Below, one piece after another: positions 1 to 56,773 of a DNA stretch of 56,773 bases (its first letter is position 1; each line of letters starts with the position of its first letter). The notes below the pieces were generated by a model. That model made no database searches. It was not told the DNA's origin and saw only the letters and a list, made by a program, of their open reading frames with translations. Both the position numbers and the translations under genes were made by a program. Source of the DNA: Burkholderiales bacterium (lineage in GTDB: Bacteria > Pseudomonadota > Gammaproteobacteria > Burkholderiales > Burkholderiaceae_C); NCBI GenBank assembly GCA_017302655.1, contig JAFLDE010000020.1, positions 1 through 56,773 on the forward strand, read 5' to 3'.

Positions 1-104
1 TTTGCGGTAACGCCAGTAATACGACGTGGGAGCAATTTGCCCTGATCATTGATGAACCGTTGGAGCAGTTCTACGTTTTTGTAGTCCACAAATTCAATTT
101 CCCC
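1..104 (-). other. rpsR: Fragment of ribosomal protein S18 gene (rpsR-like) joined in frame
   Basis: Read on the minus strand, the last ~34 codons give [15 protein letters not shown], then [13 protein letters not shown]. This is the conserved core of bacterial ribosomal protein S18 (DYK, LL.RF, GK.LPRRITG). The match is to non-proteobacterial S18 types; betaproteobacterial S18 has GKITPARLTG at this place. Hand counting gives 43 G+C in bases 1-100 and 76 in bases 101-200. The S18 N-terminus and stop are absent. It is most simply an assembly join to another organism's DNA. The donor phylum cannot be fixed from 34 residues. Confidence 0.7.
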
Positions 105-713
105 GAGGCGGCCATCGAGCGTGCGTTGCTGGGCGTCACGGCGTTCGTGCCAGAGCGCCACGTCGCCGCGCGGCCATTGCGCGGCCTGCTGACGGGCCAG
201 GCGTTCGGCGGCAGGCGGCAGGTCGCCCAGCCAGCGTTCCAGCGCCTTCACGTAGCGGTCGCCGCGCTCCTCGTCGTCGCGCTCGTCCTCGCGTTCGCGC
301 CATTCCTGCTGCTTCTCGGCCATGCGCCGGCGCAGCTGCGCCCACTGCATCTCGCTCAGGCTGGCCAGCAGCGGTTGCGCCAGCGGCGCGGCGCGCTCCA
401 GGCAGCGGCGCAGCGAGTCATCGAAGCTCTTCTCCAGGCGCAGCAGCTCGGGCTCGTCCAGGCCACCGTCGAGCAGGGCGTCGGCCTGCGCGAGCAAGGC
501 CTGCCATTGCGCCAGTTCTTCGCGGCGGTGCCAGTCGTGCCATTGGCGCAGGGCGGTGTCGAGCTGGCGGCCTTGCGCGCGGTCGAAATCGAGGTAGCCG
601 CCGATCCACCAGTTCATGAGCCGGGGCAGCTGCCCGTAGCCCAGGGTCAGGCTGGAGCAGCCGGCCACCAGCAGGCAGGCAAGGAAAGCGCTCAGGCGAG
701 GCAGCGAAGGCAT
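1..713 (-). CDS. DUF6279-type lipoprotein, partial, fused at its C-terminus to an S18 fragment
   Basis: The start is the ATG whose complement is at 711-713. It opens a signal peptide ending in a lipobox (LVAGC, Cys19), so the product should be an outer-membrane or periplasmic lipoprotein. Next comes [20 protein letters not shown] and a helical, Arg/Glu-rich body ending near [15 protein letters not shown]. This is the pattern of the DUF6279 lipoprotein family, whose function is unknown to me. From about residue 203 the frame continues without a stop, off the window edge, into sequence that reads as ribosomal protein S18 and is much AT-richer. The family usually runs nearer 280-290 residues, so the genuine C-terminus is missing. 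I believe the lipoprotein part is real and the last ~34 codons are foreign. Confidence 0.75.
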
Positions 714-729
714 GAGCGCATGGTGCCAA

Positions 730-764
730 GAAAAAAAGCCCGACGCCGCAGGCGGGTCGGGCTT
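730..764 (-). terminator. Rho-independent terminator behind the small membrane protein gene
   Basis: A 9-bp perfect stem (736-744 with 756-764, AAGCCCGAC/GTCGGGCTT) closes an 11-nt loop. On the minus strand it is followed by a run of seven T (731-737). It lies downstream of the small gene ending at 806 and just upstream of the lipoprotein start, so it should separate these two minus-strand genes. Confidence 0.8.
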
Positions 765-805
765 GAAACAGGTGCCGGGGAGACACCTGGGAGGACGATG
801 GGTCG

Positions 806-1042
806 TCAGACAGTGGACGCGGCGCGGCGCGTGACCACCACCGTGGGCAGGCGCACCGGCTCGGCGGCTTGCTTGGCGCTCACCACCACCAGGGGCAGGC
901 GCACCACTTCGGCGGCGGGCTCGGCGCGGATGTCGGCCAGCGCCGCGGCGCTGGCGATGGCCAGGCCAGCCATGATCACCGGGCTCAGCCAGTTGTTCAG
1001 CAGGTCGATGGCGGGGCGGGGGTTGTAGCGGCGGGTGGTCAT
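806..1042 (-). CDS. Small single-span protein with duplicated LPxVVV motif
   Basis: A 78-residue protein of unknown function. The start at 1042 is chosen over the ATG at 1096 because AAGGAAG lies just upstream. Residues ~18-36 form one hydrophobic segment ([17 protein letters not shown]), so it is probably membrane-anchored or secreted. The tail carries a duplicated unit, [13 protein letters not shown] then [12 protein letters not shown], each copy preceded by a short Ala/Glu/Pro stretch. The PTVVVT core resembles the TonB box seen near the N-terminus of TonB-dependent receptors, but no receptor is present and that resemblance is only suggestive. A clear terminator follows the stop. Confidence 0.6.
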
Positions 1043-1189
1043 GGCGGCTTCCTTCTTGCTGTGCATTTCCGTTGTCGATGGCTGCACTGTGCGCAAAGCC
1101 GTTCCAAGCTGCGAGCGCCGTGCGATGAGCAGCGACCTCGGGCGATGAACTGCTGGAAAACCCGGATGGCTGGATCGGGCCTTCGCCGA

Positions 1190-1633
1190 TCAAGCCGCCG
1201 CAGGCAGGTCGAGCAGCGCGGTGCCGAAGGGGTTGTCGACCTGGATGCGCCACTGTCCGTCGGCGCCACGCGCCAGCACGTCGGCCGAGCGGGCGCGCAT
1301 CTGCATGGGGCTGCCATCCGGCGCCTGGCCGTGCATCTCCCAGTCGCTGTGCAGCAGAGCGATGTCGGCCGTGGCGGCGTGCACATGGGCGTGCAGGCGC
1401 ATGCGGGGCTTCAGGGCCATGAGCGACTGCAGCGCCGGCCGGATCTGCGCCTTGCCGTGCAGAAGTTGGCCAGGTTCGGGGTAGAAGGCGGCGTCATCGG
1501 CGTAGAGCGCCATGGCGGCATCGAGGTCGCCGCTTTCGAAGGCGCACATCAGCGCGGCCACGGTGGCTAGGAGCCTGTCGGGCTTTGGCACGGGCGCGCG
1601 TTGGGCGTGCAAGGGGGCTGAGACAAGGCGCAA
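1190..1633 (-). CDS. NTF2-like (SnoaL/DUF4440-type) protein
   Basis: The body reads as a nuclear transport factor 2-like fold: [20 protein letters not shown], then [19 protein letters not shown], and [20 protein letters not shown]. Proteins of this family bind small molecules or act as dimeric enzymes; nothing here fixes a substrate. The longest frame starts at 1633, but its first ~21 codons lie inside the palindromic element at 1569-1838. The native start may therefore have been replaced, or may be the internal GTG at 1561 or ATG at 1549. No Shine-Dalgarno sequence decides between them. Confidence 0.7.
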
Positions 1634-1838
1634 AGCACAGCCGTGGCGCGGGCCACGGCGAGCATTTGCAACGCCGGATCAGCCCCCTTGCACGCCCAAC
1701 CCTGTGGGCCGGGGCGACTTGCGGGGCCATGCGTTGTTGCCGGCTCGTAGTTGGCACTCATCCAACGCCTCGCCGGCGTCTAGCCTGGCCCCGCAACTCG
1801 CCCCGGCGCGCGCCCGTGCCAAAGCCCGACAGGCTCCT
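1569..1838. repeat. 270-bp MITE-like element with perfect 32-bp terminal inverted repeats
   Basis: Bases 1569-1600 are the exact reverse complement of 1807-1838 (32 of 32). Inside are a second perfect 21-bp inverted repeat (1601-1621 with 1679-1699), a central 7-bp hairpin (1640-1646 with 1653-1659, 6-nt loop), and a third near-perfect pair (1712-1729 with 1786-1803). It fills the gap between the WYL regulator and the NTF2-like gene and supplies the first codons of the latter. No transposase is encoded and no target duplication was obvious. It shares a 52-bp core with the repeat at 11145-11306. Confidence 0.8.
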
Positions 1839-1921
1839 GGGGCGGGGTGATCGGTGGGGAGGATGGGTTGAGGCATGTCAGCGCTCCGGTGAAGGGAGCC
1901 GCATGCTCGACTGCCGGGCTG

Positions 1922-2620
1922 TCAGGAACTGTCAGCAGTGCGTTGCATGCCATCCAGCCACTCCCGCATCAGCTGCTGGCGCGGGCGCGGGTAGCGCTCG
2001 GGCAGAGGCTCGCAAGCACGCATGCGATCCAGACGGAAGTGTCGACATTCGGTGCGCAGCTCGCACCAGGCGCTGAGCACGCGGCTTTGCTCGAAGAAGC
2101 CCAGCGCGAAGGGCCAGACGATGCGCTCGCTGAGCTGACCTTGGGCGTCGCGGTAGTCCAGGCGCAGCTTGCGCTGCGCGCGGATGGCGCGGCGTATCTG
2201 CGGCAGCAGCGCGGGGTCGAAAGCCAGCGGCTGGCCGTCGGGCACGAGCAGCGGGTTGTGGTCCAGCTCGAAGCGTTCGGCCGCCGGCAGCACGGCGCGC
2301 ACCTTGGCCAGCGCATGTCGCGCGGCCTCGGCGAGCGGCGGGTCGCCGCTGCGCTCGATGACCCACTGGGTGCCCAGCGCCAGGGCTTCCAATTCCTCGA
2401 CGCTGAACATCAGCGGCGGCAGGCTGTGACCGGGCCGCAGCACGTAGCCGATGCCGGCCTCACCTTCGATGCGCGCCCCCTGCTGCTGCAGTGTGGCGAT
2501 GTCGCGGTAGAGGGTGCGCAGGCTGATGCCAAGGTCCTGCGCCAGTTGGGCGCCCTGCACCGGTGTTCGGCGCAGCCGCAAACGTTCCAGCAGGGTGAGC
2601 AGCCGCTCGGCCCTACTCAC
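1922..2620 (-). CDS. YafY-type HTH/WYL-domain transcriptional regulator
   Basis: A 232-residue regulator. The N-terminus (residues ~1-55) is a winged HTH containing AQDLGISLRTLYRDIATLQQ, the YafY/DeoR-like recognition helix. Residues ~135-215 form a WYL-type ligand-sensing domain (RKLRLDYRDAQGQLSERIVWPFALG). WYL proteins sense nucleotides or other small ligands, but nothing here shows which. Its start overlaps the 3' end of cphA by 8 bp on the same strand, so it is probably co-transcribed with the cyanophycin synthetases and may respond to nitrogen or polymer status. That role is inferred from position only. Confidence 0.85.
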   Translation of the reverse strand: MSRAERLLTLLERLRLRRTPVQGAQLAQDLGISLRTLYRDIATLQQQGARIEGEAGIGYVLRPGHSLPPLMFSVEELEALALGTQWVIERSGDPPLAEAARHALAKVRAVLPAAERFELDHNPLLVPDGQPLAFDPALLPQIRRAIRAQRKLRLDYRDAQGQLSERIVWPFALGFFEQSRVLSAWCELRTECRHFRLDRMRACEPLPERYPRPRQQLMREWLDGMQRTADSS

Positions 2621-5192
2621 TACAGCGCTTGCGCAGGTGCGCCAGGGCCTCCTCGACCTGATCGACCAGCACCAGGCACAGGTCGCCCGCCTTCACGGAG
2701 GCGAGCGCGTGGTCGATGGCGACGAACTCGCCGCGGATCTCGTCCACCTGCTTCGTGCGCGTGGCGCCTTCCAGGCCCTTGCGCAGCAGGGCCACCACCT
2801 CGCCGTCCTCGCGGCCACGCTGGCAGGCGTCCTGGTAGAGCACGACGTGGTCGAAGGCGGCGCCGAGGATCTGCGTCTGTTCGGTGATGTCCTGGTCGCG
2901 CCGGTCCCCGGCACCGCTGATGACGACCACGCGCTGCTGGGCCGGGATGGCGTCGACGGCGCTGACCAGCGCACGCATGGCGTCGGGGTTGTGACCGTAG
3001 TCGGCGATCACCGTGGCGCCCTGGAAGTCCATGACGTTGAAGCGGCCGGGAGCGTTGTCGGCGTCGGCATTGAAGCTGGCCAGGCCACGGCGGATGACGT
3101 CGGTGGGCAGGCCCACCGCCCAGGCGGCACCCACGGCGGCCATGACGTTCTCGACCTGGAAGCCGAGCTGGCCGTTGCGGGTGATGGGCACGTCGCGCAG
3201 CGGGATGCTCTCGCGCGCATTGCCCTCCACGGCGACGATGTGGCCGTCGTCCACGAACACGCAGCGGCGACCCTGGGCGCGGTGTGTGGCCATCAGCGGC
3301 AGGTGGCGGTCGGCGCAGAAGAAGATGACCCCGCCCGGGCACTGGCCGGCCATGCCCGCCACCAGGGGGTCGGCGGCGTTGAGCACGGCAAAGCCGCCCG
3401 GCGCCACGTTCTGCACGATGACGCTCTTCACGCGCTGGATGTCCTCCACCGTCTCCAGGTAGTTCAGGCCCAGGTGGTCGCCGGTGCCGATGTTGGTGAC
3501 GACGGCGACCTGGCAGCGGTCGAAGCCCAGGCCCTCGCGGAGGATGCCGCCGCGCGCGCACTCCAGCACCGCCGCCTCCACGTCCGGGTGCATGAGCACA
3601 TTGCGCGCGCTCTTCGGCCCCGAGCAGTCGCCGCTGTCAATCTGCCGGCCGTCGACGTAGACGCCGTCGGTGTTGGTCATGCCGGTGGTCAAGCCGGCGG
3701 TGGTGAGCAGATGGGTGATGAGCCGTGTCACCGTGGTCTTGCCGTTCACGCCGGTCACGGCCACGAGGGGAATGCGGCCGTCGGCGTTCTTGTCTGGGCC
3801 GTAAATGCTCTTGATGATGGCCTTGCCGACGTTGCGGCCCTTGCCGTACGAGGGCGAGAGGTGCATGCGCAGGCCGGGCGCCGCGTTCACCTCGACGATG
3901 CCGCCGCTCACCTCTTCGAGGGGACGCATCACCGTCTCGGCCACCACGTCCACACCGCAGACATGCAGACCGACGATCTGCGCGGCTGCGATGGCGCGCT
4001 GGGCCACCTCGGGGTGCACGTCGTCGGTGACGTCGGTGGCGCTGCCCCCGGTGCTGAGGTTGGCGTTGTTGCGCAGGATGACGCGCTGACCCTTGGCCGG
4101 CACGCTGTCCGGCGCAAGGCCTTGCTGCTTGAGGCGCTCGAGGGCGATGTCGTCCAGGCGCATCTTGGTCAGCGAGGTGGCGTGGCCGTCCCCGCGGTTC
4201 GGGTCCTTGTTGACCTCGTCCACCAGCTGGCGCACGGTGGAGACGCCGTCGCCGCTGACCTGCGGCGGGTCGCGCCGCGCGGCGGCCACCAGCTGGTTGC
4301 CGACGACCAGCAGGCGGAAGTCGGAGCCCGGCAGGTACTTCTCGACGAGCACGGTGCCGATCTCCTCGGCGGCCTTGTAGGCCAGCTCGAAGTGCTCGCG
4401 CGTGCTCACGTTCACCGTCACGCCCTTGCCCTGGTTGCCGTCCAACGGCTTGACGACCACGGGCAGGCCGATCTCCTCGGTGGCGGCCAGCCAGCCCTCG
4501 TCCACGTCGTCCACGGGCCGGCCGAAGGGCACGGGCACGCCGGCCGACTGCAGCAGACGCTTGGAGAGGTCCTTGTCCTGCGCGATCGATTCGCTCACGG
4601 CGCTGGTGGCGTCCACTTCGGCGGCCCAGATGCGGCGCTGCTTCACGCCCCAGCCGAACTGCACCAGCGAGCCTTGCGTGAGACGGCGGTAAGGCACGCC
4701 GCGCGCCACGGCAGCGTTGACGATGCTGCCGGTGGAGGGGCCCAGGCGCACGTCCTCGTCAATCTCGCGCAGCCGCTTGACGACCGCTTCCGCATCCCAG
4801 TCGCTGCGGCCGTCCAGTGCGGCGCGGATCAGCTTCTCGGCTTCCTGGCAGGCCAGGCGACCGACGTCTTCCTCGCTGTACTCGACCACCACCTGGTAGT
4901 GGCCGGGCGTGCCGGTGCGGTGGGTGTGGCTGTAGGTGACCGGACAGCCGGCCTGCGCCTGCAGCGCCAGCGCGGCCTGCTCCAGCACATGGGCAAGGCT
5001 GACCGGCATGCGCTGCACGGTGGCGGGGCGCAGCGCGCCGATCTTCGGGAAGAGCGCGCGCAGACGTTGCTCGAAACCGTCGAGTTGCTGGATGTCGCGT
5101 TCGTTGGCCTCGCAGACGCAGACGGTCTCGATGGCGGTATGGCGACTCCAGAGGTTCGGGCCACGCAGGGCACGCAGGCGTTGGACGTCCAT
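2613..5192 (-). CDS. cphA: Cyanophycin synthetase
   Basis: An 859-residue cytoplasmic enzyme that builds cyanophycin (a poly-Asp backbone with Arg side chains) from Asp, Arg and ATP. It has an N-terminal domain beginning LRALRGPNLWSRHTAIE, an ATP-grasp domain at about residues 210-470 (VKPLDGNQGKGV; IVEVNAAPGLRMH), and a Mur-ligase-like C-terminal domain with an intact P-loop TGVNGKTT (G481-T487). The Mur region ends with DYGHNPDAMRALV and ISGAGDRRDQD, both typical of CphA. Length matches the family (about 860-900). It lies 11 bp after the shorter paralogue and overlaps the WYL regulator, giving a three-gene minus-strand unit. Confidence 0.97.
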   Translation of the reverse strand: MDVQRLRALRGPNLWSRHTAIETVCVCEANERDIQQLDGFEQRLRALFPKIGALRPATVQRMPVSLAHVLEQAALALQAQAGCPVTYSHTHRTGTPGHYQVVVEYSEEDVGRLACQEAEKLIRAALDGRSDWDAEAVVKRLREIDEDVRLGPSTGSIVNAAVARGVPYRRLTQGSLVQFGWGVKQRRIWAAEVDATSAVSESIAQDKDLSKRLLQSAGVPVPFGRPVDDVDEGWLAATEEIGLPVVVKPLDGNQGKGVTVNVSTREHFELAYKAAEEIGTVLVEKYLPGSDFRLLVVGNQLVAAARRDPPQVSGDGVSTVRQLVDEVNKDPNRGDGHATSLTKMRLDDIALERLKQQGLAPDSVPAKGQRVILRNNANLSTGGSATDVTDDVHPEVAQRAIAAAQIVGLHVCGVDVVAETVMRPLEEVSGGIVEVNAAPGLRMHLSPSYGKGRNVGKAIIKSIYGPDKNADGRIPLVAVTGVNGKTTVTRLITHLLTTAGLTTGMTNTDGVYVDGRQIDSGDCSGPKSARNVLMHPDVEAAVLECARGGILREGLGFDRCQVAVVTNIGTGDHLGLNYLETVEDIQRVKSVIVQNVAPGGFAVLNAADPLVAGMAGQCPGGVIFFCADRHLPLMATHRAQGRRCVFVDDGHIVAVEGNARESIPLRDVPITRNGQLGFQVENVMAAVGAAWAVGLPTDVIRRGLASFNADADNAPGRFNVMDFQGATVIADYGHNPDAMRALVSAVDAIPAQQRVVVISGAGDRRDQDITEQTQILGAAFDHVVLYQDACQRGREDGEVVALLRKGLEGATRTKQVDEIRGEFVAIDHALASVKAGDLCLVLVDQVEEALAHLRKRCSE

Positions 5193-5203
5193 GGGGGTGG
5201 TTC

Positions 5204-7387
5204 TCAGAGCGTGGGAACGAAGGTGTCGAGGCCGGCGGCAATCAGCTCGGGCGAAATGCCCAGCGCCCAGGCGGCCGCCACAGCGGCCAGCACGGCGGGA
5301 GCTTCACAGGACTGCCCGGCTTCGCTGAAGCGCTGCAGCAGCGTGTCGACGTTGGCGCACGCCTGCTCCCCCTGGTTGCTCAGCAGCCAGGCCCGCCCTT
5401 CACGCAGCAGCACGGCGCGACCACCACCGTGGCGGTGGGCCTGCAGCGGTGCCACGGCGGCGTCGCGGCTGTAGAAGATCACCTCGCCATCGCACAGCTC
5501 GGCCATTTCGGCCACCTGCTCGTCCTCGGCATTCAGCACGGCGGCGCCGTCGCTCAGCACCACGTCCACCTGAGTGCGCAGCACCTTGAAGAGCTGAGCC
5601 ACCTCTCGCACGTCATGGTCATGCAGGCTGTCGTCCAGACGCAGGTCGGTCACGATGCCGACCGCGCAACGGTCGTAGGCCAGGCCGTCGTCGAGCACCG
5701 AGCGGGCGTCGTTCTCAGCCACCACGGCATCCACGCGGCGGTTCATCAGCAGGCGCTGCGCAGCGTCATAAGGCTTCCTCACCCGCTGTTCCACCCGCCG
5801 TGGACCCAGGAACAGGCCGGCGCTGCAAGCCAGGCCGACCTGTCGACCGTGCAGGTGCAGCAGCCAGGCCACCAGACGGGCGACTGCGGTGGTGTCCTGC
5901 CGCCCGATCACACCGACGATGGGCACCCGGCCGCTCTCGTCCTCGGCGAACAGGTGGTCGACGATGGCCTGCCCGACCGGCTGGGGCGTTCCCTCGGCCG
6001 GTTTCAAGTGCATGAGCAGGCCCGGCCCGGCGTTGACCTCGACGATGGCACCGCCCTGTGACTCCAGCGGCTGGCTGATGTTCTCGCACACCAGGTCGAT
6101 GCCGGCGATGTCCAGACCCACCGTGCGGGCGGCCAAGCCGACCTGGAAGGCCACCTCGGGATGCACCTCGGCCGTGCAGTCGATGGCCACGTTGCCGTTG
6201 CGCTGGATGAGCACGCGCCGGCCGTGTTCAGGCACCGAATCGGGCGACAGACCCTGGCGGCGGAGCTCCTGCAGGACCACCGGGTCCTCGCCGGGGATGA
6301 CGCGGTTGAGCGGGAAGTCCTCGGTGAGGCCTCGACGCGGGTCGGTGTTGATCTGGCTGTCGATGAGTTGCTGCACGCTGTGCCGGCCGTCCGCCAGCAC
6401 CCAGGCGCTTTCACCACGCGCGCAGGCCACCACCTGGCCGCCGACGACGAGCAGGCGATGTTCGTTGCCGGGAATGCAGCGCTCCACCAGCACCTCCGAA
6501 CCTTCGGGTTCGGCCAGCAGGAAGGCAGCGCGCACTTCGGCCTCGGTGCCCAGGTCGAGGCTGACGCCGCGCCCATGGTTGCCGTCGCTGGGTTTGATGA
6601 CCACCGGCAGGCCAAGATCCTGCGCGGTCTCCCAGGCCTCGTCGGCGTCCTTGACCGAGCGCCCGTGCGGCACGGGCACACCCACGGCGGCCAGCAGCTC
6701 CTTGGTCAGGTCCTTGTCGCTGGCGATGCCTTCGGCGATGGCACTGGTGCGGTCGGTCTCGGCGGTCCAGATGCGGCGCTGCCGGGCTCCGTGGCCGAGC
6801 TGCACCAAATTGCCATCGTTGAGGCGGATGTGCGGAATGCGTCGGTCCGTGGCGGCTGCCACGATGGCGGCCGTGCTGGGGCCAAGGTAGCAGTCGTCAA
6901 TGACCTCGCGCAACCGACCCACGGCGGCGGACACGTCGAAGGACCCAGGGACATGCGTGTCGTTGATGGCGGCCATCAGCAGCGCGTGGCCTTCCTTCAG
7001 CGCGGCGCGTGCCACCTGCTCATCGCGGGCGCGGAAGACCATGCGGTAGACGCCATGGCGGCTGGTCGAGCGCGTCTGGCCGAAGCCGGTGGGCATGCCG
7101 GCCAGGTTGAGCAACTCGATGACCACATGCTCCAGAACATGGCCCATCCAGGTGCCTTCGGTGAGCCGCTGCAGGAAGCCGCCGCGCTCGCCCACGCCGC
7201 AGTGGTGCTCGATCAGATTGGGCAACCAGTGCGTGAGCCGCTCGTTCAGACCCGGCAGCAGGTTGGACGGGTAGTCCTCCAACTCGCCCAGGTCCAGCCA
7301 GACCTCCAGGCAGGAGCGGTAGGTCCAGATGTTCGGCCCGCGCAGGTAGTTGATGCGCAGCAATTGGATGTCGTTCTTGGCTTGCAT
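5204..7387 (-). CDS. cphA': Second, shorter cyanophycin synthetase (CphA'/CphA2 type)
   Basis: 727 residues from the ATG at 7387, which begins MQAKNDIQLLRINYLRGPNI. The longer open frame upstream runs into the divergent ABC gene and is rejected. The N-terminal and ATP-grasp domains match CphA (VIKPSDGNHGRGVSLDLG; IVEVNAGPGLLMH). The Mur-like domain is shortened by ~130 residues, and its P-loop is degenerate: GRQDTTA (from G495) replaces GVNGKTT, losing the Walker A lysine. Proteins of this form occur beside cphA in Burkholderiales. Cyanobacterial CphA2 polymerises Asp-Arg dipeptides with one ATP site, and a similar reduced activity is plausible here but not shown. Confidence 0.9.
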   Translation of the reverse strand: MQAKNDIQLLRINYLRGPNIWTYRSCLEVWLDLGELEDYPSNLLPGLNERLTHWLPNLIEHHCGVGERGGFLQRLTEGTWMGHVLEHVVIELLNLAGMPTGFGQTRSTSRHGVYRMVFRARDEQVARAALKEGHALLMAAINDTHVPGSFDVSAAVGRLREVIDDCYLGPSTAAIVAAATDRRIPHIRLNDGNLVQLGHGARQRRIWTAETDRTSAIAEGIASDKDLTKELLAAVGVPVPHGRSVKDADEAWETAQDLGLPVVIKPSDGNHGRGVSLDLGTEAEVRAAFLLAEPEGSEVLVERCIPGNEHRLLVVGGQVVACARGESAWVLADGRHSVQQLIDSQINTDPRRGLTEDFPLNRVIPGEDPVVLQELRRQGLSPDSVPEHGRRVLIQRNGNVAIDCTAEVHPEVAFQVGLAARTVGLDIAGIDLVCENISQPLESQGGAIVEVNAGPGLLMHLKPAEGTPQPVGQAIVDHLFAEDESGRVPIVGVIGRQDTTAVARLVAWLLHLHGRQVGLACSAGLFLGPRRVEQRVRKPYDAAQRLLMNRRVDAVVAENDARSVLDDGLAYDRCAVGIVTDLRLDDSLHDHDVREVAQLFKVLRTQVDVVLSDGAAVLNAEDEQVAEMAELCDGEVIFYSRDAAVAPLQAHRHGGGRAVLLREGRAWLLSNQGEQACANVDTLLQRFSEAGQSCEAPAVLAAVAAAWALGISPELIAAGLDTFVPTL

Positions 7388-7480
7388 GGGTTCTGGCCTC
7401 GGATGCCGCGCATTCTGCGCTGAGCCATGAGGCACCGCTGCGACGGAGGGGCGCGCTGCGGGCACGCACAATCCGCGCCC

Positions 7481-9733
7481 ATGGCCATCGCTTGGATTCC
7501 CGACGCCGCCCGCCAGTCGCCGCTGTGGGCGGACCTGCAGACCCAGCTGTCGGCGGGGGAGTCGCTGCTGGCCGCGGCGCCGCTCGACCTGGCCAGCGAC
7601 CAACGCTTCGCCGCCGGCCTGCTGGCGTGCAGCGCGCACCGCCTGTTCGCCTGGGACGCCGCCGCCGCGCGCTGGCAGCACTGGCCGCTGGCCGGCTTGA
7701 CGCTGCGCACGCAGGATGCCGGCGGCCTGGCACAGCTGGAGCTGATGGGGCCGCAGCACCGCCTGGCCTCGTTCCCCCACACGCTGGCCGTGCAGACCGA
7801 ACTGCTGCGCCTGGTCGAGGCGGTGGAGACCCTGCAGGCCGGCCGCCGGCTGGAGGATGTGGAAGAGGACGAGTCGGAACAGTTCGACCACGAGCTGCTC
7901 ACGCCACCGTCCACCTGGGTGCTGCTGCGCCTGGGCCGTTTCGCCAAGCCTTACCAGGGCCAACTGCTGCTGGGCTTCCTGCTGATGATGGGGGCCACCG
8001 GCGCGACCCTGGTGCCGCCCTACCTGACCATGCCGCTGATGGACAAGGTGCTGATCCCGTTCCAGAACGGCCAGGCCATCGACACCATGCTGGTGGGTCT
8101 GCTGCTCGCCGGTCTGTTCGGCGCGGCCCTGGTGAGCTGGTTGCTCGGCTGGGCCAAGACCTACATCCTGGCGCTGGTGAGCGAGCGCATCGCCGCCGAC
8201 CTGCGCACGGCCACGTTCGAGCACCTGCTGGGCCTGTCGCTCGAATACTTCGGCAACAAGCGCACCGGCGATCTGATGGCGCGCATCGGCTCGGAGACCG
8301 ACCGCATCTCGGTCTTCCTCTCCCTGCACGCGCTGGACTTCATCACCGACGTGCTGATGCTGGCCATGACGGCCATCATCCTGTTCAGCATCCACCCCGG
8401 CTTGGCGCTGGCCACCCTGGTGCCCTTGCCTTTCATTGCCTGGCTCATCCACCTGGTGCGCGACCGCCTGCGCACCGGCTTCGAGAAGATCGACCGCGTC
8501 TGGGGCGAGGTGACCTCGGTGCTGGCCGACACCATTCCCGGCATCCGGGTCGTGAAGGCCTTTGCCCAGGAGCGCCGCGAGGCGCGCCGCTTCAAGGAAG
8601 CCAATGCCGCCAACCTGGCGGTGAACGACAAGCTGAACAAGACCTGGAGCCTGTTCGGCCCCACCGTGGGCCTGCTCACCGAGTTCGGCCTGCTGGTGGT
8701 CTGGGCAGTCGGCATCTGGCTGATCAGCCGGGGCGCGGTGACGGTGGGCACCTTGACCGCCTTCCTGGCCTATATCGGCCGCTTCTACGGCCGGCTCGAT
8801 TCGATGAGTCGCATCGTCTCCGTCACCCAGAAGGCGGCGGCCGGCGCCAAGCGCATCTTCGACATCCTCGACCATGTGTCCAACGTGCCCGACCCGGTGC
8901 AGCCCGAGCGCTTCGAGAAGGCCAGCGGCGCCATCCAACTCAGCGGCGTGAATTTCCGCTACGGCAGCCGCGCGGTGATCAAGCGCCTGGATCTCGACAT
9001 CCGGCCCGGAGAGATGGTGGGCCTGGTGGGCCACAGCGGCTCCGGCAAGAGCACGCTGGTGAACCTGATCTGCCGCTTCTACGACGTCAGCGAGGGCTCG
9101 ATCAAGGTCGACGGCGTGGACCTGCGCCGCATCGCGGTCAGCGACTACCGCCGCCACATCGGCCTGGTGCTGCAGGAGCCCTTCCTGTTCTTCGGCACCA
9201 TCGCCGAGAACATCGCCTATGGCAAGCCGGGGGCGACGCGCGAGGAGATCGTGGCGGCGGCGCGAGCCGCGCACGCGCACGAGTTCATCCTGCGCCTGCC
9301 GCATGGCTACGACAGCCTGGTGGGCGAGCGAGGGCAAGGACTTTCCGGTGGGGAGCGCCAGCGCATCAGCATCGCTCGCGCGCTGCTCATCGACCCGGCC
9401 ATCCTCATCCTGGACGAAGCCACCAGCGCGGTGGACACCGAGACCGAGAAGGAAATCCAGAAGGCGCTGGACAACCTCGTGAAGGGCCGCACCACCATCG
9501 CCATCGCCCACCGCCTGTCTACGCTGCGCAAGGCCGACCGCCTGGTGGTGATGGACCGCGGCGAGATCGTCGAGCTGGGCCCGCACGATGAGCTGATCGC
9601 CCGGCAGGGCCATTACTGGCGCCTGTGGGAGGCGCAGGCGCGGCGCGTGGACGAGTCGGAGGACGCGAGCAGCCAGGGCGGCCTGATGGTCGTCGCTCCC
9701 AACCCGCATCAGCACCAGCAAGTGGCCGTATGA
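7481..9733 (+). CDS. Cyanophycin-associated ABC transporter, fused membrane and ATPase domains
   Basis: About 750 residues from the ATG at 7481; an in-frame ATG at 7427 is the alternative and neither has a strong Shine-Dalgarno. Residues ~1-150 are a soluble N-terminal domain unusual for exporters. Residues ~150-440 hold six membrane spans of the exporter fold, and ~460-720 the ATPase: Walker A GHSGSGKST (517-525), signature LSGGERQ (621-627), Walker B ILILDE (641-646), H-loop His677. It is divergent from the cyanophycin synthetases and followed by DUF1854, the arrangement seen for the 'cyanophycin metabolism-associated' ABC family. The substrate is unknown; an Asp-Arg dipeptide, polymer fragment or precursor is speculation. 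Confidence 0.9.
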   Translation: MAIAWIPDAARQSPLWADLQTQLSAGESLLAAAPLDLASDQRFAAGLLACSAHRLFAWDAAAARWQHWPLAGLTLRTQDAGGLAQLELMGPQHRLASFPHTLAVQTELLRLVEAVETLQAGRRLEDVEEDESEQFDHELLTPPSTWVLLRLGRFAKPYQGQLLLGFLLMMGATGATLVPPYLTMPLMDKVLIPFQNGQAIDTMLVGLLLAGLFGAALVSWLLGWAKTYILALVSERIAADLRTATFEHLLGLSLEYFGNKRTGDLMARIGSETDRISVFLSLHALDFITDVLMLAMTAIILFSIHPGLALATLVPLPFIAWLIHLVRDRLRTGFEKIDRVWGEVTSVLADTIPGIRVVKAFAQERREARRFKEANAANLAVNDKLNKTWSLFGPTVGLLTEFGLLVVWAVGIWLISRGAVTVGTLTAFLAYIGRFYGRLDSMSRIVSVTQKAAAGAKRIFDILDHVSNVPDPVQPERFEKASGAIQLSGVNFRYGSRAVIKRLDLDIRPGEMVGLVGHSGSGKSTLVNLICRFYDVSEGSIKVDGVDLRRIAVSDYRRHIGLVLQEPFLFFGTIAENIAYGKPGATREEIVAAARAAHAHEFILRLPHGYDSLVGERGQGLSGGERQRISIARALLIDPAILILDEATSAVDTETEKEIQKALDNLVKGRTTIAIAHRLSTLRKADRLVVMDRGEIVELGPHDELIARQGHYWRLWEAQARRVDESEDASSQGGLMVVAPNPHQHQQVAV

Positions 9734-9741
9734 GAGGCGGT

Positions 9742-10188
9742 ATGAACCTCAGCCAAGATGAATTCGGCCGCCTGCTGTTCGACGGCGAGCCTGTGAACCC
9801 GGTGCGCGCCCACCCCATCAGCGCGCCGGAGGAGGGCATCAGCCTGACCGGCGCCGACGGCCACGAGCGCGCCTGGCTGCCCCGCCTGGCCGAGGTGCCC
9901 GAGCCGGCGCAGGGCCTGCTGCGCCGAGCTTTGAGCGAACGCGAATTCCATCCCACGCTCACCCGCCTGGTGTCGGTGAGCACCTTCAGCACGCCCAGCC
10001 TCTGGACGGTCGAGACCGACCGAGGCCCGCTGCAGTTCCATCTGAAGAGCGAAGAGGACATTCGCCGACTGGGGGGGCCGGGTGAGGGCCGCCTGCTCAT
10101 CACCACCAGCCACAGCCTGCAGCTCTACGTGGCCGACCGCTGGGCGCTGGACCGTCATTCACGACGACTGTTGGAGCGATTCCTGTGA
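9742..10188 (+). CDS. DUF1854 protein linked to cyanophycin metabolism
   Basis: About 148 residues, starting MNLSQDEFGRLLFDGEPV. The ATG at 9742 has GAGGCGG upstream; the ATG at 9730 overlaps the ABC stop as ATGA and would add four residues. The protein is soluble with no signal peptide. Motifs such as HPTLTRLVSVSTFSTPSLW, VETDRGPLQFHLKSEEDIR and DRWALDRHSRRLLERFL fit DUF1854, a family I know from next to cyanophycin ABC transporters. It is translationally coupled to the transporter and probably works with it, perhaps as a regulatory or scaffold subunit. Its biochemical role is not known to me. Confidence 0.85.
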   Translation: MNLSQDEFGRLLFDGEPVNPVRAHPISAPEEGISLTGADGHERAWLPRLAEVPEPAQGLLRRALSEREFHPTLTRLVSVSTFSTPSLWTVETDRGPLQFHLKSEEDIRRLGGPGEGRLLITTSHSLQLYVADRWALDRHSRRLLERFL

Positions 10189-10544
10189 GCTGTCTGCGCC
10201 CCTTGCTGCTGGCTGGCCTGATGGTCGTGCCGCTGGCTGCCCAAGCCCTGTTGCCTGAAGGCTGTGCCTTGGAGGGCGAGTTGCCCCCCGTGCCCGGCCT
10301 TGAGGCGGAGGCGCACTACGCAGCGGAAGTGGAGCTGAAGGACGGGCGTCCGCGGGCCGTCACCGTGCGGGTGATTCGGCACATGGTCGATCGCCGTGGG
10401 CAGCGTGCCGTCATTTCCGACATCGACATGCGGCTGCGGCGTATGAACTGCCCGGGCGTCGAGCGCGTCGTGGTCGAGGCGCGCGTCGGCGCGACAGGGG
10501 GCCGCATCGTGCCGGTGGGCTTCACGCGCGCCGCCACTCCCTGA
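10185..10544 (+). CDS. Small secreted protein, unknown function
   Basis: 119 residues from a GTG at 10185 that overlaps the DUF1854 stop (GTGA). The N-terminus CLRPLLLAGLMVVPLAAQA is a signal peptide. The mature part holds two cysteines (PEGC and MNCPG) that could form a disulfide, and a central run of alternating beta-strand sequence (AVTVRVIRHMVDRRGQRAVI). No family recognised. It may be the last gene of the transporter/DUF1854 unit, since a perfect hairpin follows it. Confidence 0.65.
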   Translation: MSCLRPLLLAGLMVVPLAAQALLPEGCALEGELPPVPGLEAEAHYAAEVELKDGRPRAVTVRVIRHMVDRRGQRAVISDIDMRLRRMNCPGVERVVVEARVGATGGRIVPVGFTRAATP

Positions 10545-10558
10545 CGCCTGGCACCCTG

Positions 10559-10582
10559 CGCTTGGTCATGACTGACCAAGCG
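10559..10582. terminator. Perfect 10-bp hairpin without T-tract
   Basis: CGCTTGGTCA (10559-10568) pairs perfectly with TGACCAAGCG (10573-10582) around a 4-nt loop, 15 bp after the stop of the small secreted protein. No T-run follows on either strand. It could be a weak terminator, an mRNA-stabilising hairpin or a protein-binding palindrome. Confidence 0.45.
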
Positions 10583-10683
10583 GGAAGGCCGTGACCTTTT
10601 CCGTGCGGGCGACGCCGGTTGGAGCATGGCGTTGCGGATGGCCATCCGGCCCTCCGTGACCCGCTGTCACCAGGAGTGCTCCC

Positions 10684-11145
10684 ATGAAGTTGAACCGCCT
10701 GCCCCTTGCCTCCGCCCTCTTGCTGGGCGCCATGCTCACCCCCTTGCCCGCACTGGCCCAGGAAGGCGCAGCGCTCGGCCGCGTGGAGGTGTCCCGCGGC
10801 ACCCTGCGCCACGACGTGGCCCGCAGCTGCCCGGCCGTCGCCGCCACCTTGCAGGAGGGCATGGACCGCGCCGTCAGCGTGCACCAGATCGAAGGCAGCT
10901 ACCGCGTCGAGTTCGAGCTGAGCGGCCGGAACATCGTCTCGGTGCGCACGCCCTTTGCGCCGCGCGAGTACCGCCAGGCCCTGCGTGGCGCGGTGCGCAG
11001 CCTCGCCTGCCAGGACGCCGCCGCACAGCAGCAAGCCCAGCGCTTCGGGTTCATCCTGGACGTGAAGGCGGAGCCCGCCACGCCTCAGGAGCGCATGGCT
11101 GCCGCTGCTCCGCGCTATTCGGTGGCGTTGCGCGCTCAGCCATGA
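10684..11145 (+). CDS. Small secreted protein, unknown function
   Basis: 153 residues with a clear signal peptide (ASALLLGAMLTPLPALAQ, cleavage near residue 25). The start ATG at 10684 has AGGAG seven bases upstream. The mature region has two cysteines (RSCPAVA and LACQDA) spaced like a disulfide-bonded pair and a beta-rich centre (SYRVEFELSGRNIVSVRTPF). I do not recognise the family; a distant likeness to TonB C-terminal-type beta/alpha domains is possible but unproven. The stop codon abuts the left end of the repeat element at 11145. Confidence 0.65.
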   Translation: MKLNRLPLASALLLGAMLTPLPALAQEGAALGRVEVSRGTLRHDVARSCPAVAATLQEGMDRAVSVHQIEGSYRVEFELSGRNIVSVRTPFAPREYRQALRGAVRSLACQDAAAQQQAQRFGFILDVKAEPATPQERMAAAAPRYSVALRAQP

Positions 11146-11306
11146 GAGCTTGTGAACCAATCCCTGCCGCCCGCTCATGCCGCCCGAAAGGCGCAGCACC
11201 GCGTTGCAAATGCTCGCCGTAGCCCGCGCTACGGCTGCGCTTAGCGTCTTGTTCCGCACCTCCCGGACGGCCTGCTCGGACGCCCGGGGATTCATGCACA
11301 AGCTCT
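11145..11306. repeat. 162-bp intergenic inverted-repeat element
   Basis: The ends form an imperfect ~20-bp inverted repeat: AGAGCTTGTG at 11145-11154 with CACAAGCTCT at 11297-11306, then AATCCC at 11159-11164 with GGGATT at 11287-11292. Inside, 11201-11252 matches the complement of 1623-1674 at 47 of 52 positions, including a hairpin (11216-11222 with 11229-11235) that differs from the first copy by a compensatory base-pair change. It occupies most of the gap between the secreted protein and the acyltransferase gene. Confidence 0.7.
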
Positions 11307-11366
11307 GAGACCTCTACCTAGCCGGCGCGGGTCGGCAGGGCGCCGGTCTGCATAGACTTCGGCGCC

Positions 11367-12269
11367 ATGCCGTCCCTCCTGCTCGGCGCGCTCAGCTGCC
11401 TGCTGCTCGCGCTCAATACCCTGTTCTGGGCCACGCCCCTGCTGCTGCTGTCGCTGTTCAAGCTGCTGCTGCCGGTGGCCGCCGTGCGCAAGCCCATCGA
11501 CCGCGCGCTCAACGCGCTCGCCACCAACTGGATTTCCTGCAACAGCGCTTGGCTGGGCTGGACCGGTCGGCATGCCTGGGACGTGCAGGGCCTCGAAGGC
11601 CTGGAGCGCGGTGGCTGGTACCTGGTGAACTGCAACCACCGCTCCTGGGTGGACATCTTCGTGCTGCAGCGGGTGTTCAACCGGCGCGTGCCCTTCCTGA
11701 AGTTCTTCCTCAAGCAGCAGTTGATCGGGGTGCCGGTGATCGGCCTGGTCTGGTGGGCGCTGGACTTCCCGTTCATGAAGCGCCACAGCGAGGCCGAGAT
11801 CCGCAAGAACCCGGCGCTGCGACTGCAGGATCTGGAAACCACGCGGCGTTCCTGCGAACGCTTCGCCCTCATCCCGACCAGCGTGATGAACTTCGCCGAG
11901 GGCACCCGCTTCACCGCCGCCAAGCATGCGAAGCAGGCTTCGCCCTTCCGCCATCTGCTCAAGCCCAAGGCGGGCGCGCTGGCCTTGGCGCTGAACGTGA
12001 TGGGCGGCCAGTTCCGCAGCCTGCTCGACGTCAGCCTCGTCTACCCCGACGGCACGCCCAGCTTCTGGGACCTGGCCTGCGGGCGCGCGGGCCGCATCGT
12101 GGTGCGTGTGCAGGAGCGTGCGCTGCCGACCGAGCTGCTGGGCGGCGACTACAGCGGAGATCCCGCCTACCGGGAGCGTTTCCAGCAGTGGCTGGGCCAG
12201 CTCTGGCAGGAGAAGGACGCGCTCATCGAGCAGCTGCTGCACGAAGCGGGCACAAAAAAGCCGGCCTGA
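11367..12269 (+). CDS. 1-acyl-sn-glycerol-3-phosphate acyltransferase-like protein (YihG type)
   Basis: 300 residues. Two hydrophobic N-terminal stretches (ALSCLLLALNTLFWATPLLL) anchor it in the inner membrane. The PlsC catalytic motif is NHRSWVD (His91, Asp96), and the second motif EGTRF starts at Glu178. Domain length and the order of motifs resemble E. coli YihG and related acyltransferases, which acylate lysophosphatidic acid or similar acceptors. The exact acceptor is not visible from sequence. The stop codon lies inside the terminator hairpin of the convergent gene. Confidence 0.85.
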   Translation: MPSLLLGALSCLLLALNTLFWATPLLLLSLFKLLLPVAAVRKPIDRALNALATNWISCNSAWLGWTGRHAWDVQGLEGLERGGWYLVNCNHRSWVDIFVLQRVFNRRVPFLKFFLKQQLIGVPVIGLVWWALDFPFMKRHSEAEIRKNPALRLQDLETTRRSCERFALIPTSVMNFAEGTRFTAAKHAKQASPFRHLLKPKAGALALALNVMGGQFRSLLDVSLVYPDGTPSFWDLACGRAGRIVVRVQERALPTELLGGDYSGDPAYRERFQQWLGQLWQEKDALIEQLLHEAGTKKPA

Positions 12270-12280
12270 AGAGGCCGGCT
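12254..12280 (-). terminator. Rho-independent terminator, convergent side
   Basis: A 9-bp GC-rich stem (12259-12267 with 12272-12280) has a 4-nt loop. The A-run at 12254-12259 gives a T-tract on the minus strand. It terminates the small secreted protein gene at 12303-12632 and overlaps the acyltransferase stop, so it may serve both directions. Confidence 0.8.
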
Positions 12281-12302
12281 CGCGGGTGGGCAGCCGCAGC
12301 GC

Positions 12303-12632
12303 TTACTGCGCAGCCAGCTTGCCCTTCTTGTAGCTGAACACATGCTCTTCGGCGCCCGGCTTGCCGGCGGCCGTGGGGTTGGCGGCGAGCATGCGGGCCG
12401 GATCCAGGCTGGCCACATAGGCCTTGTACTGGCCTTCGCTGCAGGGCAGGTTCTTGCCGGCGCGGGCTTCACCGCGCAGCTGGCCCTTGTGGTAGGCGAA
12501 GGTGTATTCGTTGGCGGACGGCTTCACCGCCACCTTGTGCTGCACGGCGCACTCGGCGCGCAGCTGGGCGTCAGGTCCGGCGGCCAGGGCCAGGGCGGGG
12601 GCGGCGAGCAGGGCGATCAGCAAAGTCTTCAT
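12303..12632 (-). CDS. Small periplasmic protein with internal duplication
   Basis: 109 residues from the ATG at 12632, which is preceded by GAGACC and opens a signal peptide (KTLLIALLAAPALALAAG). The mature protein contains two similar segments, NEYTFAYHKGQLRGEA and EEHVFSYKKGKLAAQ, suggesting an internal duplication of a short beta-hairpin unit. It has two cysteines (AECAVQ, LPCSEGQ). Family not recognised. A strong terminator follows. Confidence 0.7.
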   Translation of the reverse strand: MKTLLIALLAAPALALAAGPDAQLRAECAVQHKVAVKPSANEYTFAYHKGQLRGEARAGKNLPCSEGQYKAYVASLDPARMLAANPTAAGKPGAEEHVFSYKKGKLAAQ

Positions 12633-12757
12633 GGCGGGTCTCGGGTGAAGCAGTGAGAAGGCCGCAAGCTTACGCGCCCGCCGTCTGGCGCGCATCGGGG
12701 GCCATCCGGTGCCCCCCCTCAAACCGGTGGGCGGTCGAGCGTGAGGAATGAACGGTT

Positions 12758-13444
12758 TCAGACTGCCGTGGCGTCCACCCAGCGCCAGGCGCCGGGCGTC
12801 AAGTCGGGGGGCAGGGCCAGACGGCCGAACTGTGGCCGGTGCAGGGCTTCCACCCGATTGCCCACCGCCGCCACCATGCGTTTGACCTGGTGGTAGCGGC
12901 CGCTGGTCAGCGTGAGGCGCAGCAAGGTCGGCTCGGGCAGCTCGGCCGCCGTGGCGGCCACCGGTGCTGGGTCGTCGTCCAGGACCACCCCGGCCAGCAG
13001 GCGCTGGCGGGCGGCCTCGTCCATCGGATGCTTGAGCCTCGCCTCGTAGACCTTGGGCAGCTTTTTTTTCGGGTGTGTCCAGCGGTGAATGAGCGCGCCG
13101 TCATCGGTGAGCAGCAGCAGGCCGGTGGTGTCCTCGTCCAGACGGCCGACGGGTTGTACGCCGCGCACGCGCAGGGGGCCGGGCAGCAGGCTGAGCACGC
13201 TGGGGTGGTGCTTGGGCTTCATCGAGCACTCGTAATGCGGCGGCTTGTGCAGCATCACCAGGGCCTTCTCGCGGTAGGGCCAGGGCTGGCCGTCCAGCTC
13301 GAACTCCAAACCCTCGGGGTCGACCTCCTCGTAGGGGTCCGTCGGCGTGGCGCCTGCGATGCGCAGGCGCCCCTGGACGATCAGCCCCGCGCATTCGTGC
13401 CGGCTGCCGAAGCCCTGGCTGAAGAGCAGTTGTTGCAGTTGCAT
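12758..13444 (-). CDS. rsuA: 16S rRNA pseudouridine-516 synthase RsuA
   Basis: 228 residues, the usual RsuA length. Residues 1-60 are an S4 RNA-binding domain ([20 protein letters not shown]). The catalytic domain carries [18 protein letters not shown] with the nucleophilic Asp103, and later [16 protein letters not shown]. RsuA converts U516 of 16S rRNA to pseudouridine during 30S assembly. It is divergent from the isovaleryl-CoA dehydrogenase gene, with a ~114-bp shared upstream region. The RluB/E/F relatives are alternatives, but length and motif context favour RsuA. Confidence 0.9.
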
Positions 13445-13558
13445 GCTGCGTTTCTACACCGGGCAAGCCTTGGCGGGCCTCGCGCCATCGTCTGGCGGCT
13501 CGCCTTCGAGCGCAGCGGCAGAATCCTCCGTCTGCCATCCATCCAGGCTTCGCCCATC

Positions 13559-14737
13559 ATGAACCTTCCCGGACTCGACTTCCAACTTGGCGACGACATC
13601 GATGCCCTTCGCGACGCGGTGCGCGCCTTCGCCGAGGCTGAGATTGCCCCGCGCGCCGCGGCCATCGATCACAGCGACCAGTTCCCCATGGACCTGTGGC
13701 CCAAGATGGGGGAACTCGGCGTGCTCGGCATCACCGTGCCCGAGCAGTACGGTGGCGCCGACATGGGCTACCTGGCGCACATGGTGGCCATGGAGGAGAT
13801 CTCGCGCGCCAGCGCCAGCGTCGGTCTTTCCTACGGCGCGCACAGCAACCTTTGCGTGAACCAGATCAAGCGCAACGGCAACGATGCGCAGAAGACCAAG
13901 TACCTGCCCAAGCTGATCAGCGGAGAGCATGTCGGAGCCCTCGCCATGAGCGAACCGGGCGCCGGCTCCGATGTCATCAGCATGAAGCTCAAGGCCGAGG
14001 ACAAGGGTGGCTACTACCTGCTCAACGGCAGCAAGATGTGGATCACCAACGGCCCTGACGCCGACACCATGGTGGTCTATGCCAAGACCGAGCCGGAGAT
14101 GGGCGCGCGTGGCGTCACCGCCTTCATCGTCGAGAAGGGCATGAAGGGCTTCAGCACCGCGCAGAAGCTGGACAAGCTGGGCATGCGCGGCAGCCACACC
14201 GGCGAGATGGTGTTCCAGGACGTCGAGGTGCCGGCCGAGAACATCCTGGGCGGCTTGAACCAGGGCGCGAAGGTGCTGATGAGTGGCCTGGACTACGAGC
14301 GCGCGGTGCTGGCCGGAGGCCCCATCGGCATCATGCAGGCGGTGATGGACAACGTCGTGCCCTATGTGCACGACCGCAAGCAGTTCGGCCAGAGCATCGG
14401 CGAGTTCCAACTCATCCAGGGCAAGCTGGCCGACATGTACACCGTGCTGCAGGCAGGCCGCGCTTTCCTCTACACGATCGGCAAGAACCTCGACAAGCTC
14501 GGCAGCCAGCATGTGCGGCAGGTGCGCAAGGACTGCGCTTCGGTGATTCTGTGGACCGCTGAGAAGGCGACCTGGATGGCTGGCGAGGGCATCCAGATCT
14601 TCGGCGGCAACGGCTACATCAACGAGTACCCGCTGGGCCGGCTGTGGCGCGACGCCAAGCTCTACGAGATTGGCGCGGGCACGAGCGAGATCCGCCGCAT
14701 GCTGATCGGGCGCGAGCTCTTCGCCGAGACGATGTGA
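13559..14737 (+). CDS. ivd: Isovaleryl-CoA dehydrogenase
   Basis: 392 residues from the ATG at 13559; the frame upstream of it is only the antisense of rsuA. This FAD flavoprotein oxidises isovaleryl-CoA to 3-methylcrotonyl-CoA in leucine breakdown. The family-specific catalytic glutamate sits in [18 protein letters not shown] (Glu247), where isovaleryl-CoA dehydrogenases carry it, instead of near the C-terminus as in most acyl-CoA dehydrogenases. FAD-site motifs [11 protein letters not shown] and WITNGPDAD and the tail [18 protein letters not shown] are all present. The methylcrotonyl-CoA carboxylase genes that normally follow are absent; a run of unrelated overlapping genes follows instead. 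Confidence 0.93.
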
Positions 14738-15111
14738 TGCTGATGCTCGCGTTCGGAGGGCTGATGGTGCTGCTGGGCTTGCTCAGCGGCGGCGTGCTGC
14801 TGGCCACCGCGGCGGGCTGGTCGAACTTGCAGCCGGGCTGGACCGCCTGGCTGGCCTTTCCGGGCCTCACGATGCTGGGCTACGGCTTCTTCGCCGCGGC
14901 ATCGGGCGACGCGCTGAGCGCCCAGCTGGCGCGGGCCTTTGGTGCGCTGTGCACCTTGCTGGCGATGGCGGCCATCGCCGTGCTGGTGCTGCGGTCCTTG
15001 GGCATCCTGGCCTTCGAGGGCGGCACGCTCAGGCTCTGGTGGGTGTTCGGCTGCGGACTGGTCCTCGGGCCGCTGGGGTGGCTCGGGGCCAAACTGCCCA
15101 AGGCGGCCTGA
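14737..15111 (+). CDS. Four-span inner-membrane protein, unknown function
   Basis: 124 residues. The ATG at 14737 shares a base with the ivd stop (TGATG), so translation is probably coupled. Four hydrophobic segments are visible: LMVLLGLLSGGVLLATAAG, WLAFPGLTMLGYGFFAA, LLAMAAIAVLVLRSLGIL and WWVFGCGLVLGPLGWLGA. There are no charged motifs or cofactor ligands to indicate activity, and I do not recognise the family. Confidence 0.7.
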   Translation: MLMLAFGGLMVLLGLLSGGVLLATAAGWSNLQPGWTAWLAFPGLTMLGYGFFAAASGDALSAQLARAFGALCTLLAMAAIAVLVLRSLGILAFEGGTLRLWWVFGCGLVLGPLGWLGAKLPKAA

Positions 15112-15498
15112 GTGTCGGGCCCGGCCCGCGCGGGCGTGCTCATCTATGCCCTTGATCTGGAAACGCTCGCCGGCTTCTACGCGCAGCTGCTCGGTGCGCA
15201 GGTTCTCCACCAGGATGCCGAGCACCAGGTGCTGCAGTCACCTGACGCGCAGCTCATCGTCCATGCCATCCCAGCGGCTTACCGAGAGGGCCTCATGATC
15301 CAGACGCCCCCCGAGCCGCGCGAAGCGCAGGCCATCAAGCCCTTCTTCACCGTGCCGAGCCTGGCCGAAGCGGAGCGGCTCGCCGAGCAGTTGGGCGGGC
15401 GGGTCTGCGGCCCTCTGTGGCCGGGGCCCGGCATGCGGGTGCGCAACGTGTGCGACCCGGAAGGCAACATCGTCCAGTTGCGTGAACTCACTCCCTGA
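15112..15498 (+). CDS. VOC (glyoxalase/bleomycin-resistance-like) superfamily protein
   Basis: 128 residues from a GTG directly after the preceding stop. The fold signature is two beta-alpha-beta-beta-beta modules: LIYALDLETLAGFYAQLLGA at the start, then PFFTVPSLAEAERLAEQLGG and VRNVCDPEGNIVQLRE at the end. These are typical of vicinal oxygen chelate proteins. The terminal DPEGNIVQL carries the Glu-type metal-ligand position, but the first ligand position is unclear, so metal binding is uncertain. Substrate unknown. Confidence 0.8.
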   Translation: MSGPARAGVLIYALDLETLAGFYAQLLGAQVLHQDAEHQVLQSPDAQLIVHAIPAAYREGLMIQTPPEPREAQAIKPFFTVPSLAEAERLAEQLGGRVCGPLWPGPGMRVRNVCDPEGNIVQLRELTP

Positions 15499-15997
15499 CC
15501 CTTGGACCCTGCGACCCTGGCGCCCCGGAGACGAGGCGGCCTTGGCCCGGGCCGCGAACGACGATCGCATCCTGCGCTGGATGAGCGACACCTGGCCCGA
15601 GCCCTACACCGTGGCCGACGCGGCCTGGTGGGTGAACGAGGGCAGCCTGGCCGGCAGCACCTGGGCGCTGTGCTTAAAGGACGTGCCGCAGGGCGGCGTG
15701 GGCGCGCACCCGCAAACCGGCTTCCAGCGTTGCAACGTTGAGGTCGGCTGGTGGCTTGCGCCCGCGCATTGGGGCCAAGGCCTCGTGCCTCTGGCCGCGC
15801 GCTGGCTGGTGGAGCAGGCCTTGCTGAACCCCGAAGTGACGCGCGTGTTCGCGCCCATCCATGCGGGCAACATCCCGTCTGGCCGTGTGGCCGAGAAGAT
15901 CGGCATGCGGCTGGAATCCGTCCAACCGCGCAGCGCCATCAAGCGCGGGACGGTCATTGACCGACACCTGTACGCCCTCTATCGAGACCCCCCCTGA
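15482..15997 (+). CDS. GNAT-family N-acetyltransferase (RimJ/RimL-like)
   Basis: 171 residues from a GTG at 15482, overlapping the VOC gene by 17 bp. The protein reads as an Acetyltransf_3-type GNAT: LRPWRPGDEAALARAANDD, VGWWLAPAHWGQGLVPLAAR (the region binding acetyl-CoA) and HAGNIPSGRVAEKIGMRLE (the RimJ/RimL Asn-x-x-Ser-x-x-x-x-x-Lys-hGF-like motif). The acceptor could be a protein N-terminus or a small amine. Its last base overlaps the start of the carbonic anhydrase gene. Confidence 0.85.
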   Translation: MNSLPDPWTLRPWRPGDEAALARAANDDRILRWMSDTWPEPYTVADAAWWVNEGSLAGSTWALCLKDVPQGGVGAHPQTGFQRCNVEVGWWLAPAHWGQGLVPLAARWLVEQALLNPEVTRVFAPIHAGNIPSGRVAEKIGMRLESVQPRSAIKRGTVIDRHLYALYRDPP

Positions 15998-16674
15998 TGA
16001 GCAGCAGCAAGGAACTCGGCGAGCTGTTCGCCAACAACCGCCGCTGGGCCGCCAGCCTGGAGGCACGTGAGCCGGGCTTCTTCAGCAAGCTGCTGGCGCA
16101 GCAAACCCCGCAATACCTGTGGATTGGCTGCTCCGACAGCCGCGTGCCGGCCAACGACCTCGTCGGCCTGCTGCCCGGAGAGCTGTTCGTGCACCGCAAT
16201 GTGGCCAACCTGGTGGTGCACACCGACCTGAACGCACTCTCGGTCATCCAGTACGCGGTGGACGTGCTGAATGTGCTGCATGTCATCGTCGTCGGCCACA
16301 GCCAGTGCGGTGGGGTACGCGCGGCCCTGGCCGGCCAGCGAGCCGGGCTGGTGGACAACTGGTTGCGCCATGTGCAGGACGTGCGCGACATGCACGCCGG
16401 CCTGCTGGCCTGCATTCCCGATGGACCCAAGCGCCTGGACGCGCTGGTGGAGCTGAACGTGCTGGAGCAGGCGCGCAATGTCTGCTTCACCACCATCGTG
16501 AAGGACGCTTGGGCGCGGGGGCAGTCGGTCACTGTGCATGGCTGGGTGTACGGGCTGCACGACGGCCATCTGCAAGATTTGCGCATCACGGCCAGCTGCC
16601 TGGACGACGTGCTGCCGGCCTATTCGCGCGGCTTGGCCGCACTCACCGCACGCTACCTGGAGAGTGATCTCTGA
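15997..16674 (+). CDS. can: Beta-class carbonic anhydrase
   Basis: 225 residues, the usual length of Can. It interconverts CO2 and bicarbonate in the cytoplasm and supplies bicarbonate to carboxylases. Zinc ligands are visible as Cys45 (in CSDSR, with the Asp47/Arg49 dyad), His101 and Cys104 ([11 protein letters not shown]). [20 protein letters not shown] follows the first motif as in the family. It is coupled to the acetyltransferase before it and overlaps aceK by one base (TGATG). Confidence 0.95.
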
Positions 16675-18479
16675 TGTTTCCGCACCAGCTCAACGACCCG
16701 CGTGCCCACGAGATCGCCCAGGCCCTGCTGGGTGGCTTCAACCGCCACTACCGCCTCTTCCGCGAGACCACGGCCCGTGCCAAGCAACGCTTCGAGCTAG
16801 CGGACTGGCATGGCCAGCAGAAGGCGCAGGCCGAACGCATCGCCTTCTACGACACGCGGGTGGGCGAGGCCGTTGAGCTTCTTGAAGCCGGCTACCAGGC
16901 TTCGGAGTTGCCCATGGAGGTGTGGCAGCAGATCAAGCTGCACTACATCGGCCTGCTCACCAATCACCTCCAGCCCGAGCTGGCCGAGACCTTCTTCAAC
17001 TCGGTGTGCACGCGCATCCTGCACCACAGCTATTTCCACAACGACTTCCTGTTCGTGCGGCCGGCGGTCAGCACCGAGTACATCGAGAACGACGAGCCTG
17101 CCGCCAAGCCCACCTACCGTGCCTATTACCCGGAGCCCGGCAAGCTGGGCGAGACCTTCCGCCGCATCGTCACCAACTTCCAGTTGAAGACGCCCTTCGA
17201 GGACCCGGAGCGCGACGTGGCCCGGGTGGCCGAGGCGGTGGAGCGGCATCTGGGCGGCAAGAAGTGGCGCACCAACTTCCAGGTGCAGGTGCTCTCCAGC
17301 CTGTTCTTCCGCAACAAAGGCGCCTACGTGGTGGGCAAGATCATCAACGGCTTTCATGAGACGCCGTTCGCCTTGCCCATCCTGCATGTGGAGTCGACGC
17401 CGACAGCAGCCCGCTCAGGAGGTGAGCGTCGCGGCGAGACCGGGAGTCCGCCGTCCCGTCTGGTGATCGACGCCCTGCTGTTCGGCGAGGAGGACCTGCT
17501 CGCGCTGTTCAGCTTTGCGCGGGCCTACTTCATGGTGGACATCGAGGTGCCCTCGGCCGCCGTGCAGTTCCTGCGCAGCCTGATGCCCAGGAAACCGCGC
17601 AGCGAGATCTACAGCGCCGTCGGCCTGCAAAAGCACGGCAAGAACCTGTTCTATCGCGACCTGCAGTACCACCTGCGCCATTCCAGCGACAAGTTCCGCA
17701 TCGCACCCGGCATCAAGGGCATGGTCATGCTGGTGTTCGACCTGCCCAGCTTCCCCTTCGTCTTCAAGATGATCAAGGACTTCTACCCGCCGCAGAAGGA
17801 CACCACGCGGGAGCAGATCCAGGGCAAGTTCCTGCTCGTGAAGCAGCACGACCGCGTCGGCCGCATGGCCGACACCCTGGAGTACAGCAACGTGGCCTTG
17901 CCGCGCCGCCGTTTCGAGGAAGACCTGATCAAGGAACTGCGCCACTACTGCCCCAGCCTGCTCGACGAAAGCGACCCCGACGACATCGTGCTCAAGCACT
18001 GCTACGTCGAACGTCGCATGATTCCGCTCAACCTCTACCTGCAGGACGCCACGCCGGCCCAGGCTGAGGCAGCCGTCATCGAGTACGGCAACGCCATCAA
18101 GGACCTGGTGGCCGCCAACATCTTCCCCGGCGACATGCTGTGGAAGAACTTCGGCGTGACGCGCCAGGGCAAGGTGGTGTTCTACGACTACGACGAGATC
18201 GAGTACCTCACCGACTGCAACTTCCGCAAGGTGCCCGCGCCGCGCAACGAGGAGGACGAGATGTCCGGCGAGATCTGGTACGCGGTCAACAAGGGCGATG
18301 TCTTCCCGGAAACCTTCGGCCCTTTCCTGCTCGGCCACGACACCGTGCGCGCGCCCTTCCTCAAGCACCACGCCGACCTGCTCGACCCCGCCTTCTGGCA
18401 GGGCTGCAAGCAAGCCATCTTGGCTGGGCATGTGCATGACGTGTTCCCTTACGACGCATCGCGCCGCTTCGCGCGTTAG
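16674..18479 (+). CDS. aceK: Isocitrate dehydrogenase kinase/phosphatase
   Basis: 601 residues. AceK phosphorylates and dephosphorylates isocitrate dehydrogenase and so switches carbon between the TCA cycle and the glyoxylate shunt. Family motifs include [32 protein letters not shown], the ATP-binding region [19 protein letters not shown], and [18 protein letters not shown] near the C-terminus. A poorly conserved Gly/Arg-rich stretch near residues 243-260 ([14 protein letters not shown]) replaces the short loop usual there and is probably a tolerated insertion. The gene suits an organism that grows on acetate or fatty acids, in line with the acyl-CoA dehydrogenases nearby. Confidence 0.96.
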
Positions 18480-18521
18480 CATCCTGTCTCGCGTTGCAAT
18501 TGCGACGCACGGAGCCACGTC

Positions 18522-18821
18522 ATGAAAACCGCCTCCCTCCCTTCGCTGCGCGTCACCCCCGAGTTCCGCGAAGCCGCCGAGTCTGTGCTCAAGGAAGGCG
18601 AGACCGTCTCCATGCTGATGGAGACCGCCATGCGTGGCGAGGTGCAGCGCCGCCAGGTGCGGGCGGAGTTCCTGCGCCGGGGCATCGAGTCGCTGGAGGA
18701 GTACCGGCGCACGGGGGTGTCGTACAGCGTTGAAGAGGTGTTCGGCGAACTTCGCGAGCGCGTCGAGGCCAGGCGGAAGCAGCTGCTGCGCCAGGAAGCC
18801 AAACAGAGCGCCAAGCGGTGA
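18522..18821 (+). CDS. Putative antitoxin of a ParE-type toxin-antitoxin pair
   Basis: 99 residues. The N-terminal half (LPSLRVTPEFREAAESVLKE, then GETVSMLMETAMRGEVQRRQ) looks like a ribbon-helix-helix DNA-binding antitoxin of the ParD or YlcI/YnfO kind. The charged C-terminus (VFGELRERVEARRKQLLRQE) would wrap the toxin. Its stop overlaps the GTG start of the toxin gene. Such antitoxins usually repress their own promoter, which should lie in the 42-bp gap after aceK or within the aceK end. Confidence 0.8.
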   Translation: MKTASLPSLRVTPEFREAAESVLKEGETVSMLMETAMRGEVQRRQVRAEFLRRGIESLEEYRRTGVSYSVEEVFGELRERVEARRKQLLRQEAKQSAKR

Positions 18822-19141
18822 AGGCTGCCGGCTTCGCCGTGCGCTTCACGGCGCAGGCCCGAGCCGACCTGCAGCGCCTGCTGGACTTTCTGATCGACCG
18901 CGCTCGCCAGGCAGAGGACCTGGGGGTCGCGTTGGACACCATCGACGCGCTGGAGGTCGAAATCCGGCACCGCCTCGCATCCACTCCCTATCTGTACCGG
19001 CATCCCGGTCCCGGCTCGCAGCTTCGCGAGCTGGTCATCCCGGCAGCGGGTAACGGCTACCTGGCGCTCTACGACATCACCGACGCTCGGCAGGTCACCG
19101 TGATCGCCGTCCGCCACCAACTCGAGGACGACTACCTATGA
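18818..19141 (+). CDS. RelE/ParE-family toxin
   Basis: 107 residues from a GTG overlapping the antitoxin stop. The fold is RelE/ParE: FAVRFTAQARADLQRLLDFL at the N-terminus, YLYRHPGPGSQLRELVIPAAG in the middle, and YLALYDITDARQVTVIAVRHQ at the end, which matches the usual ParE C-terminal strand (Y.I......V.VL.V.H). ParE toxins inhibit DNA gyrase, whereas RelE toxins cut mRNA; sequence alone favours ParE. The stop overlaps the next gene (ATGA), so a third gene may be co-transcribed. Confidence 0.85.
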   Translation: MKAAGFAVRFTAQARADLQRLLDFLIDRARQAEDLGVALDTIDALEVEIRHRLASTPYLYRHPGPGSQLRELVIPAAGNGYLALYDITDARQVTVIAVRHQLEDDYL

Positions 19142-19632
19142 ACTGGCCCGCCGACCTCTGGGAACAAGCCAGCTACATCGTCACCGTCATTGGCCTGCCT
19201 TTCGCCATCTGGGTCTTCCTCAAGCAGGAACGTGCCGAACGTGAGAACGAGGAGGAGGAGGCCTATCTGCTGCTGGCCGACGCCTACGACGAGTTCCTCA
19301 AGGTGGTGTTGGCCCACAGCGATCTGCAGTTGCGCACCCAGACTGCGCTCGAGAACCCCACACCCGAGCAACGCGAGCGCATGCAGGTGATCTTCGAGAT
19401 GCTGATCAGCCTCTTCGAACGCGCCTACCTGGTGGCCTGGAAGCCCGAGATGAGCGAGAGCGAGAAGCGGCGCTGGAACAGCTGGGACGACGCCATGCGC
19501 GAATGGTGCGCGCGCGACGACTTCTTCTTCCTGCTGCCGCAACTGCTGCGCGGCGAAGACGCCGCCTTCGCCGCGCACCTTCAGCAGGTTGCCAAGGAGG
19601 TGCGCGGCACCGGCCTGGTGCTGAACGCATGA
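19138..19632 (+). CDS. Single-span membrane protein with acidic helical cytoplasmic part
   Basis: 164 residues starting in an ATGA overlap with the toxin stop. One membrane segment near the N-terminus (ASYIVTVIGLPFAIWVFL) is followed by a long charged helical region (KQERAERENEEEEAYLLLAD and onward). The hydrophobic FFFLLPQLL stretch near the end is too short and charged around it to count as a second span. It resembles small DUF-type proteins with an N-terminal TM and a helical bundle, but I cannot name the family. It is coupled both upstream and downstream. Confidence 0.65.
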   Translation: MNWPADLWEQASYIVTVIGLPFAIWVFLKQERAERENEEEEAYLLLADAYDEFLKVVLAHSDLQLRTQTALENPTPEQRERMQVIFEMLISLFERAYLVAWKPEMSESEKRRWNSWDDAMREWCARDDFFFLLPQLLRGEDAAFAAHLQQVAKEVRGTGLVLNA

Positions 19633-21482
19633 AGCCCCGGCGGCCAACTCCCCTAGCCCACGTCATCGGTCTGCTGGCCCAGTACCTGCTGCTGACGGCG
19701 CTGCCGAGCGGGGGGCTGGCTCAGCCCGTGCAGGCGGGCCCTGCCTACCGATGGAATCACAGCCCTTCGCTGGACATCCGCGAAGGGCAGGCGCCTGGCA
19801 CCAAGCTCCTGCACCGGCTGGGCCAGGGCCAGCGCGTGGTGTTGCTGCGCAGCGTGGGCAGTCAGTGCGAGGTGCGGGAGGGCGACCTCCCAGGGCGGAC
19901 ACCGCCTCCAGGGTTCGCGCCGCCCCTGCAGGGCTGGGCCACCTGCGCGAGCTTGGCCGCCCAGCCGTTGCCCATGCCGGATGAACGCTGGGTGGCCAGT
20001 GGCCCGCTGCTGGTGCGCACGCAAGCGACGGCGGATGCGCCGGTGCAGGCGCGTTTGCAGCAGGGCAGCCGGGTTCGATTGATCAAGCCGGGTCCGGAAG
20101 AGGGCTATTGCGAGCTTGGTTTTGGGGGGTTCTATGGCCCCGCGCCTGACTCGATGCGCGGCTTTGTGGCCTGTCGCTTCTTGAGCCCGCGCTGGGTGGC
20201 ACCAGCGCGCGCGGGCGAAGCGGGCGTGCCGGCTGAGCGGCGCTGGGCCGCCGGGTCCGGGGTGCTGTTGCGGACGGCGGCGCAGCCCCAGGCCGAAGTG
20301 CTGGCGCGCCTGCCGCTGAACACCGAGATGAATCTGCGAGCCCAGCCTGCGCCGGATGCCAGCTACTGTGCGGTGCAAACCCAGATTCCCACGCAGTCAC
20401 CACAGGACGGTTTCGTGGCCTGCAAGCTGTTGGCGCGTTCACCCGTGGCGCCGGAGCGCATCGGCGTGAGCGCCTGGGAGCGCTGGGGCGTCTCGGAGAG
20501 CAACCTCGAGTACAACCCGAGGCAAATGTTTGCGCTCGAACCCTCTTGGGACTGGATGGCGCATTACGAGACCCAACAGGGCCACGCTTGCGAGGGGGCA
20601 CATTGCCCACCGCGCGATGCGGATTTCGAGGTCGAGCGCGCTCGCATGCGCCAGCTTCTTCATGGGCAGCTGGTCGCCGAGCGCGAACCGCCGCCACCGC
20701 TGCCCAGCCTGACCGAGGTCGATGGCAGGGCCTGGACGGAACGGGGCTCGCCGGACTTTCCGCTGGAAGGGCCGATGGCTGCCGCCCGCGTGAAAGCCTT
20801 TCTCGCCGCCTTGCCGTTGCAGCCTCCGGCGCCGTCCTGGTTCCGCTCGGAGGCCGAACTGGCCGATCCCGCCACCCCGCTGGCGCAGCTGGCCCATCGC
20901 TTCGACGCGCAGCAGCGCTGGTACGTGGGGGCGCTGCTGAACCCGCAGGATTGGGCGCATGCGCGCGTCGAGCGCCTGACCCAACCCCTGGTGCGCGTGG
21001 AGTTGCTCAGCGATGGCCGGGTGCGCGCCCGGTCGCAGCTGCCGCAGCAGGTGCGGGGTGCGTGGCGCCCGGACGTGGACTACCTGTGTGAGGACTGGCC
21101 CGGCGAAGGCTTTGCCTTTGGCGACCTCGATGGCGCCACCGCCCAACGCAACGGCTGGCAGGCCTCGCCCGCCGGCCCGCGCCGGCTGTTCTGGTTCTAC
21201 AGCAGCCGTCCCCCAGCCGCGGCAGCCAAGGCCCTGGGTGCCTTGGAGCGCGTGGCGCTCAAGCGCGAGCAGCATGGCTTCACCCGCCTGGAGTGGCGTC
21301 GCTTCGATCTGGATGGCGATGGCCTGCCCGATCTGCTCTGGGCCGAGGCCACTGGCCGCGCCCCTGGGCACCTGGACGAACGCCCCGCCCACGATGACCC
21401 CTGGGTGCGGCTGCTGTTCGTGAACCTGGCCGGGCAGTGGAGGCTGCTGGGCAGCGATGTGATGTCCTACGGCTGCGGCTGA
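19629..21482 (+). CDS. Large secreted protein with three SH3-like repeats
   Basis: 617 residues from the ATG at 19629 (ATGA overlap). A signal peptide (LLAQYLLLTALPSGGLAQ) precedes three similar beta-rich units at roughly residues 38-110, 120-190 and 205-275. Each unit has a bacterial-SH3-like pattern (LDIREGQAPGTKLLHRL; LLVRTQATADAPVQARL; VLLRTAAQPQAEVLARL) and ends in a cysteine-containing turn (GWATCASL, GFVACRFL, GFVACKLL). The C-terminal half is unassigned and includes DLDGDGLPDLLW, an EF-hand/FG-GAP-like calcium loop. No catalytic motif is seen. It is probably an envelope-binding protein. Confidence 0.7.
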   Translation: MKPRRPTPLAHVIGLLAQYLLLTALPSGGLAQPVQAGPAYRWNHSPSLDIREGQAPGTKLLHRLGQGQRVVLLRSVGSQCEVREGDLPGRTPPPGFAPPLQGWATCASLAAQPLPMPDERWVASGPLLVRTQATADAPVQARLQQGSRVRLIKPGPEEGYCELGFGGFYGPAPDSMRGFVACRFLSPRWVAPARAGEAGVPAERRWAAGSGVLLRTAAQPQAEVLARLPLNTEMNLRAQPAPDASYCAVQTQIPTQSPQDGFVACKLLARSPVAPERIGVSAWERWGVSESNLEYNPRQMFALEPSWDWMAHYETQQGHACEGAHCPPRDADFEVERARMRQLLHGQLVAEREPPPPLPSLTEVDGRAWTERGSPDFPLEGPMAAARVKAFLAALPLQPPAPSWFRSEAELADPATPLAQLAHRFDAQQRWYVGALLNPQDWAHARVERLTQPLVRVELLSDGRVRARSQLPQQVRGAWRPDVDYLCEDWPGEGFAFGDLDGATAQRNGWQASPAGPRRLFWFYSSRPPAAAAKALGALERVALKREQHGFTRLEWRRFDLDGDGLPDLLWAEATGRAPGHLDERPAHDDPWVRLLFVNLAGQWRLLGSDVMSYGCG

Positions 21483-21500
21483 CACGGAGCGAGGCGATCG

Positions 21501-22415
21501 ATGCAAGAACTGACGTTCCCTGCCTTCGACAACCCAGCCCAGTTTGACGCCTTCCACGACGACCCCGCCGCCTGGCGACCGCTCATGGAGGCACTGGTGC
21601 GCGCGCAAGGCTGGACGGGCGACTGGCAGCCGGCCGGCGAGGGCACGGTGCTGGTGGCGCTTCTAGGGCAGGTGGAGGTGCTCAAGCTCTACCCGCCCTT
21701 CCTTCGCGACCACTGGGCGTTCGAGCGCGGACTCATGCCACGCCTGCACGGCCGGCTCTCCCTGCCCACGCCCGAGCTCCTGGCCAGCGGGGAGGCACAA
21801 GGCTGGTCCTGGACGCGCATGAGCTTCCTGCCCGGTCGGCTGATGGAAGCAGTCTGGGCGCAGTGGGAAGAGCCGCTTCGCCTGCGTGCCTTGCGCCGCA
21901 TCGGCGAACTCATTCGCGAGGTCCACGCGTTGCCGGTGGGCGCGCAGGCTTCGCTGGCCCCCAACTGGGGAGACTTCATCGCCCGGCAGCGCGCGGGTTG
22001 CTTCGCGCGCCAGCAGCGCACCGGGCTGCCGGCGCACCTGTTGGCCGAGCTGCCAGCCTTCCTGGACGGCCCGATCCCGAGTGGCCCCGATGTGCTGCTG
22101 ACCGGCGAGTACGCCCCCATGAACCTGCTCGTCGACGAGGCCGGCGAGCTCAGCGGCATGTTCGACTTTGGGGACGGGCTGGTCGGCCCTTCCGCCTACG
22201 ACTGGCTGGGGCCGCTGACCTTTCTGGCCGCCGGCAGAGCGTCGCGCGTGCAAGCCTTGTTCGACGGCCTTGCCATGCCGCGCCCCGCGCCTGACGCGCT
22301 GATGCGTCTCTTCCTGCTGCACCGCTACAGCTGCCTGCGCATCCAGCTTCGCGATGTCGAAGGCTGGCAGCGTGAACAAAACCTCTCAGCGTTGGCGCAG
22401 CGGCTCTTCGGCTGA
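21501..22415 (+). CDS. APH-fold phosphotransferase with altered catalytic loop
   Basis: 304 residues. The overall pattern matches aminoglycoside phosphotransferase/choline kinase-like enzymes: a Lys in VEVLKLYPPF, then LLTGEYAPMNLLVDEAGE and MFDFGDGLVGPSAYDW. The usual catalytic HGD is replaced by TGE in TGEYAPMN, although the Asn and the downstream DFGD metal site are kept. Related family members with a GEY loop exist, so this may be a distinct kinase subgroup, not a dead enzyme. Substrate unknown; it is unlikely to be a resistance gene in this setting. Confidence 0.75.
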   Translation: MQELTFPAFDNPAQFDAFHDDPAAWRPLMEALVRAQGWTGDWQPAGEGTVLVALLGQVEVLKLYPPFLRDHWAFERGLMPRLHGRLSLPTPELLASGEAQGWSWTRMSFLPGRLMEAVWAQWEEPLRLRALRRIGELIREVHALPVGAQASLAPNWGDFIARQRAGCFARQQRTGLPAHLLAELPAFLDGPIPSGPDVLLTGEYAPMNLLVDEAGELSGMFDFGDGLVGPSAYDWLGPLTFLAAGRASRVQALFDGLAMPRPAPDALMRLFLLHRYSCLRIQLRDVEGWQREQNLSALAQRLFG

Positions 22416-22508
22416 GTTCGCCGTTCATCGCCACCGCTGTCGATTCGGCGCTGGCCAGATGCCGTCCGGCCTTCCCGTGGCCACAGTGCGCCCATCCCAA
22501 CCCACCCC

Positions 22509-23366
22509 ATGACTGCCATGAAGACCCTGATCGCCACCCTCGCCCTCGGCTTTGCCGCCTTCGCCCAAGCCGGCCCGCAGGTGAAGGTGGTCGGCGAAGG
22601 CCGACCCGTGCTGATGATCCCCGGCCTGGCGAGCGGCGCCGAGGTATGGACCGAGGCCTGCGCCGCGCTGCAACCCGGCGTGCAATGCCATCTGGTGCAA
22701 CTGCCCGGCTTCGCCGGCAGCGCGCCGGTACCGAACGAGCCCTACCTGGAAGCCCAGCGCGATGCCCTGCGCGCCTATTTGAAGGACAAGGGTCTGAGCG
22801 GCGTGGACATCGTCGGCCACAGCCTGGGCGGCAACTTGGCGCTGATGCTCGCCGCCGCCGAGCCGCAGCAAGTGCGCCGCCTGGTGATCGTGGACAGCCT
22901 GCCCTTCCTCGCCGCGCTGCGCAACCCGGCGGCTACTCCCGAACAGGCGAAGCAAATGGGCGCCGGCATGCGTGCGCAGATGAAGAGCCAGGGGGACAAG
23001 CCCATGCCCGAGGCCCAGCACAAGGCCATGGCCCAGGGCATGACGCGCTCGGCCGAAGGACAGCAGACCCTGGTCCGCTGGGGCCTGGCCAGCGACCCGG
23101 CCACTGTCGCGCAGGCCATGAGCGAGATCTGGGGCGGCGACTTCCGCCCGCTGCTGCCGAAGGTTGAGCAGCCCACCCTTCTGCTGGGCTCCTGGGCCGC
23201 CTACCAGCCCATGGGCGCCACGCTGGAAAGCACCCGCGCCCTGTTCGAGCGCCAGTACCAGGGCTTGAAGCACTTGCGCATCGCGATGAGCGAGAAGGGC
23301 TTCCACTTCCTGATGTGGGACGACCGCGACTGGCTGGCCGGCCAGCTGCGTGAATTCCTGCGCTGA
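22509..23366 (+). CDS. Alpha/beta hydrolase, exported
   Basis: 285 residues (or 282 from the ATG at 22518). The N-terminus KTLIATLALGFAAFAQAG is a signal peptide, so this hydrolase should act in the periplasm or outside the cell. The fold is clear: oxyanion-hole region VLMIPGLASGAEVW, nucleophile elbow VGHSLGGNLAL, and a late His in KGFHFLMWDD. The acid residue is probably in the QPTLLLGS region or just before. An esterase-like activity is likely; the substrate is not apparent. Confidence 0.85.
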   Translation: MTAMKTLIATLALGFAAFAQAGPQVKVVGEGRPVLMIPGLASGAEVWTEACAALQPGVQCHLVQLPGFAGSAPVPNEPYLEAQRDALRAYLKDKGLSGVDIVGHSLGGNLALMLAAAEPQQVRRLVIVDSLPFLAALRNPAATPEQAKQMGAGMRAQMKSQGDKPMPEAQHKAMAQGMTRSAEGQQTLVRWGLASDPATVAQAMSEIWGGDFRPLLPKVEQPTLLLGSWAAYQPMGATLESTRALFERQYQGLKHLRIAMSEKGFHFLMWDDRDWLAGQLREFLR

Positions 23367-23411
23367 GCCTGATCTCACCTTGAGCCGGCCGGCCGCAACA
23401 ATGCGCCGGCG

Positions 23412-24212
23412 ATGAAGCTCAAGAGAAGCACGATCCGGCGAGCCGCCGCTGGCCTGCTCGCCGCCTGCCTGAGCGGGTGGGCGAGCGCGGCCTCCGAGAC
23501 CGCCGTGGCCGATTCCCCACCGACCGAGCTGCGGCTGGGTTTCACCCGCAGCTGGGCCATGCCCTGGGGCGAGGTGGTGGGCGAAGAGGTGCGCGCCGGC
23601 ATCCACCGTGACATCGGCGAGGCGCTGGCGCGCCGTCTTGGTTTGCCGTTGGTTTGGGCCCGGGTGCCGCAGCAGCGCGAGATCGCGCCGCACTCCGCTG
23701 AGCACATGCGCCGGCACGCGGACCTGGGCTGTGGCATGCACCCGAGCTGGTTCCCCAACGCCGCGCATCACCAATGGAGCCCGCCCCTGTTCGACATCGG
23801 CGACCAACTCGTGGGTCGCCAGGGGCAGGCGGCACCGGCCACCGTGAAGTCCTTGCCGAGCGGCACCCGCGTCGGCACCGTGCGCGGCTACCACTACCCG
23901 ATGCTGCAGCCGCTCTTTGACAGCGGCCAGCTGCGGCGCGACGACGCCCCCGACCAGGCCGCCGCGCTGCGCAAGCTGGTGCGTGGGCACACGGCGGTGG
24001 CCGTGGTCAGCCAGCAGTCGCTGCACTGGTTCCAGCGCCAGCACCCGGACGCCCGACTCGCCGACTGGCGCCTGCCCGTGCAGGCCGCGCAATACCACTG
24101 CGCCATCCCCAAGGGCTCGCCGCTGCAGCCCGAGCCGGTCTGGCAGGCCTTGGAGGCCATGAAGCGCGAGGGCGAGTTGGCGCGCATCCTGGCGCGCTAT
24201 GCGCCGGGCTGA
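23412..24212 (+). CDS. Periplasmic solute-binding protein (SBP family 3-like)
   Basis: 266 residues with a signal peptide (AAAGLLAACLSGWASAAS). The two-lobed binding-protein pattern appears as LRLGFTRSWAMPWG, then IHRDIGEALARRLGLPL, GTRVGTVRGYHYPML and AVAVVSQQSLHWF, ending AMKREGELARILARYAPG as in SBP_bac_3 proteins. No permease or ATPase gene is adjacent. It may be a stand-alone sensor or scavenging protein, as often found in Burkholderiales. Confidence 0.8.
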   Translation: MKLKRSTIRRAAAGLLAACLSGWASAASETAVADSPPTELRLGFTRSWAMPWGEVVGEEVRAGIHRDIGEALARRLGLPLVWARVPQQREIAPHSAEHMRRHADLGCGMHPSWFPNAAHHQWSPPLFDIGDQLVGRQGQAAPATVKSLPSGTRVGTVRGYHYPMLQPLFDSGQLRRDDAPDQAAALRKLVRGHTAVAVVSQQSLHWFQRQHPDARLADWRLPVQAAQYHCAIPKGSPLQPEPVWQALEAMKREGELARILARYAPG

Positions 24213-24248
24213 CGGCGAACCCCATCGGCGCTTCGATCCGCCCTCCGT

Positions 24249-25628
24249 TCACCGAGCCGCCGGCGCGTCTTGCCGTGGACGCAGCTCCAGCCGCAGCGGC
24301 GCCAGCGGTCGTAACGTCACACGCAGGCGGGGTACCGGTGGTGCGTCGCCGCTGAGCGGGTGCAGGGCGAAGCGCTGCAGCAGTTGCGCCGCGACCAGTT
24401 GCATCTCTTGCATGGCGAAGTGCTGGCCCAAGCACACGCGTGGCCCCACGCCGAAGGGCAGGTAGGCACCGCGCGGCGGAGGCGCTGCGCCCGGCAGGAA
24501 GCGCTGCGGCCGGAACCGCTCGGGCTCGTCCCACAGACTGGGATCGTGGTGCAAGGTGTGCAGGGTGAAGCGCAGCAGCAAGCCAGCAGGCAAGGCCAGG
24601 CCCTGCAGCTGGATGGGTCTCAGCAGCCGGCGCGTGAGCAAGGCTGCAACGGGCGGGTACAGACGCATGGCCTCCTTCAGGCTGGCGTCGAGCCGGGGCA
24701 GCGGGTCCTGACCGCTCGGCGCGCGACCTTGCAGCGTGCCGTCCACCTCCTCCCGCAGGCAACGCTGTTCGGCGGGATGGTTCGCAAGCAGCGCGCTCCA
24801 CCACAGCAGGGCGGTGGCACTGGTCTCATGCCCGGCTTGGAAGCTGACCATGCATTGGTCGCGCAGTTCGGTCTCGCTGAGGGATTCACCGTGATCGCTG
24901 CGTGCCTGGCGCAGACCGGCGGCCAGGCTGCCCGCGCTGGGGTTTGCCAGGCCGTCGCGGATCAGCCCGCGCAGCCGCTTCAGCGCGCTCCGCTTCGCAG
25001 CCTTGCCCGGCAGCGGCAGCCAGTCGGGCAGGGTCACGGGCCAGAACATCTCGCGAAAGCCGGCCTCGCTCAGCGTCTGCACGTCGGCGGCCACCTGCGC
25101 GCCGTCGCGCCCCAGCGCTTGACCGAAGAGGGCGCGCAGCATCACGTCCATGGTGATGCGGCTGAACAGCAGACCCACGTCCTGCACGCCGGCAGCGCTG
25201 CGCAGGTGCGCCTCGGCGGCCTCGCCCATCAGGCCCGCGTAACTTGGTACGCGGCGCGACGAGAAGGCCGGCATCAGCACGCGGCGCAGGCGTTGCCAGC
25301 CCGCGCCTTCGGCCACCAGAACCGACTGCCCCATCACTTCGGCGAACACCTCTGGCCCCCGCTCCCAGCGGACCAAGGCCTCGTGGTGCTCGACCAGCAG
25401 TTCGCGCAGCAGGGCGGGGTCGTACACGTCGAGCATGCGCTCGCGCACGACCTGCGTGCGCACCAGGGTGCCGTGCGTGCGCCGCAGTCCTTCGGCCTGA
25501 CCCAGGTAGTCCCGCGCCATCTCGCGCAGCAGGGGCAAGCCCCACCAGCGGGTTCTGGGGCCGGGCAGGTCTTGCCAGCGGCACACGCTCGGCATGGGCT
25601 TGGCAGTGTCGACATGGGGTGATCGCAT
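24249..25628 (-). CDS. Cytochrome P450
   Basis: About 459 residues if started at the ATG at 25628; ATGs at 25637 and 25595 are alternatives and no Shine-Dalgarno decides. The heme-binding loop is FGVGPRVCLGQHFA with the thiolate Cys399. The I-helix oxygen-activation motif is AGHETSAT and the K-helix ExxR is EAMR. There is no membrane anchor, so it is a soluble bacterial P450; the sequence style resembles the CYP4/CYP102-like branch that oxidises fatty acids or alkanes. No ferredoxin or reductase gene is adjacent. It is divergent from an AraC-type regulator that may control it. Confidence 0.9.
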   Translation of the reverse strand: MRSPHVDTAKPMPSVCRWQDLPGPRTRWWGLPLLREMARDYLGQAEGLRRTHGTLVRTQVVRERMLDVYDPALLRELLVEHHEALVRWERGPEVFAEVMGQSVLVAEGAGWQRLRRVLMPAFSSRRVPSYAGLMGEAAEAHLRSAAGVQDVGLLFSRITMDVMLRALFGQALGRDGAQVAADVQTLSEAGFREMFWPVTLPDWLPLPGKAAKRSALKRLRGLIRDGLANPSAGSLAAGLRQARSDHGESLSETELRDQCMVSFQAGHETSATALLWWSALLANHPAEQRCLREEVDGTLQGRAPSGQDPLPRLDASLKEAMRLYPPVAALLTRRLLRPIQLQGLALPAGLLLRFTLHTLHHDPSLWDEPERFRPQRFLPGAAPPPRGAYLPFGVGPRVCLGQHFAMQEMQLVAAQLLQRFALHPLSGDAPPVPRLRVTLRPLAPLRLELRPRQDAPAAR

Positions 25629-25689
25629 GGCGAGCATGCTCGGCCAAGGTCGTCGCCTGCGTCTTGAACGCAGGCGACACTGAGCCGCC

Positions 25690-26541
25690 ATGTCCACTCC
25701 CCTTTGCCCCCAGGCCATCACCCGGCTCTGGCTGCCGCCGCTGAGCCTGGCCGGGTGCCTGCGCGCCGGGCTGCTGCGCGACACCCGGGCTTGCGACACG
25801 CCGCCGCTGGACAACCACTGGCCGGCTTCCCCCTACGTGACGATCTATCTGTTCATGCAGGGTCAGGGCCGTTGGATGGAGGCGCCGGGCTTCCTGCCTC
25901 GGCCTCCCGACTTTGCGCTGCAGCCCCTGATGGTCGGTGGGCCGTTTGCAGGTCCGGTGCGCACGCTCAACGACGGCGCGGTGCATGGCCTCATGCTTTC
26001 CTTTCTGCCGGATGCCTTCGCGGCCCTGACCGGGTTGCCGCCCGAAGCCCTGCGCAACCGCTGCGAGCCGGCCACCGCGCGGCTGCCGGCGGACTGGCTC
26101 GACTGGCTGCAGCGTCTGCAGCAGATGGCCGACGACGACGCGCGCCTGGCCGAGGTGGAGTGCTTCCTGTCGCCCCGTTGGCAGGCCCTGGCCTGGACGC
26201 GCCCGGCCGGGCAGCGCTTCAGCGACTGGACGGAGGCCCTGGCCGTGCGCGCGGCTGGCAGTGCCAGCGGCCGCAGCCTTCGTCAGTTCGAACGCCGCGT
26301 GAAGGCCTGGGCGGGGGTGCCGCTGCGCGAGTTGCGCGGCGCCTCGCGCGCCGAGAACGCCTTCCTGCAGGCGGTGGCGGCGGGCGGACCGGCCTGGAGC
26401 GAACTGGCCCTGGATCAGGGCTACGCCGACCAGTCGCACCTCTGTCGCGAAACACGGCGGCTGACCGGTTTCAGCCCGTCCGACTTGCGCCGCCGCATCG
26501 ACACCGACGAGAGCTTCTGGGCTTACCGCGTTTGGCGTTAG
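25690..26541 (+). CDS. AraC-family transcriptional regulator
   Basis: 283 residues. The N-terminal ~180 residues are a sensor domain of the kind that starts with a cupin-like strand region (YVTIYLFMQGQGRWM). The C-terminal ~90 residues are the AraC HTH: RSLRQFERRVKAWAGVPLRE (first helix-turn-helix) and LALDQGYADQSHLCRETRRL followed by TGFSPSDLRR, the classical second HTH and AraC signature. It is divergent from the P450, with about 60 bp between the proposed starts. P450 regulation by this protein is inferred from position. Confidence 0.88.
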   Translation: MSTPLCPQAITRLWLPPLSLAGCLRAGLLRDTRACDTPPLDNHWPASPYVTIYLFMQGQGRWMEAPGFLPRPPDFALQPLMVGGPFAGPVRTLNDGAVHGLMLSFLPDAFAALTGLPPEALRNRCEPATARLPADWLDWLQRLQQMADDDARLAEVECFLSPRWQALAWTRPAGQRFSDWTEALAVRAAGSASGRSLRQFERRVKAWAGVPLRELRGASRAENAFLQAVAAGGPAWSELALDQGYADQSHLCRETRRLTGFSPSDLRRRIDTDESFWAYRVWR

Positions 26542-26611
26542 AGGCCCTGAGTGGTCGCGCTGCGCCGAGAATTCCGAATCTTTGCTTTGGCCAAATTACA
26601 GGAGCCCCGTC

Positions 26612-27790
26612 ATGTCCGACCCCATCGTCATCGTTTCCGCCGCGCGCACGCCCATCGGGGGCTTGCTGGGTGATTTCGCCGGCCTAGCCGCCTGGGAGCT
26701 GGGCGCGGTGGCCATTCGTGCCGCCGTGGAGCGCGCTGGCGTGCCCGGGGCCGATGTCGACGAGGTGTTGATGGGCAACTGCCTGATGGCCGGCCAGGGT
26801 CAGGCCCCGGCGCGTCAAGCCCTGCGCAAGGCCGGCCTGCCCGACAGCGCCGGTGCCGTGACCCTTTCCAAGATGTGCGGCTCCGGCATGCGCGCCATGA
26901 TGTTCGGCCACGACATGCTGGTGGCGGGCAGCGCCAGCGTGGTGGTGGCCGGTGGCATGGAGAGCATGACCAACGCGCCGCACCTGATGTTCGCGCGCAA
27001 GGGCGTGAAGTACGGCCTTACCCAGATGTACGACCACATGGCGATGGACGGCCTGGAAGACGCCTACGAACGGGGCAAGGCGATGGGCGTGTTCGCCGAG
27101 CAGTGCGTGAGCCACTACCAGTTCAGCCGCGAGGCCATGGACCAGTTCGCCATCGCCAGCACGCAGCGCGCCAAGGCCGCAAACGAAGACGGCAGCTTCG
27201 ACTGGGAGATGGCGCCGGTGACGCTGTCGAGCCCCAAAGGCGAGACGGTGGTGAAGTTCGACGAGCAGCCCTTCAAGGCCAAGCTGGACAAGATCCCCGG
27301 CCTGAAACCCGCGTTCAAGAAGGACGGCAGCATCACCGCCGCCACCAGCTCCAGCATCTCCGACGGTGCCAGCGCCCTGGTGCTGATGCGCGAAAGCGAA
27401 GCCGCCCGGCGTGGCCTTGCGCCGGTGGCGCGCATCGTCAGCCATGCGGTGCACGCGCGTGCGCCGGAGTGGTTCACCACCGCGCCGGTGGGCGCCATCG
27501 AGCTGGCGCTCAAGAAGGCCAACTGGGACGCCAAGAGCGTGAACCTCTGGGAGGTCAACGAGGCCTTCGCCGCCGTGACCCTGGCGGCCATGACCGAGTT
27601 CAAGCTGCCGCACGAGATCGTCAACGTGCACGGCGGCGCGGTGGCCCTGGGTCACCCCATCGGCGCCAGCGGGGCGCGCATCGTCGTCACCCTGCTCGGG
27701 GCGCTGAAGAAGCGCGGCCTCAAGCGCGGCGTTGCGGCGCTGTGCATCGGCGGGGGCGAGGCCACCGCCCTGTGCGTGGAGATGTGCTGA
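26612..27790 (+). CDS. Acetyl-CoA acetyltransferase (thiolase)
   Basis: 392 residues, the normal thiolase length. CAGGAG eight bases upstream fixes the start at 26612. The catalytic residues are in place: nucleophilic Cys89 (KMCGSGMRA), His348 (ALGHPIGASGAR) and Cys378 (CIGGGEA). The enzyme either condenses two acetyl-CoA or cleaves acetoacetyl-CoA. Genomic setting with SDR and acyl-CoA dehydrogenase genes favours a catabolic role (fatty acid or leucine breakdown), although polyhydroxybutyrate synthesis cannot be excluded. It is the first gene of a plus-strand run to 31128. Confidence 0.92.
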   Translation: MSDPIVIVSAARTPIGGLLGDFAGLAAWELGAVAIRAAVERAGVPGADVDEVLMGNCLMAGQGQAPARQALRKAGLPDSAGAVTLSKMCGSGMRAMMFGHDMLVAGSASVVVAGGMESMTNAPHLMFARKGVKYGLTQMYDHMAMDGLEDAYERGKAMGVFAEQCVSHYQFSREAMDQFAIASTQRAKAANEDGSFDWEMAPVTLSSPKGETVVKFDEQPFKAKLDKIPGLKPAFKKDGSITAATSSSISDGASALVLMRESEAARRGLAPVARIVSHAVHARAPEWFTTAPVGAIELALKKANWDAKSVNLWEVNEAFAAVTLAAMTEFKLPHEIVNVHGGAVALGHPIGASGARIVVTLLGALKKRGLKRGVAALCIGGGEATALCVEMC

Positions 27791-28455
27791 TGCGGGTCCT
27801 GGTCATCGGCGCTTCGCGCGGCATCGGCCTGGAGTTCGTGCGCCAGTACCGCGAGCAAGGGCACGAGGTGACGGCCACGGCGCGCGAAGATGCGGGCCTG
27901 GCACGGCTGCAGGAACTGGGGGCCAAGGCGCTGGCGTTGGATCTGCTGGACGCACGGCAATGCGCGGGCTTGGCCTGGAAGCTGGACGGCGAGCGCTTCG
28001 ATGTGCTCATCCTCAACGCCGGCGTGTACGGCGCTGACAAGGCCGCGCCCAGCCCGCCTACGCAGACCGAGTTCGACCTGGTGATGCACACCAATGTGCT
28101 CGGCCCCATGCGCGTGCTGCCGGCGCTGACCGACTGCCTGGCGCAAGGCGCGAAGCTTGCGCTGCTGTCCAGCCGCATGGGCTCCATCGGCCTGCGCACC
28201 AGCCCCAACGGCTGGCTGTACCGCGCCAGCAAGGCGGCCGCCAATTCGGTGCTGAAGGACGCCAGCATCGCCTTCGGCGGCCGCGCCGTCTGTGTCGCCT
28301 TCCACCCCGGCTGGGTGAAGACCGACATGGGCGGCGGCCAGGCCGAGCTGAGCCCGCTGGATGCGGTGCGCGGCATGCGCGAGGTGCTGGGCAAGCTGCG
28401 CCTGACGGACAACGGCAGCTTCCTGAATCACAACGGCGAACCCATCGCATGGTGA
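27790..28455 (+). CDS. Short-chain dehydrogenase/reductase
   Basis: 221 residues, one base overlapping the thiolase stop (TGATG). The Rossmann motif is VLVIGASRGIGLEF. The NAG motif appears as LILNAGVYGADK, with catalytic Ser in LLSSRMGSIG and YRASK as the Tyr/Lys pair. The end FLNHNGEPIAW and the Pro-Gly region FHPGWVKTDMGG are typical of C-factor/sniffer-like SDRs. The NAD(P) preference and substrate are not clear from the sequence. Confidence 0.88.
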   Translation: MRVLVIGASRGIGLEFVRQYREQGHEVTATAREDAGLARLQELGAKALALDLLDARQCAGLAWKLDGERFDVLILNAGVYGADKAAPSPPTQTEFDLVMHTNVLGPMRVLPALTDCLAQGAKLALLSSRMGSIGLRTSPNGWLYRASKAAANSVLKDASIAFGGRAVCVAFHPGWVKTDMGGGQAELSPLDAVRGMREVLGKLRLTDNGSFLNHNGEPIAW

Positions 28456-28462
28456 TCGCGCG

Positions 28463-28879
28463 GTGAGCCTGAGCGAGACCGAAGTCGAAGCCTTCCTGGC
28501 CGACTACGCGGCCAGTTACGAGCGACTGGATGGCGATGCAGTGGCCGCGCATTGCGGCCTGCCGCTGGCCATCGCGCTGGGTGGGCGGGTGTTCGGATTT
28601 CCAGAGGCCGAGCCGCTGCGCGACAACATGTGCAAGCTATGCGCCGTGTACGCGCAGGCCGGCCTGCAGCGTGCCGCACCGCGTCTGGAGCAGCTCACGC
28701 TGCTGGGCGATCACGACGCCTTCGTGCTCGTGCAGTGGCGGCTCACACGGGCGGACGGGTCGCTCATCCAGGCCTTTCGCACCGGCTACCAGCTGCAGCG
28801 GCAGCAGGGCGAGATGAAGATTCTGTACGTGACCGCCTTCAGTGAAAGCCTGCACGCCATGAGAGAGGCGACGCCATGA
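28463..28879 (+). CDS. NTF2-like protein
   Basis: 138 residues from a GTG at 28463 (seven bases after the SDR stop). The alternating helix/strand pattern (EVEAFLADYAASYERLDGDA; LPLAIALGGRVFGF; DAFVLVQWRLTRADGSLIQA) is that of small NTF2-like/SnoaL folds. No catalytic His/Asp pair is evident. Its stop overlaps the next gene (ATGA), so it belongs to the thiolase-to-acyl-CoA dehydrogenase transcript. Confidence 0.65.
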   Translation: MSLSETEVEAFLADYAASYERLDGDAVAAHCGLPLAIALGGRVFGFPEAEPLRDNMCKLCAVYAQAGLQRAAPRLEQLTLLGDHDAFVLVQWRLTRADGSLIQAFRTGYQLQRQQGEMKILYVTAFSESLHAMREATP

Positions 28880-29982
28880 AACCCTGGGTGCGCCGGCTGC
28901 TCTGGGGTGTGGCCATCGTGCTCGGTCTGCCGCTGCTGCTGGGCTTGCTGTGGCTGTTGCTGAACCGCATCGATGCCGATCCGCAGCCCTGGCCCGAGGC
29001 TCTGGCCCTGCCAGCCAACACCCTGCCGGCCGAGGACAACCCGCTGCTGGACCTGCCGTTGGCGAGCAGCGCCAAGGGCACGCTGGCCTTGGGCGACTGC
29101 AAGGCCGATGCGGACTGTTTCGCGCTCTGGCGCACACGGCTGACGCACCTGGCTGAAGTGCGTGCGGCCAACCCTGAGCTGGGCCTCGCCTGCGAAGCTG
29201 CGGCGGCGCGCGAGGGGCTGCGCTACGAAGACCCGATGCCGGAGCGCATGACGATTTGGGGGCCGAACCCACGTGTCTTTGGGGCGTCGCAGTGCCACAC
29301 CTGGCTGCTCAGCCGCGCCTTGGACGCCCTGGTTGCGGGCGATGCCGCCCAGACCCAACACTGGCTCGTGGGGGCCGACCGTGTGGATCGCGCCGTGCTG
29401 AGTGGCGGGCGCAGCCTGCAGGCGCACAGGGTGGGCTTGGCCAAGTGGCACCAGAAGCTGGCGGTTTTGCACATGGCGGCGCAGCAGCATCCGCAATGGG
29501 CGGCAGCGCTTGCACCGCTGGCCGTGCTCGATGGGCGGCAACTGCTGGCCAGTCAGCAGGCTTGGGTGAGGGTGGAAGCCAACTACGGCCGAGTGGCGGT
29601 CGACAGCATGCGGGTGGACGTCTGCCGGGGGCATGAGGCATCGTGGTTCGCGTGGTGGAGTTGCACGGTGGGTGCACCCGCCGCTCAGCCCGAGTACCTG
29701 ACCCAACGCTTCGCCACCCGCTGGGTGCGCGTGCTGACCATCCTGGGGAACGCCGACAGCCTGCCGTCGGCCTTGCCATCCTTGAACGAAGCCTTGCTCG
29801 ACCACGCGCAGGGCTGGTGGTCGCAGGTGCGGCACACCATCCCGACGATCCTCGACGACGTGGCTCAAACGGCCTGGCCTGGCCAATTCGAGCGCGCTGC
29901 CCGAGTTCTGGCCGATGCCGAGGCCACGCATCGCTGGTTGCTGAACCCGGCCACGCCTCGCCCTGCGATATCCATCCGTTGA
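28876..29982 (+). CDS. Membrane-anchored protein, unknown function
   Basis: 368 residues. One N-terminal membrane span (LLWGVAIVLGLPLLLGLLWL) anchors a ~335-residue periplasmic domain rich in Ala, Leu and Trp, with several cysteines (LGDCKADADCFALW, CEAAAA, SQCHTW, DVCRGH, WSCTVG). The even number of cysteines suggests disulfides, which fits a periplasmic location. No known domain recognised. It is translationally coupled to the NTF2-like gene and lies 15 bp before an acyl-CoA dehydrogenase gene. Confidence 0.65.
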   Translation: MKPWVRRLLWGVAIVLGLPLLLGLLWLLLNRIDADPQPWPEALALPANTLPAEDNPLLDLPLASSAKGTLALGDCKADADCFALWRTRLTHLAEVRAANPELGLACEAAAAREGLRYEDPMPERMTIWGPNPRVFGASQCHTWLLSRALDALVAGDAAQTQHWLVGADRVDRAVLSGGRSLQAHRVGLAKWHQKLAVLHMAAQQHPQWAAALAPLAVLDGRQLLASQQAWVRVEANYGRVAVDSMRVDVCRGHEASWFAWWSCTVGAPAAQPEYLTQRFATRWVRVLTILGNADSLPSALPSLNEALLDHAQGWWSQVRHTIPTILDDVAQTAWPGQFERAARVLADAEATHRWLLNPATPRPAISIR

Positions 29983-29997
29983 ACCGAGACCTCCGCC

Positions 29998-31128
29998 ATG
30001 CTTCTTCCCGAAGATCACCTCGCCGTCCAGGACGCCATCCGCAGCTTCGTGCAGGCTGAAATTGCCCCCCACGCCGCTGCCTGGGACAAGGCGCACCACT
30101 TCCCCGCCGAGCAACTCAAGGGCCTGGCCCAACTCGGCTGCTACGGAGTGGCCGTTCCGCCCGAGTACGACGGCGCGGGCCTGGACTATCTGGCGCTTGC
30201 CGTCATCCTGGAGGAGATCGCTGCCGGCGACGGTGGCACCTCGACCGTGGTCAGTGTCAACAACTGCCCGGTGTGCTCGATCCTGATGGCCTTCGGCAAC
30301 GAGGACCAGAAGCAGCGCTTCCTCAAACCGCTGGCGCGTGGCGACATGCTGGGCGCCTTCTGCCTGACCGAGCCGCACGTGGGTTCGGAGGCCGGCGGCC
30401 TGAAGACCACAGCCGTGCGGGACGGCGACGACTACGTGCTCCATGGTGTCAAGCAGTTCATCACCAGCGGCCAGAACGGCGATGTGGCCATCGTGATGGC
30501 TGTGACCGACAAGGCGGCGGCCAAGCGCGGCATCTCGGCTTTCCTGGTGCCCACGAAGACGCCGGGCTACACGGTCGCGCGCATCGAAGACAAGATGGGC
30601 CAACACTCCAGCGACACGGCCCAGATCCTGTTCGAGAACTGCCGTGTGCCCGCCGCCAACCGGCTGGGCGAAGAAGGGCAGGGGCTGAAGATCGCGCTCA
30701 GTGGCTTGGAGGGCGGGCGCATCGGCATCGCCAGCCAGTCGGTGGGCATGGCGCGTGCGGCCTTTGAATGCGCGCTGGCCTACAGCAAGGAGCGCACGAG
30801 CTTCGGCCAACCCATCTACCAGCACCAGGCGGTGCAGTTCAAGCTGGCCGACATGGCGACGCAGATCGAGGCGGCGCGCCAGCTCATCTGGCACGCGGCC
30901 AGCCTGAAGGACGCCGGCAAGCCCTGCCTGACCGAAGCGGCGATGGCCAAGCTCTTCGCCAGCGAGATGGCCGAGCGCGTGTGTTCGGGCGCCATCCAGG
31001 TGCTGGGCGGCTACGGCTACGTGAGTGACTTCCCGGTTGAGCGCGTCTACCGCGACGTGCGGGTGTGCCAGATCTACGAGGGCACGTCGGAGGTGCAGAA
31101 GATCCTCATCGGCCGCGCGCTCAGCTGA
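29998..31128 (+). CDS. Acyl-CoA dehydrogenase (short-chain/butyryl type)
   Basis: 376 residues. FAD and substrate motifs are [13 protein letters not shown] and FITSGQNGD. The catalytic Glu361 is in [18 protein letters not shown], the position used by short- and medium-chain enzymes, which separates it from the isovaleryl enzyme at 13559. ALEEs such as short-chain, isobutyryl or 2-methylbutyryl-CoA dehydrogenase are all possible; sequence alone does not settle chain preference. Its last 8 bp overlap the end of the convergent diguanylate cyclase gene, with no terminator between them. Confidence 0.9.
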
Positions 31129-32266
31129 CCTCGACCCGGTTGCGCCCCTGCGCCTTGGCGCGGTAGAGCGCGGCATCGGCGCGCCTGAGGGCATCTTCGG
31201 GCGCGACATCGTTCTCGTGGGCCATGGTCAGGCCCAAGCTGAAGGTCACCCCCAGTTGGGCCTGCGCGTTGCTGCGCAGGCGCTCGGCCAGCTGAATGGC
31301 GGCCTGCAGGTCGGTGTCGGGCAGCACGACGAGGAACTCTTCGCCACCCATGCGCGCCAGCAGGTCTTCGCCTCGCACCTGCAGTTCCAACAACTCGGCG
31401 GCCTGCTGCAGCAGGCGGTCGCCGGCGGCATGTCCCTGGGTGTCGTTGACGGCCTTGAAGTGATCGAGGTCGATCATCAGCAGGGCCAGCGGCACAGAGC
31501 GACGGCGGTGGCGGCGCCACGCGGTGTCCAGGCGCTCGCTCAGCGCGCGCCGGTTCAGCAACTGCGTGAGCGAGTCGCGCTCGGAGTTGCGCCGCAGCTG
31601 GTGCGTGAGCCTGAGGGCCACCAACTGGATGAATCCAAAGCCGAACATCGCACTGCCGGTCAAGTACAGATAGACCACGCCTTGGTTGTAGCCCGTGTCC
31701 AGATGCAGTTCCTGGGCCTGCTCCCACTGCGTCAGCTGGCGGATGGCCAGAGCCAGCAGCACCAGGCCGATGGTCAGCATGGGCGGCACCAGGCTCCAGG
31801 CGGCGCCGTTGCCGAATTCGCGCCGCAAGGCTGGGGTGATGCTTCGTGCCATCACCAGCATGACCGCCGCCTGGCCGCCGTAGGCCACGGCGGTGCGCAG
31901 CGGCGCCCAGTCGATGCTGGGCGGCACCAGCGCCAGCACCAGCAACGGGGGCAGCACCCAGGCCAGTTGCTCGCGCTCGCTGCAGCCGGTGTGCAGGAAG
32001 CGCTCGACTCCACGGCGCAGCGTCCAGAAGCCAACGAGGGTCACCACATTGACGCCGTTGTAGAGCCACCAGACGCGTTCCTCCTGCAGGCCTCGCTGGC
32101 CGGTGATGAGCAAGCCAATCGAAAGGCAGGCCAGGAAGGCTGCCCAGCGCGAAATGGCGGTGCGTTCCTCGGGCAGAAGGCGCACGGCCAGCCACCAGCC
32201 GATGGCGTTGAGCGCCAATTGGTAACCGGCCAGCCAGATCAGCGGTGCGATGCCCGAGGTGTCCAT
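31121..32266 (-). CDS. Membrane-bound diguanylate cyclase (GGDEF)
   Basis: 381 residues. The first ~200 residues hold about six to seven hydrophobic spans, forming an integral membrane sensor. The C-terminal GGDEF domain begins RDSLTQLLNRRALSERL and contains the substrate motif LLMIDLDHFKAVNDTQGHAA and the active site as RMGGEEFLVVLP. GGEEF is a functional variant of GGDEF, so synthesis of cyclic di-GMP is expected. No RxxD-type inhibitory site is obvious just before the active-site motif. No EAL domain is present. Confidence 0.92.
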   Translation of the reverse strand: MDTSGIAPLIWLAGYQLALNAIGWWLAVRLLPEERTAISRWAAFLACLSIGLLITGQRGLQEERVWWLYNGVNVVTLVGFWTLRRGVERFLHTGCSEREQLAWVLPPLLVLALVPPSIDWAPLRTAVAYGGQAAVMLVMARSITPALRREFGNGAAWSLVPPMLTIGLVLLALAIRQLTQWEQAQELHLDTGYNQGVVYLYLTGSAMFGFGFIQLVALRLTHQLRRNSERDSLTQLLNRRALSERLDTAWRRHRRRSVPLALLMIDLDHFKAVNDTQGHAAGDRLLQQAAELLELQVRGEDLLARMGGEEFLVVLPDTDLQAAIQLAERLRSNAQAQLGVTFSLGLTMAHENDVAPEDALRRADAALYRAKAQGRNRVEVS

Positions 32267-32355
32267 GGGTCCCGCATGCTGCCATGTTCTGCAGGATGGA
32301 CAGGCCGCCCGGCTTGGCGTAGCTTGCCGCCCTTTCCGTTGCAGCCTCGCTTCCC

Positions 32356-33597
32356 ATGCAGACCCAGCTCTACTTCGCCACCAACCGCGGCCACGAAGGT
32401 GCGGATCGATTTGCCCCCGATCGCTACGGCCCGCGCTTCTCCAGCGACGGCATGGAGAACCTGCGTTTCGGGCGTGTGCGCTTTGACGTGGACGAGGCCA
32501 AGGTGCTCGAGCTGCTGGCCCGTCGCCGTGAGCACACCGGCGCCGGTGACGGCGAGGCCCTGCAGGACTACTTTGCGCGCTGCGTGAAGAGCAGCCAGCG
32601 CATCGAGTGCTACCGCGAAAGCATCCCGGACCCCAAGGTGAACGAGACCGCCCAGGGTGCTGCCGTAAAACTCGGCTCGCAAGCGATGTTCGCCGACCTC
32701 CAGGCCGACATGCAGCAGGGCCGCGACCTGCTGGTGCTGGTGCACGGCTTCAACGTGAGCTGGGAGGAGGCGGTGGCCACGGCCGCGGCCTTCGAGGCGG
32801 TGATCAACCGCCACGACCCCCAGCTCGACGCCGGTCAGCCCTTCCAGCCCGTGCGCGTGCTGCTCTTCACTTGGCCCAGCGATGGTTCGGCCCTGCCCTG
32901 GGCCAGCTACAAGAGCGACCGCGCGGATGCGCGCGGCACCTCGGGGGCGCTGGGCCGGGCGCTGCTCAAGCTGCGCGACCAGCTGCACCTGCTGGGCCGC
33001 GAGGTGCGGCAGAAGAGCGTGGAGGTGCAGCAACTGCGTGCGCGCATGGCCGACCGCCCGGCCGCCGAAGTGGAACGCGCGGTGGCGCAGCTGGAGGCCA
33101 CGCAGCTGTGCGGCCAGAAGTTGCACCTGCTCGCGCACTCGATGGGCAATTACGTGCTGCAGAACGCCTTGTCCCGGGTCTACGAATTCAGCCCCGGCAA
33201 CCAGCTGCCGCGCATCTTCGATCACGTCTTTCTCTGTGCCCCCGATGTGGACGACGACGCGCTCGAAGAAGGCGGCGGCCTGGCCCGCGTGCACCAGGTG
33301 GCGCAGGCCGTGGCCGTCTATCACAACCCCGGCGACACGGCGCTGAAGATCAGCGACTACACCAAGGGCAACCCCGACCGCCTGGGCCAGCGCGGCGCCG
33401 CGCGGCCGCAGGCCCTGCACCAGAAGGTCTACCAGGTGGACTGCGCGCCGCTGGTCACCGGGCTCACCCAGCACAGCTACTACACGAACGGGCGGATCGC
33501 CCGCGACATCCGGCTGGCGCTCCAGGGACAGACACCCCTCGCCCGCGGCCTGCGTGCCACCGGTCTGGCACCGAACTGCTGGAGCTTCGTGCGATGA
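32356..33597 (+). CDS. DUF900-type alpha/beta hydrolase
   Basis: 413 residues without a signal peptide. LYFATNRG at the N-terminus and DLLVLVHGFNVSWEEAVATA are typical of DUF900 hydrolases. The nucleophile elbow is LLAHSMGNYVLQNA (Ser262), and the acid/His pair probably lies in FLCAPDVDDDALEEGG and a later His such as in QHSYYTNG. The region between (KLRDQLHLLGREVRQKSVEV) is helical lid-like sequence. Function unknown beyond hydrolase. It overlaps the following DsbA-fold gene as ATGA. Confidence 0.82.
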   Translation: MQTQLYFATNRGHEGADRFAPDRYGPRFSSDGMENLRFGRVRFDVDEAKVLELLARRREHTGAGDGEALQDYFARCVKSSQRIECYRESIPDPKVNETAQGAAVKLGSQAMFADLQADMQQGRDLLVLVHGFNVSWEEAVATAAAFEAVINRHDPQLDAGQPFQPVRVLLFTWPSDGSALPWASYKSDRADARGTSGALGRALLKLRDQLHLLGREVRQKSVEVQQLRARMADRPAAEVERAVAQLEATQLCGQKLHLLAHSMGNYVLQNALSRVYEFSPGNQLPRIFDHVFLCAPDVDDDALEEGGGLARVHQVAQAVAVYHNPGDTALKISDYTKGNPDRLGQRGAARPQALHQKVYQVDCAPLVTGLTQHSYYTNGRIARDIRLALQGQTPLARGLRATGLAPNCWSFVR

Positions 33598-34205
33598 AAC
33601 CGGCCATCGACTTCTGGTTCGACTTCTCCAGCCCCTACTCGTACATTGCCAGCGAGTGGATTGACGCCCTGGCCGCGCGACACGGCCGGCCGGTGCGCTG
33701 GAAGGCCATGCTGCTCGGCGCCACCTTCCAGGTCAGTGGCCTGCAGCCGCCGGCCAACTTTCCTTTGAAGCGCGAGTACCTGTTCCGCGACGTGCAGCGT
33801 TCGGCCGCCTTCGCCGGTGTGCCCGTCGCCATCCCGGAGTCTTTCCCGATTGCCACGCAGAACGCCGCGCGCGTGTTCTGGTGGTTGCACGGGCAAGACC
33901 CCGCCCGCGCCGTGGCCTGGGCGCGCAGCGGACTGCGGGCCTACTTCACCCGCGGCGTAAACCTGTCGGATCCCGCGCAGCTCAAGGCCCTGTGCGCGGA
34001 GGCCGGCTTGGACGCCGATGCCGCCGAAGCAGCCTGGAACGCGCCGACATGGAAGGCCGCGCTGAAGGCCGCCAACGATGCGGCCATTGCCGCCGGCGTG
34101 TTCGGCGCCCCATTCTTCTTTATCGACGGCGAACCCTTCTGGGGCAACGACCGTCAGGAGCAGATGGAGGCTTGGTTGTCGAGCGGCCCACCCAAAGGCC
34201 TGTAG
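33594..34205 (+). CDS. DsbA-fold 2-hydroxychromene-2-carboxylate isomerase-like protein
   Basis: 203 residues. The N-terminus PAIDFWFDFSSPYSYIASEW is the signature of the GST-kappa/2-hydroxychromene-2-carboxylate isomerase family (thioredoxin fold with Ser in place of the active-site Cys). The C-terminal part GVFGAPFFFIDGEPFWGNDR matches the family's cis-Pro and glutathione-binding loop. The enzyme isomerises cis/trans aromatic-ring-cleavage products with glutathione; no naphthalene-type pathway genes are nearby, so the natural substrate is open. Confidence 0.9.
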   Translation: MKPAIDFWFDFSSPYSYIASEWIDALAARHGRPVRWKAMLLGATFQVSGLQPPANFPLKREYLFRDVQRSAAFAGVPVAIPESFPIATQNAARVFWWLHGQDPARAVAWARSGLRAYFTRGVNLSDPAQLKALCAEAGLDADAAEAAWNAPTWKAALKAANDAAIAAGVFGAPFFFIDGEPFWGNDRQEQMEAWLSSGPPKGL

Positions 34206-34287
34206 GAATTCGGGTTTCTACTGATGTGCCATAGGGTTTTCACTAATCACAGGCATGATCCTGGCCACACAACGCCAGGAGAACCCC

Positions 34288-34446
34288 ATGAGTGCCTTGA
34301 CCCGTCGCCCCCAAATCGCCCTGAGCCGCTTCATCCTGCGTGGAGAGCGCGCCCTCCATGCCGGCGCCGGCGAGGCCTTCCTGCTGCTGGGCATTGCCGC
34401 CGGCTCGCTGCTGGGCCTGGTCAGCCTGCTGAATCCTTCTCTGTGA
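34288..34446 (+). CDS. Small single-span membrane protein
   Basis: 52 residues from the ATG at 34288, which has CAGGAGAA eight bases upstream. A basic N-terminus (RRPQIALSRFILRGERALH) precedes one hydrophobic span (AFLLLGIAAGSLLGLVSLL). The region 34206-34287 upstream is clearly AT-richer than its surroundings, as expected for a promoter. It is too short to assign a family. A strong ribosome-binding site and own leader argue that it is real. Confidence 0.6.
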   Translation: MSALTRRPQIALSRFILRGERALHAGAGEAFLLLGIAAGSLLGLVSLLNPSL

Positions 34447-34467
34447 AGTTGCTGCCCTGGTGCCGAA

Positions 34468-35244
34468 TCAGCGCTCGCTGGCCCGCTTCTTCTTCCCGCG
34501 GCCGCTGAAGAGCTTGTCGTACAGCGCGTTGGGCAACAGGCGCATCAACTTGGCCACCACGCCCATCTGCCAAGGAATGACGCGGTAGCTGGTGCCGGCT
34601 TCGATGGCCGCCAGGGCGCGGCTTGCGAATTCCTCGGCCTCCAGCATGAAGGGCATGGCGTAGTCGTTCATCGCGGTGAGCGGCGTGCGCACATAGCCGG
34701 GCACGATGGTGACCACCTGCACGCCGCGCGGCCTGCACTCCAGGCGCAGGGCCTCGCAGTAATGCACCACGCCGACCTTGCTGGCGCAGTAGGCGCCATG
34801 CCCGGCCAGGCCGCGGATGGCAGCCACGCTGGCCACGCCCACCAACCGGCCCGAACCACGCGCCTGCATGGGCGCGATGAAGGGATGGAAGGTGGTCACG
34901 GTGCCCCAGAGATTGGTGTCCAGCACCTGCTTGAAAACGGGCAGGTCCTCGGGCAGGGCGGTGTCCACGCCGATGCTCACCCCGGCGCAAGCGATCACGG
35001 TGTCGGGCAGGCCCTGCGCAGCGATGCACTCGCGGCCGATGCGCGCCATGGCCTCTTCGTCCGCCACGTCGGCGGCGTAGACGGCCCAGCTGGCGGGGTC
35101 CAGGCCCTGCGAGGCTGCCCATTGCTGCACCGCCTCGACCCGCCGCGCCTGCAGCGCCAGGCGCCAGCCGGCGCGGTGGTACTGCAGCGCCAGCGCCTGC
35201 CCGATGCCGCTGCTGGCGCCGGTGATGAAGACCAGCCCTGCCAT
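34468..35244 (-). CDS. Short-chain dehydrogenase/reductase in the KDO/LptC operon
   Basis: 258 residues from the ATG at 35244, one base past the lptC stop. The NAD(P)-binding motif is VFITGASSGIGQALAL, the NAG-like motif IACAGVSIG, catalytic Ser in VGVASVAAIRG and the YxxxK as AYCASK. A hydrophobic stretch and a basic tail (LFSGRGKKKRASER) resemble membrane-associated SDRs. In most relatives lptA and lptB follow lptC, so an SDR in this place is unusual. A role in lipid or polysaccharide precursor reduction is possible but not shown. Confidence 0.88.
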   Translation of the reverse strand: MAGLVFITGASSGIGQALALQYHRAGWRLALQARRVEAVQQWAASQGLDPASWAVYAADVADEEAMARIGRECIAAQGLPDTVIACAGVSIGVDTALPEDLPVFKQVLDTNLWGTVTTFHPFIAPMQARGSGRLVGVASVAAIRGLAGHGAYCASKVGVVHYCEALRLECRPRGVQVVTIVPGYVRTPLTAMNDYAMPFMLEAEEFASRALAAIEAGTSYRVIPWQMGVVAKLMRLLPNALYDKLFSGRGKKKRASER

Positions 35245-35245
35245 C

Positions 35246-35971
35246 TCAACGCCTCCCGGTGCTGGCCGGCAATTCGAAGCGGCTGGGGCCATCGAACAGC
35301 AGCCGGCCGCTGCCATGTTCGTAGCGGAAGCCCGCCACCTGCGCGCGGCTGCGCGCGGTGTTCACCTGCGTGGGGCTGCGGCTGGAGAGCCGGTGGCCGT
35401 CACGTTCGGCCAAGAGCTCTTGGGTGCGCAACTCCATCAGGGGGGCGCTGCTCGCCGGGTCAGCGCCCGGTGCGAAACGGCGCACCACCACGCCGCCGCG
35501 AAGGCGCAACCAGCCGCCTTGCTCCGGCCCTTCGGCGGATTGCGCCTCGGCCAGCAACCAAGCGCCCCGCTCGTCGCGCAGGCGCAGCTGGATGCGGTCG
35601 AACTCGACGCGGTCGTCCACCGGGTAATGGCGCAAGGCTTCGCCGCGCAGCCAGGCGCTGGTCTGACCGTCGGCGCCGAAGCGTTGCAGTTCGAACCCGC
35701 GCATCTCGTAGTCCGGCGTGCTGCGTTCCACGCGCGCGGCCACCGGCCCCTCGGCCGAAGGGGCCTGGCGCACCAACCAGGTGGTGAAGGCCGCCAGCAG
35801 TGCCATCAGCGCCAGCGGCAGGTAGTTGCTAAGCCATTGCTGCAGGCGCCAGACAAAGGGCTGGCGTGCGCGCCGCGACCCACGCTCGTGCTGACCCAGG
35901 GGATCGAGCGGCGTGAGCGAACCGGGTGAGCCCGCCGAGGCCAGGGCCGGCGTGGGGCGAGGCGCCGTCAT
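35246..35971 (-). CDS. lptC: LPS export protein LptC
   Basis: 241 residues. After a ~40-residue cytoplasmic Pro/Arg-rich lead comes one membrane span (NYLPLALMALLAAFTTWLV) and a periplasmic beta-jellyroll domain (STPDYEMRGFELQRFGADGQ; LMELRTQELLAERDGH). LptC couples the LptBFG ABC transporter to periplasmic LptA in lipopolysaccharide export. The start overlaps the kdsC stop as ATGA, confirming the operon. The N-terminal extension before the TM is longer than usual. Confidence 0.88.
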   Translation of the reverse strand: MTAPRPTPALASAGSPGSLTPLDPLGQHERGSRRARQPFVWRLQQWLSNYLPLALMALLAAFTTWLVRQAPSAEGPVAARVERSTPDYEMRGFELQRFGADGQTSAWLRGEALRHYPVDDRVEFDRIQLRLRDERGAWLLAEAQSAEGPEQGGWLRLRGGVVVRRFAPGADPASSAPLMELRTQELLAERDGHRLSSRSPTQVNTARSRAQVAGFRYEHGSGRLLFDGPSRFELPASTGRR

Positions 35972-36534
35972 CGGCCGTCCAGGGTTTGCAGGTGTTCGCT
36001 GAGCAAGCGCTGGTAGTGACCGGCGGCGGTCAGCAGCAGGTCACAGGCTTCGCGCGCGGCGCCGTAGCCGGCATGGGCTCGCGTCACGTAGCCGGCCAGC
36101 GCCAGCACCTCCGCGTGGGCGCCCGGTGGAGCGATGGCCAGCCCTGCCCGCGAGAGCAGCGGCAGGTCGGGCCAGTCGTCGCCCATGGCGGCCACCTGTG
36201 ACCAAGCCAGGCCGAGGCTGGCCAGCAGGGGCTCGGCCGCGGCCAGCTTGTCCTTGATGCCAAAGAGCGCGTGGCGCAGGCCGAGGTCCTGGATGCGACG
36301 GCGCACCGCTGGCGCGTCGCGCCCGGTGATGACGATGGGCTCGATGCCGGCGGTCTGCAGCAGCTTGAGGCCATGGCCATCCAGCGTGCTGAAGGCCTTG
36401 AAGACCTCGCCCTGTTCGCCGATGTATATGCGCCCGTCGGTGAGCACGCCGTCGACGTCAAAGATCGCCGCCTTCATGCCGAAGGCGCCCCCTTGCGCAG
36501 CCAGAAGTTGTTCGGTGCTGAAGCGGCGCTCCAT
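35968..36534 (-). CDS. kdsC: 3-deoxy-D-manno-octulosonate-8-phosphate phosphatase
   Basis: 188 residues. This HAD-family phosphatase releases KDO from KDO-8-phosphate. The HAD motifs are FDVDGVLTDGRIYIG (motif I nucleophile Asp), PIVITGRDAPAVRRR (motif II Thr), KDKL (motif III Lys), and AAMGDDWPDLPLL (motif IV acidic pair). About 20 residues precede the fold. The start overlaps the kdsD stop (ATGA) and the stop overlaps lptC, so all three are translated from one message. Confidence 0.95.
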   Translation of the reverse strand: MERRFSTEQLLAAQGGAFGMKAAIFDVDGVLTDGRIYIGEQGEVFKAFSTLDGHGLKLLQTAGIEPIVITGRDAPAVRRRIQDLGLRHALFGIKDKLAAAEPLLASLGLAWSQVAAMGDDWPDLPLLSRAGLAIAPPGAHAEVLALAGYVTRAHAGYGAAREACDLLLTAAGHYQRLLSEHLQTLDGR

Positions 36535-37505
36535 CAGATCACCTTGGCGCGCAGGAGGTCGTTGCTGCTGACAGCGCCGACCAGCCGGCGCTCGGTGTCG
36601 ACCACCAGCACCACGGTGATGCGCGCTTCCTCCATCAGGTCGGCGGCATCCACCGCCAGCGCGTGCTCTTGCAGGGTGCGCGGGTTGGCGTGCATGACCT
36701 GACTGGCGGTCAAGGGGCGAAGGTCCTGCCCACGCTCCACGAGCCGGCGCAGATCGCCGTCGGTGAAGATGCCGAGCAGATGGTCCTTGCCGTCAACCAC
36801 CGCCGCGCAGCCCAGGCCGGCGGCCGACATGGTCTTCATCATCTCGGTGAACGGTGCCTCAGGCCCCACACGGGGCAGTGCCTCGCCCTGGCGCATCAGG
36901 TCGCGCACATGGGTGAGCAGCTTGCGGCCGAGCGCACCGCCGGGGTGCGAGCGGGCGAAGTCCTCGGGGCGGAAGCCGCGCGCGTCCAGCAAGGCCACGG
37001 CCAGTGCGTCGCCCAGCGCCATCTGCGCGGTGGTGCTGGCGGTGGGCGCCAGGTTCAGCGGGCAGGCCTCCTGCTCGACGCGGCTGCTGAGTACCCAGTC
37101 GGCGTGGCGGCCCAGGGTCGAGCCCTCGTTCCCGGTGATGGCGATCAGCTTCACGCCCAGGCGCTTGATGACCGGCAGGATCACCGCGAGTTCGTCGCTT
37201 TCGCCGCTGTTGGAGAGCGCCAGCACCAGGTCCGGAGGGGTCAGCATGCCGAGGTCGCCATGGCTGGCCTCGGCCGGGTGGACGAAGAAGGCTGGCGTGC
37301 CGGTGCTGGCCAGGGTGGCGGCGATCTTGCGGCCCACATGACCGCTCTTGCCCATGCCCATCACGACGACGCGGCCGCTGCAGGCCAGCACGGCCTCGAC
37401 CGCGCCCTGCATGGAAGCGCCGACCTCCAGCGCGCTCAGCGCCTGGGCTTCGATGCGCAGGGCTTCTCGGGCAGCTTCAATGGCGCGGGGGGCGGTACGG
37501 CTCAT
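36534..37505 (-). CDS. kdsD: D-arabinose 5-phosphate isomerase
   Basis: 323 residues from the ATG at 37505. It converts ribulose 5-phosphate to arabinose 5-phosphate, the first committed sugar for KDO. The SIS domain shows VVVMGMGKSGHVGRKIAATL and LALSNSGESDELAVIL; the catalytic His is in AEASHGDLGM. Two CBS domains follow (from LLTHVRDLM to the C-terminus). It heads the minus-strand operon and is divergent from the AlkB-type hydroxylase gene, with 67 bp between starts. Confidence 0.95.
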   Translation of the reverse strand: MSRTAPRAIEAAREALRIEAQALSALEVGASMQGAVEAVLACSGRVVVMGMGKSGHVGRKIAATLASTGTPAFFVHPAEASHGDLGMLTPPDLVLALSNSGESDELAVILPVIKRLGVKLIAITGNEGSTLGRHADWVLSSRVEQEACPLNLAPTASTTAQMALGDALAVALLDARGFRPEDFARSHPGGALGRKLLTHVRDLMRQGEALPRVGPEAPFTEMMKTMSAAGLGCAAVVDGKDHLLGIFTDGDLRRLVERGQDLRPLTASQVMHANPRTLQEHALAVDAADLMEEARITVVLVVDTERRLVGAVSSNDLLRAKVI

Positions 37506-37572
37506 GCGCCGCAGTGTATTGAAGGGGTCATCCCGGCTTGCTCTGAACGCTGGCACGGGCGACCATGGCGGC

Positions 37573-38721
37573 ATGCCTGCTCTCCCAGTTCCCGACGCAT
37601 CCGCCTGGCGCGACCGCAAGCGCTATGCATGGCTGCTGTCTGCGCTGTTTCCTGGTCTGGTGCTGCTGAACCTGTTGCGCTTCTCGCAGTCGGGGGCGCT
37701 CTTCTGGCTGTACCTGAGCCCGCTCATCATGTACGGGCTGATCCCGCTGCTCGACCACTGGCTGGGCGAGGACCGCAGCAACCCGCCCGAGGAGGCGGTG
37801 GCGCTGTTGGAAGCCGACCCCTGGTACCGATGCCTGGTGGCCTTGTTCGTCCCCTTTCAGTTCCTGCTCTTCGGCCTGGGCTGCTGGTTGGCGGTGCAGC
37901 ATGCCGGTGAGCTCTGGGTCTGGCTGGGCCTGGTGCTCAGCGTGGGCGGCATCAACGGCGTGGCCATCAACACCGCCCACGAACTGGGGCACAAGCACGC
38001 CGCCTGGGAGCGCTGGCTGGCCAAGCTGACGCTGGCGCCGGTGGCTTACGGACATTTCTTCGTCGAGCACAACCGCGGCCACCACCGTCGCGTGGCCACC
38101 TTCGAGGACCCGGCCTCCAGCCGCCTGGGCGAGAGCTTCTGGCGCTTCCTGCCGCGCACGGTGCTGGGCAGCGTGCGCAGCAGCTGGCAGCTGGAGCGCT
38201 CGCGCCTGCAAGGGCACGGCCTGGGGGCCTGGCACTGGCGCAACGAGAACCTGCAAGCCTGGGGCATGACCGTGCTGCTCTGGGGCACTCTGCTGACCTG
38301 GCTGGGCGCCTGGCTGCTGCCCTTCCTGCTCCTGCAGGCGCTCTACGGCTTCTCGCTGCTGGAGGTGGTGAACTACATCGAGCACTACGGCCTCAAGCGC
38401 GGCCTGGACGCGCAGGGGCGGCTGGAGCGCTGCCGACCTGCCCATTCCTGGAACAGCAACCACGTGGTGAGCAATCTGTTCCTTTACCAGCTGCAGCGCC
38501 ACTCCGACCACCACGCCCACCCGGCGCGGCGCTACCAGGCCTTGCGCCATTTCGACGAAGCGCCGCAACTGCCCGGCGGCTATGCGTCCATGCTGCTGCT
38601 GGCCTATGTGCCGGCGCTATGGTTCCGCTGCATGGATGCCCGCGTGCTCGCCCACTACGGAGGCGACGTGAGCCTAGCCAACGTGCAACCTGGCTCGCGC
38701 TGGACCCGTGAAGCGCTTTGA
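37573..38721 (+). CDS. alkB: AlkB-type alkane 1-monooxygenase
   Basis: 382 residues from the ATG at 37573. This is a membrane diiron hydroxylase with about six spans. The three histidine boxes are HELGHK (His136, His140), HNRGHH (His166, His170, His171) and HSDHH (His310, His313, His314); the AlkB signature NYIEHYGLKR is also present. It would hydroxylate the terminal carbon of medium-chain alkanes using rubredoxin-supplied electrons. No rubredoxin gene or fused rubredoxin domain is seen here. Gene symbol is by family; close relatives such as xylM-type hydroxylases lack the NYIEHYG box. Confidence 0.93.
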   Translation: MPALPVPDASAWRDRKRYAWLLSALFPGLVLLNLLRFSQSGALFWLYLSPLIMYGLIPLLDHWLGEDRSNPPEEAVALLEADPWYRCLVALFVPFQFLLFGLGCWLAVQHAGELWVWLGLVLSVGGINGVAINTAHELGHKHAAWERWLAKLTLAPVAYGHFFVEHNRGHHRRVATFEDPASSRLGESFWRFLPRTVLGSVRSSWQLERSRLQGHGLGAWHWRNENLQAWGMTVLLWGTLLTWLGAWLLPFLLLQALYGFSLLEVVNYIEHYGLKRGLDAQGRLERCRPAHSWNSNHVVSNLFLYQLQRHSDHHAHPARRYQALRHFDEAPQLPGGYASMLLLAYVPALWFRCMDARVLAHYGGDVSLANVQPGSRWTREAL

Positions 38722-38781
38722 AACCAACGTTCAAACGCGGTCAAGTCCGATGCCCAGGCTTGGGGTGACACTGCCGCCCCT

Positions 38782-39321
38782 ATGCAAAGTTCTCCGCACC
38801 GCTACTCGGCCGTCGCCATCGCACTGCACTGGCTGATGGCGCTGGGCCTGATCGGCGCCATCGGCGTCGGCTGGTACGTCAGCGAACTGCCGATGTCGGT
38901 GCAGCGGCTCAAGCTGATCAATTGGCACAAATGGTTCGGCATCACGCTGCTGCTGCTTGCGGCGCTGCGCCTGGTGTGGCGCGCCACGCATCGCCCGCCG
39001 CCCGAGCCGCCGATGCCGCGTTGGCAGGCACAGGCCGCACAGGGCGTGCATGGGCTGCTCTACGCGCTGATGCTCGCGGTGCCGCTGATCGGCTGGGCCT
39101 ACAGCAATGCCGCCGGTTTCCCGGTGGTCTGGTTTGGGGTGCTGCCGCTGCCCGGTTTCGTGGGCACCGACAAGGCGCTGGCCGAGACCCTGAAGGGCGT
39201 GCACAAGATCGCCGCCTGGACCTTGGCTTTGCTCATCGTGGCGCATGTGGGGGCCGCGCTGAAGCACCAGTTCATCGATCGCGACCGCCTGTTGGCCCGC
39301 ATGGGCCTGGGCAAGGAGTGA
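38782..39321 (+). CDS. Cytochrome b561 family protein
   Basis: 179 residues with four membrane spans. Heme-ligand histidines are likely the HW in AIALHWLMALGL, the one in INWHKWFGIT, the one in GVHGLLYALM, and the one in GVHKIAAWTLALLIVAHVG. Such proteins reduce or shuttle electrons from the quinone pool, sometimes to scavenge superoxide. It is directly followed by two YceI genes, a widespread arrangement (cybB-yceI). Confidence 0.9.
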   Translation: MQSSPHRYSAVAIALHWLMALGLIGAIGVGWYVSELPMSVQRLKLINWHKWFGITLLLLAALRLVWRATHRPPPEPPMPRWQAQAAQGVHGLLYALMLAVPLIGWAYSNAAGFPVVWFGVLPLPGFVGTDKALAETLKGVHKIAAWTLALLIVAHVGAALKHQFIDRDRLLARMGLGKE

Positions 39322-39323
39322 GC

Positions 39324-39869
39324 ATGTCTCGATTCGTTCTGGCTGCGCTGCTGCTCGCCGCCACGGCCGCCCAGTCTCAGACCCTGCAGCCCGCGGGCAG
39401 CGAGATCGTCTTCGTCGGCAAGCAGATGGGCGTGCCGGTGGAGGGGCGCTTCCAGCGCTTCAGCCTGCCTGGCTTCAGCTTCGATCCAAAGAAGCCCGAG
39501 GCCGCCAAGGTGGCCATCCAGATCGACCTGCGCAGCGCCAGCATGGGTGCGGCCGACGTGGAGGCCGAGCTGGCCAAGCCCGAGTGGTTCGACAGCAAGC
39601 GCCAACCAAACGCCTCATTCACCGCGCAAACCGTGAAGGCGCTCGGCGGCGGTCGCTTCGAGCTGCAAGGGCCCTTCACGCTCAAGGGCATCAGCAAACC
39701 GCTTACCGTGCAGTTGCAACTCTCGCCGGCCGGGCTGGCCAGCGGCCAGTTCGTGATCAAGCGCGGCGACTGGCAGATCGGCGCCGGCGAATGGGCCGAC
39801 ACCGCCATCGTGGCCGCCGAGGTGCAGGTGAAGTTCAAGTTCCAGTTCAGCGGCATGGCGCCGCTCTAA
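39324..39869 (+). CDS. YceI-family periplasmic protein, first copy
   Basis: 181 residues from the ATG at 39324, two bases after the b561 stop. A signal peptide (FVLAALLLAATAAQSQ) precedes the YceI lipocalin-like barrel: GRFQRFSLPGFSFDPKKPEA, SKRQPNASFTAQTVK, and GPFTLKGISKPLTVQLQL. Family members bind polyisoprenoids such as ubiquinone-like chains. It is more diverged than the second copy and lacks the typical Y.ID..HS start. Confidence 0.85.
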   Translation: MSRFVLAALLLAATAAQSQTLQPAGSEIVFVGKQMGVPVEGRFQRFSLPGFSFDPKKPEAAKVAIQIDLRSASMGAADVEAELAKPEWFDSKRQPNASFTAQTVKALGGGRFELQGPFTLKGISKPLTVQLQLSPAGLASGQFVIKRGDWQIGAGEWADTAIVAAEVQVKFKFQFSGMAPL

Positions 39870-39885
39870 ACCCAAAGGAGATCTG

Positions 39886-40461
39886 ATGAAGAAGACCTTG
39901 ATCGTGGCGGCCGCTTTGGCTGCTGCCGGTGCTGCGAGCGCCCAGTCGGCGACCTACGCCATCGAGCCCACCCACACCTTCGTGACCTTCGAAGTCAAGC
40001 ACTTCAACTTTGGCTTCAGCACCAGCCGCGGACGTTTCGACAAGAAGGACGGATCCATCACCATCGATCCGGCAGCCAAGACCGGCAAGGTCGAGGTAAA
40101 CATCGACATGGCCTCCATCAGCACCGGTGTGCCGGCCTTCGACAAGCACCTGAAGAGCGCCGACTTCTTCGACGCCGAAAAGCACCCGACGGCGAAGTTT
40201 GTGGGTGACAAGATCGAGTTCGACGGCAGCAAGGTCAAGTCCGTGTCGGGCACCTTGACGCTGCTGGGCAAGACCGGCCCGGTCACCCTGACGGCCGACC
40301 AGTACGGCTGCTTCGACCACCCGCGCCTGAAGGTGCAGGTGTGCGCCGGCGACTTCAGCACCAGCATCAAGCGCAGCCAGTGGGGCATGGGCTACGGCCT
40401 TCAGGTGCTGCCCGACGATGTGCGCTTGGTGATTCAGGTCGAGGCCGTCAAGCAGCCCTGA
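39886..40461 (+). CDS. yceI: YceI-family polyisoprenoid-binding protein, second copy
   Basis: 191 residues. The start has AAAGGAGA upstream. Signal peptide (LIVAAALAAAGAASAQS), then the classical YceI opening ATYAIEPTHTFVTFEVKHF, FDKHLKSADFFDAEKHPTAK, and GTLTLLGKTGPVTL. It is a periplasmic isoprenoid carrier, probably supplying quinone to or protecting the b561 protein. A strong terminator ends the unit. Confidence 0.93.
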   Translation: MKKTLIVAAALAAAGAASAQSATYAIEPTHTFVTFEVKHFNFGFSTSRGRFDKKDGSITIDPAAKTGKVEVNIDMASISTGVPAFDKHLKSADFFDAEKHPTAKFVGDKIEFDGSKVKSVSGTLTLLGKTGPVTLTADQYGCFDHPRLKVQVCAGDFSTSIKRSQWGMGYGLQVLPDDVRLVIQVEAVKQP

Positions 40462-40480
40462 GACTTTTTCACGCTGCGCG

Positions 40481-40508
40481 AACCCCGCCTCGGCGGGGTT
40501 TTCTTTTT
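40481..40508 (+). terminator. Rho-independent terminator after yceI
   Basis: A perfect 9-bp stem AACCCCGCC (40481-40489) with GGCGGGGTT (40492-40500) around a 2-base minimal loop is followed by TTCTTTTT (40501-40508). It ends the b561-yceI-yceI transcript. The rest of the gap up to the kinase gene at 40624 holds no other recognisable feature. Confidence 0.9.
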
Positions 40509-40623
40509 CCTCGCCGCTTCGGGCGTGTCAGCCTGTCGCCAATCCCTGCAGTCTGTCGTTGGCGTTTGAGGGCGCGTCGCGCAGCGCGGGTAGGAGCGCT
40601 CGAGCCTGCCTACAGTGCGCCCC

Positions 40624-42105
40624 ATGCCCGAGAACCCGAAAGCCCCGACCTGGATCACCGACCCGCTCTGGCGCCAGCGCTACGAGCAGTGGACGGCGAC
40701 GGGCTTGCGGCACTTTCACCGCTATGCCACCTGGCTCGTCGGCCTCAGCTGGTGGCGTTTCTCTGCCTATGCCTTGGCCCTGCTCTTCGCCGTGAGCATC
40801 CTGCAGGACCTGCCACCCTTCAGCTGGCGCGTCACCGAGTACGTGGAACGCACCGAGCCGCTGGAGCCGCCGCCCAAGCCACCCGAGCCGGAAGAGACCG
40901 CTGAGCCCGAGGACACGCCGGAAGCGGAAGAGAAGCCGGACGCACCCTCGGAGCCGGCATCGGCCGCCAAAGGCAAGAAAGAGTTCGAGATCAGCATCGG
41001 CGAGACAGGCATCCGCATCGGCCGCAAGGGTGAACCCGAGGCAGGTGTGCGGGTTTCTCCGGAGGGCGTGCACATCCAGGCCCCGGGCGCCAGCGAGCCG
41101 GCGCTGTCCATCCAACTGCCCGCGCAGGTCACCGAGGAGATCCGCCGCGAACTGGAGCGCAAGGCCGAGGAAATCCAGAGCCAAGCCGAGCAGGCCGCCG
41201 AGCGCGCCCGCGAAGCCGAGCAGGCGCGCAAGGAAGTGGCTCGCGAGCGCCAGGCCTGGCAGAAGCAGTACGAGCGCGAGCTGCGCGAGTGGAAGCGCCG
41301 CCAGGGCGAGATGGTCAAACGCACCCGTGTCGTGCGCAGCGGCGACCTGCTGTGGAACCTGGCCGTGCTCTGGGTGCTGTTCAGCGCCATCGTCAAGGGC
41401 ACCTACAAGGGCCGCAAGCTGCTGGAAGAAAAGGCTGCCGCCGCCGAGGAGAACGCCGAGGCCGAGGCGTTGCGCCGCCAGCTCGTCGAGGCGCGGCTGA
41501 ACACCATGCAGGCGCAGGTCGAGCCGCACTTCCTGTTCAACACCCTGGCCAGCATCGACCACCTCATCGAGGTCGACCCCAAGCGTGCCAGCCAGATGCA
41601 GAAGAACCTCATCGCCCTGCTGCGCGCCAGCATGCCGACCATGCGCGAGGCCTCGGGCCAGCAAAGCGTGCGCGACCTGCGCCGCGAGCTGGCCGTGGTG
41701 CGGCCCTACCTGGAGATCCTGCAGGTGCGCATGGAGGAGCGTTTGAGCACCGAAATCAACGTGCCGGACGGCCTGCTCAGCGCCGAGTTCCCGCCCATGA
41801 TCATCCAGGGCCTGGTGGAAAACGCCATCAAGCACGGCCTGGAGCCCAAGCCCGAGGGCGGGCACCTGCGGGTGAGCGCGCACATCGAGCACGGCAAGCT
41901 CGTCGTCGAGGTTGCCGACACCGGCCTGGGTTTCGGCCGCGCCGACACCCGCGGCACCGGTGTCGGCCTGGCCAACACCCGTGAACGCCTGCAGTTGCAG
42001 TACGGCAGCCGCGCCAGCCTGACGGTGGCCGAGAACCAGCCCTGCGGCACCGTCATCCGCATCACCGTTCCCTATCGAAGCACCGAAGAAGGAGGCACCG
42101 CATGA
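40624..42105 (+). CDS. LytS/YehU-type sensor histidine kinase
   Basis: 493 residues from the ATG at 40624. One membrane span (WWRFSAYALALLFAVSIL) is followed by an acidic, proline-rich stretch, a short beta-strand motif (FEISIGETGIRIGRKGEPEA, GVRVSPEGVHI), a long Glu/Arg/Gln coiled coil (about residues 170-235), and a second span (DLLWNLAVLWVLFSAIV). The kinase region is of the His_kinase family: phosphoacceptor His302 in QAQVEPHFLFNTLAS, and the ATPase domain with LVENAIKHG (Asn400) and GVGLANTRERLQLQYG. The partner is probably the LytTR regulator at 44860. The long extracytoplasmic coiled coil is unusual for this family. Confidence 0.9.
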   Translation: MPENPKAPTWITDPLWRQRYEQWTATGLRHFHRYATWLVGLSWWRFSAYALALLFAVSILQDLPPFSWRVTEYVERTEPLEPPPKPPEPEETAEPEDTPEAEEKPDAPSEPASAAKGKKEFEISIGETGIRIGRKGEPEAGVRVSPEGVHIQAPGASEPALSIQLPAQVTEEIRRELERKAEEIQSQAEQAAERAREAEQARKEVARERQAWQKQYERELREWKRRQGEMVKRTRVVRSGDLLWNLAVLWVLFSAIVKGTYKGRKLLEEKAAAAEENAEAEALRRQLVEARLNTMQAQVEPHFLFNTLASIDHLIEVDPKRASQMQKNLIALLRASMPTMREASGQQSVRDLRRELAVVRPYLEILQVRMEERLSTEINVPDGLLSAEFPPMIIQGLVENAIKHGLEPKPEGGHLRVSAHIEHGKLVVEVADTGLGFGRADTRGTGVGLANTRERLQLQYGSRASLTVAENQPCGTVIRITVPYRSTEEGGTA

Positions 42106-42515
42106 ACACCTTTCTACGCATCCTGCGACTGAGCGGCTGGCTGCTGCTCGGCCTGCTGCTCGTCAGCCTGGTGGTGGCCGGCCTGCTGGTCGGCCTGAGC
42201 CAGGAGGGCCTGCTGCCCTTCCACGATGCCGGCCACTGGCAGGTGGTGCTGGATGACGAAGTCTTCGAGGGCCTGGCGCTGAGCAGCGAGCAGGGCTTCT
42301 GGGGCTTCTTCGCCGCCGTCGCGGGCGTCGCCGTGGCGGTGTTCTGTCTGCTCGTCGTGCTGCCGCTGGTGCTGCTGCTCGGTGTGGGCCTGCCGATGGT
42401 GCTGGTGGGCTTCGCGCTGGCCGCCGTGGTAGGCGTGCTGGCCGTCCCCTTGCTGCTGCCGGTGCTGCTGGTGGTCTGGCTGCTCAGGCGTCAGCCGGTC
42501 GCGGCCAGCGCCTGA
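42102..42515 (+). CDS. Small membrane protein coupled to the sensor kinase
   Basis: 137 residues starting in an ATGA overlap with the kinase stop. Three to four hydrophobic stretches (WLLLGLLLVSLVVAGLLVGL; FFAAVAGVAVAVFCLLVVLPLV; VLVGFALAAVVGVLAVPLL) alternate with a short soluble segment (GHWQVVLDDEVFEGLALSS). Family not recognised. It may be an accessory membrane partner of the kinase. Its last 32 bp overlap the end of the convergent VanZ-type gene. Confidence 0.7.
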   Translation: MNTFLRILRLSGWLLLGLLLVSLVVAGLLVGLSQEGLLPFHDAGHWQVVLDDEVFEGLALSSEQGFWGFFAAVAGVAVAVFCLLVVLPLVLLLGVGLPMVLVGFALAAVVGVLAVPLLLPVLLVVWLLRRQPVAASA

Positions 42516-44679
42516 CAATGGCGCACCAGGTCAGCGCTGCCCAACTGCCAGCCAGCAGCAAGCCGTGGGCGATCGCGAAGCGCGCGTGCAAGGCCGCCCC
42601 TTGCGCGTAGTGCTGGCGGTCCTCGCTGAGCAGGAACTGCAAGGCTGAGAAGGTTTGGCCGTACTTGATCAGCATGGCCTCGGTGCCGCTTTGCAGCAGG
42701 CTCCAGCCGATGAGCGGCATCAGGAGCAGGGCGAGCAGGCGGCGCAGGGTGCCGCCGCGCCACAACCACGCGGCACTCAGTCCCAAGAGGGTCAGGTAGC
42801 CCAGCCAGCACAGGGTGGCGAGCAGGCTGCCGCCGCCTGCCATCAGCTCGACCAGGTTGTCGGTGTTCGCGCCCCAGACGACCACGCCGTGCCACAAGGG
42901 CAACACCCAGACCGCGTGCAGTCCGAGCAGCCAGCCACGCCGGCCCGACCACGCGCCGGCCAGGCCGAGCGCCAGCGCCCACAGCAATCCCACCAGCAGG
43001 ACCGCCAGCCGAGCAAACAGTTCCGCCGCATCGCCGACGCCCAGTGTCGGCGTGCCCACGACGTCGTGGAGGCTTTCGGTCGGTGCCCACAGCAGCAGCC
43101 AGAGCGCCAGCAATATCGCCAGCGTCGGCAATTGCCAGAGCGAGGCACGCACCGCGCCCAGCCGCGCGGGATCGGCGCGCTGCGCGAGCCATGCAGCGGC
43201 AGCCGGCAAGGCCGCCATGCCGAGCAATAGCGCGGGAGCGGCCATGCCTCCAAAGCCACCAAACAGCTCGCGCACGTTGTAGGGCAGGCCGGGCAGATGA
43301 TTGAGCCCAAGGGAAGCCAGCAATGCCAGGCTGAGCGCTGCCCAGGCCCACACCGCCGAGACTCGGCCAGGTCTCTCCGCCTGGGTCTGGGTCGTTGCAG
43401 GCGTCCGAGCCCCGAGGTGCAGGTCACCGCCATGCCACTGCGCGATCCCGGCTGCGGCAAGCAGCGCCAGCACGGCGTCGCCGCTGTCGCTGGTCTGCCC
43501 CCGCAGGCCCAACTGCAGACACTCGATCAAGGCCGCCGTGGCCGCGCAGGGCAAGCCGAGCCACAGCGCCCGTTGCAGGGCTGACCCCTTGGGCTGCAGC
43601 GCCCAGCGCCAGGCCAGAGCCAGCGCCGCGAAGGCGAACACACGGCGCAGCAGGCTGGTGAGCAGGCTGAGTTCCTGGCTCAGCGTGTAGCTGACAAATG
43701 GCAGCCAGCTCTGCGCAGCCATGCGGGCGCGCAGTTCGGCACCGCTGCCCACCGCCTGCCAAGGCCAGGTGGCCAGCAGCACCAAAGCCAGACTGACGGC
43801 CAGTGCAGCGGCCCAACGCAGCAGGGGCTGGTCGTTGTTGAGCCCGCGCAGCGCGTCAGGGACGGCATGCCGCTGGCTCAACTGATGCGCGAAAGCCAAG
43901 CCTGCCACCGCCGCCATCAGGTCCGTCACATCGGTGATGCGTGACATGACCAGCAACTGCGCCAGCTCCAAGCCCACGGCCAGTGCGAAGAGGCCCAGCA
44001 GGACGCGCCAGCCGGCCCGGGGGTAAGCACGCGCCGCCAGCCAGCCGGCCAGCGTCCACAGACCGATGTCGAGCAGGCTGCTTGTCAGCTCGGTCCATGG
44101 CGAGCGCGCCCAGCCCTGGAAGGGCAGCAGCCGCACGCCACCTTCGCGCCATTTGCGCAGCAGCTCGGACAGGCTGGTGGTGAGGTCGAGCGGCATCAGC
44201 GCGTAGAGCGCCAGGCCGGCCAGGTAAATGAAGAAGCGTCGTCGCCAGGCCTGCTGCTCGTGCTGGCTGCGCTGCCAAAAACTGTGCGGAAGCAGGCAAG
44301 CCGCGGTGGCGCCGCACGCTGCGCCGATGGATTGCGCGAGCACGTCGGACAGCGCCGGGTTGCGCCCGCTGAAGAACATCTGCGCCGCTTCCATGCACAG
44401 CGCCAACAGGGAGCATGCACACCACACCAGCGGCGCGGCCCAGGCCCGGCGGCCGCCCTGCAACAGCAGCGCCAGCGGGGCGGCAAGCAGCAGGTTGGCG
44501 GCAAAGTCCGGCCGCGAATCGATCAACAGGGGCCCTTGCAGGAGCGCCACGAAGGCCTGAAAGGCCTCCGCGGGGTCGCGAGCCTGCCAGCGAAAGGGCA
44601 CCAGGCTTCCGTAAATGGGGAAGGCCAAATAGGCGAGCGCCGCCCAGCCGGCCCAGCCCGTACGCTGCGAAGTCCTCAT
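42484..44679 (-). CDS. Large VanZ-family integral membrane protein
   Basis: About 731 residues from the ATG at 44679; an in-frame ATG at 44817 would add a hydrophilic lead. It has some fifteen or more hydrophobic spans. The N-terminal third carries VanZ-like features (FAANLLLAAPLALLLQGG; CMEAAQMFFSGRNPALSDVL), and a second similar unit lies in the middle (LGLELAQLLVMSRITDVTDL; IECLQLGLRGQTSDSGDAVL), suggesting a tandem VanZ. The C-terminal part is a further polytopic region. VanZ family function is unclear beyond a link to glycopeptide susceptibility. It sits between the sensor kinase and its probable regulator. Confidence 0.8.
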   Translation of the reverse strand: MRTSQRTGWAGWAALAYLAFPIYGSLVPFRWQARDPAEAFQAFVALLQGPLLIDSRPDFAANLLLAAPLALLLQGGRRAWAAPLVWCACSLLALCMEAAQMFFSGRNPALSDVLAQSIGAACGATAACLLPHSFWQRSQHEQQAWRRRFFIYLAGLALYALMPLDLTTSLSELLRKWREGGVRLLPFQGWARSPWTELTSSLLDIGLWTLAGWLAARAYPRAGWRVLLGLFALAVGLELAQLLVMSRITDVTDLMAAVAGLAFAHQLSQRHAVPDALRGLNNDQPLLRWAAALAVSLALVLLATWPWQAVGSGAELRARMAAQSWLPFVSYTLSQELSLLTSLLRRVFAFAALALAWRWALQPKGSALQRALWLGLPCAATAALIECLQLGLRGQTSDSGDAVLALLAAAGIAQWHGGDLHLGARTPATTQTQAERPGRVSAVWAWAALSLALLASLGLNHLPGLPYNVRELFGGFGGMAAPALLLGMAALPAAAAWLAQRADPARLGAVRASLWQLPTLAILLALWLLLWAPTESLHDVVGTPTLGVGDAAELFARLAVLLVGLLWALALGLAGAWSGRRGWLLGLHAVWVLPLWHGVVVWGANTDNLVELMAGGGSLLATLCWLGYLTLLGLSAAWLWRGGTLRRLLALLLMPLIGWSLLQSGTEAMLIKYGQTFSALQFLLSEDRQHYAQGAALHARFAIAHGLLLAGSWAALTWCAIVRRWPRPADA

Positions 44680-44859
44680 GCAGGCAGTATCCCGGCCCTT
44701 CGGGTGAAGTCCTGGTAGCGGGCCACTTGTGCTTGTCAAAGCACGCTGTGGGGCTTGCAACAGCTTTGCTTCGGCGCCTGGGGCCTGGTTCCAGGGCCTC
44801 ACGCGCGTGTGATTCATCGGTCAATAGACCCTACATTGCGCGCTGCCCAAGGAGATGCC

Positions 44860-45696
44860 ATGACCGAGTCGACCCCCATCCGAGCCCTGCTGGCCGACGA
44901 CGAACGCCTGATGCGCGAGCAATTGCGGGCTCGCCTGGCCGAGGTCTGGCCTGAGCTGGAAATCGTCGCCGAGGCCAAGAACGGCCTGGAGGCCGTGGAG
45001 CTCTGCAAGCTGCACAAGCCGGATCTCTGTCTGCTCGACATCCGCATGCCCGGACTGACCGGCGTCGAGGCGGCCAAGCAGATCGCGCAACTGGAGGAGA
45101 CCGAGGACTGGCGCCTGCCGGAAATCGTCTTCATCACCGCCTACGACCAGTACGCGGTCGAGGCTTTCGAGCAGGGTGTGGCCGACTACGTGCTGAAACC
45201 TGCCGAGCGCGAGCGCCTGCAGCTCACCGCCGAGCGCCTGCGCAAGCGCTTGGCCGCGCGCCGAGGGGGCGATGACCCAGGCAGCGCCGAGGCCGCTGGC
45301 GAACGCGCCGTGCCCATCCAGCAGCTGCTACACCGGCTCTCGGCGCTGCAATCGGGCGGCCAGGCGCCGCGTTACCTGGAATGGATCCAGGCCAGCGTCG
45401 GCCAGGAGATCCGCATGATCCCTGTCACCGAAATCCTCTTCTTCATCTCCGACGAGAAGTACACGCGGGTGCAGACCGAGGGCTACGAGGCGCTCATCAG
45501 AAAGCCGATCAAGGAGCTCGTCGAAGAACTGGACCCGCACCTGTTCTGGCAGATCCACCGCTCCACCCTGGTGAACGTGAAGGCGATCAGCGGCATCGGC
45601 CGCGACTTCCGTGGGCGGCAGATGGTCGGCGTGAAGGGCTTGAACGAGAAGCTGGAAGTCAGCCGCAGCTATACGCACCTGTTCAAGGGCATGTGA
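44860..45696 (+). CDS. LytTR-family response regulator
   Basis: 278 residues from the ATG at 44860, preceded by AAGGAGA. The receiver domain has LLADDERLMREQ (acidic pair), phosphoacceptor Asp60 in LCLLDIRMPGLTGVE, and the Thr/Lys residues in FITAYDQYAVEAFEQGVADYVLKP. The C-terminal LytTR DNA-binding domain includes IRMIPVTEILFFISDEKYTR, RKPIKELVEEL and HRSTLVNVKAI. It is the likely partner of the LytS-type kinase at 40624. A bidirectional terminator follows. Confidence 0.93.
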   Translation: MTESTPIRALLADDERLMREQLRARLAEVWPELEIVAEAKNGLEAVELCKLHKPDLCLLDIRMPGLTGVEAAKQIAQLEETEDWRLPEIVFITAYDQYAVEAFEQGVADYVLKPAERERLQLTAERLRKRLAARRGGDDPGSAEAAGERAVPIQQLLHRLSALQSGGQAPRYLEWIQASVGQEIRMIPVTEILFFISDEKYTRVQTEGYEALIRKPIKELVEELDPHLFWQIHRSTLVNVKAISGIGRDFRGRQMVGVKGLNEKLEVSRSYTHLFKGM

Positions 45697-45706
45697 GCCG
45701 TCAGGG

Positions 45707-45751
45707 AAGCGCTGATCAAGGGGCTGCGCGCCACGGCCTTGATCAGCGCTT
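45707..45751. terminator. Bidirectional terminator between convergent genes
   Basis: A perfect 15-bp stem (45707-45721 with 45737-45751) encloses a 15-nt loop between the LytTR regulator and the convergent beta-helix gene. On the plus strand the stem is followed by TTTCTT. On the minus strand it is followed by CCCTGAC, so the poly-T side is stronger for the regulator. The loop is GC-rich and could also pair internally. Confidence 0.8.
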
Positions 45752-45764
45752 TCTTGGTGCCGGT

Positions 45765-47060
45765 TCAGGGCAGCAGCCAGCGCGTGTCGGCCCCAGCCGG
45801 CTGCGAGGCGCCTGGCGGCGCTGGCAGGGCGCGCGCCTGCTTCAAGGCATCGGGCAAGGAACGGCCGTCGGGCACCCAGCGCAGGTTGTAGCCACCGCTG
45901 ACCTGGGTGCCACCCTGCGGGTACCAGGCACCGCTGGTGAGGTTGCGCCGCAGCACGGCCTCGCTGCCGGCGCCACGCAGCACGATGCCGCTGCTGGCCA
46001 GCAAGGTGTTTTGCTGCAGCAGGATGTCGCGACTTCGGTAGAGATCGATGGCCGCATCGGAGCAATTGCTCACCACGTTGTCGACGACGCGCGCGTGTTG
46101 GTGCTCGAAGCGCTGGTCGGGGTCGCGCAGCCAGCGCGTGGGCGTGCCAGCACCCCCCAGGCCGATGCCGAGTTGCGCGTCCGCCCCTGGCATGGGCTGA
46201 GGGCTGCAGACGATGAGGTTGCGCTCCACCAACAGGCCCTCGCCACCGCCCTTGGCGAGCACGGCGTAGGCAGCACCGTCGCCAAGCGGCTTGCCCACGC
46301 CGAACACACGGTTGCCGGAGAAGCGCCAGTGCGAACCACCTTGCAGGTGCAGGGCCTGCCCGGCCACGGCGCCACTGGTGGGGGCGTCGAGGACGAAGAG
46401 GCTGTCGAGCACGGCGCCGTGGTCAGGCCAATGCGGGTCCCGGCCCGCGACGCGAACCGCCACGCCCAGGTCCTGGAACTGCAGACGTTGAAGCAGCACG
46501 TGGTCGGCCTGCCCACCCACCCGCACCCCGGCTTCACAGGGGGCCGAGGCGGCGCAGCGCCCCTCGATGCGCAGGTCTTCCACCAGCCACCAGGCGTTCT
46601 GCAGGTCCAGCGCCACGCCCTGGCGCAGCAGCAGGCGGGCACCTGGTTGCCCGCGCAGACGAATGGGTGCACGCTCCCAGCCGTCGACGCGGCTGCGCAG
46701 GGCCTCATCGAGCGGGTAGTCGCCGGCTGCGAGCTCGATGGTGTCGCCACCCCGCGCCGCGTCCATCGCAGCCCGCAGGCCCTCTAGGCTGCTCACGGCG
46801 TGGTGCACGCCCTCGCCGGGGACGCCAGCGGCAGGCCGCCAAGTCGCCAGCCCGGCCAAATCAAGGGGGTCCGGCGCCGGGCGCAGCCAGCGCAGGGGGG
46901 CACTCAACACCGGCGAGCGACGGGTCATCGCGTCGCGCACCGCGCTGAAGGGGGGCAAGGCGCCCAGTGCGCGATCCACCATGGCCCACGCCAGCAGCCC
47001 GAACAGGGCCAGGCCCAGCAGGACGATGAACAGCCAGCGGCGAAGGCTCCAGGCGGGCAT
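45765..47060 (-). CDS. Membrane-anchored right-handed beta-helix protein
   Basis: 431 residues from the ATG at 47060. One N-terminal span (WLFIVLLGLALFGLLAWAMV) anchors it, with the rest outside the cytoplasm. The body shows SLEGLRAAMDAARGGDTIEL, which opens polysaccharide-lyase-6/chondroitinase-B-like parallel beta-helices, and then repeated strand turns (DHVLLQRLQFQDLGVAV, SHWRFSGNRVFGVGK, GGEGLLVERNLIVCS, ARVVDNVVSNCSDAAIDLYR, SRDILLQQNTLLASSGIVLR). It may bind or cleave an extracellular polysaccharide. The catalytic residues of PL6 lyases cannot be confirmed by eye. Confidence 0.82.
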   Translation of the reverse strand: MPAWSLRRWLFIVLLGLALFGLLAWAMVDRALGALPPFSAVRDAMTRRSPVLSAPLRWLRPAPDPLDLAGLATWRPAAGVPGEGVHHAVSSLEGLRAAMDAARGGDTIELAAGDYPLDEALRSRVDGWERAPIRLRGQPGARLLLRQGVALDLQNAWWLVEDLRIEGRCAASAPCEAGVRVGGQADHVLLQRLQFQDLGVAVRVAGRDPHWPDHGAVLDSLFVLDAPTSGAVAGQALHLQGGSHWRFSGNRVFGVGKPLGDGAAYAVLAKGGGEGLLVERNLIVCSPQPMPGADAQLGIGLGGAGTPTRWLRDPDQRFEHQHARVVDNVVSNCSDAAIDLYRSRDILLQQNTLLASSGIVLRGAGSEAVLRRNLTSGAWYPQGGTQVSGGYNLRWVPDGRSLPDALKQARALPAPPGASQPAGADTRWLLP

Positions 47061-47174
47061 GGGGCACGGTGCGGATGGTGGGCGGCGGCCCCATGCTAAG
47101 CGCGGACCTGCGAAGTCGGCCTGCTCGTTGATCCCGAGGTCGAGTCGGCTGCAGGCGGGCCGACACTTCGGCTG

Positions 47175-47804
47175 ATGCGTGCGCTCTGGATCGAAGACCA
47201 CCCCTTGATTGGCGACTCCCTTCAGCTTCTGCTCGGGGTGGTGCTGCCCTCGCTGAGTCTGGACAAGGCCCGTGACCTGGCCAGTGCCACGCGCCTGGCT
47301 GCGGCCATTCCCTATGAACTGGTGCTGCTCGACTGGTGGCTGGGCGAGAGCGACGGCAGCCAGGCCATCCCAGCCTTGCGGGCCGCCGGTTGTGCCGCGC
47401 CCATCGTCATCGTTTCGGGCGACGACCGAGAGCCGGTCATGCGGCAAGCACTGGCACTGGGCGCCGCCGGCTACGTGCGAAAGTCGGCCGAGCCGGAGGA
47501 ACTGCTGAACACCCTGCAAGCGGTACTGGCTGGCGCTCGGCCCGCGCCGCCCGGGGCGGCGGGCCGAGGGAGCTCCGCGGGTCTGCCACCACTCGACCCG
47601 GCCTTGCTGTTTCCGGCGCTTACCGAGCGCCAGCTGGATGTGTTACGCGCGCTGATGCGCGGCCTGTCGGACAAGGAGATCGCGCGAAGCCTGGCCATCA
47701 GCGACACCACCGTGAAGACCCATGTACGAGCCATCTTGTCCACGTTGGGCGTCACCAGCCGAGGCGAGGCGGTCTACGCGGTGCAACAGGCTGCCATGGG
47801 CTGA
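47175..47804 (+). CDS. NarL/LuxR-type response regulator
   Basis: 209 residues. The receiver has the acidic pair in ALWIEDHPLIGDS and phosphoacceptor Asp53 in LVLLDWWLGESDGS, with conserved Ser and Lys in VIVSGDDRE and GYVRKSAEPEELL. The C-terminal LuxR HTH is LTERQLDVLRALMRGLSDKE then ISDTTVKTHVRAILSTLGV. It precedes the hybrid kinase and the CHAT/exoprotein genes on the same strand and is the natural regulator of that group. Between it and the kinase lies a partial repeat. Confidence 0.92.
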   Translation: MRALWIEDHPLIGDSLQLLLGVVLPSLSLDKARDLASATRLAAAIPYELVLLDWWLGESDGSQAIPALRAAGCAAPIVIVSGDDREPVMRQALALGAAGYVRKSAEPEELLNTLQAVLAGARPAPPGAAGRGSSAGLPPLDPALLFPALTERQLDVLRALMRGLSDKEIARSLAISDTTVKTHVRAILSTLGVTSRGEAVYAVQQAAMG

Positions 47805-47859
47805 GAACCGAACCCAGTCATGAGGTCTGTACGCACCCCCCGCAAGGCGCGCTTCGCTT

Positions 47860-47912
47860 CTCGACGCCTGAACGTCCTGCGCGGATGCCCGGGATTCCTT
47901 CCCCAGCTCTGA
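47860..47912. repeat. Partial copy of the intergenic repeat seen at 11145-11306
   Basis: The stretch ending in AGCTCTGAG at 47905-47913 resembles the right end of the 11145-11306 element: CGGATGCCCGGGATTC here against CGGACGCCCGGGGATTC there, then a similar CTCTGAG end. The left end and the 52-bp core are not found, so it would be a truncated copy. It lies between the response regulator and the hybrid kinase gene. Confidence 0.45.
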
Positions 47913-47919
47913 GCCCGGC

Positions 47920-49686
47920 GTGAGCACAAACCAGGGCGCCGAGCAGCGCTTGTTGATGGAAGAGCGGGTCCGGGTCGGCGTTGACCAGGGAAAGCGCATC
48001 CATGTCGCCCAGTTCATCACCGACCTGGCACTGAGCGCCTTGCTGCTGCGCATGGATGCCGGCGAAGTGCTTTGGGCCTACCTGCCCTGGCAGGTGCTGG
48101 CAGTGCACGGCCGCGTGCAGCTCCTGCTGTGGCTGCGCCGCCGCCCGGATGTGTCACTGCGTCGCCTTTACTGGCTGATGTCGGGCTCGGGCGTGCTGGT
48201 GGCCTTGGGCGTCATCATTCTGTTGGTGGGCAGCTTCCAGGTCGCGTCACCGCCGCTTCACCTGCTCATGACCATGGTGCTGTGCGGCATGGCCGCAGGA
48301 GCGGTGACCACAGCGGCGGGCGAGGTGTTCGGTTATGCGGCTTTCTCAACAGTGCTGGCCGCGGGCAACACCTTCTGCTGGCTGGTCTGGGGGGGTGAGC
48401 TGGGCTGGGTACCGGCAGTGCTGGTGCCCGTGCTGCTGGTGTTGCTGGTGGGTTACGTGCACGAACAGGGGCGCGCGCAGCTTCATCAAGTGCGCCTGCG
48501 CGTGCAACTGGACCAAGCCCTGCAGGCCAGCCACCAAGCCAACGAGGCGCGCACGCGATTCTTCGCCGCCGCCAGCCACGACCTGCGCCAACCGCTCACG
48601 GCGCTGGGCTATGGCGTCGCCACCGTCGAGGCTTTGGCACAGCAACGGCATGACGCGCTGCTGACCGACGTGGCGCAGGGCCTGCGACGTTCGCTGGCCG
48701 AGAGCCAGGCCTTGCTCAACAGCCTGCTCGAGATCTCGCAGCTCGACGCCGGTGCCATCCGCCCGCAGTGGCAGTCGCTCGACCTCGAAGCGCTGATTGA
48801 CGAGTTGCTGGATTCCTTTGCGGCCGAGGCGGTGCAACGCGGTTTGGCGCTGCGAAGAGAGCTCGATGGCGCGGGCCCCTGGTGGGTGCGCAGCGACCCC
48901 GCCCTGTTGCGCCGTGTCCTGCAGAACCTACTGGGCAATGCGCTGAAGTTCACCCCGCAAGGGCAGGTGTGCGTGGCGCTGCGTCGGGACGGCGACACGC
49001 TGACCCTCGGGGTTCGCGATAGCGGCACGGGCATCCCGCCCGAGTTGCAAGAGCGTGTCTTCGAGGCCTTTTTCCAAGTCGGCAACCCGGCGCGCAATCG
49101 TCAGCTCGGCCTGGGTCTGGGTCTGGCCATCGTGCGCCGTTTGCTTGACCTTCTGGGCCACCCTCTGCAATTGGTCAGCGATGCCGGCCGAGGCAGCGTG
49201 TTTCAACTCCAGCTGCCCTCCGCCACGCCTCGGCTCGAAGCATCGCCGGCCAAGGCCGCACGCCTGCCCCCCGCCGTTGGGTCGCGGCGCCTGCTGGTGG
49301 TCGACGACGAAGCGCCCATCCGCGACGCGCTGGCGGCCTTGCTGTCCACCTTGGGCTGGCAGGTGCGCACGGCAGCGGGCGAGGCCGAGGCGCTGGCGCA
49401 ACTGGCGGATGGATGGCACGCGGAGGCCCTGGTGCTGGACCTGCGCCTGGGCGATGGTGTCAGCGGCTTGGACTTGCTCGAACGCTTGCGTGCGCAAGGC
49501 TGCATGGCTCCGGCTTGGCTGGTGACGGGCGACACCGCACCCGAGCGCATCCGGCAAGCGCAGCAGGCTGGTCTCCCTGTTCACTACAAACCTGTGGACG
49601 GACTGGCCCTGGCCGCCGAGATTCATGCCAGGCTGGCTTCGAGCGACCGGCCCACCCCCACAAATGACGGGCAGGCCTTTCCCTGA
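47920..49686 (+). CDS. Hybrid sensor histidine kinase with C-terminal receiver
   Basis: 588 residues from a GTG at 47920. Residues ~25-185 contain about six membrane spans, forming a membrane sensor without a recognisable periplasmic domain. The kinase core has the phosphoacceptor His220 in AASHDLRQPLTALGYG (HDLRQPL form), Asn340 in NLLGNALKFT, and GTGIPPELQERVFEAFFQ and GLGLGLAIVRRLLDLLG. The receiver contains LLVVDDEAPIRDAL and phosphoacceptor Asp507 in LVLDLRLGDGVSGLDLLE. Its partner is probably the NarL-type regulator just upstream. Kinases with the HDLRQPL box often pair with such regulators in Burkholderiales. Confidence 0.92.
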   Translation: MSTNQGAEQRLLMEERVRVGVDQGKRIHVAQFITDLALSALLLRMDAGEVLWAYLPWQVLAVHGRVQLLLWLRRRPDVSLRRLYWLMSGSGVLVALGVIILLVGSFQVASPPLHLLMTMVLCGMAAGAVTTAAGEVFGYAAFSTVLAAGNTFCWLVWGGELGWVPAVLVPVLLVLLVGYVHEQGRAQLHQVRLRVQLDQALQASHQANEARTRFFAAASHDLRQPLTALGYGVATVEALAQQRHDALLTDVAQGLRRSLAESQALLNSLLEISQLDAGAIRPQWQSLDLEALIDELLDSFAAEAVQRGLALRRELDGAGPWWVRSDPALLRRVLQNLLGNALKFTPQGQVCVALRRDGDTLTLGVRDSGTGIPPELQERVFEAFFQVGNPARNRQLGLGLGLAIVRRLLDLLGHPLQLVSDAGRGSVFQLQLPSATPRLEASPAKAARLPPAVGSRRLLVVDDEAPIRDALAALLSTLGWQVRTAAGEAEALAQLADGWHAEALVLDLRLGDGVSGLDLLERLRAQGCMAPAWLVTGDTAPERIRQAQQAGLPVHYKPVDGLALAAEIHARLASSDRPTPTNDGQAFP

Positions 49687-49758
49687 GGCGCGAGTGGCCC
49701 TGCAGGAATAGGCTGAGGGATGGCCGCGGCTGTCGCCGCTTGGCAAGGGGGTTTGACG

Positions 49759-51933
49759 ATGACCCACGGAGTTCGAGGGATGGCAAGGGGCGCCCGCGTC
49801 CTCTTGCTGCTGGCGCTGCCCCTGCTGGCCGCCGCGTCGGGCGACCCGCTTGCCGAAGTGCGCGCGCTCATCGAGTCGGGCCGCTTGCACCAGGCGTCGG
49901 CACGCCTGCAGGCGCTGACTTCCGGTCCGTTGGCCCAAGGGGCTGAACAGCAGGCCCTGCGCGCACGCCTTACGCTGCAACTGGGGCGGCTTGACGAAGC
50001 CGAGGCCGCGCTGCTCGAAGCAGAACGTCTGGGCGCTGGCGGCAGCTTGCGCGCGCAGCGAGCCGAGCTTGCGCAGCGCCGCGGTCAAGGCGAGTTGGCG
50101 CGCACGCAGTGGCAGGCGCTCCAGCAGGATGACTCGGTGCCGCTGCTCGAACGCCAGCGCGCCAACCTGGAGCTGGCGGCGCTGGAGGAGCCAGGCCCAG
50201 GCCTTGCGCGACTGCGCGCGACCGAGCCGGGCCTGAGCGACGCCGCCCTGCTTTTGCGCTTGGCCGAACTGGCCCAAGCGGCACCGCTTGCTGACCCGCA
50301 GCTCGCCGAGCGCGCACTGCGGCGTGTCCGCGGCACATCGCTGCAGCGCGCCCAGGCCCTGCAGGCCCAAGCCGCATTGGTGGAGGCGAGCGGGCCTGCA
50401 CGCCGGGAGGAAGCCCTGCGGCTGAACCGCGAGGCGCTGGCCTTGGTGGACACGCTGCCCGATGCCCAGCAGGCTGAGCTGCGCGTATTGCTCGACTGGC
50501 GGGCCGCGCGCCTGGAGCCAGGTACGCCGTCCGCGCTCGCCTCCTTGCAACGCGCGGTGGCCCAGTTGGAAACCGTGCGCGACGACTGGCCGCTCAACGA
50601 CGAGACCGGTCGATCCACGCATCAAAGCCTGTTCCAACCGCTCTACCTGCAGCTGGCCGACGCGCTGCTGCGCCGTGCCGATGGAGCGCAGGGCGAGGAG
50701 CGCCAGGCTTGGCTGCGCCGCACGCGCGACGCGCTCGAGCAGCTCTACCAGGCCGAGCTGCAGGACTATCTGGGCGATCGATGCGAGGTCGATGCGGTGA
50801 AGGGAGAGGGCGCCAGCAGTGCCCTGCCGGCAGGCAGCGCCGCCATCTACCCACTGCTGCTGGCCGACCGCGTGGCGCTCCTGGTGGAAGACGCGAAAGG
50901 CTTGGACAGCTTCGCCAGTGCCGCCAGCCCGCAGGCCGTGCACGAGGCCGCCATGGTGCTGGCCAAGCGCCTTCGGGACCGTGCGCCCGGGTATTTGAGC
51001 GCTGCGCGCAGCCTGCATGACGCACTGGTGCAGCCCATCGCCTCCTGGCTGGCAGCGCGCGGCACACAGACTTTGGTCTGGGTCAATGACGGCCCGTTGC
51101 GCCTCGTGCCCATGGCTGCGCTCTACGACGGCGAGCGGCATCTGCTGGATCGATACCAGACCGCCAATGTGCTGGGCATGAGCATGACCAATACGCAAAC
51201 CGCTCGCATGGAGCGCGTGCAGGCCCTGGTGGCAGGCGCCGGCCGCTTCGGTGCCGTGGTGGATCGTTTGGCCAGCGAGACCTGGGCCCAGCCCTTGCGG
51301 CGCCAGCTGCTGGGCGCAGCGGCCGAGGCCGAGCCCGGCGCCACCCGCTCCTTGCAGGCGCAGCGCATGCGCGAGGCCTTGGAACTGCCCGGCGTGGCCG
51401 AGGAGGTCAAGACCCTGCAGAGACTGCTGCCCGGCCCAGTGCTGCAGGATGCCCGCTTCACCGTGCAGGGATTCAGCGGCCAGGTGCAAAAGGGCGGCCA
51501 CCGTGTGGTGCACATCGCCTCGCACGGTGTGTTCGGCGGCTCGGCGGCGACCAGCTTCCTGATGGCCTATGACGACCTGCTCACCCTGCCGAATCTTCAG
51601 AACCTGCTGCAGTCCGAATCGACGCGTCGGCAGCCGATCGAGCTGCTCACGCTGTCGGCCTGCCAGACCGCCGAGGGCAACGAGCGTGCGCCGCTGGGCC
51701 TCTCCGGCGCGGCGCTGAAGGCGCGCGCGCGCAGTGTGCTGGGCACGCTGTGGCCGGTGGACGACGCCGCCACCGTGCAACTCATGTCGGCCTTCTACGC
51801 CGGATGGACGGCGCGGCCCGAGCTCGGCAAGGCGGCTGCGCTGCGCGAGGCGCAGCGAACGTTGCTGCGGCAGGCCGACACCCGGCATCCCTACTACTGG
51901 GCGCCCTTCGCGCTGATTGGGAACTGGCAATGA
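49759..51933 (+). CDS. Exported CHAT-domain (caspase-like) protein
   Basis: 724 residues from the ATG at 49759; an ATG at 49780 and the in-frame ATG at 49720 are alternatives. The N-terminus (RVLLLLALPLLAAASG) is a signal peptide, so this CHAT protein is probably periplasmic, unlike the cytosolic TPR-CHAT proteases of CRISPR systems. Residues ~25-330 are helical with TPR-like repeats (ALIESGRLHQASARLQAL, LTLQLGRLDEAEAALLEAER). The C-terminal CHAT domain has the His/Cys dyad as His589 in HIASHGVF and Cys635 in TLSACQTAEG, both intact. It ends LGTLWPVDDAATVQLMSAFY and [11 protein letters not shown], typical of the family. The start of the exoprotein gene overlaps its stop. Confidence 0.9.
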   Translation: MTHGVRGMARGARVLLLLALPLLAAASGDPLAEVRALIESGRLHQASARLQALTSGPLAQGAEQQALRARLTLQLGRLDEAEAALLEAERLGAGGSLRAQRAELAQRRGQGELARTQWQALQQDDSVPLLERQRANLELAALEEPGPGLARLRATEPGLSDAALLLRLAELAQAAPLADPQLAERALRRVRGTSLQRAQALQAQAALVEASGPARREEALRLNREALALVDTLPDAQQAELRVLLDWRAARLEPGTPSALASLQRAVAQLETVRDDWPLNDETGRSTHQSLFQPLYLQLADALLRRADGAQGEERQAWLRRTRDALEQLYQAELQDYLGDRCEVDAVKGEGASSALPAGSAAIYPLLLADRVALLVEDAKGLDSFASAASPQAVHEAAMVLAKRLRDRAPGYLSAARSLHDALVQPIASWLAARGTQTLVWVNDGPLRLVPMAALYDGERHLLDRYQTANVLGMSMTNTQTARMERVQALVAGAGRFGAVVDRLASETWAQPLRRQLLGAAAEAEPGATRSLQAQRMREALELPGVAEEVKTLQRLLPGPVLQDARFTVQGFSGQVQKGGHRVVHIASHGVFGGSAATSFLMAYDDLLTLPNLQNLLQSESTRRQPIELLTLSACQTAEGNERAPLGLSGAALKARARSVLGTLWPVDDAATVQLMSAFYAGWTARPELGKAAALREAQRTLLRQADTRHPYYWAPFALIGNWQ

Positions 51934-54900
51934 AGCAAATTCGTCGCATCGCCCCTCGGCTGAGCCCTCTCGCCCTCCTGCTGGCCGCGGCGCTGGCGCA
52001 GGCACAGCAGAACAACCCCCCACCACCGCGACCCAGCAGCATCGTGGTGGATGGCAGCACCCTGGGCACTCAAGCCTTCGCACTGCAAGGCCCGGTCTAC
52101 TCGATTCCACAGGCATTGGGCCGCCTCAGCGGCGCCAACCTGTTCCACAGCTTCAAGCGCTTCGGGCTGGAATCCGGCGAGTCCGCCACGTTCAGCACGC
52201 AGACCGCCGGCATCGCCCACGTCATCAGCCGTGTCACCGGGGGTGAGGTATCGCAGATCAACGGCCGCATCAGCCTGCAGGCGGCGGCGGGTACGCCGGC
52301 CTTCTTTCTCATCAATCCAGCTGGCGTGGTGTTTGGCGAAGGCGCCAGCATCGACGTGCCGGGCGCCTTCCACGTCAGCACTGCGCCGCGTCTGCGCCTG
52401 GGCGGTGGCGAGAGCTTCGATACCTCCCAGGCCGACAGCAGCTTCAGCGCCGCTGCGCCCGAGGCTTTCGGCTTTCTCGGGGGCGCGCGGGCCGCGGCGC
52501 TCCAGTTGAACGGAACGGCGCAGTTGGTGGGCGCCACCGCCCAGGCCTTGAGCCTGAGTGCCGGCGACCTGCTCCTGCAGGGCGACCGCGTGTCCGCCAG
52601 CGGCGGACTGCGGCTGGCGGCTGCCGGCGCAGCAGCGGTAGACGTGCCGCTGGTCGGGGACTTGCCGGCTGCACTCGATGGCGGAATCCGCCTGACCGGT
52701 GGCGTGCGCGTGGGGGTGGTCACGCCGGGTGCCGCCGAAGCCGGTGCGCTGCTGCTGGGCGCGGGCGACCTGCAGCTTGACGGCGCCGCCGCATTGGTCA
52801 GCCAGACCCGCCCGGAAAGCAGCGGCACAGGTGGTGCCATCGACATCCGCCTGGGCCGTGACCTGCGCCTGTCGCAGGACGCCCGCATCGACACCGTGGC
52901 CACCGGCATCGGCCCCGGCGGCGCGCTCAATGTGCGGGCGCGCGATGCGGTGCTGGAGAGTGGGGCCTATGTGCAGACTCTGACCCTGGGAGCAGGCGCT
53001 GGAGGCGCGCTCGACCTGCAGCTCAGTGGCACGCTGGACGCCAGCGGTGGAGCGGGTCTGTACGGCGCCAGCTTTGGCCCTGGCGCCAGCGGAGCCCTCC
53101 GTGCGCAAGCCGTGCACATCCTGCTCAGCAGCGGGGCTTATGCCGAAGTCAACACCGACAGCGGTGGCGCCGGCAGCAGCCTGAGCCTGCTGGCAGACGG
53201 CGATCTGTGGCTCACCGGCGGGGCCTTCGTGAAGAACTTCGTCGATGGCAGTGGGCAGGGCGGGGATACCTGGCTGCGCGCCGGGGGCCAGATGCTGCTG
53301 CTCGGCGACGCCGGCGTCACCCAGACGGCGGCCGGCAGCGGCGCCAGCGGACGTCTGCGTCTGCAGGCCGGCGACTTGTTCATCGAATCCAGCCGGGTGA
53401 CGCACAGCAGCGACCGCTTCGGCGGCCTGACCGGGGCCACCGAGCTGCTCGCCGATGGCCTGCTCTACATGGACGCTGCACAACTGCTGGCGACCGTGCA
53501 ATCGGGCCAGGGTGGGGTGCTGCTGTTGCAGGGCAGCGAGCTGGTGCTGCGCAACGGCTCCCTGGTGCTGAACAGCGCGCAGGGTGAAGGCGCGCGCGCC
53601 GGCGACGTGCGCCTGTTGGCGGCCGGTCAGTTGGAGCTCAGTGGCAGCACCATCAGCAACATCGGCGTCACCGGCGGGCAAGCCGGCGATGTGCTGTTGC
53701 AGGGGCAAAGCCTGCTGGTGACCGATGCCAGCCAACTGCTCGCTCTGGGCGACCGGCGCGACGGCTTGGACGGTCGCTCTGGCAACCTCACGCTGCGCGC
53801 TGCGGGCACGCTCCGGGTGGAGAGCGACAGCTCGCTGAGTGCGAACACCGCCGGCCGTTTCGATGCCGGGTCGATCCGCCTGGAAGGCGGTACGGTGATC
53901 CTGAACCAGGCCACGCTCAACAGCGCCGCACTGGCCGACAGCACCGGGCATGCCGGTACCGTGGCTTTGGTGGCCACCGGCCTGTTGGATGTCCAGGGCA
54001 GCGGCATCAGCAGCGCCAGCTTCGGCACCGGTAACGCGGGTTTGCTGGATTTCAGTGGCGAAGACGTCCGCATCGGGCCGGGCAATTTCATCAACACGGC
54101 CACCGCCCCGGACGGCGGCCAGGGGGGACTGATCCGCGTGGCGGCCCGGCGCGACCTGGCCATCGCAGGCAGCGACACCCGGCTGACCAGCAGCACCTTC
54201 TCGGATCGCGGGGCGGCCGGCACGCTCGAACTCAGCGCGGGGCGCGACCTGCTGGTCGAGGGCAGCGTGCAAATGAACAGCTTCACCCAAGGCGCCGAGC
54301 GGGCCGGTGCCTTGAACCTGCAGGCCGGGCGCGACCTGACGGTGCGTGGCGCGTCCTTGCTGAGTTCGTTCAGCACCGGCAGCGGCGCTGCAGGGCAGCT
54401 GAACTTCCAGGCGGGGCGCGAGCTGCTGCTGACTGCGGGCGCGAACCTGTCCACCAACACCCTGGCCGACGGCTTGGGCGGCGCCATCACCTTGCGCGCG
54501 CCCACCGTGCGTGTGGAAGGCGACGCCACGGTCAGCTCCAGCACGCTGGGTGCCACGGGGAATGGTGATGCGGGCAGCGTGCTGCTGCAGGCCGACAGCC
54601 GCCTGCTGCTGGATCGCGCCAACGTGAATAGCCTGACCGGCGGCGCGGGTGACGCTGGCAGCCTGCGGCTGAGCGCGCCGGAGATTTTCATCAGCAACCG
54701 CTCGCAGCTGTTGGCCAGCGTGTTCCAGGGCGCCAGCGGCGAGGGCGGGGCGGTGCGCGTGCAGGCTGGTCGCTCGCTCACCGTGCAGGGGCAGAGTGTG
54801 ATCGACAGCAGCAGCTACGGCAGCGGCGCCGCCGGCGGCGTGTTGCTGGAGTCGGGTGGCAGCCTGGACTTGCTCGGCACCTCGGTGCTGAGCAGCCTGA

Positions 54901-56288
54901 CGACCGGTGCAGCGCCGGCTGGCACCGTGCAAGTGCAGGCTGCCGGGCGCTTGCAGATCGCCGGCGGCAGTCGGGTGGAAGCCAGCACCCTGGGCAGCGG
55001 GCCGGCCGGCAGCCTGCGTGCACAGGGCAGCGAGGTGCTGATCGACGGCGCCAGCCTGAACTCGTCCACTCTCGGGCCGGGCGCTGCCGGGCAGATCGAC
55101 GTGGTGGCTCAGCAAGCCCTGTTGATGCGCAACCAGGCCACCGTCACCGCGGTGGCCGGCGAGGACTCTGGCGGCCAGACCGGCAACGTCAACCTGCGTG
55201 CGGGCACCCTGCTGCGCCTGGAGAGCCGCAGCCAGGCCAGCACGGCCAACGGCGCCACCGTGGCGAACCCCGGGGCTTTGCGGCCCACGGTGCTGAGCCT
55301 GGTCGCGCCGGTGATTGAGTTGGACGGCGCCATCGTCAACGCCACCGCCACCGGCAACGCCAACGCCAGTCGCATCGACATCCAGGCCGGCGAGCGCTTG
55401 GACCTGAAAGACAGCAATGTGGCGACCGACGCCAACCGCGGCAACGGCGGCCCGGTGCGCGTGCAGGCCGGGCGGGGCATCCGGCTGAAGGACAGTGCGG
55501 TGACCACCTCGGTGAGTGGCGACCCAGGTGGCAATGGGGGCGACATTGAGGTGCAGACCGAGCTGCTGTTGCTCGACAACGGTTTCATCCAAGCCAACAC
55601 GGCGGCACGCGGCGCGAGTGGGGGCGATGTGCGCATCGACGTCGGGGCCGTGGTGGCGGCCGGCAATCGGCTGATGGTGGGCGGCGACCAGCCCTTGCGC
55701 TTCAACCGTGAGGGCCCGCGCATCAACGTGATCCAGGCAGCCGCGCCCGATGGCGTGGGCGGCCGGGTGGCGGTGAGCGGACAGGTCGACCTGGCCGGCA
55801 GCCTGGCGCTATTGGAGCGGCAACTGTTCGATCCCGGTGGTCTGGGGCGCAGCCCCTGCGCACGCACCGCCATGGTCGGCGCGGGGCGCGAGAACGAGGC
55901 CGATTCCAGCAACGGCGCGGAACTCTACGTCGTCACCGGCCAATCGCCGCGCCAGCTCGACCGCAACATGAGCACCGTCGGCCGCGTCGTGCAGGGCGTC
56001 GAATTGCTCAGCAGCCTGCCGCGCGGCACGGGACCGCTGGGTTTCTACGAAAAGGCGGAACAGCGCGTCGCTATCCGCAGCATCCGCCTCGCCGCCGACC
56101 TCAAGCCGGCCGAGCGCCTGAACCTGCAGGTGCTGCGCACCGACACCCCGCTGTTCACCGAACTGGTCGAAGCCCGCCGCAACCGCCGCGACGATTTCTA
56201 CAAGCGCCCGGCCGGTCACATCGACCTGTGCAACGTGCCGCTGCCGGTGCGGGAAGCGCCGCCGCCGGCGGCCAAGCCGAAGCGCTGA
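51930..56288 (+). CDS. TpsA-type filamentous haemagglutinin-like exoprotein, C-terminus replaced by a cyclophilin fragment
   Basis: 1452 codons, start overlapping the CHAT gene stop (ATGA). Signal peptide ([17 protein letters not shown]), then the TPS secretion domain: [57 protein letters not shown] and [15 protein letters not shown]. Residues ~250-1300 are a long beta-helix of short Gly/Ser/Leu repeats (A.G.L.L.AGRDL.V.G style). The expected exoprotein end ([10 protein letters not shown]) appears near residue 1307. From about residue 1310 (nt ~55,862) the frame continues as a cyclophilin C-terminal half. I judge the first ~1310 residues real and the tail foreign. The TpsB transporter usually found next to such genes is not in the window. 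Confidence 0.85.
55862..56288 (+). other. C-terminal half of a cyclophilin-type peptidyl-prolyl isomerase, joined in frame
   Basis: From ~55,862 the frame reads [20 protein letters not shown], then [60 protein letters not shown] and [21 protein letters not shown] recognise this as the end of a cyclophilin-type PPIase family well represented in Xanthomonadaceae. It is unlike the Gly/Ser repeat sequence before it, and the N-terminal half of the isomerase is missing. The two genes that follow (a small unknown protein and a metallophosphoesterase) probably belong to the same donor DNA. Confidence 0.75.
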
Positions 56289-56293
56289 TCGCC

Positions 56294-56608
56294 ATGCGAG
56301 TCCTCGAGGTCGGGCCGAAGCCCGGTCGTGTCTGGGAGCTGGAAGTGTCCGGGCTTCTCAGCCGTTGGCGCCTCGTCGCCAGGTTGTTGCGGATTCCCGA
56401 CGTCCGCATCGTCGACCGACCCGGCGCATTCTCTTGGCTCCGCGAGGGCGTGTTCTGCGTCTTCGAGTACCAGGGCAGGCGCTTCGTCGCGGAAAAATTC
56501 GAAGGCGATGCATTCCAGATCCGCCCTGAAAGACGCGGCTGCATTCCTGAGCTGCAGGCCCTGGGGATGCAGCTCATCGCTCGATCTGCACTCCGATACG
56601 CCACCTGA
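56294..56608 (+). CDS. Small hypothetical protein
   Basis: 104 residues from the ATG at 56294, five bases after the cyclophilin stop. It is soluble and beta-rich (WELEVSGLLSRWRLVARLLR, FCVFEYQGRRFVAEKFEGDA). No family recognised. GC over 56,401-56,580 is about 63% by hand count, below the ~70% of most of the window, in keeping with this end deriving from a different genome than the rest. Confidence 0.55.
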   Translation: MRVLEVGPKPGRVWELEVSGLLSRWRLVARLLRIPDVRIVDRPGAFSWLREGVFCVFEYQGRRFVAEKFEGDAFQIRPERRGCIPELQALGMQLIARSALRYAT

Positions 56609-56662
56609 CCCTTCGACCAAGCGCCAATCGCGGCGCCCGCACATCGGGGCTAGCATCCGGGG

Positions 56663-56773
56663 ATGCGCATCGCCCTGCTCGCCGATCTGCACGCCAACCG
56701 CGAGGCCGGCGAGGCCTGTCTTGCCAGGCTCCGCCGCCTCGGTTTCGATCGGGCGATCGTGCTCGGCGACATC
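56663..56773 (+). CDS. Metallophosphoesterase, 5' end only
   Basis: The ATG at 56663 opens RIALLADLHANREAGEAC and continues to AIVLGDI at the window edge (37 codons). The D.H..... and GD motifs are the first two metal-binding blocks of calcineurin-like phosphoesterases of the YfcE/ApaH-like kind. The window ends before the GNH motif. It may form a unit with the small gene upstream. Confidence 0.75.
   Translation, partial: MRIALLADLHANREAGEACLARLRRLGFDRAIVLGDI

Follow-up and report, generated by a model that had tools for sequence, protein, structure and literature searches.

Contigs that combine DNA of mixed origin are a known class of assembly error (PMC10978663, PMC3100316). PMC3100316 reports that simulated metagenome assemblies contain inter-species chimeric contigs, and it singles out contig chimericity as the chief factor behind mis-annotation. 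The stretch of DNA analyzed here, called the window below, is the entire contig C113 (56,773 bases) of draft genome G000. Like those contigs in databases, it holds sequences of two organisms. We conclude that its right end is almost certainly an assembly (or library) chimera, in which Lysobacteraceae-type DNA sits on a host contig, and not a fusion protein. Each of the two genes that meet there has known relatives. The first resembles the TpsA exoproteins of two-partner secretion systems (PF05860) in having a TPS domain; unlike them, it is cut before its C-terminus and runs into foreign DNA instead. The second resembles the Lysobacteraceae cyclophilin-type PPIase (relatives L006 to L008), with 93% (L006) and 94% (L007) identity over the C-terminal part present in the window; unlike that enzyme, it has no N-terminal half and is a gene fragment. 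The features are collected in Table 1.

Table 1. Features at the two edges of the window and their basis
Feature	Coordinates	Strand	Basis
Left-edge chimera: ribosomal protein S18 fragment joined in frame to DUF6279 protein	3..98	-	PF01084, PF19795
CHAT-domain protein gene directly 5' of exoprotein	49720..51933	+	PF12770, E 1.3e-51
TpsA-like exoprotein, 3'-truncated: TPS domain, glycine-rich repetitive body	51930..55871	+	PF05860; comparison with relatives
Chimeric junction, apparently blunt	55871..55872		10-letter words; alignment of eight loci around junction
C-terminal part of Lysobacteraceae-type cyclophilin (foreign)	55872..56288	+	Amino acid and DNA identity; tree
104-aa ORF, family not assigned, in foreign tail	56294..56608	+	No Pfam match at E<=1
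Metallophosphoesterase, first 37 codons, cut by contig end (foreign)	56663..56773	+	PF12850, E 3.2e-5

At the right edge, a single open frame (51930-56288, plus strand) encodes 1452 residues that begin as a TPS-domain exoprotein and pass into the C-terminal part of a cyclophilin at about residue 1315. On this joint frame, Pfam places positions 90-156 of the 159-position PF00160 profile at residues 1315-1384, weakly (E 0.08). The tail alone (55860-56285) matches positions 91-156 with E 0.0031 and 18.2 bits, under the curated cut-off of 21.7, and its best-scoring solved chain is PDB 5ex1 (residues 157-278, 2.8e-14). No complete PF00160 domain above the cut-off is present in the cyclophilin part of the window. 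The open frame, the Pfam match and the match to 5ex1 all bear out the claim of an earlier note that an exoprotein frame runs here into a cyclophilin C-terminal half. That note had set the start of the region at 55840, about 30 bases too early.

We place the join at about 55871/55872 because this is where Lysobacteraceae-type similarity sets in and where the TpsA relatives run on. Similarity of the tail DNA to loci of the genome collection begins at 55857-55878 (among the matches listed, 60 of 90), and 10-letter words common to the window and the six nearest loci compared first appear at 55871. The residues at the junction are Cys-Ala-Arg-Thr-Ala, followed by the cyclophilin residues Met-Val-Gly, and by eye at most 1 to 2 shared bases are recognizable. 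A k-mer misjoin through a long shared word was considered and set aside: no such word is recognizable at the junction in the DNA of relatives, which stand in for the true parents. A scan of 55000-56773 for repeats returned one imperfect 21-nt pair, away from the join, and no inverted repeats. A random join keeps the reading frame with a chance of one in three.

Where does the tail come from? A query of its 142 residues confirmed 343 relatives in the genome collection, of which the best 80 were kept as loci. Protein identity to the nearest loci is 93% (L006) and 94% (L007), with 88% at the DNA level. The ten best of these 80 each carry a Lysobacteraceae, Lysobacterales, Lysobacter or Luteimonas title; a few lower relatives have other titles, such as an Undibacterium MAG (L077) and Dokdonella (L067). 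We compared DNA 55300-56773 with 11 genomes, six reached through the cyclophilin loci and five of the host genus. The cyclophilin tail is 85 to 88% identical in all six of the former versus 66 to 71% in all five of the latter. We built a tree from the tail, 7 host-genus copies and 45 of the 80 collection loci chosen by blastp order, 53 rows in all. It places the tail on the 46-row Lysobacteraceae-type side, adjoining L006, L007 and L008 (SH-aLRT 90), and puts the 7 host-genus copies, G000's own included, across the root from it (SH-aLRT 99). The earlier note associated this type of cyclophilin with Xanthomonadaceae; by similarity and tree, the tail is Lysobacteraceae-type DNA.

The host lineage has a cyclophilin of its own in all six host-genus genomes, G000 among them, 44 to 58% identical to the tail. 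G000's copy (44%) lies on contig C112, whose start cuts its N-terminus. All 87 ORFs of relatives have the N-terminal half of the cyclophilin; sought in the window, this half gave no convincing match (best E 0.26). When G000 was searched with the L006 locus (5.1 kb), the matches were the window tail (two matches), the host cyclophilin and two short weak ones. No donor genome of the tail was found, the best DNA identity being 88%, and this is a point against an assembly chimera.

The small gene and the metallophosphoesterase that the earlier note described after the cyclophilin are both there (Table 1). The phosphoesterase start scores 24.4 bits against PF12850, under the cut-off of 27, and 11 of the 80 loci (best 80 of 343) have a gene that matches it at 70 to 92% identity. 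The cyclophilin stop and the phosphoesterase start are 77 to 171 nt apart in those 11 loci and 374 nt apart in the window, where the 104-aa ORF lies between them. That the order of the two genes recurs in only 11 of 80 loci, with a shorter gap, is a second point against an assembly chimera. The 104-aa ORF had no convincing homologue in the best 80 of 343 cyclophilin loci (best tblastn E 0.60).

Composition agrees with the change of lineage. We scored segments with a 5-mer (fourth-order Markov) model of host versus Lysobacteraceae-type DNA, using held-out segments for reference. The last 902 bases of the window score as Lysobacteraceae-like. Among 272 held-out host segments, a single one reaches their value; among 60 held-out Lysobacteraceae-type segments, 24 do not exceed it. 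The score shifts at the junction and is host-like before it. The tail region has the highest score among 2204 segments, as the right end of the window has among 131 contig ends. The compositional comparison of the tail with the rest, which the earlier note had proposed, sides with Lysobacteraceae, although by itself it lacks specificity: stretches of C11, C17 and C51 reach nearly the same score, and the DNA at the right end of C51 belongs to the host genus.

C51 was considered as further Lysobacteraceae contamination and rejected, its last 1.4 kb matching 4 of 5 host-genus genomes at 77 to 84%. The rest of C51 has short weak matches only, in host-genus and Lysobacteraceae-type groups alike. 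Its composition over 1-3600 (L174) is unlike the host for several kilobases before the host-genus DNA of the last 1.4 kb, and this region is perhaps an integrated element.

On the other side of the junction, the TPS domain is intact (PF05860 at residues 67-228, E 3.6e-26, 93 bits against a cut-off of 33.5). Upstream, the start of tpsA and the end of the CHAT-domain gene share 4 bases; the CHAT-domain gene is itself preceded by a hybrid histidine kinase-response regulator gene (47920-49686). TpsA matches 8 of 299 family genomes, G000 included, leaving seven relatives for comparison. After the matching Cys, all seven continue with a conserved end in which G(R/Q)G comes after GSSL or GSSF. The window TpsA is without this C-terminal GSSL...GRGGL motif and has cyclophilin sequence in its place. 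A 7-row profile of the missing C-terminus, run against G000, recovered the truncated end of the window TpsA (E 0.029) and five further matches of E 0.66 to 2.9; the C-terminus was thus not found elsewhere in G000, another point against an assembly chimera.

What should have followed TpsA? TpsB lies next to it on the same strand in 5 of 7 relatives (L097, L098, L099, L100 and L102), at gaps estimated at about 5 to 250 nt; the other two (L101 and L103) have no TpsB within the 1.5 kb of sequence examined at their TpsA loci. The window contig has no ShlB match. G000 has two TpsB matches, on C59 and C183. The one on C59 adjoins its own TPS-domain gene, without a match to the relatives' loci. The one on C183 (L287, 49-1599; ShlB family) carries POTRA and ShlB domains, is 45 to 55% identical to the relatives' TpsB and lies in a frame that is open to base 1, with its first start codon at base 49. 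Given that five of the seven relatives have TpsB directly after TpsA, and that C183 starts with a TpsB of this kind, C183 is probably the true right-hand neighbor of the window, and its TpsB the missing partner of the window TpsA. The TpsA C-terminus was probably lost between the two contigs, or cut. The tail lineage, the TpsA truncation and the probable continuation on C183 together support the view of the earlier note that this is a chimeric contig edge rather than a fusion protein.

The left edge of the window had also been called an in-frame chimera, and correctly so. A minus-strand frame (3-1253) encodes a DUF6279 protein (PF19795, 7.5e-15) whose last 32 residues are ribosomal protein S18 (PF01084, 3.4e-12; profile positions 2-33 of 52), and a full-length S18 match lies elsewhere in G000, on C24. 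GC steps down 100 nt from this edge. As to a donor of the S18 piece, window positions 1-400 gave matches of 31 to 90 nt in 5 of 7 locus-derived genomes, none of them over S18.

Such steps recur across the assembly, which comprises 203 contigs and 4.43 Mb (completeness 99.96, contamination 0.99). The idea that its contigs form a set numbered strictly by length was dropped: 21 contigs agreed with it, but the lengths of others broke the order. We compared 171 of the 406 G000 ends (on 101 pieces chosen by contig number) with 6264 interior positions, scoring GC drops only and taking the interior 0.1% as threshold. Eleven of the 171 ends lie above it (0.17 expected), with steps 80 to 135 nt from the edge; the left end of the window is among them, and without the window, whose edges prompted the test, the count is 10 of 169. 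In a draft of the same genus (G005), none of 74 ends passed against 1418 interior positions, and 1 of 74 did at a 1% threshold (Fisher p 0.037 for G000 versus G005). These end pieces may be foreign tails about as long as a read. At 902 nt, the right tail of the window exceeds the 80 to 135 nt of those steps; it is GC-matched to the host and absent from the 11 (likelihood ratio 0.16). Because it matches host GC, the GC-step test is blind to it, and the case for the right tail therefore rests on similarity and truncation.

Odd ends are a minority. Over 100 nt, 131 ends taken together showed no deficit of host-likeness relative to interiors (the median end lay at the 78th percentile, one-sided p 1.0), with 13 of the 131 under the 1st percentile. 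The eleven terminal pieces and the right tail of the window did not recur, as 25-nt words, in the other G000 stretches examined. At the end of C6 (L140), the last 120 nt or so pass from a frame that looks UvrA-like by eye into low-GC sequence that includes a 29-nt repeat, CRISPR-like, in two exact copies 65 nt apart. Further stepped ends are on C55, C53, C12, C7, C11, C90, C39, C63 and C150; the GC drops are 0.25 to 0.41 at the ends of L178, L144, L141, L165 and L272 and at the starts of L176, L143, L134 and L197. The ends of C22 and C29 and the starts of C39 and C137 are atypical over hundreds of bases and have no step; these may be mobile or foreign contigs.

Could the joint frame nevertheless be real DNA? 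Lysobacteraceae DNA that recently entered tpsA of this strain by illegitimate insertion or by transfer would have produced a genuine in-frame fusion gene, probably non-functional, and the frame is indeed open across the junction, with a tail free of stops. However, the junction has no repeat, and the frames at the right edge match no mobile-element family in Pfam. The foreign piece is also the last 902 bases of the contig, the opposite end of the same contig is chimeric too, GC drops abruptly at 11 of 171 ends of the assembly, and the TpsB that opens C183 fits an ordinary tpsA-tpsB locus. We consider such an insertion very improbable. The corresponding picture of the organism, one strain in which a short Lysobacteraceae segment inside tpsA gives a truncated exoprotein with a new C-terminal tail, is to the same degree hard to credit. 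An evolved TpsA-cyclophilin fusion, with the PPIase domain aiding exoprotein folding outside the cell, finds agreement in the continuous frame and the intact TPS domain only, and we regard it as the least probable reading of all, with next to no chance of being right. Its cyclophilin part is without profile positions 1-89 of 159, the stretch that in cyclophilin A holds the catalytic Arg, Phe and Gln, and so should not be an active isomerase. The tail is, moreover, 93 to 94% identical to a free-standing enzyme of another lineage. The conserved fusion in related genomes that the earlier note had set against its own reading is absent: none of the seven TpsA relatives carries a cyclophilin part, and TpsA matches none of the 80 cyclophilin loci (best 80 of 343).

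A further reading is bin contamination alone, with a correct join and a whole contig that comes from an organism other than the rest of the genome. The division of the assembly into 203 contigs and its estimated contamination of 0.99% leave room for this. Against it, the mean composition of the window (-0.032) is that of the other G000 contigs (-0.015 to -0.037 in 20 of them), the window TpsA has a same-genus relative in G004, and the change of lineage is confined to the tail, at one point. We think bin contamination alone very improbable, more so than an insertion.

An assembly (or library) chimera accounts for these observations together. Lineage changes at one point within the contig by similarity, tree and composition; both junction genes are truncated relative to their relatives (TpsA in 7 of 7 comparisons, the cyclophilin in 87 of 87 ORFs); the foreign piece is at a contig end; and the error recurs, in the second chimera at the left edge and in the excess of GC drops at other ends, if these too are foreign. 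The artificial step would have been a chimeric fragment, a chimeric read or a misjoin. In the intact host locus, the TpsA gene would run to its own C-terminus and be followed by the TpsB gene. The host contig would have ended inside the TpsA gene and been extended by 902 bases of a co-occurring Lysobacteraceae-type bacterium; the join would keep the frame by chance, and gene callers would then print one 1452-aa "TpsA-cyclophilin." Because the junction is apparently blunt and the step distances are short and similar, contig ends may have been extended with chimeric reads or fragments. For the 902-nt right tail, this would require several overlapping reads of the foreign genome.

The joint product would not be expected to function as a unit, because its TpsA is without a C-terminus and its cyclophilin without the first half, where cyclophilin A has its catalytic residues. 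We see no biological novelty in the junction and do not claim the contig-end GC drops as an undescribed pattern. The present case differs from the chimeric contigs in the account that PMC3100316 gives of them in that the drops are set 80 to 135 nt in from the contig edge, at 11 of the 171 ends compared within a single assembly. Annotated as it stands, the contig would give rise to two spurious proteins, a 1452-aa "exoprotein-cyclophilin" and a "DUF6279-S18." Neither the completeness (99.96) nor the contamination score (0.99) of G000 reveals the GC drops at 11 of 171 ends, and in-frame joins at the contig ends of such genomes deserve distrust.
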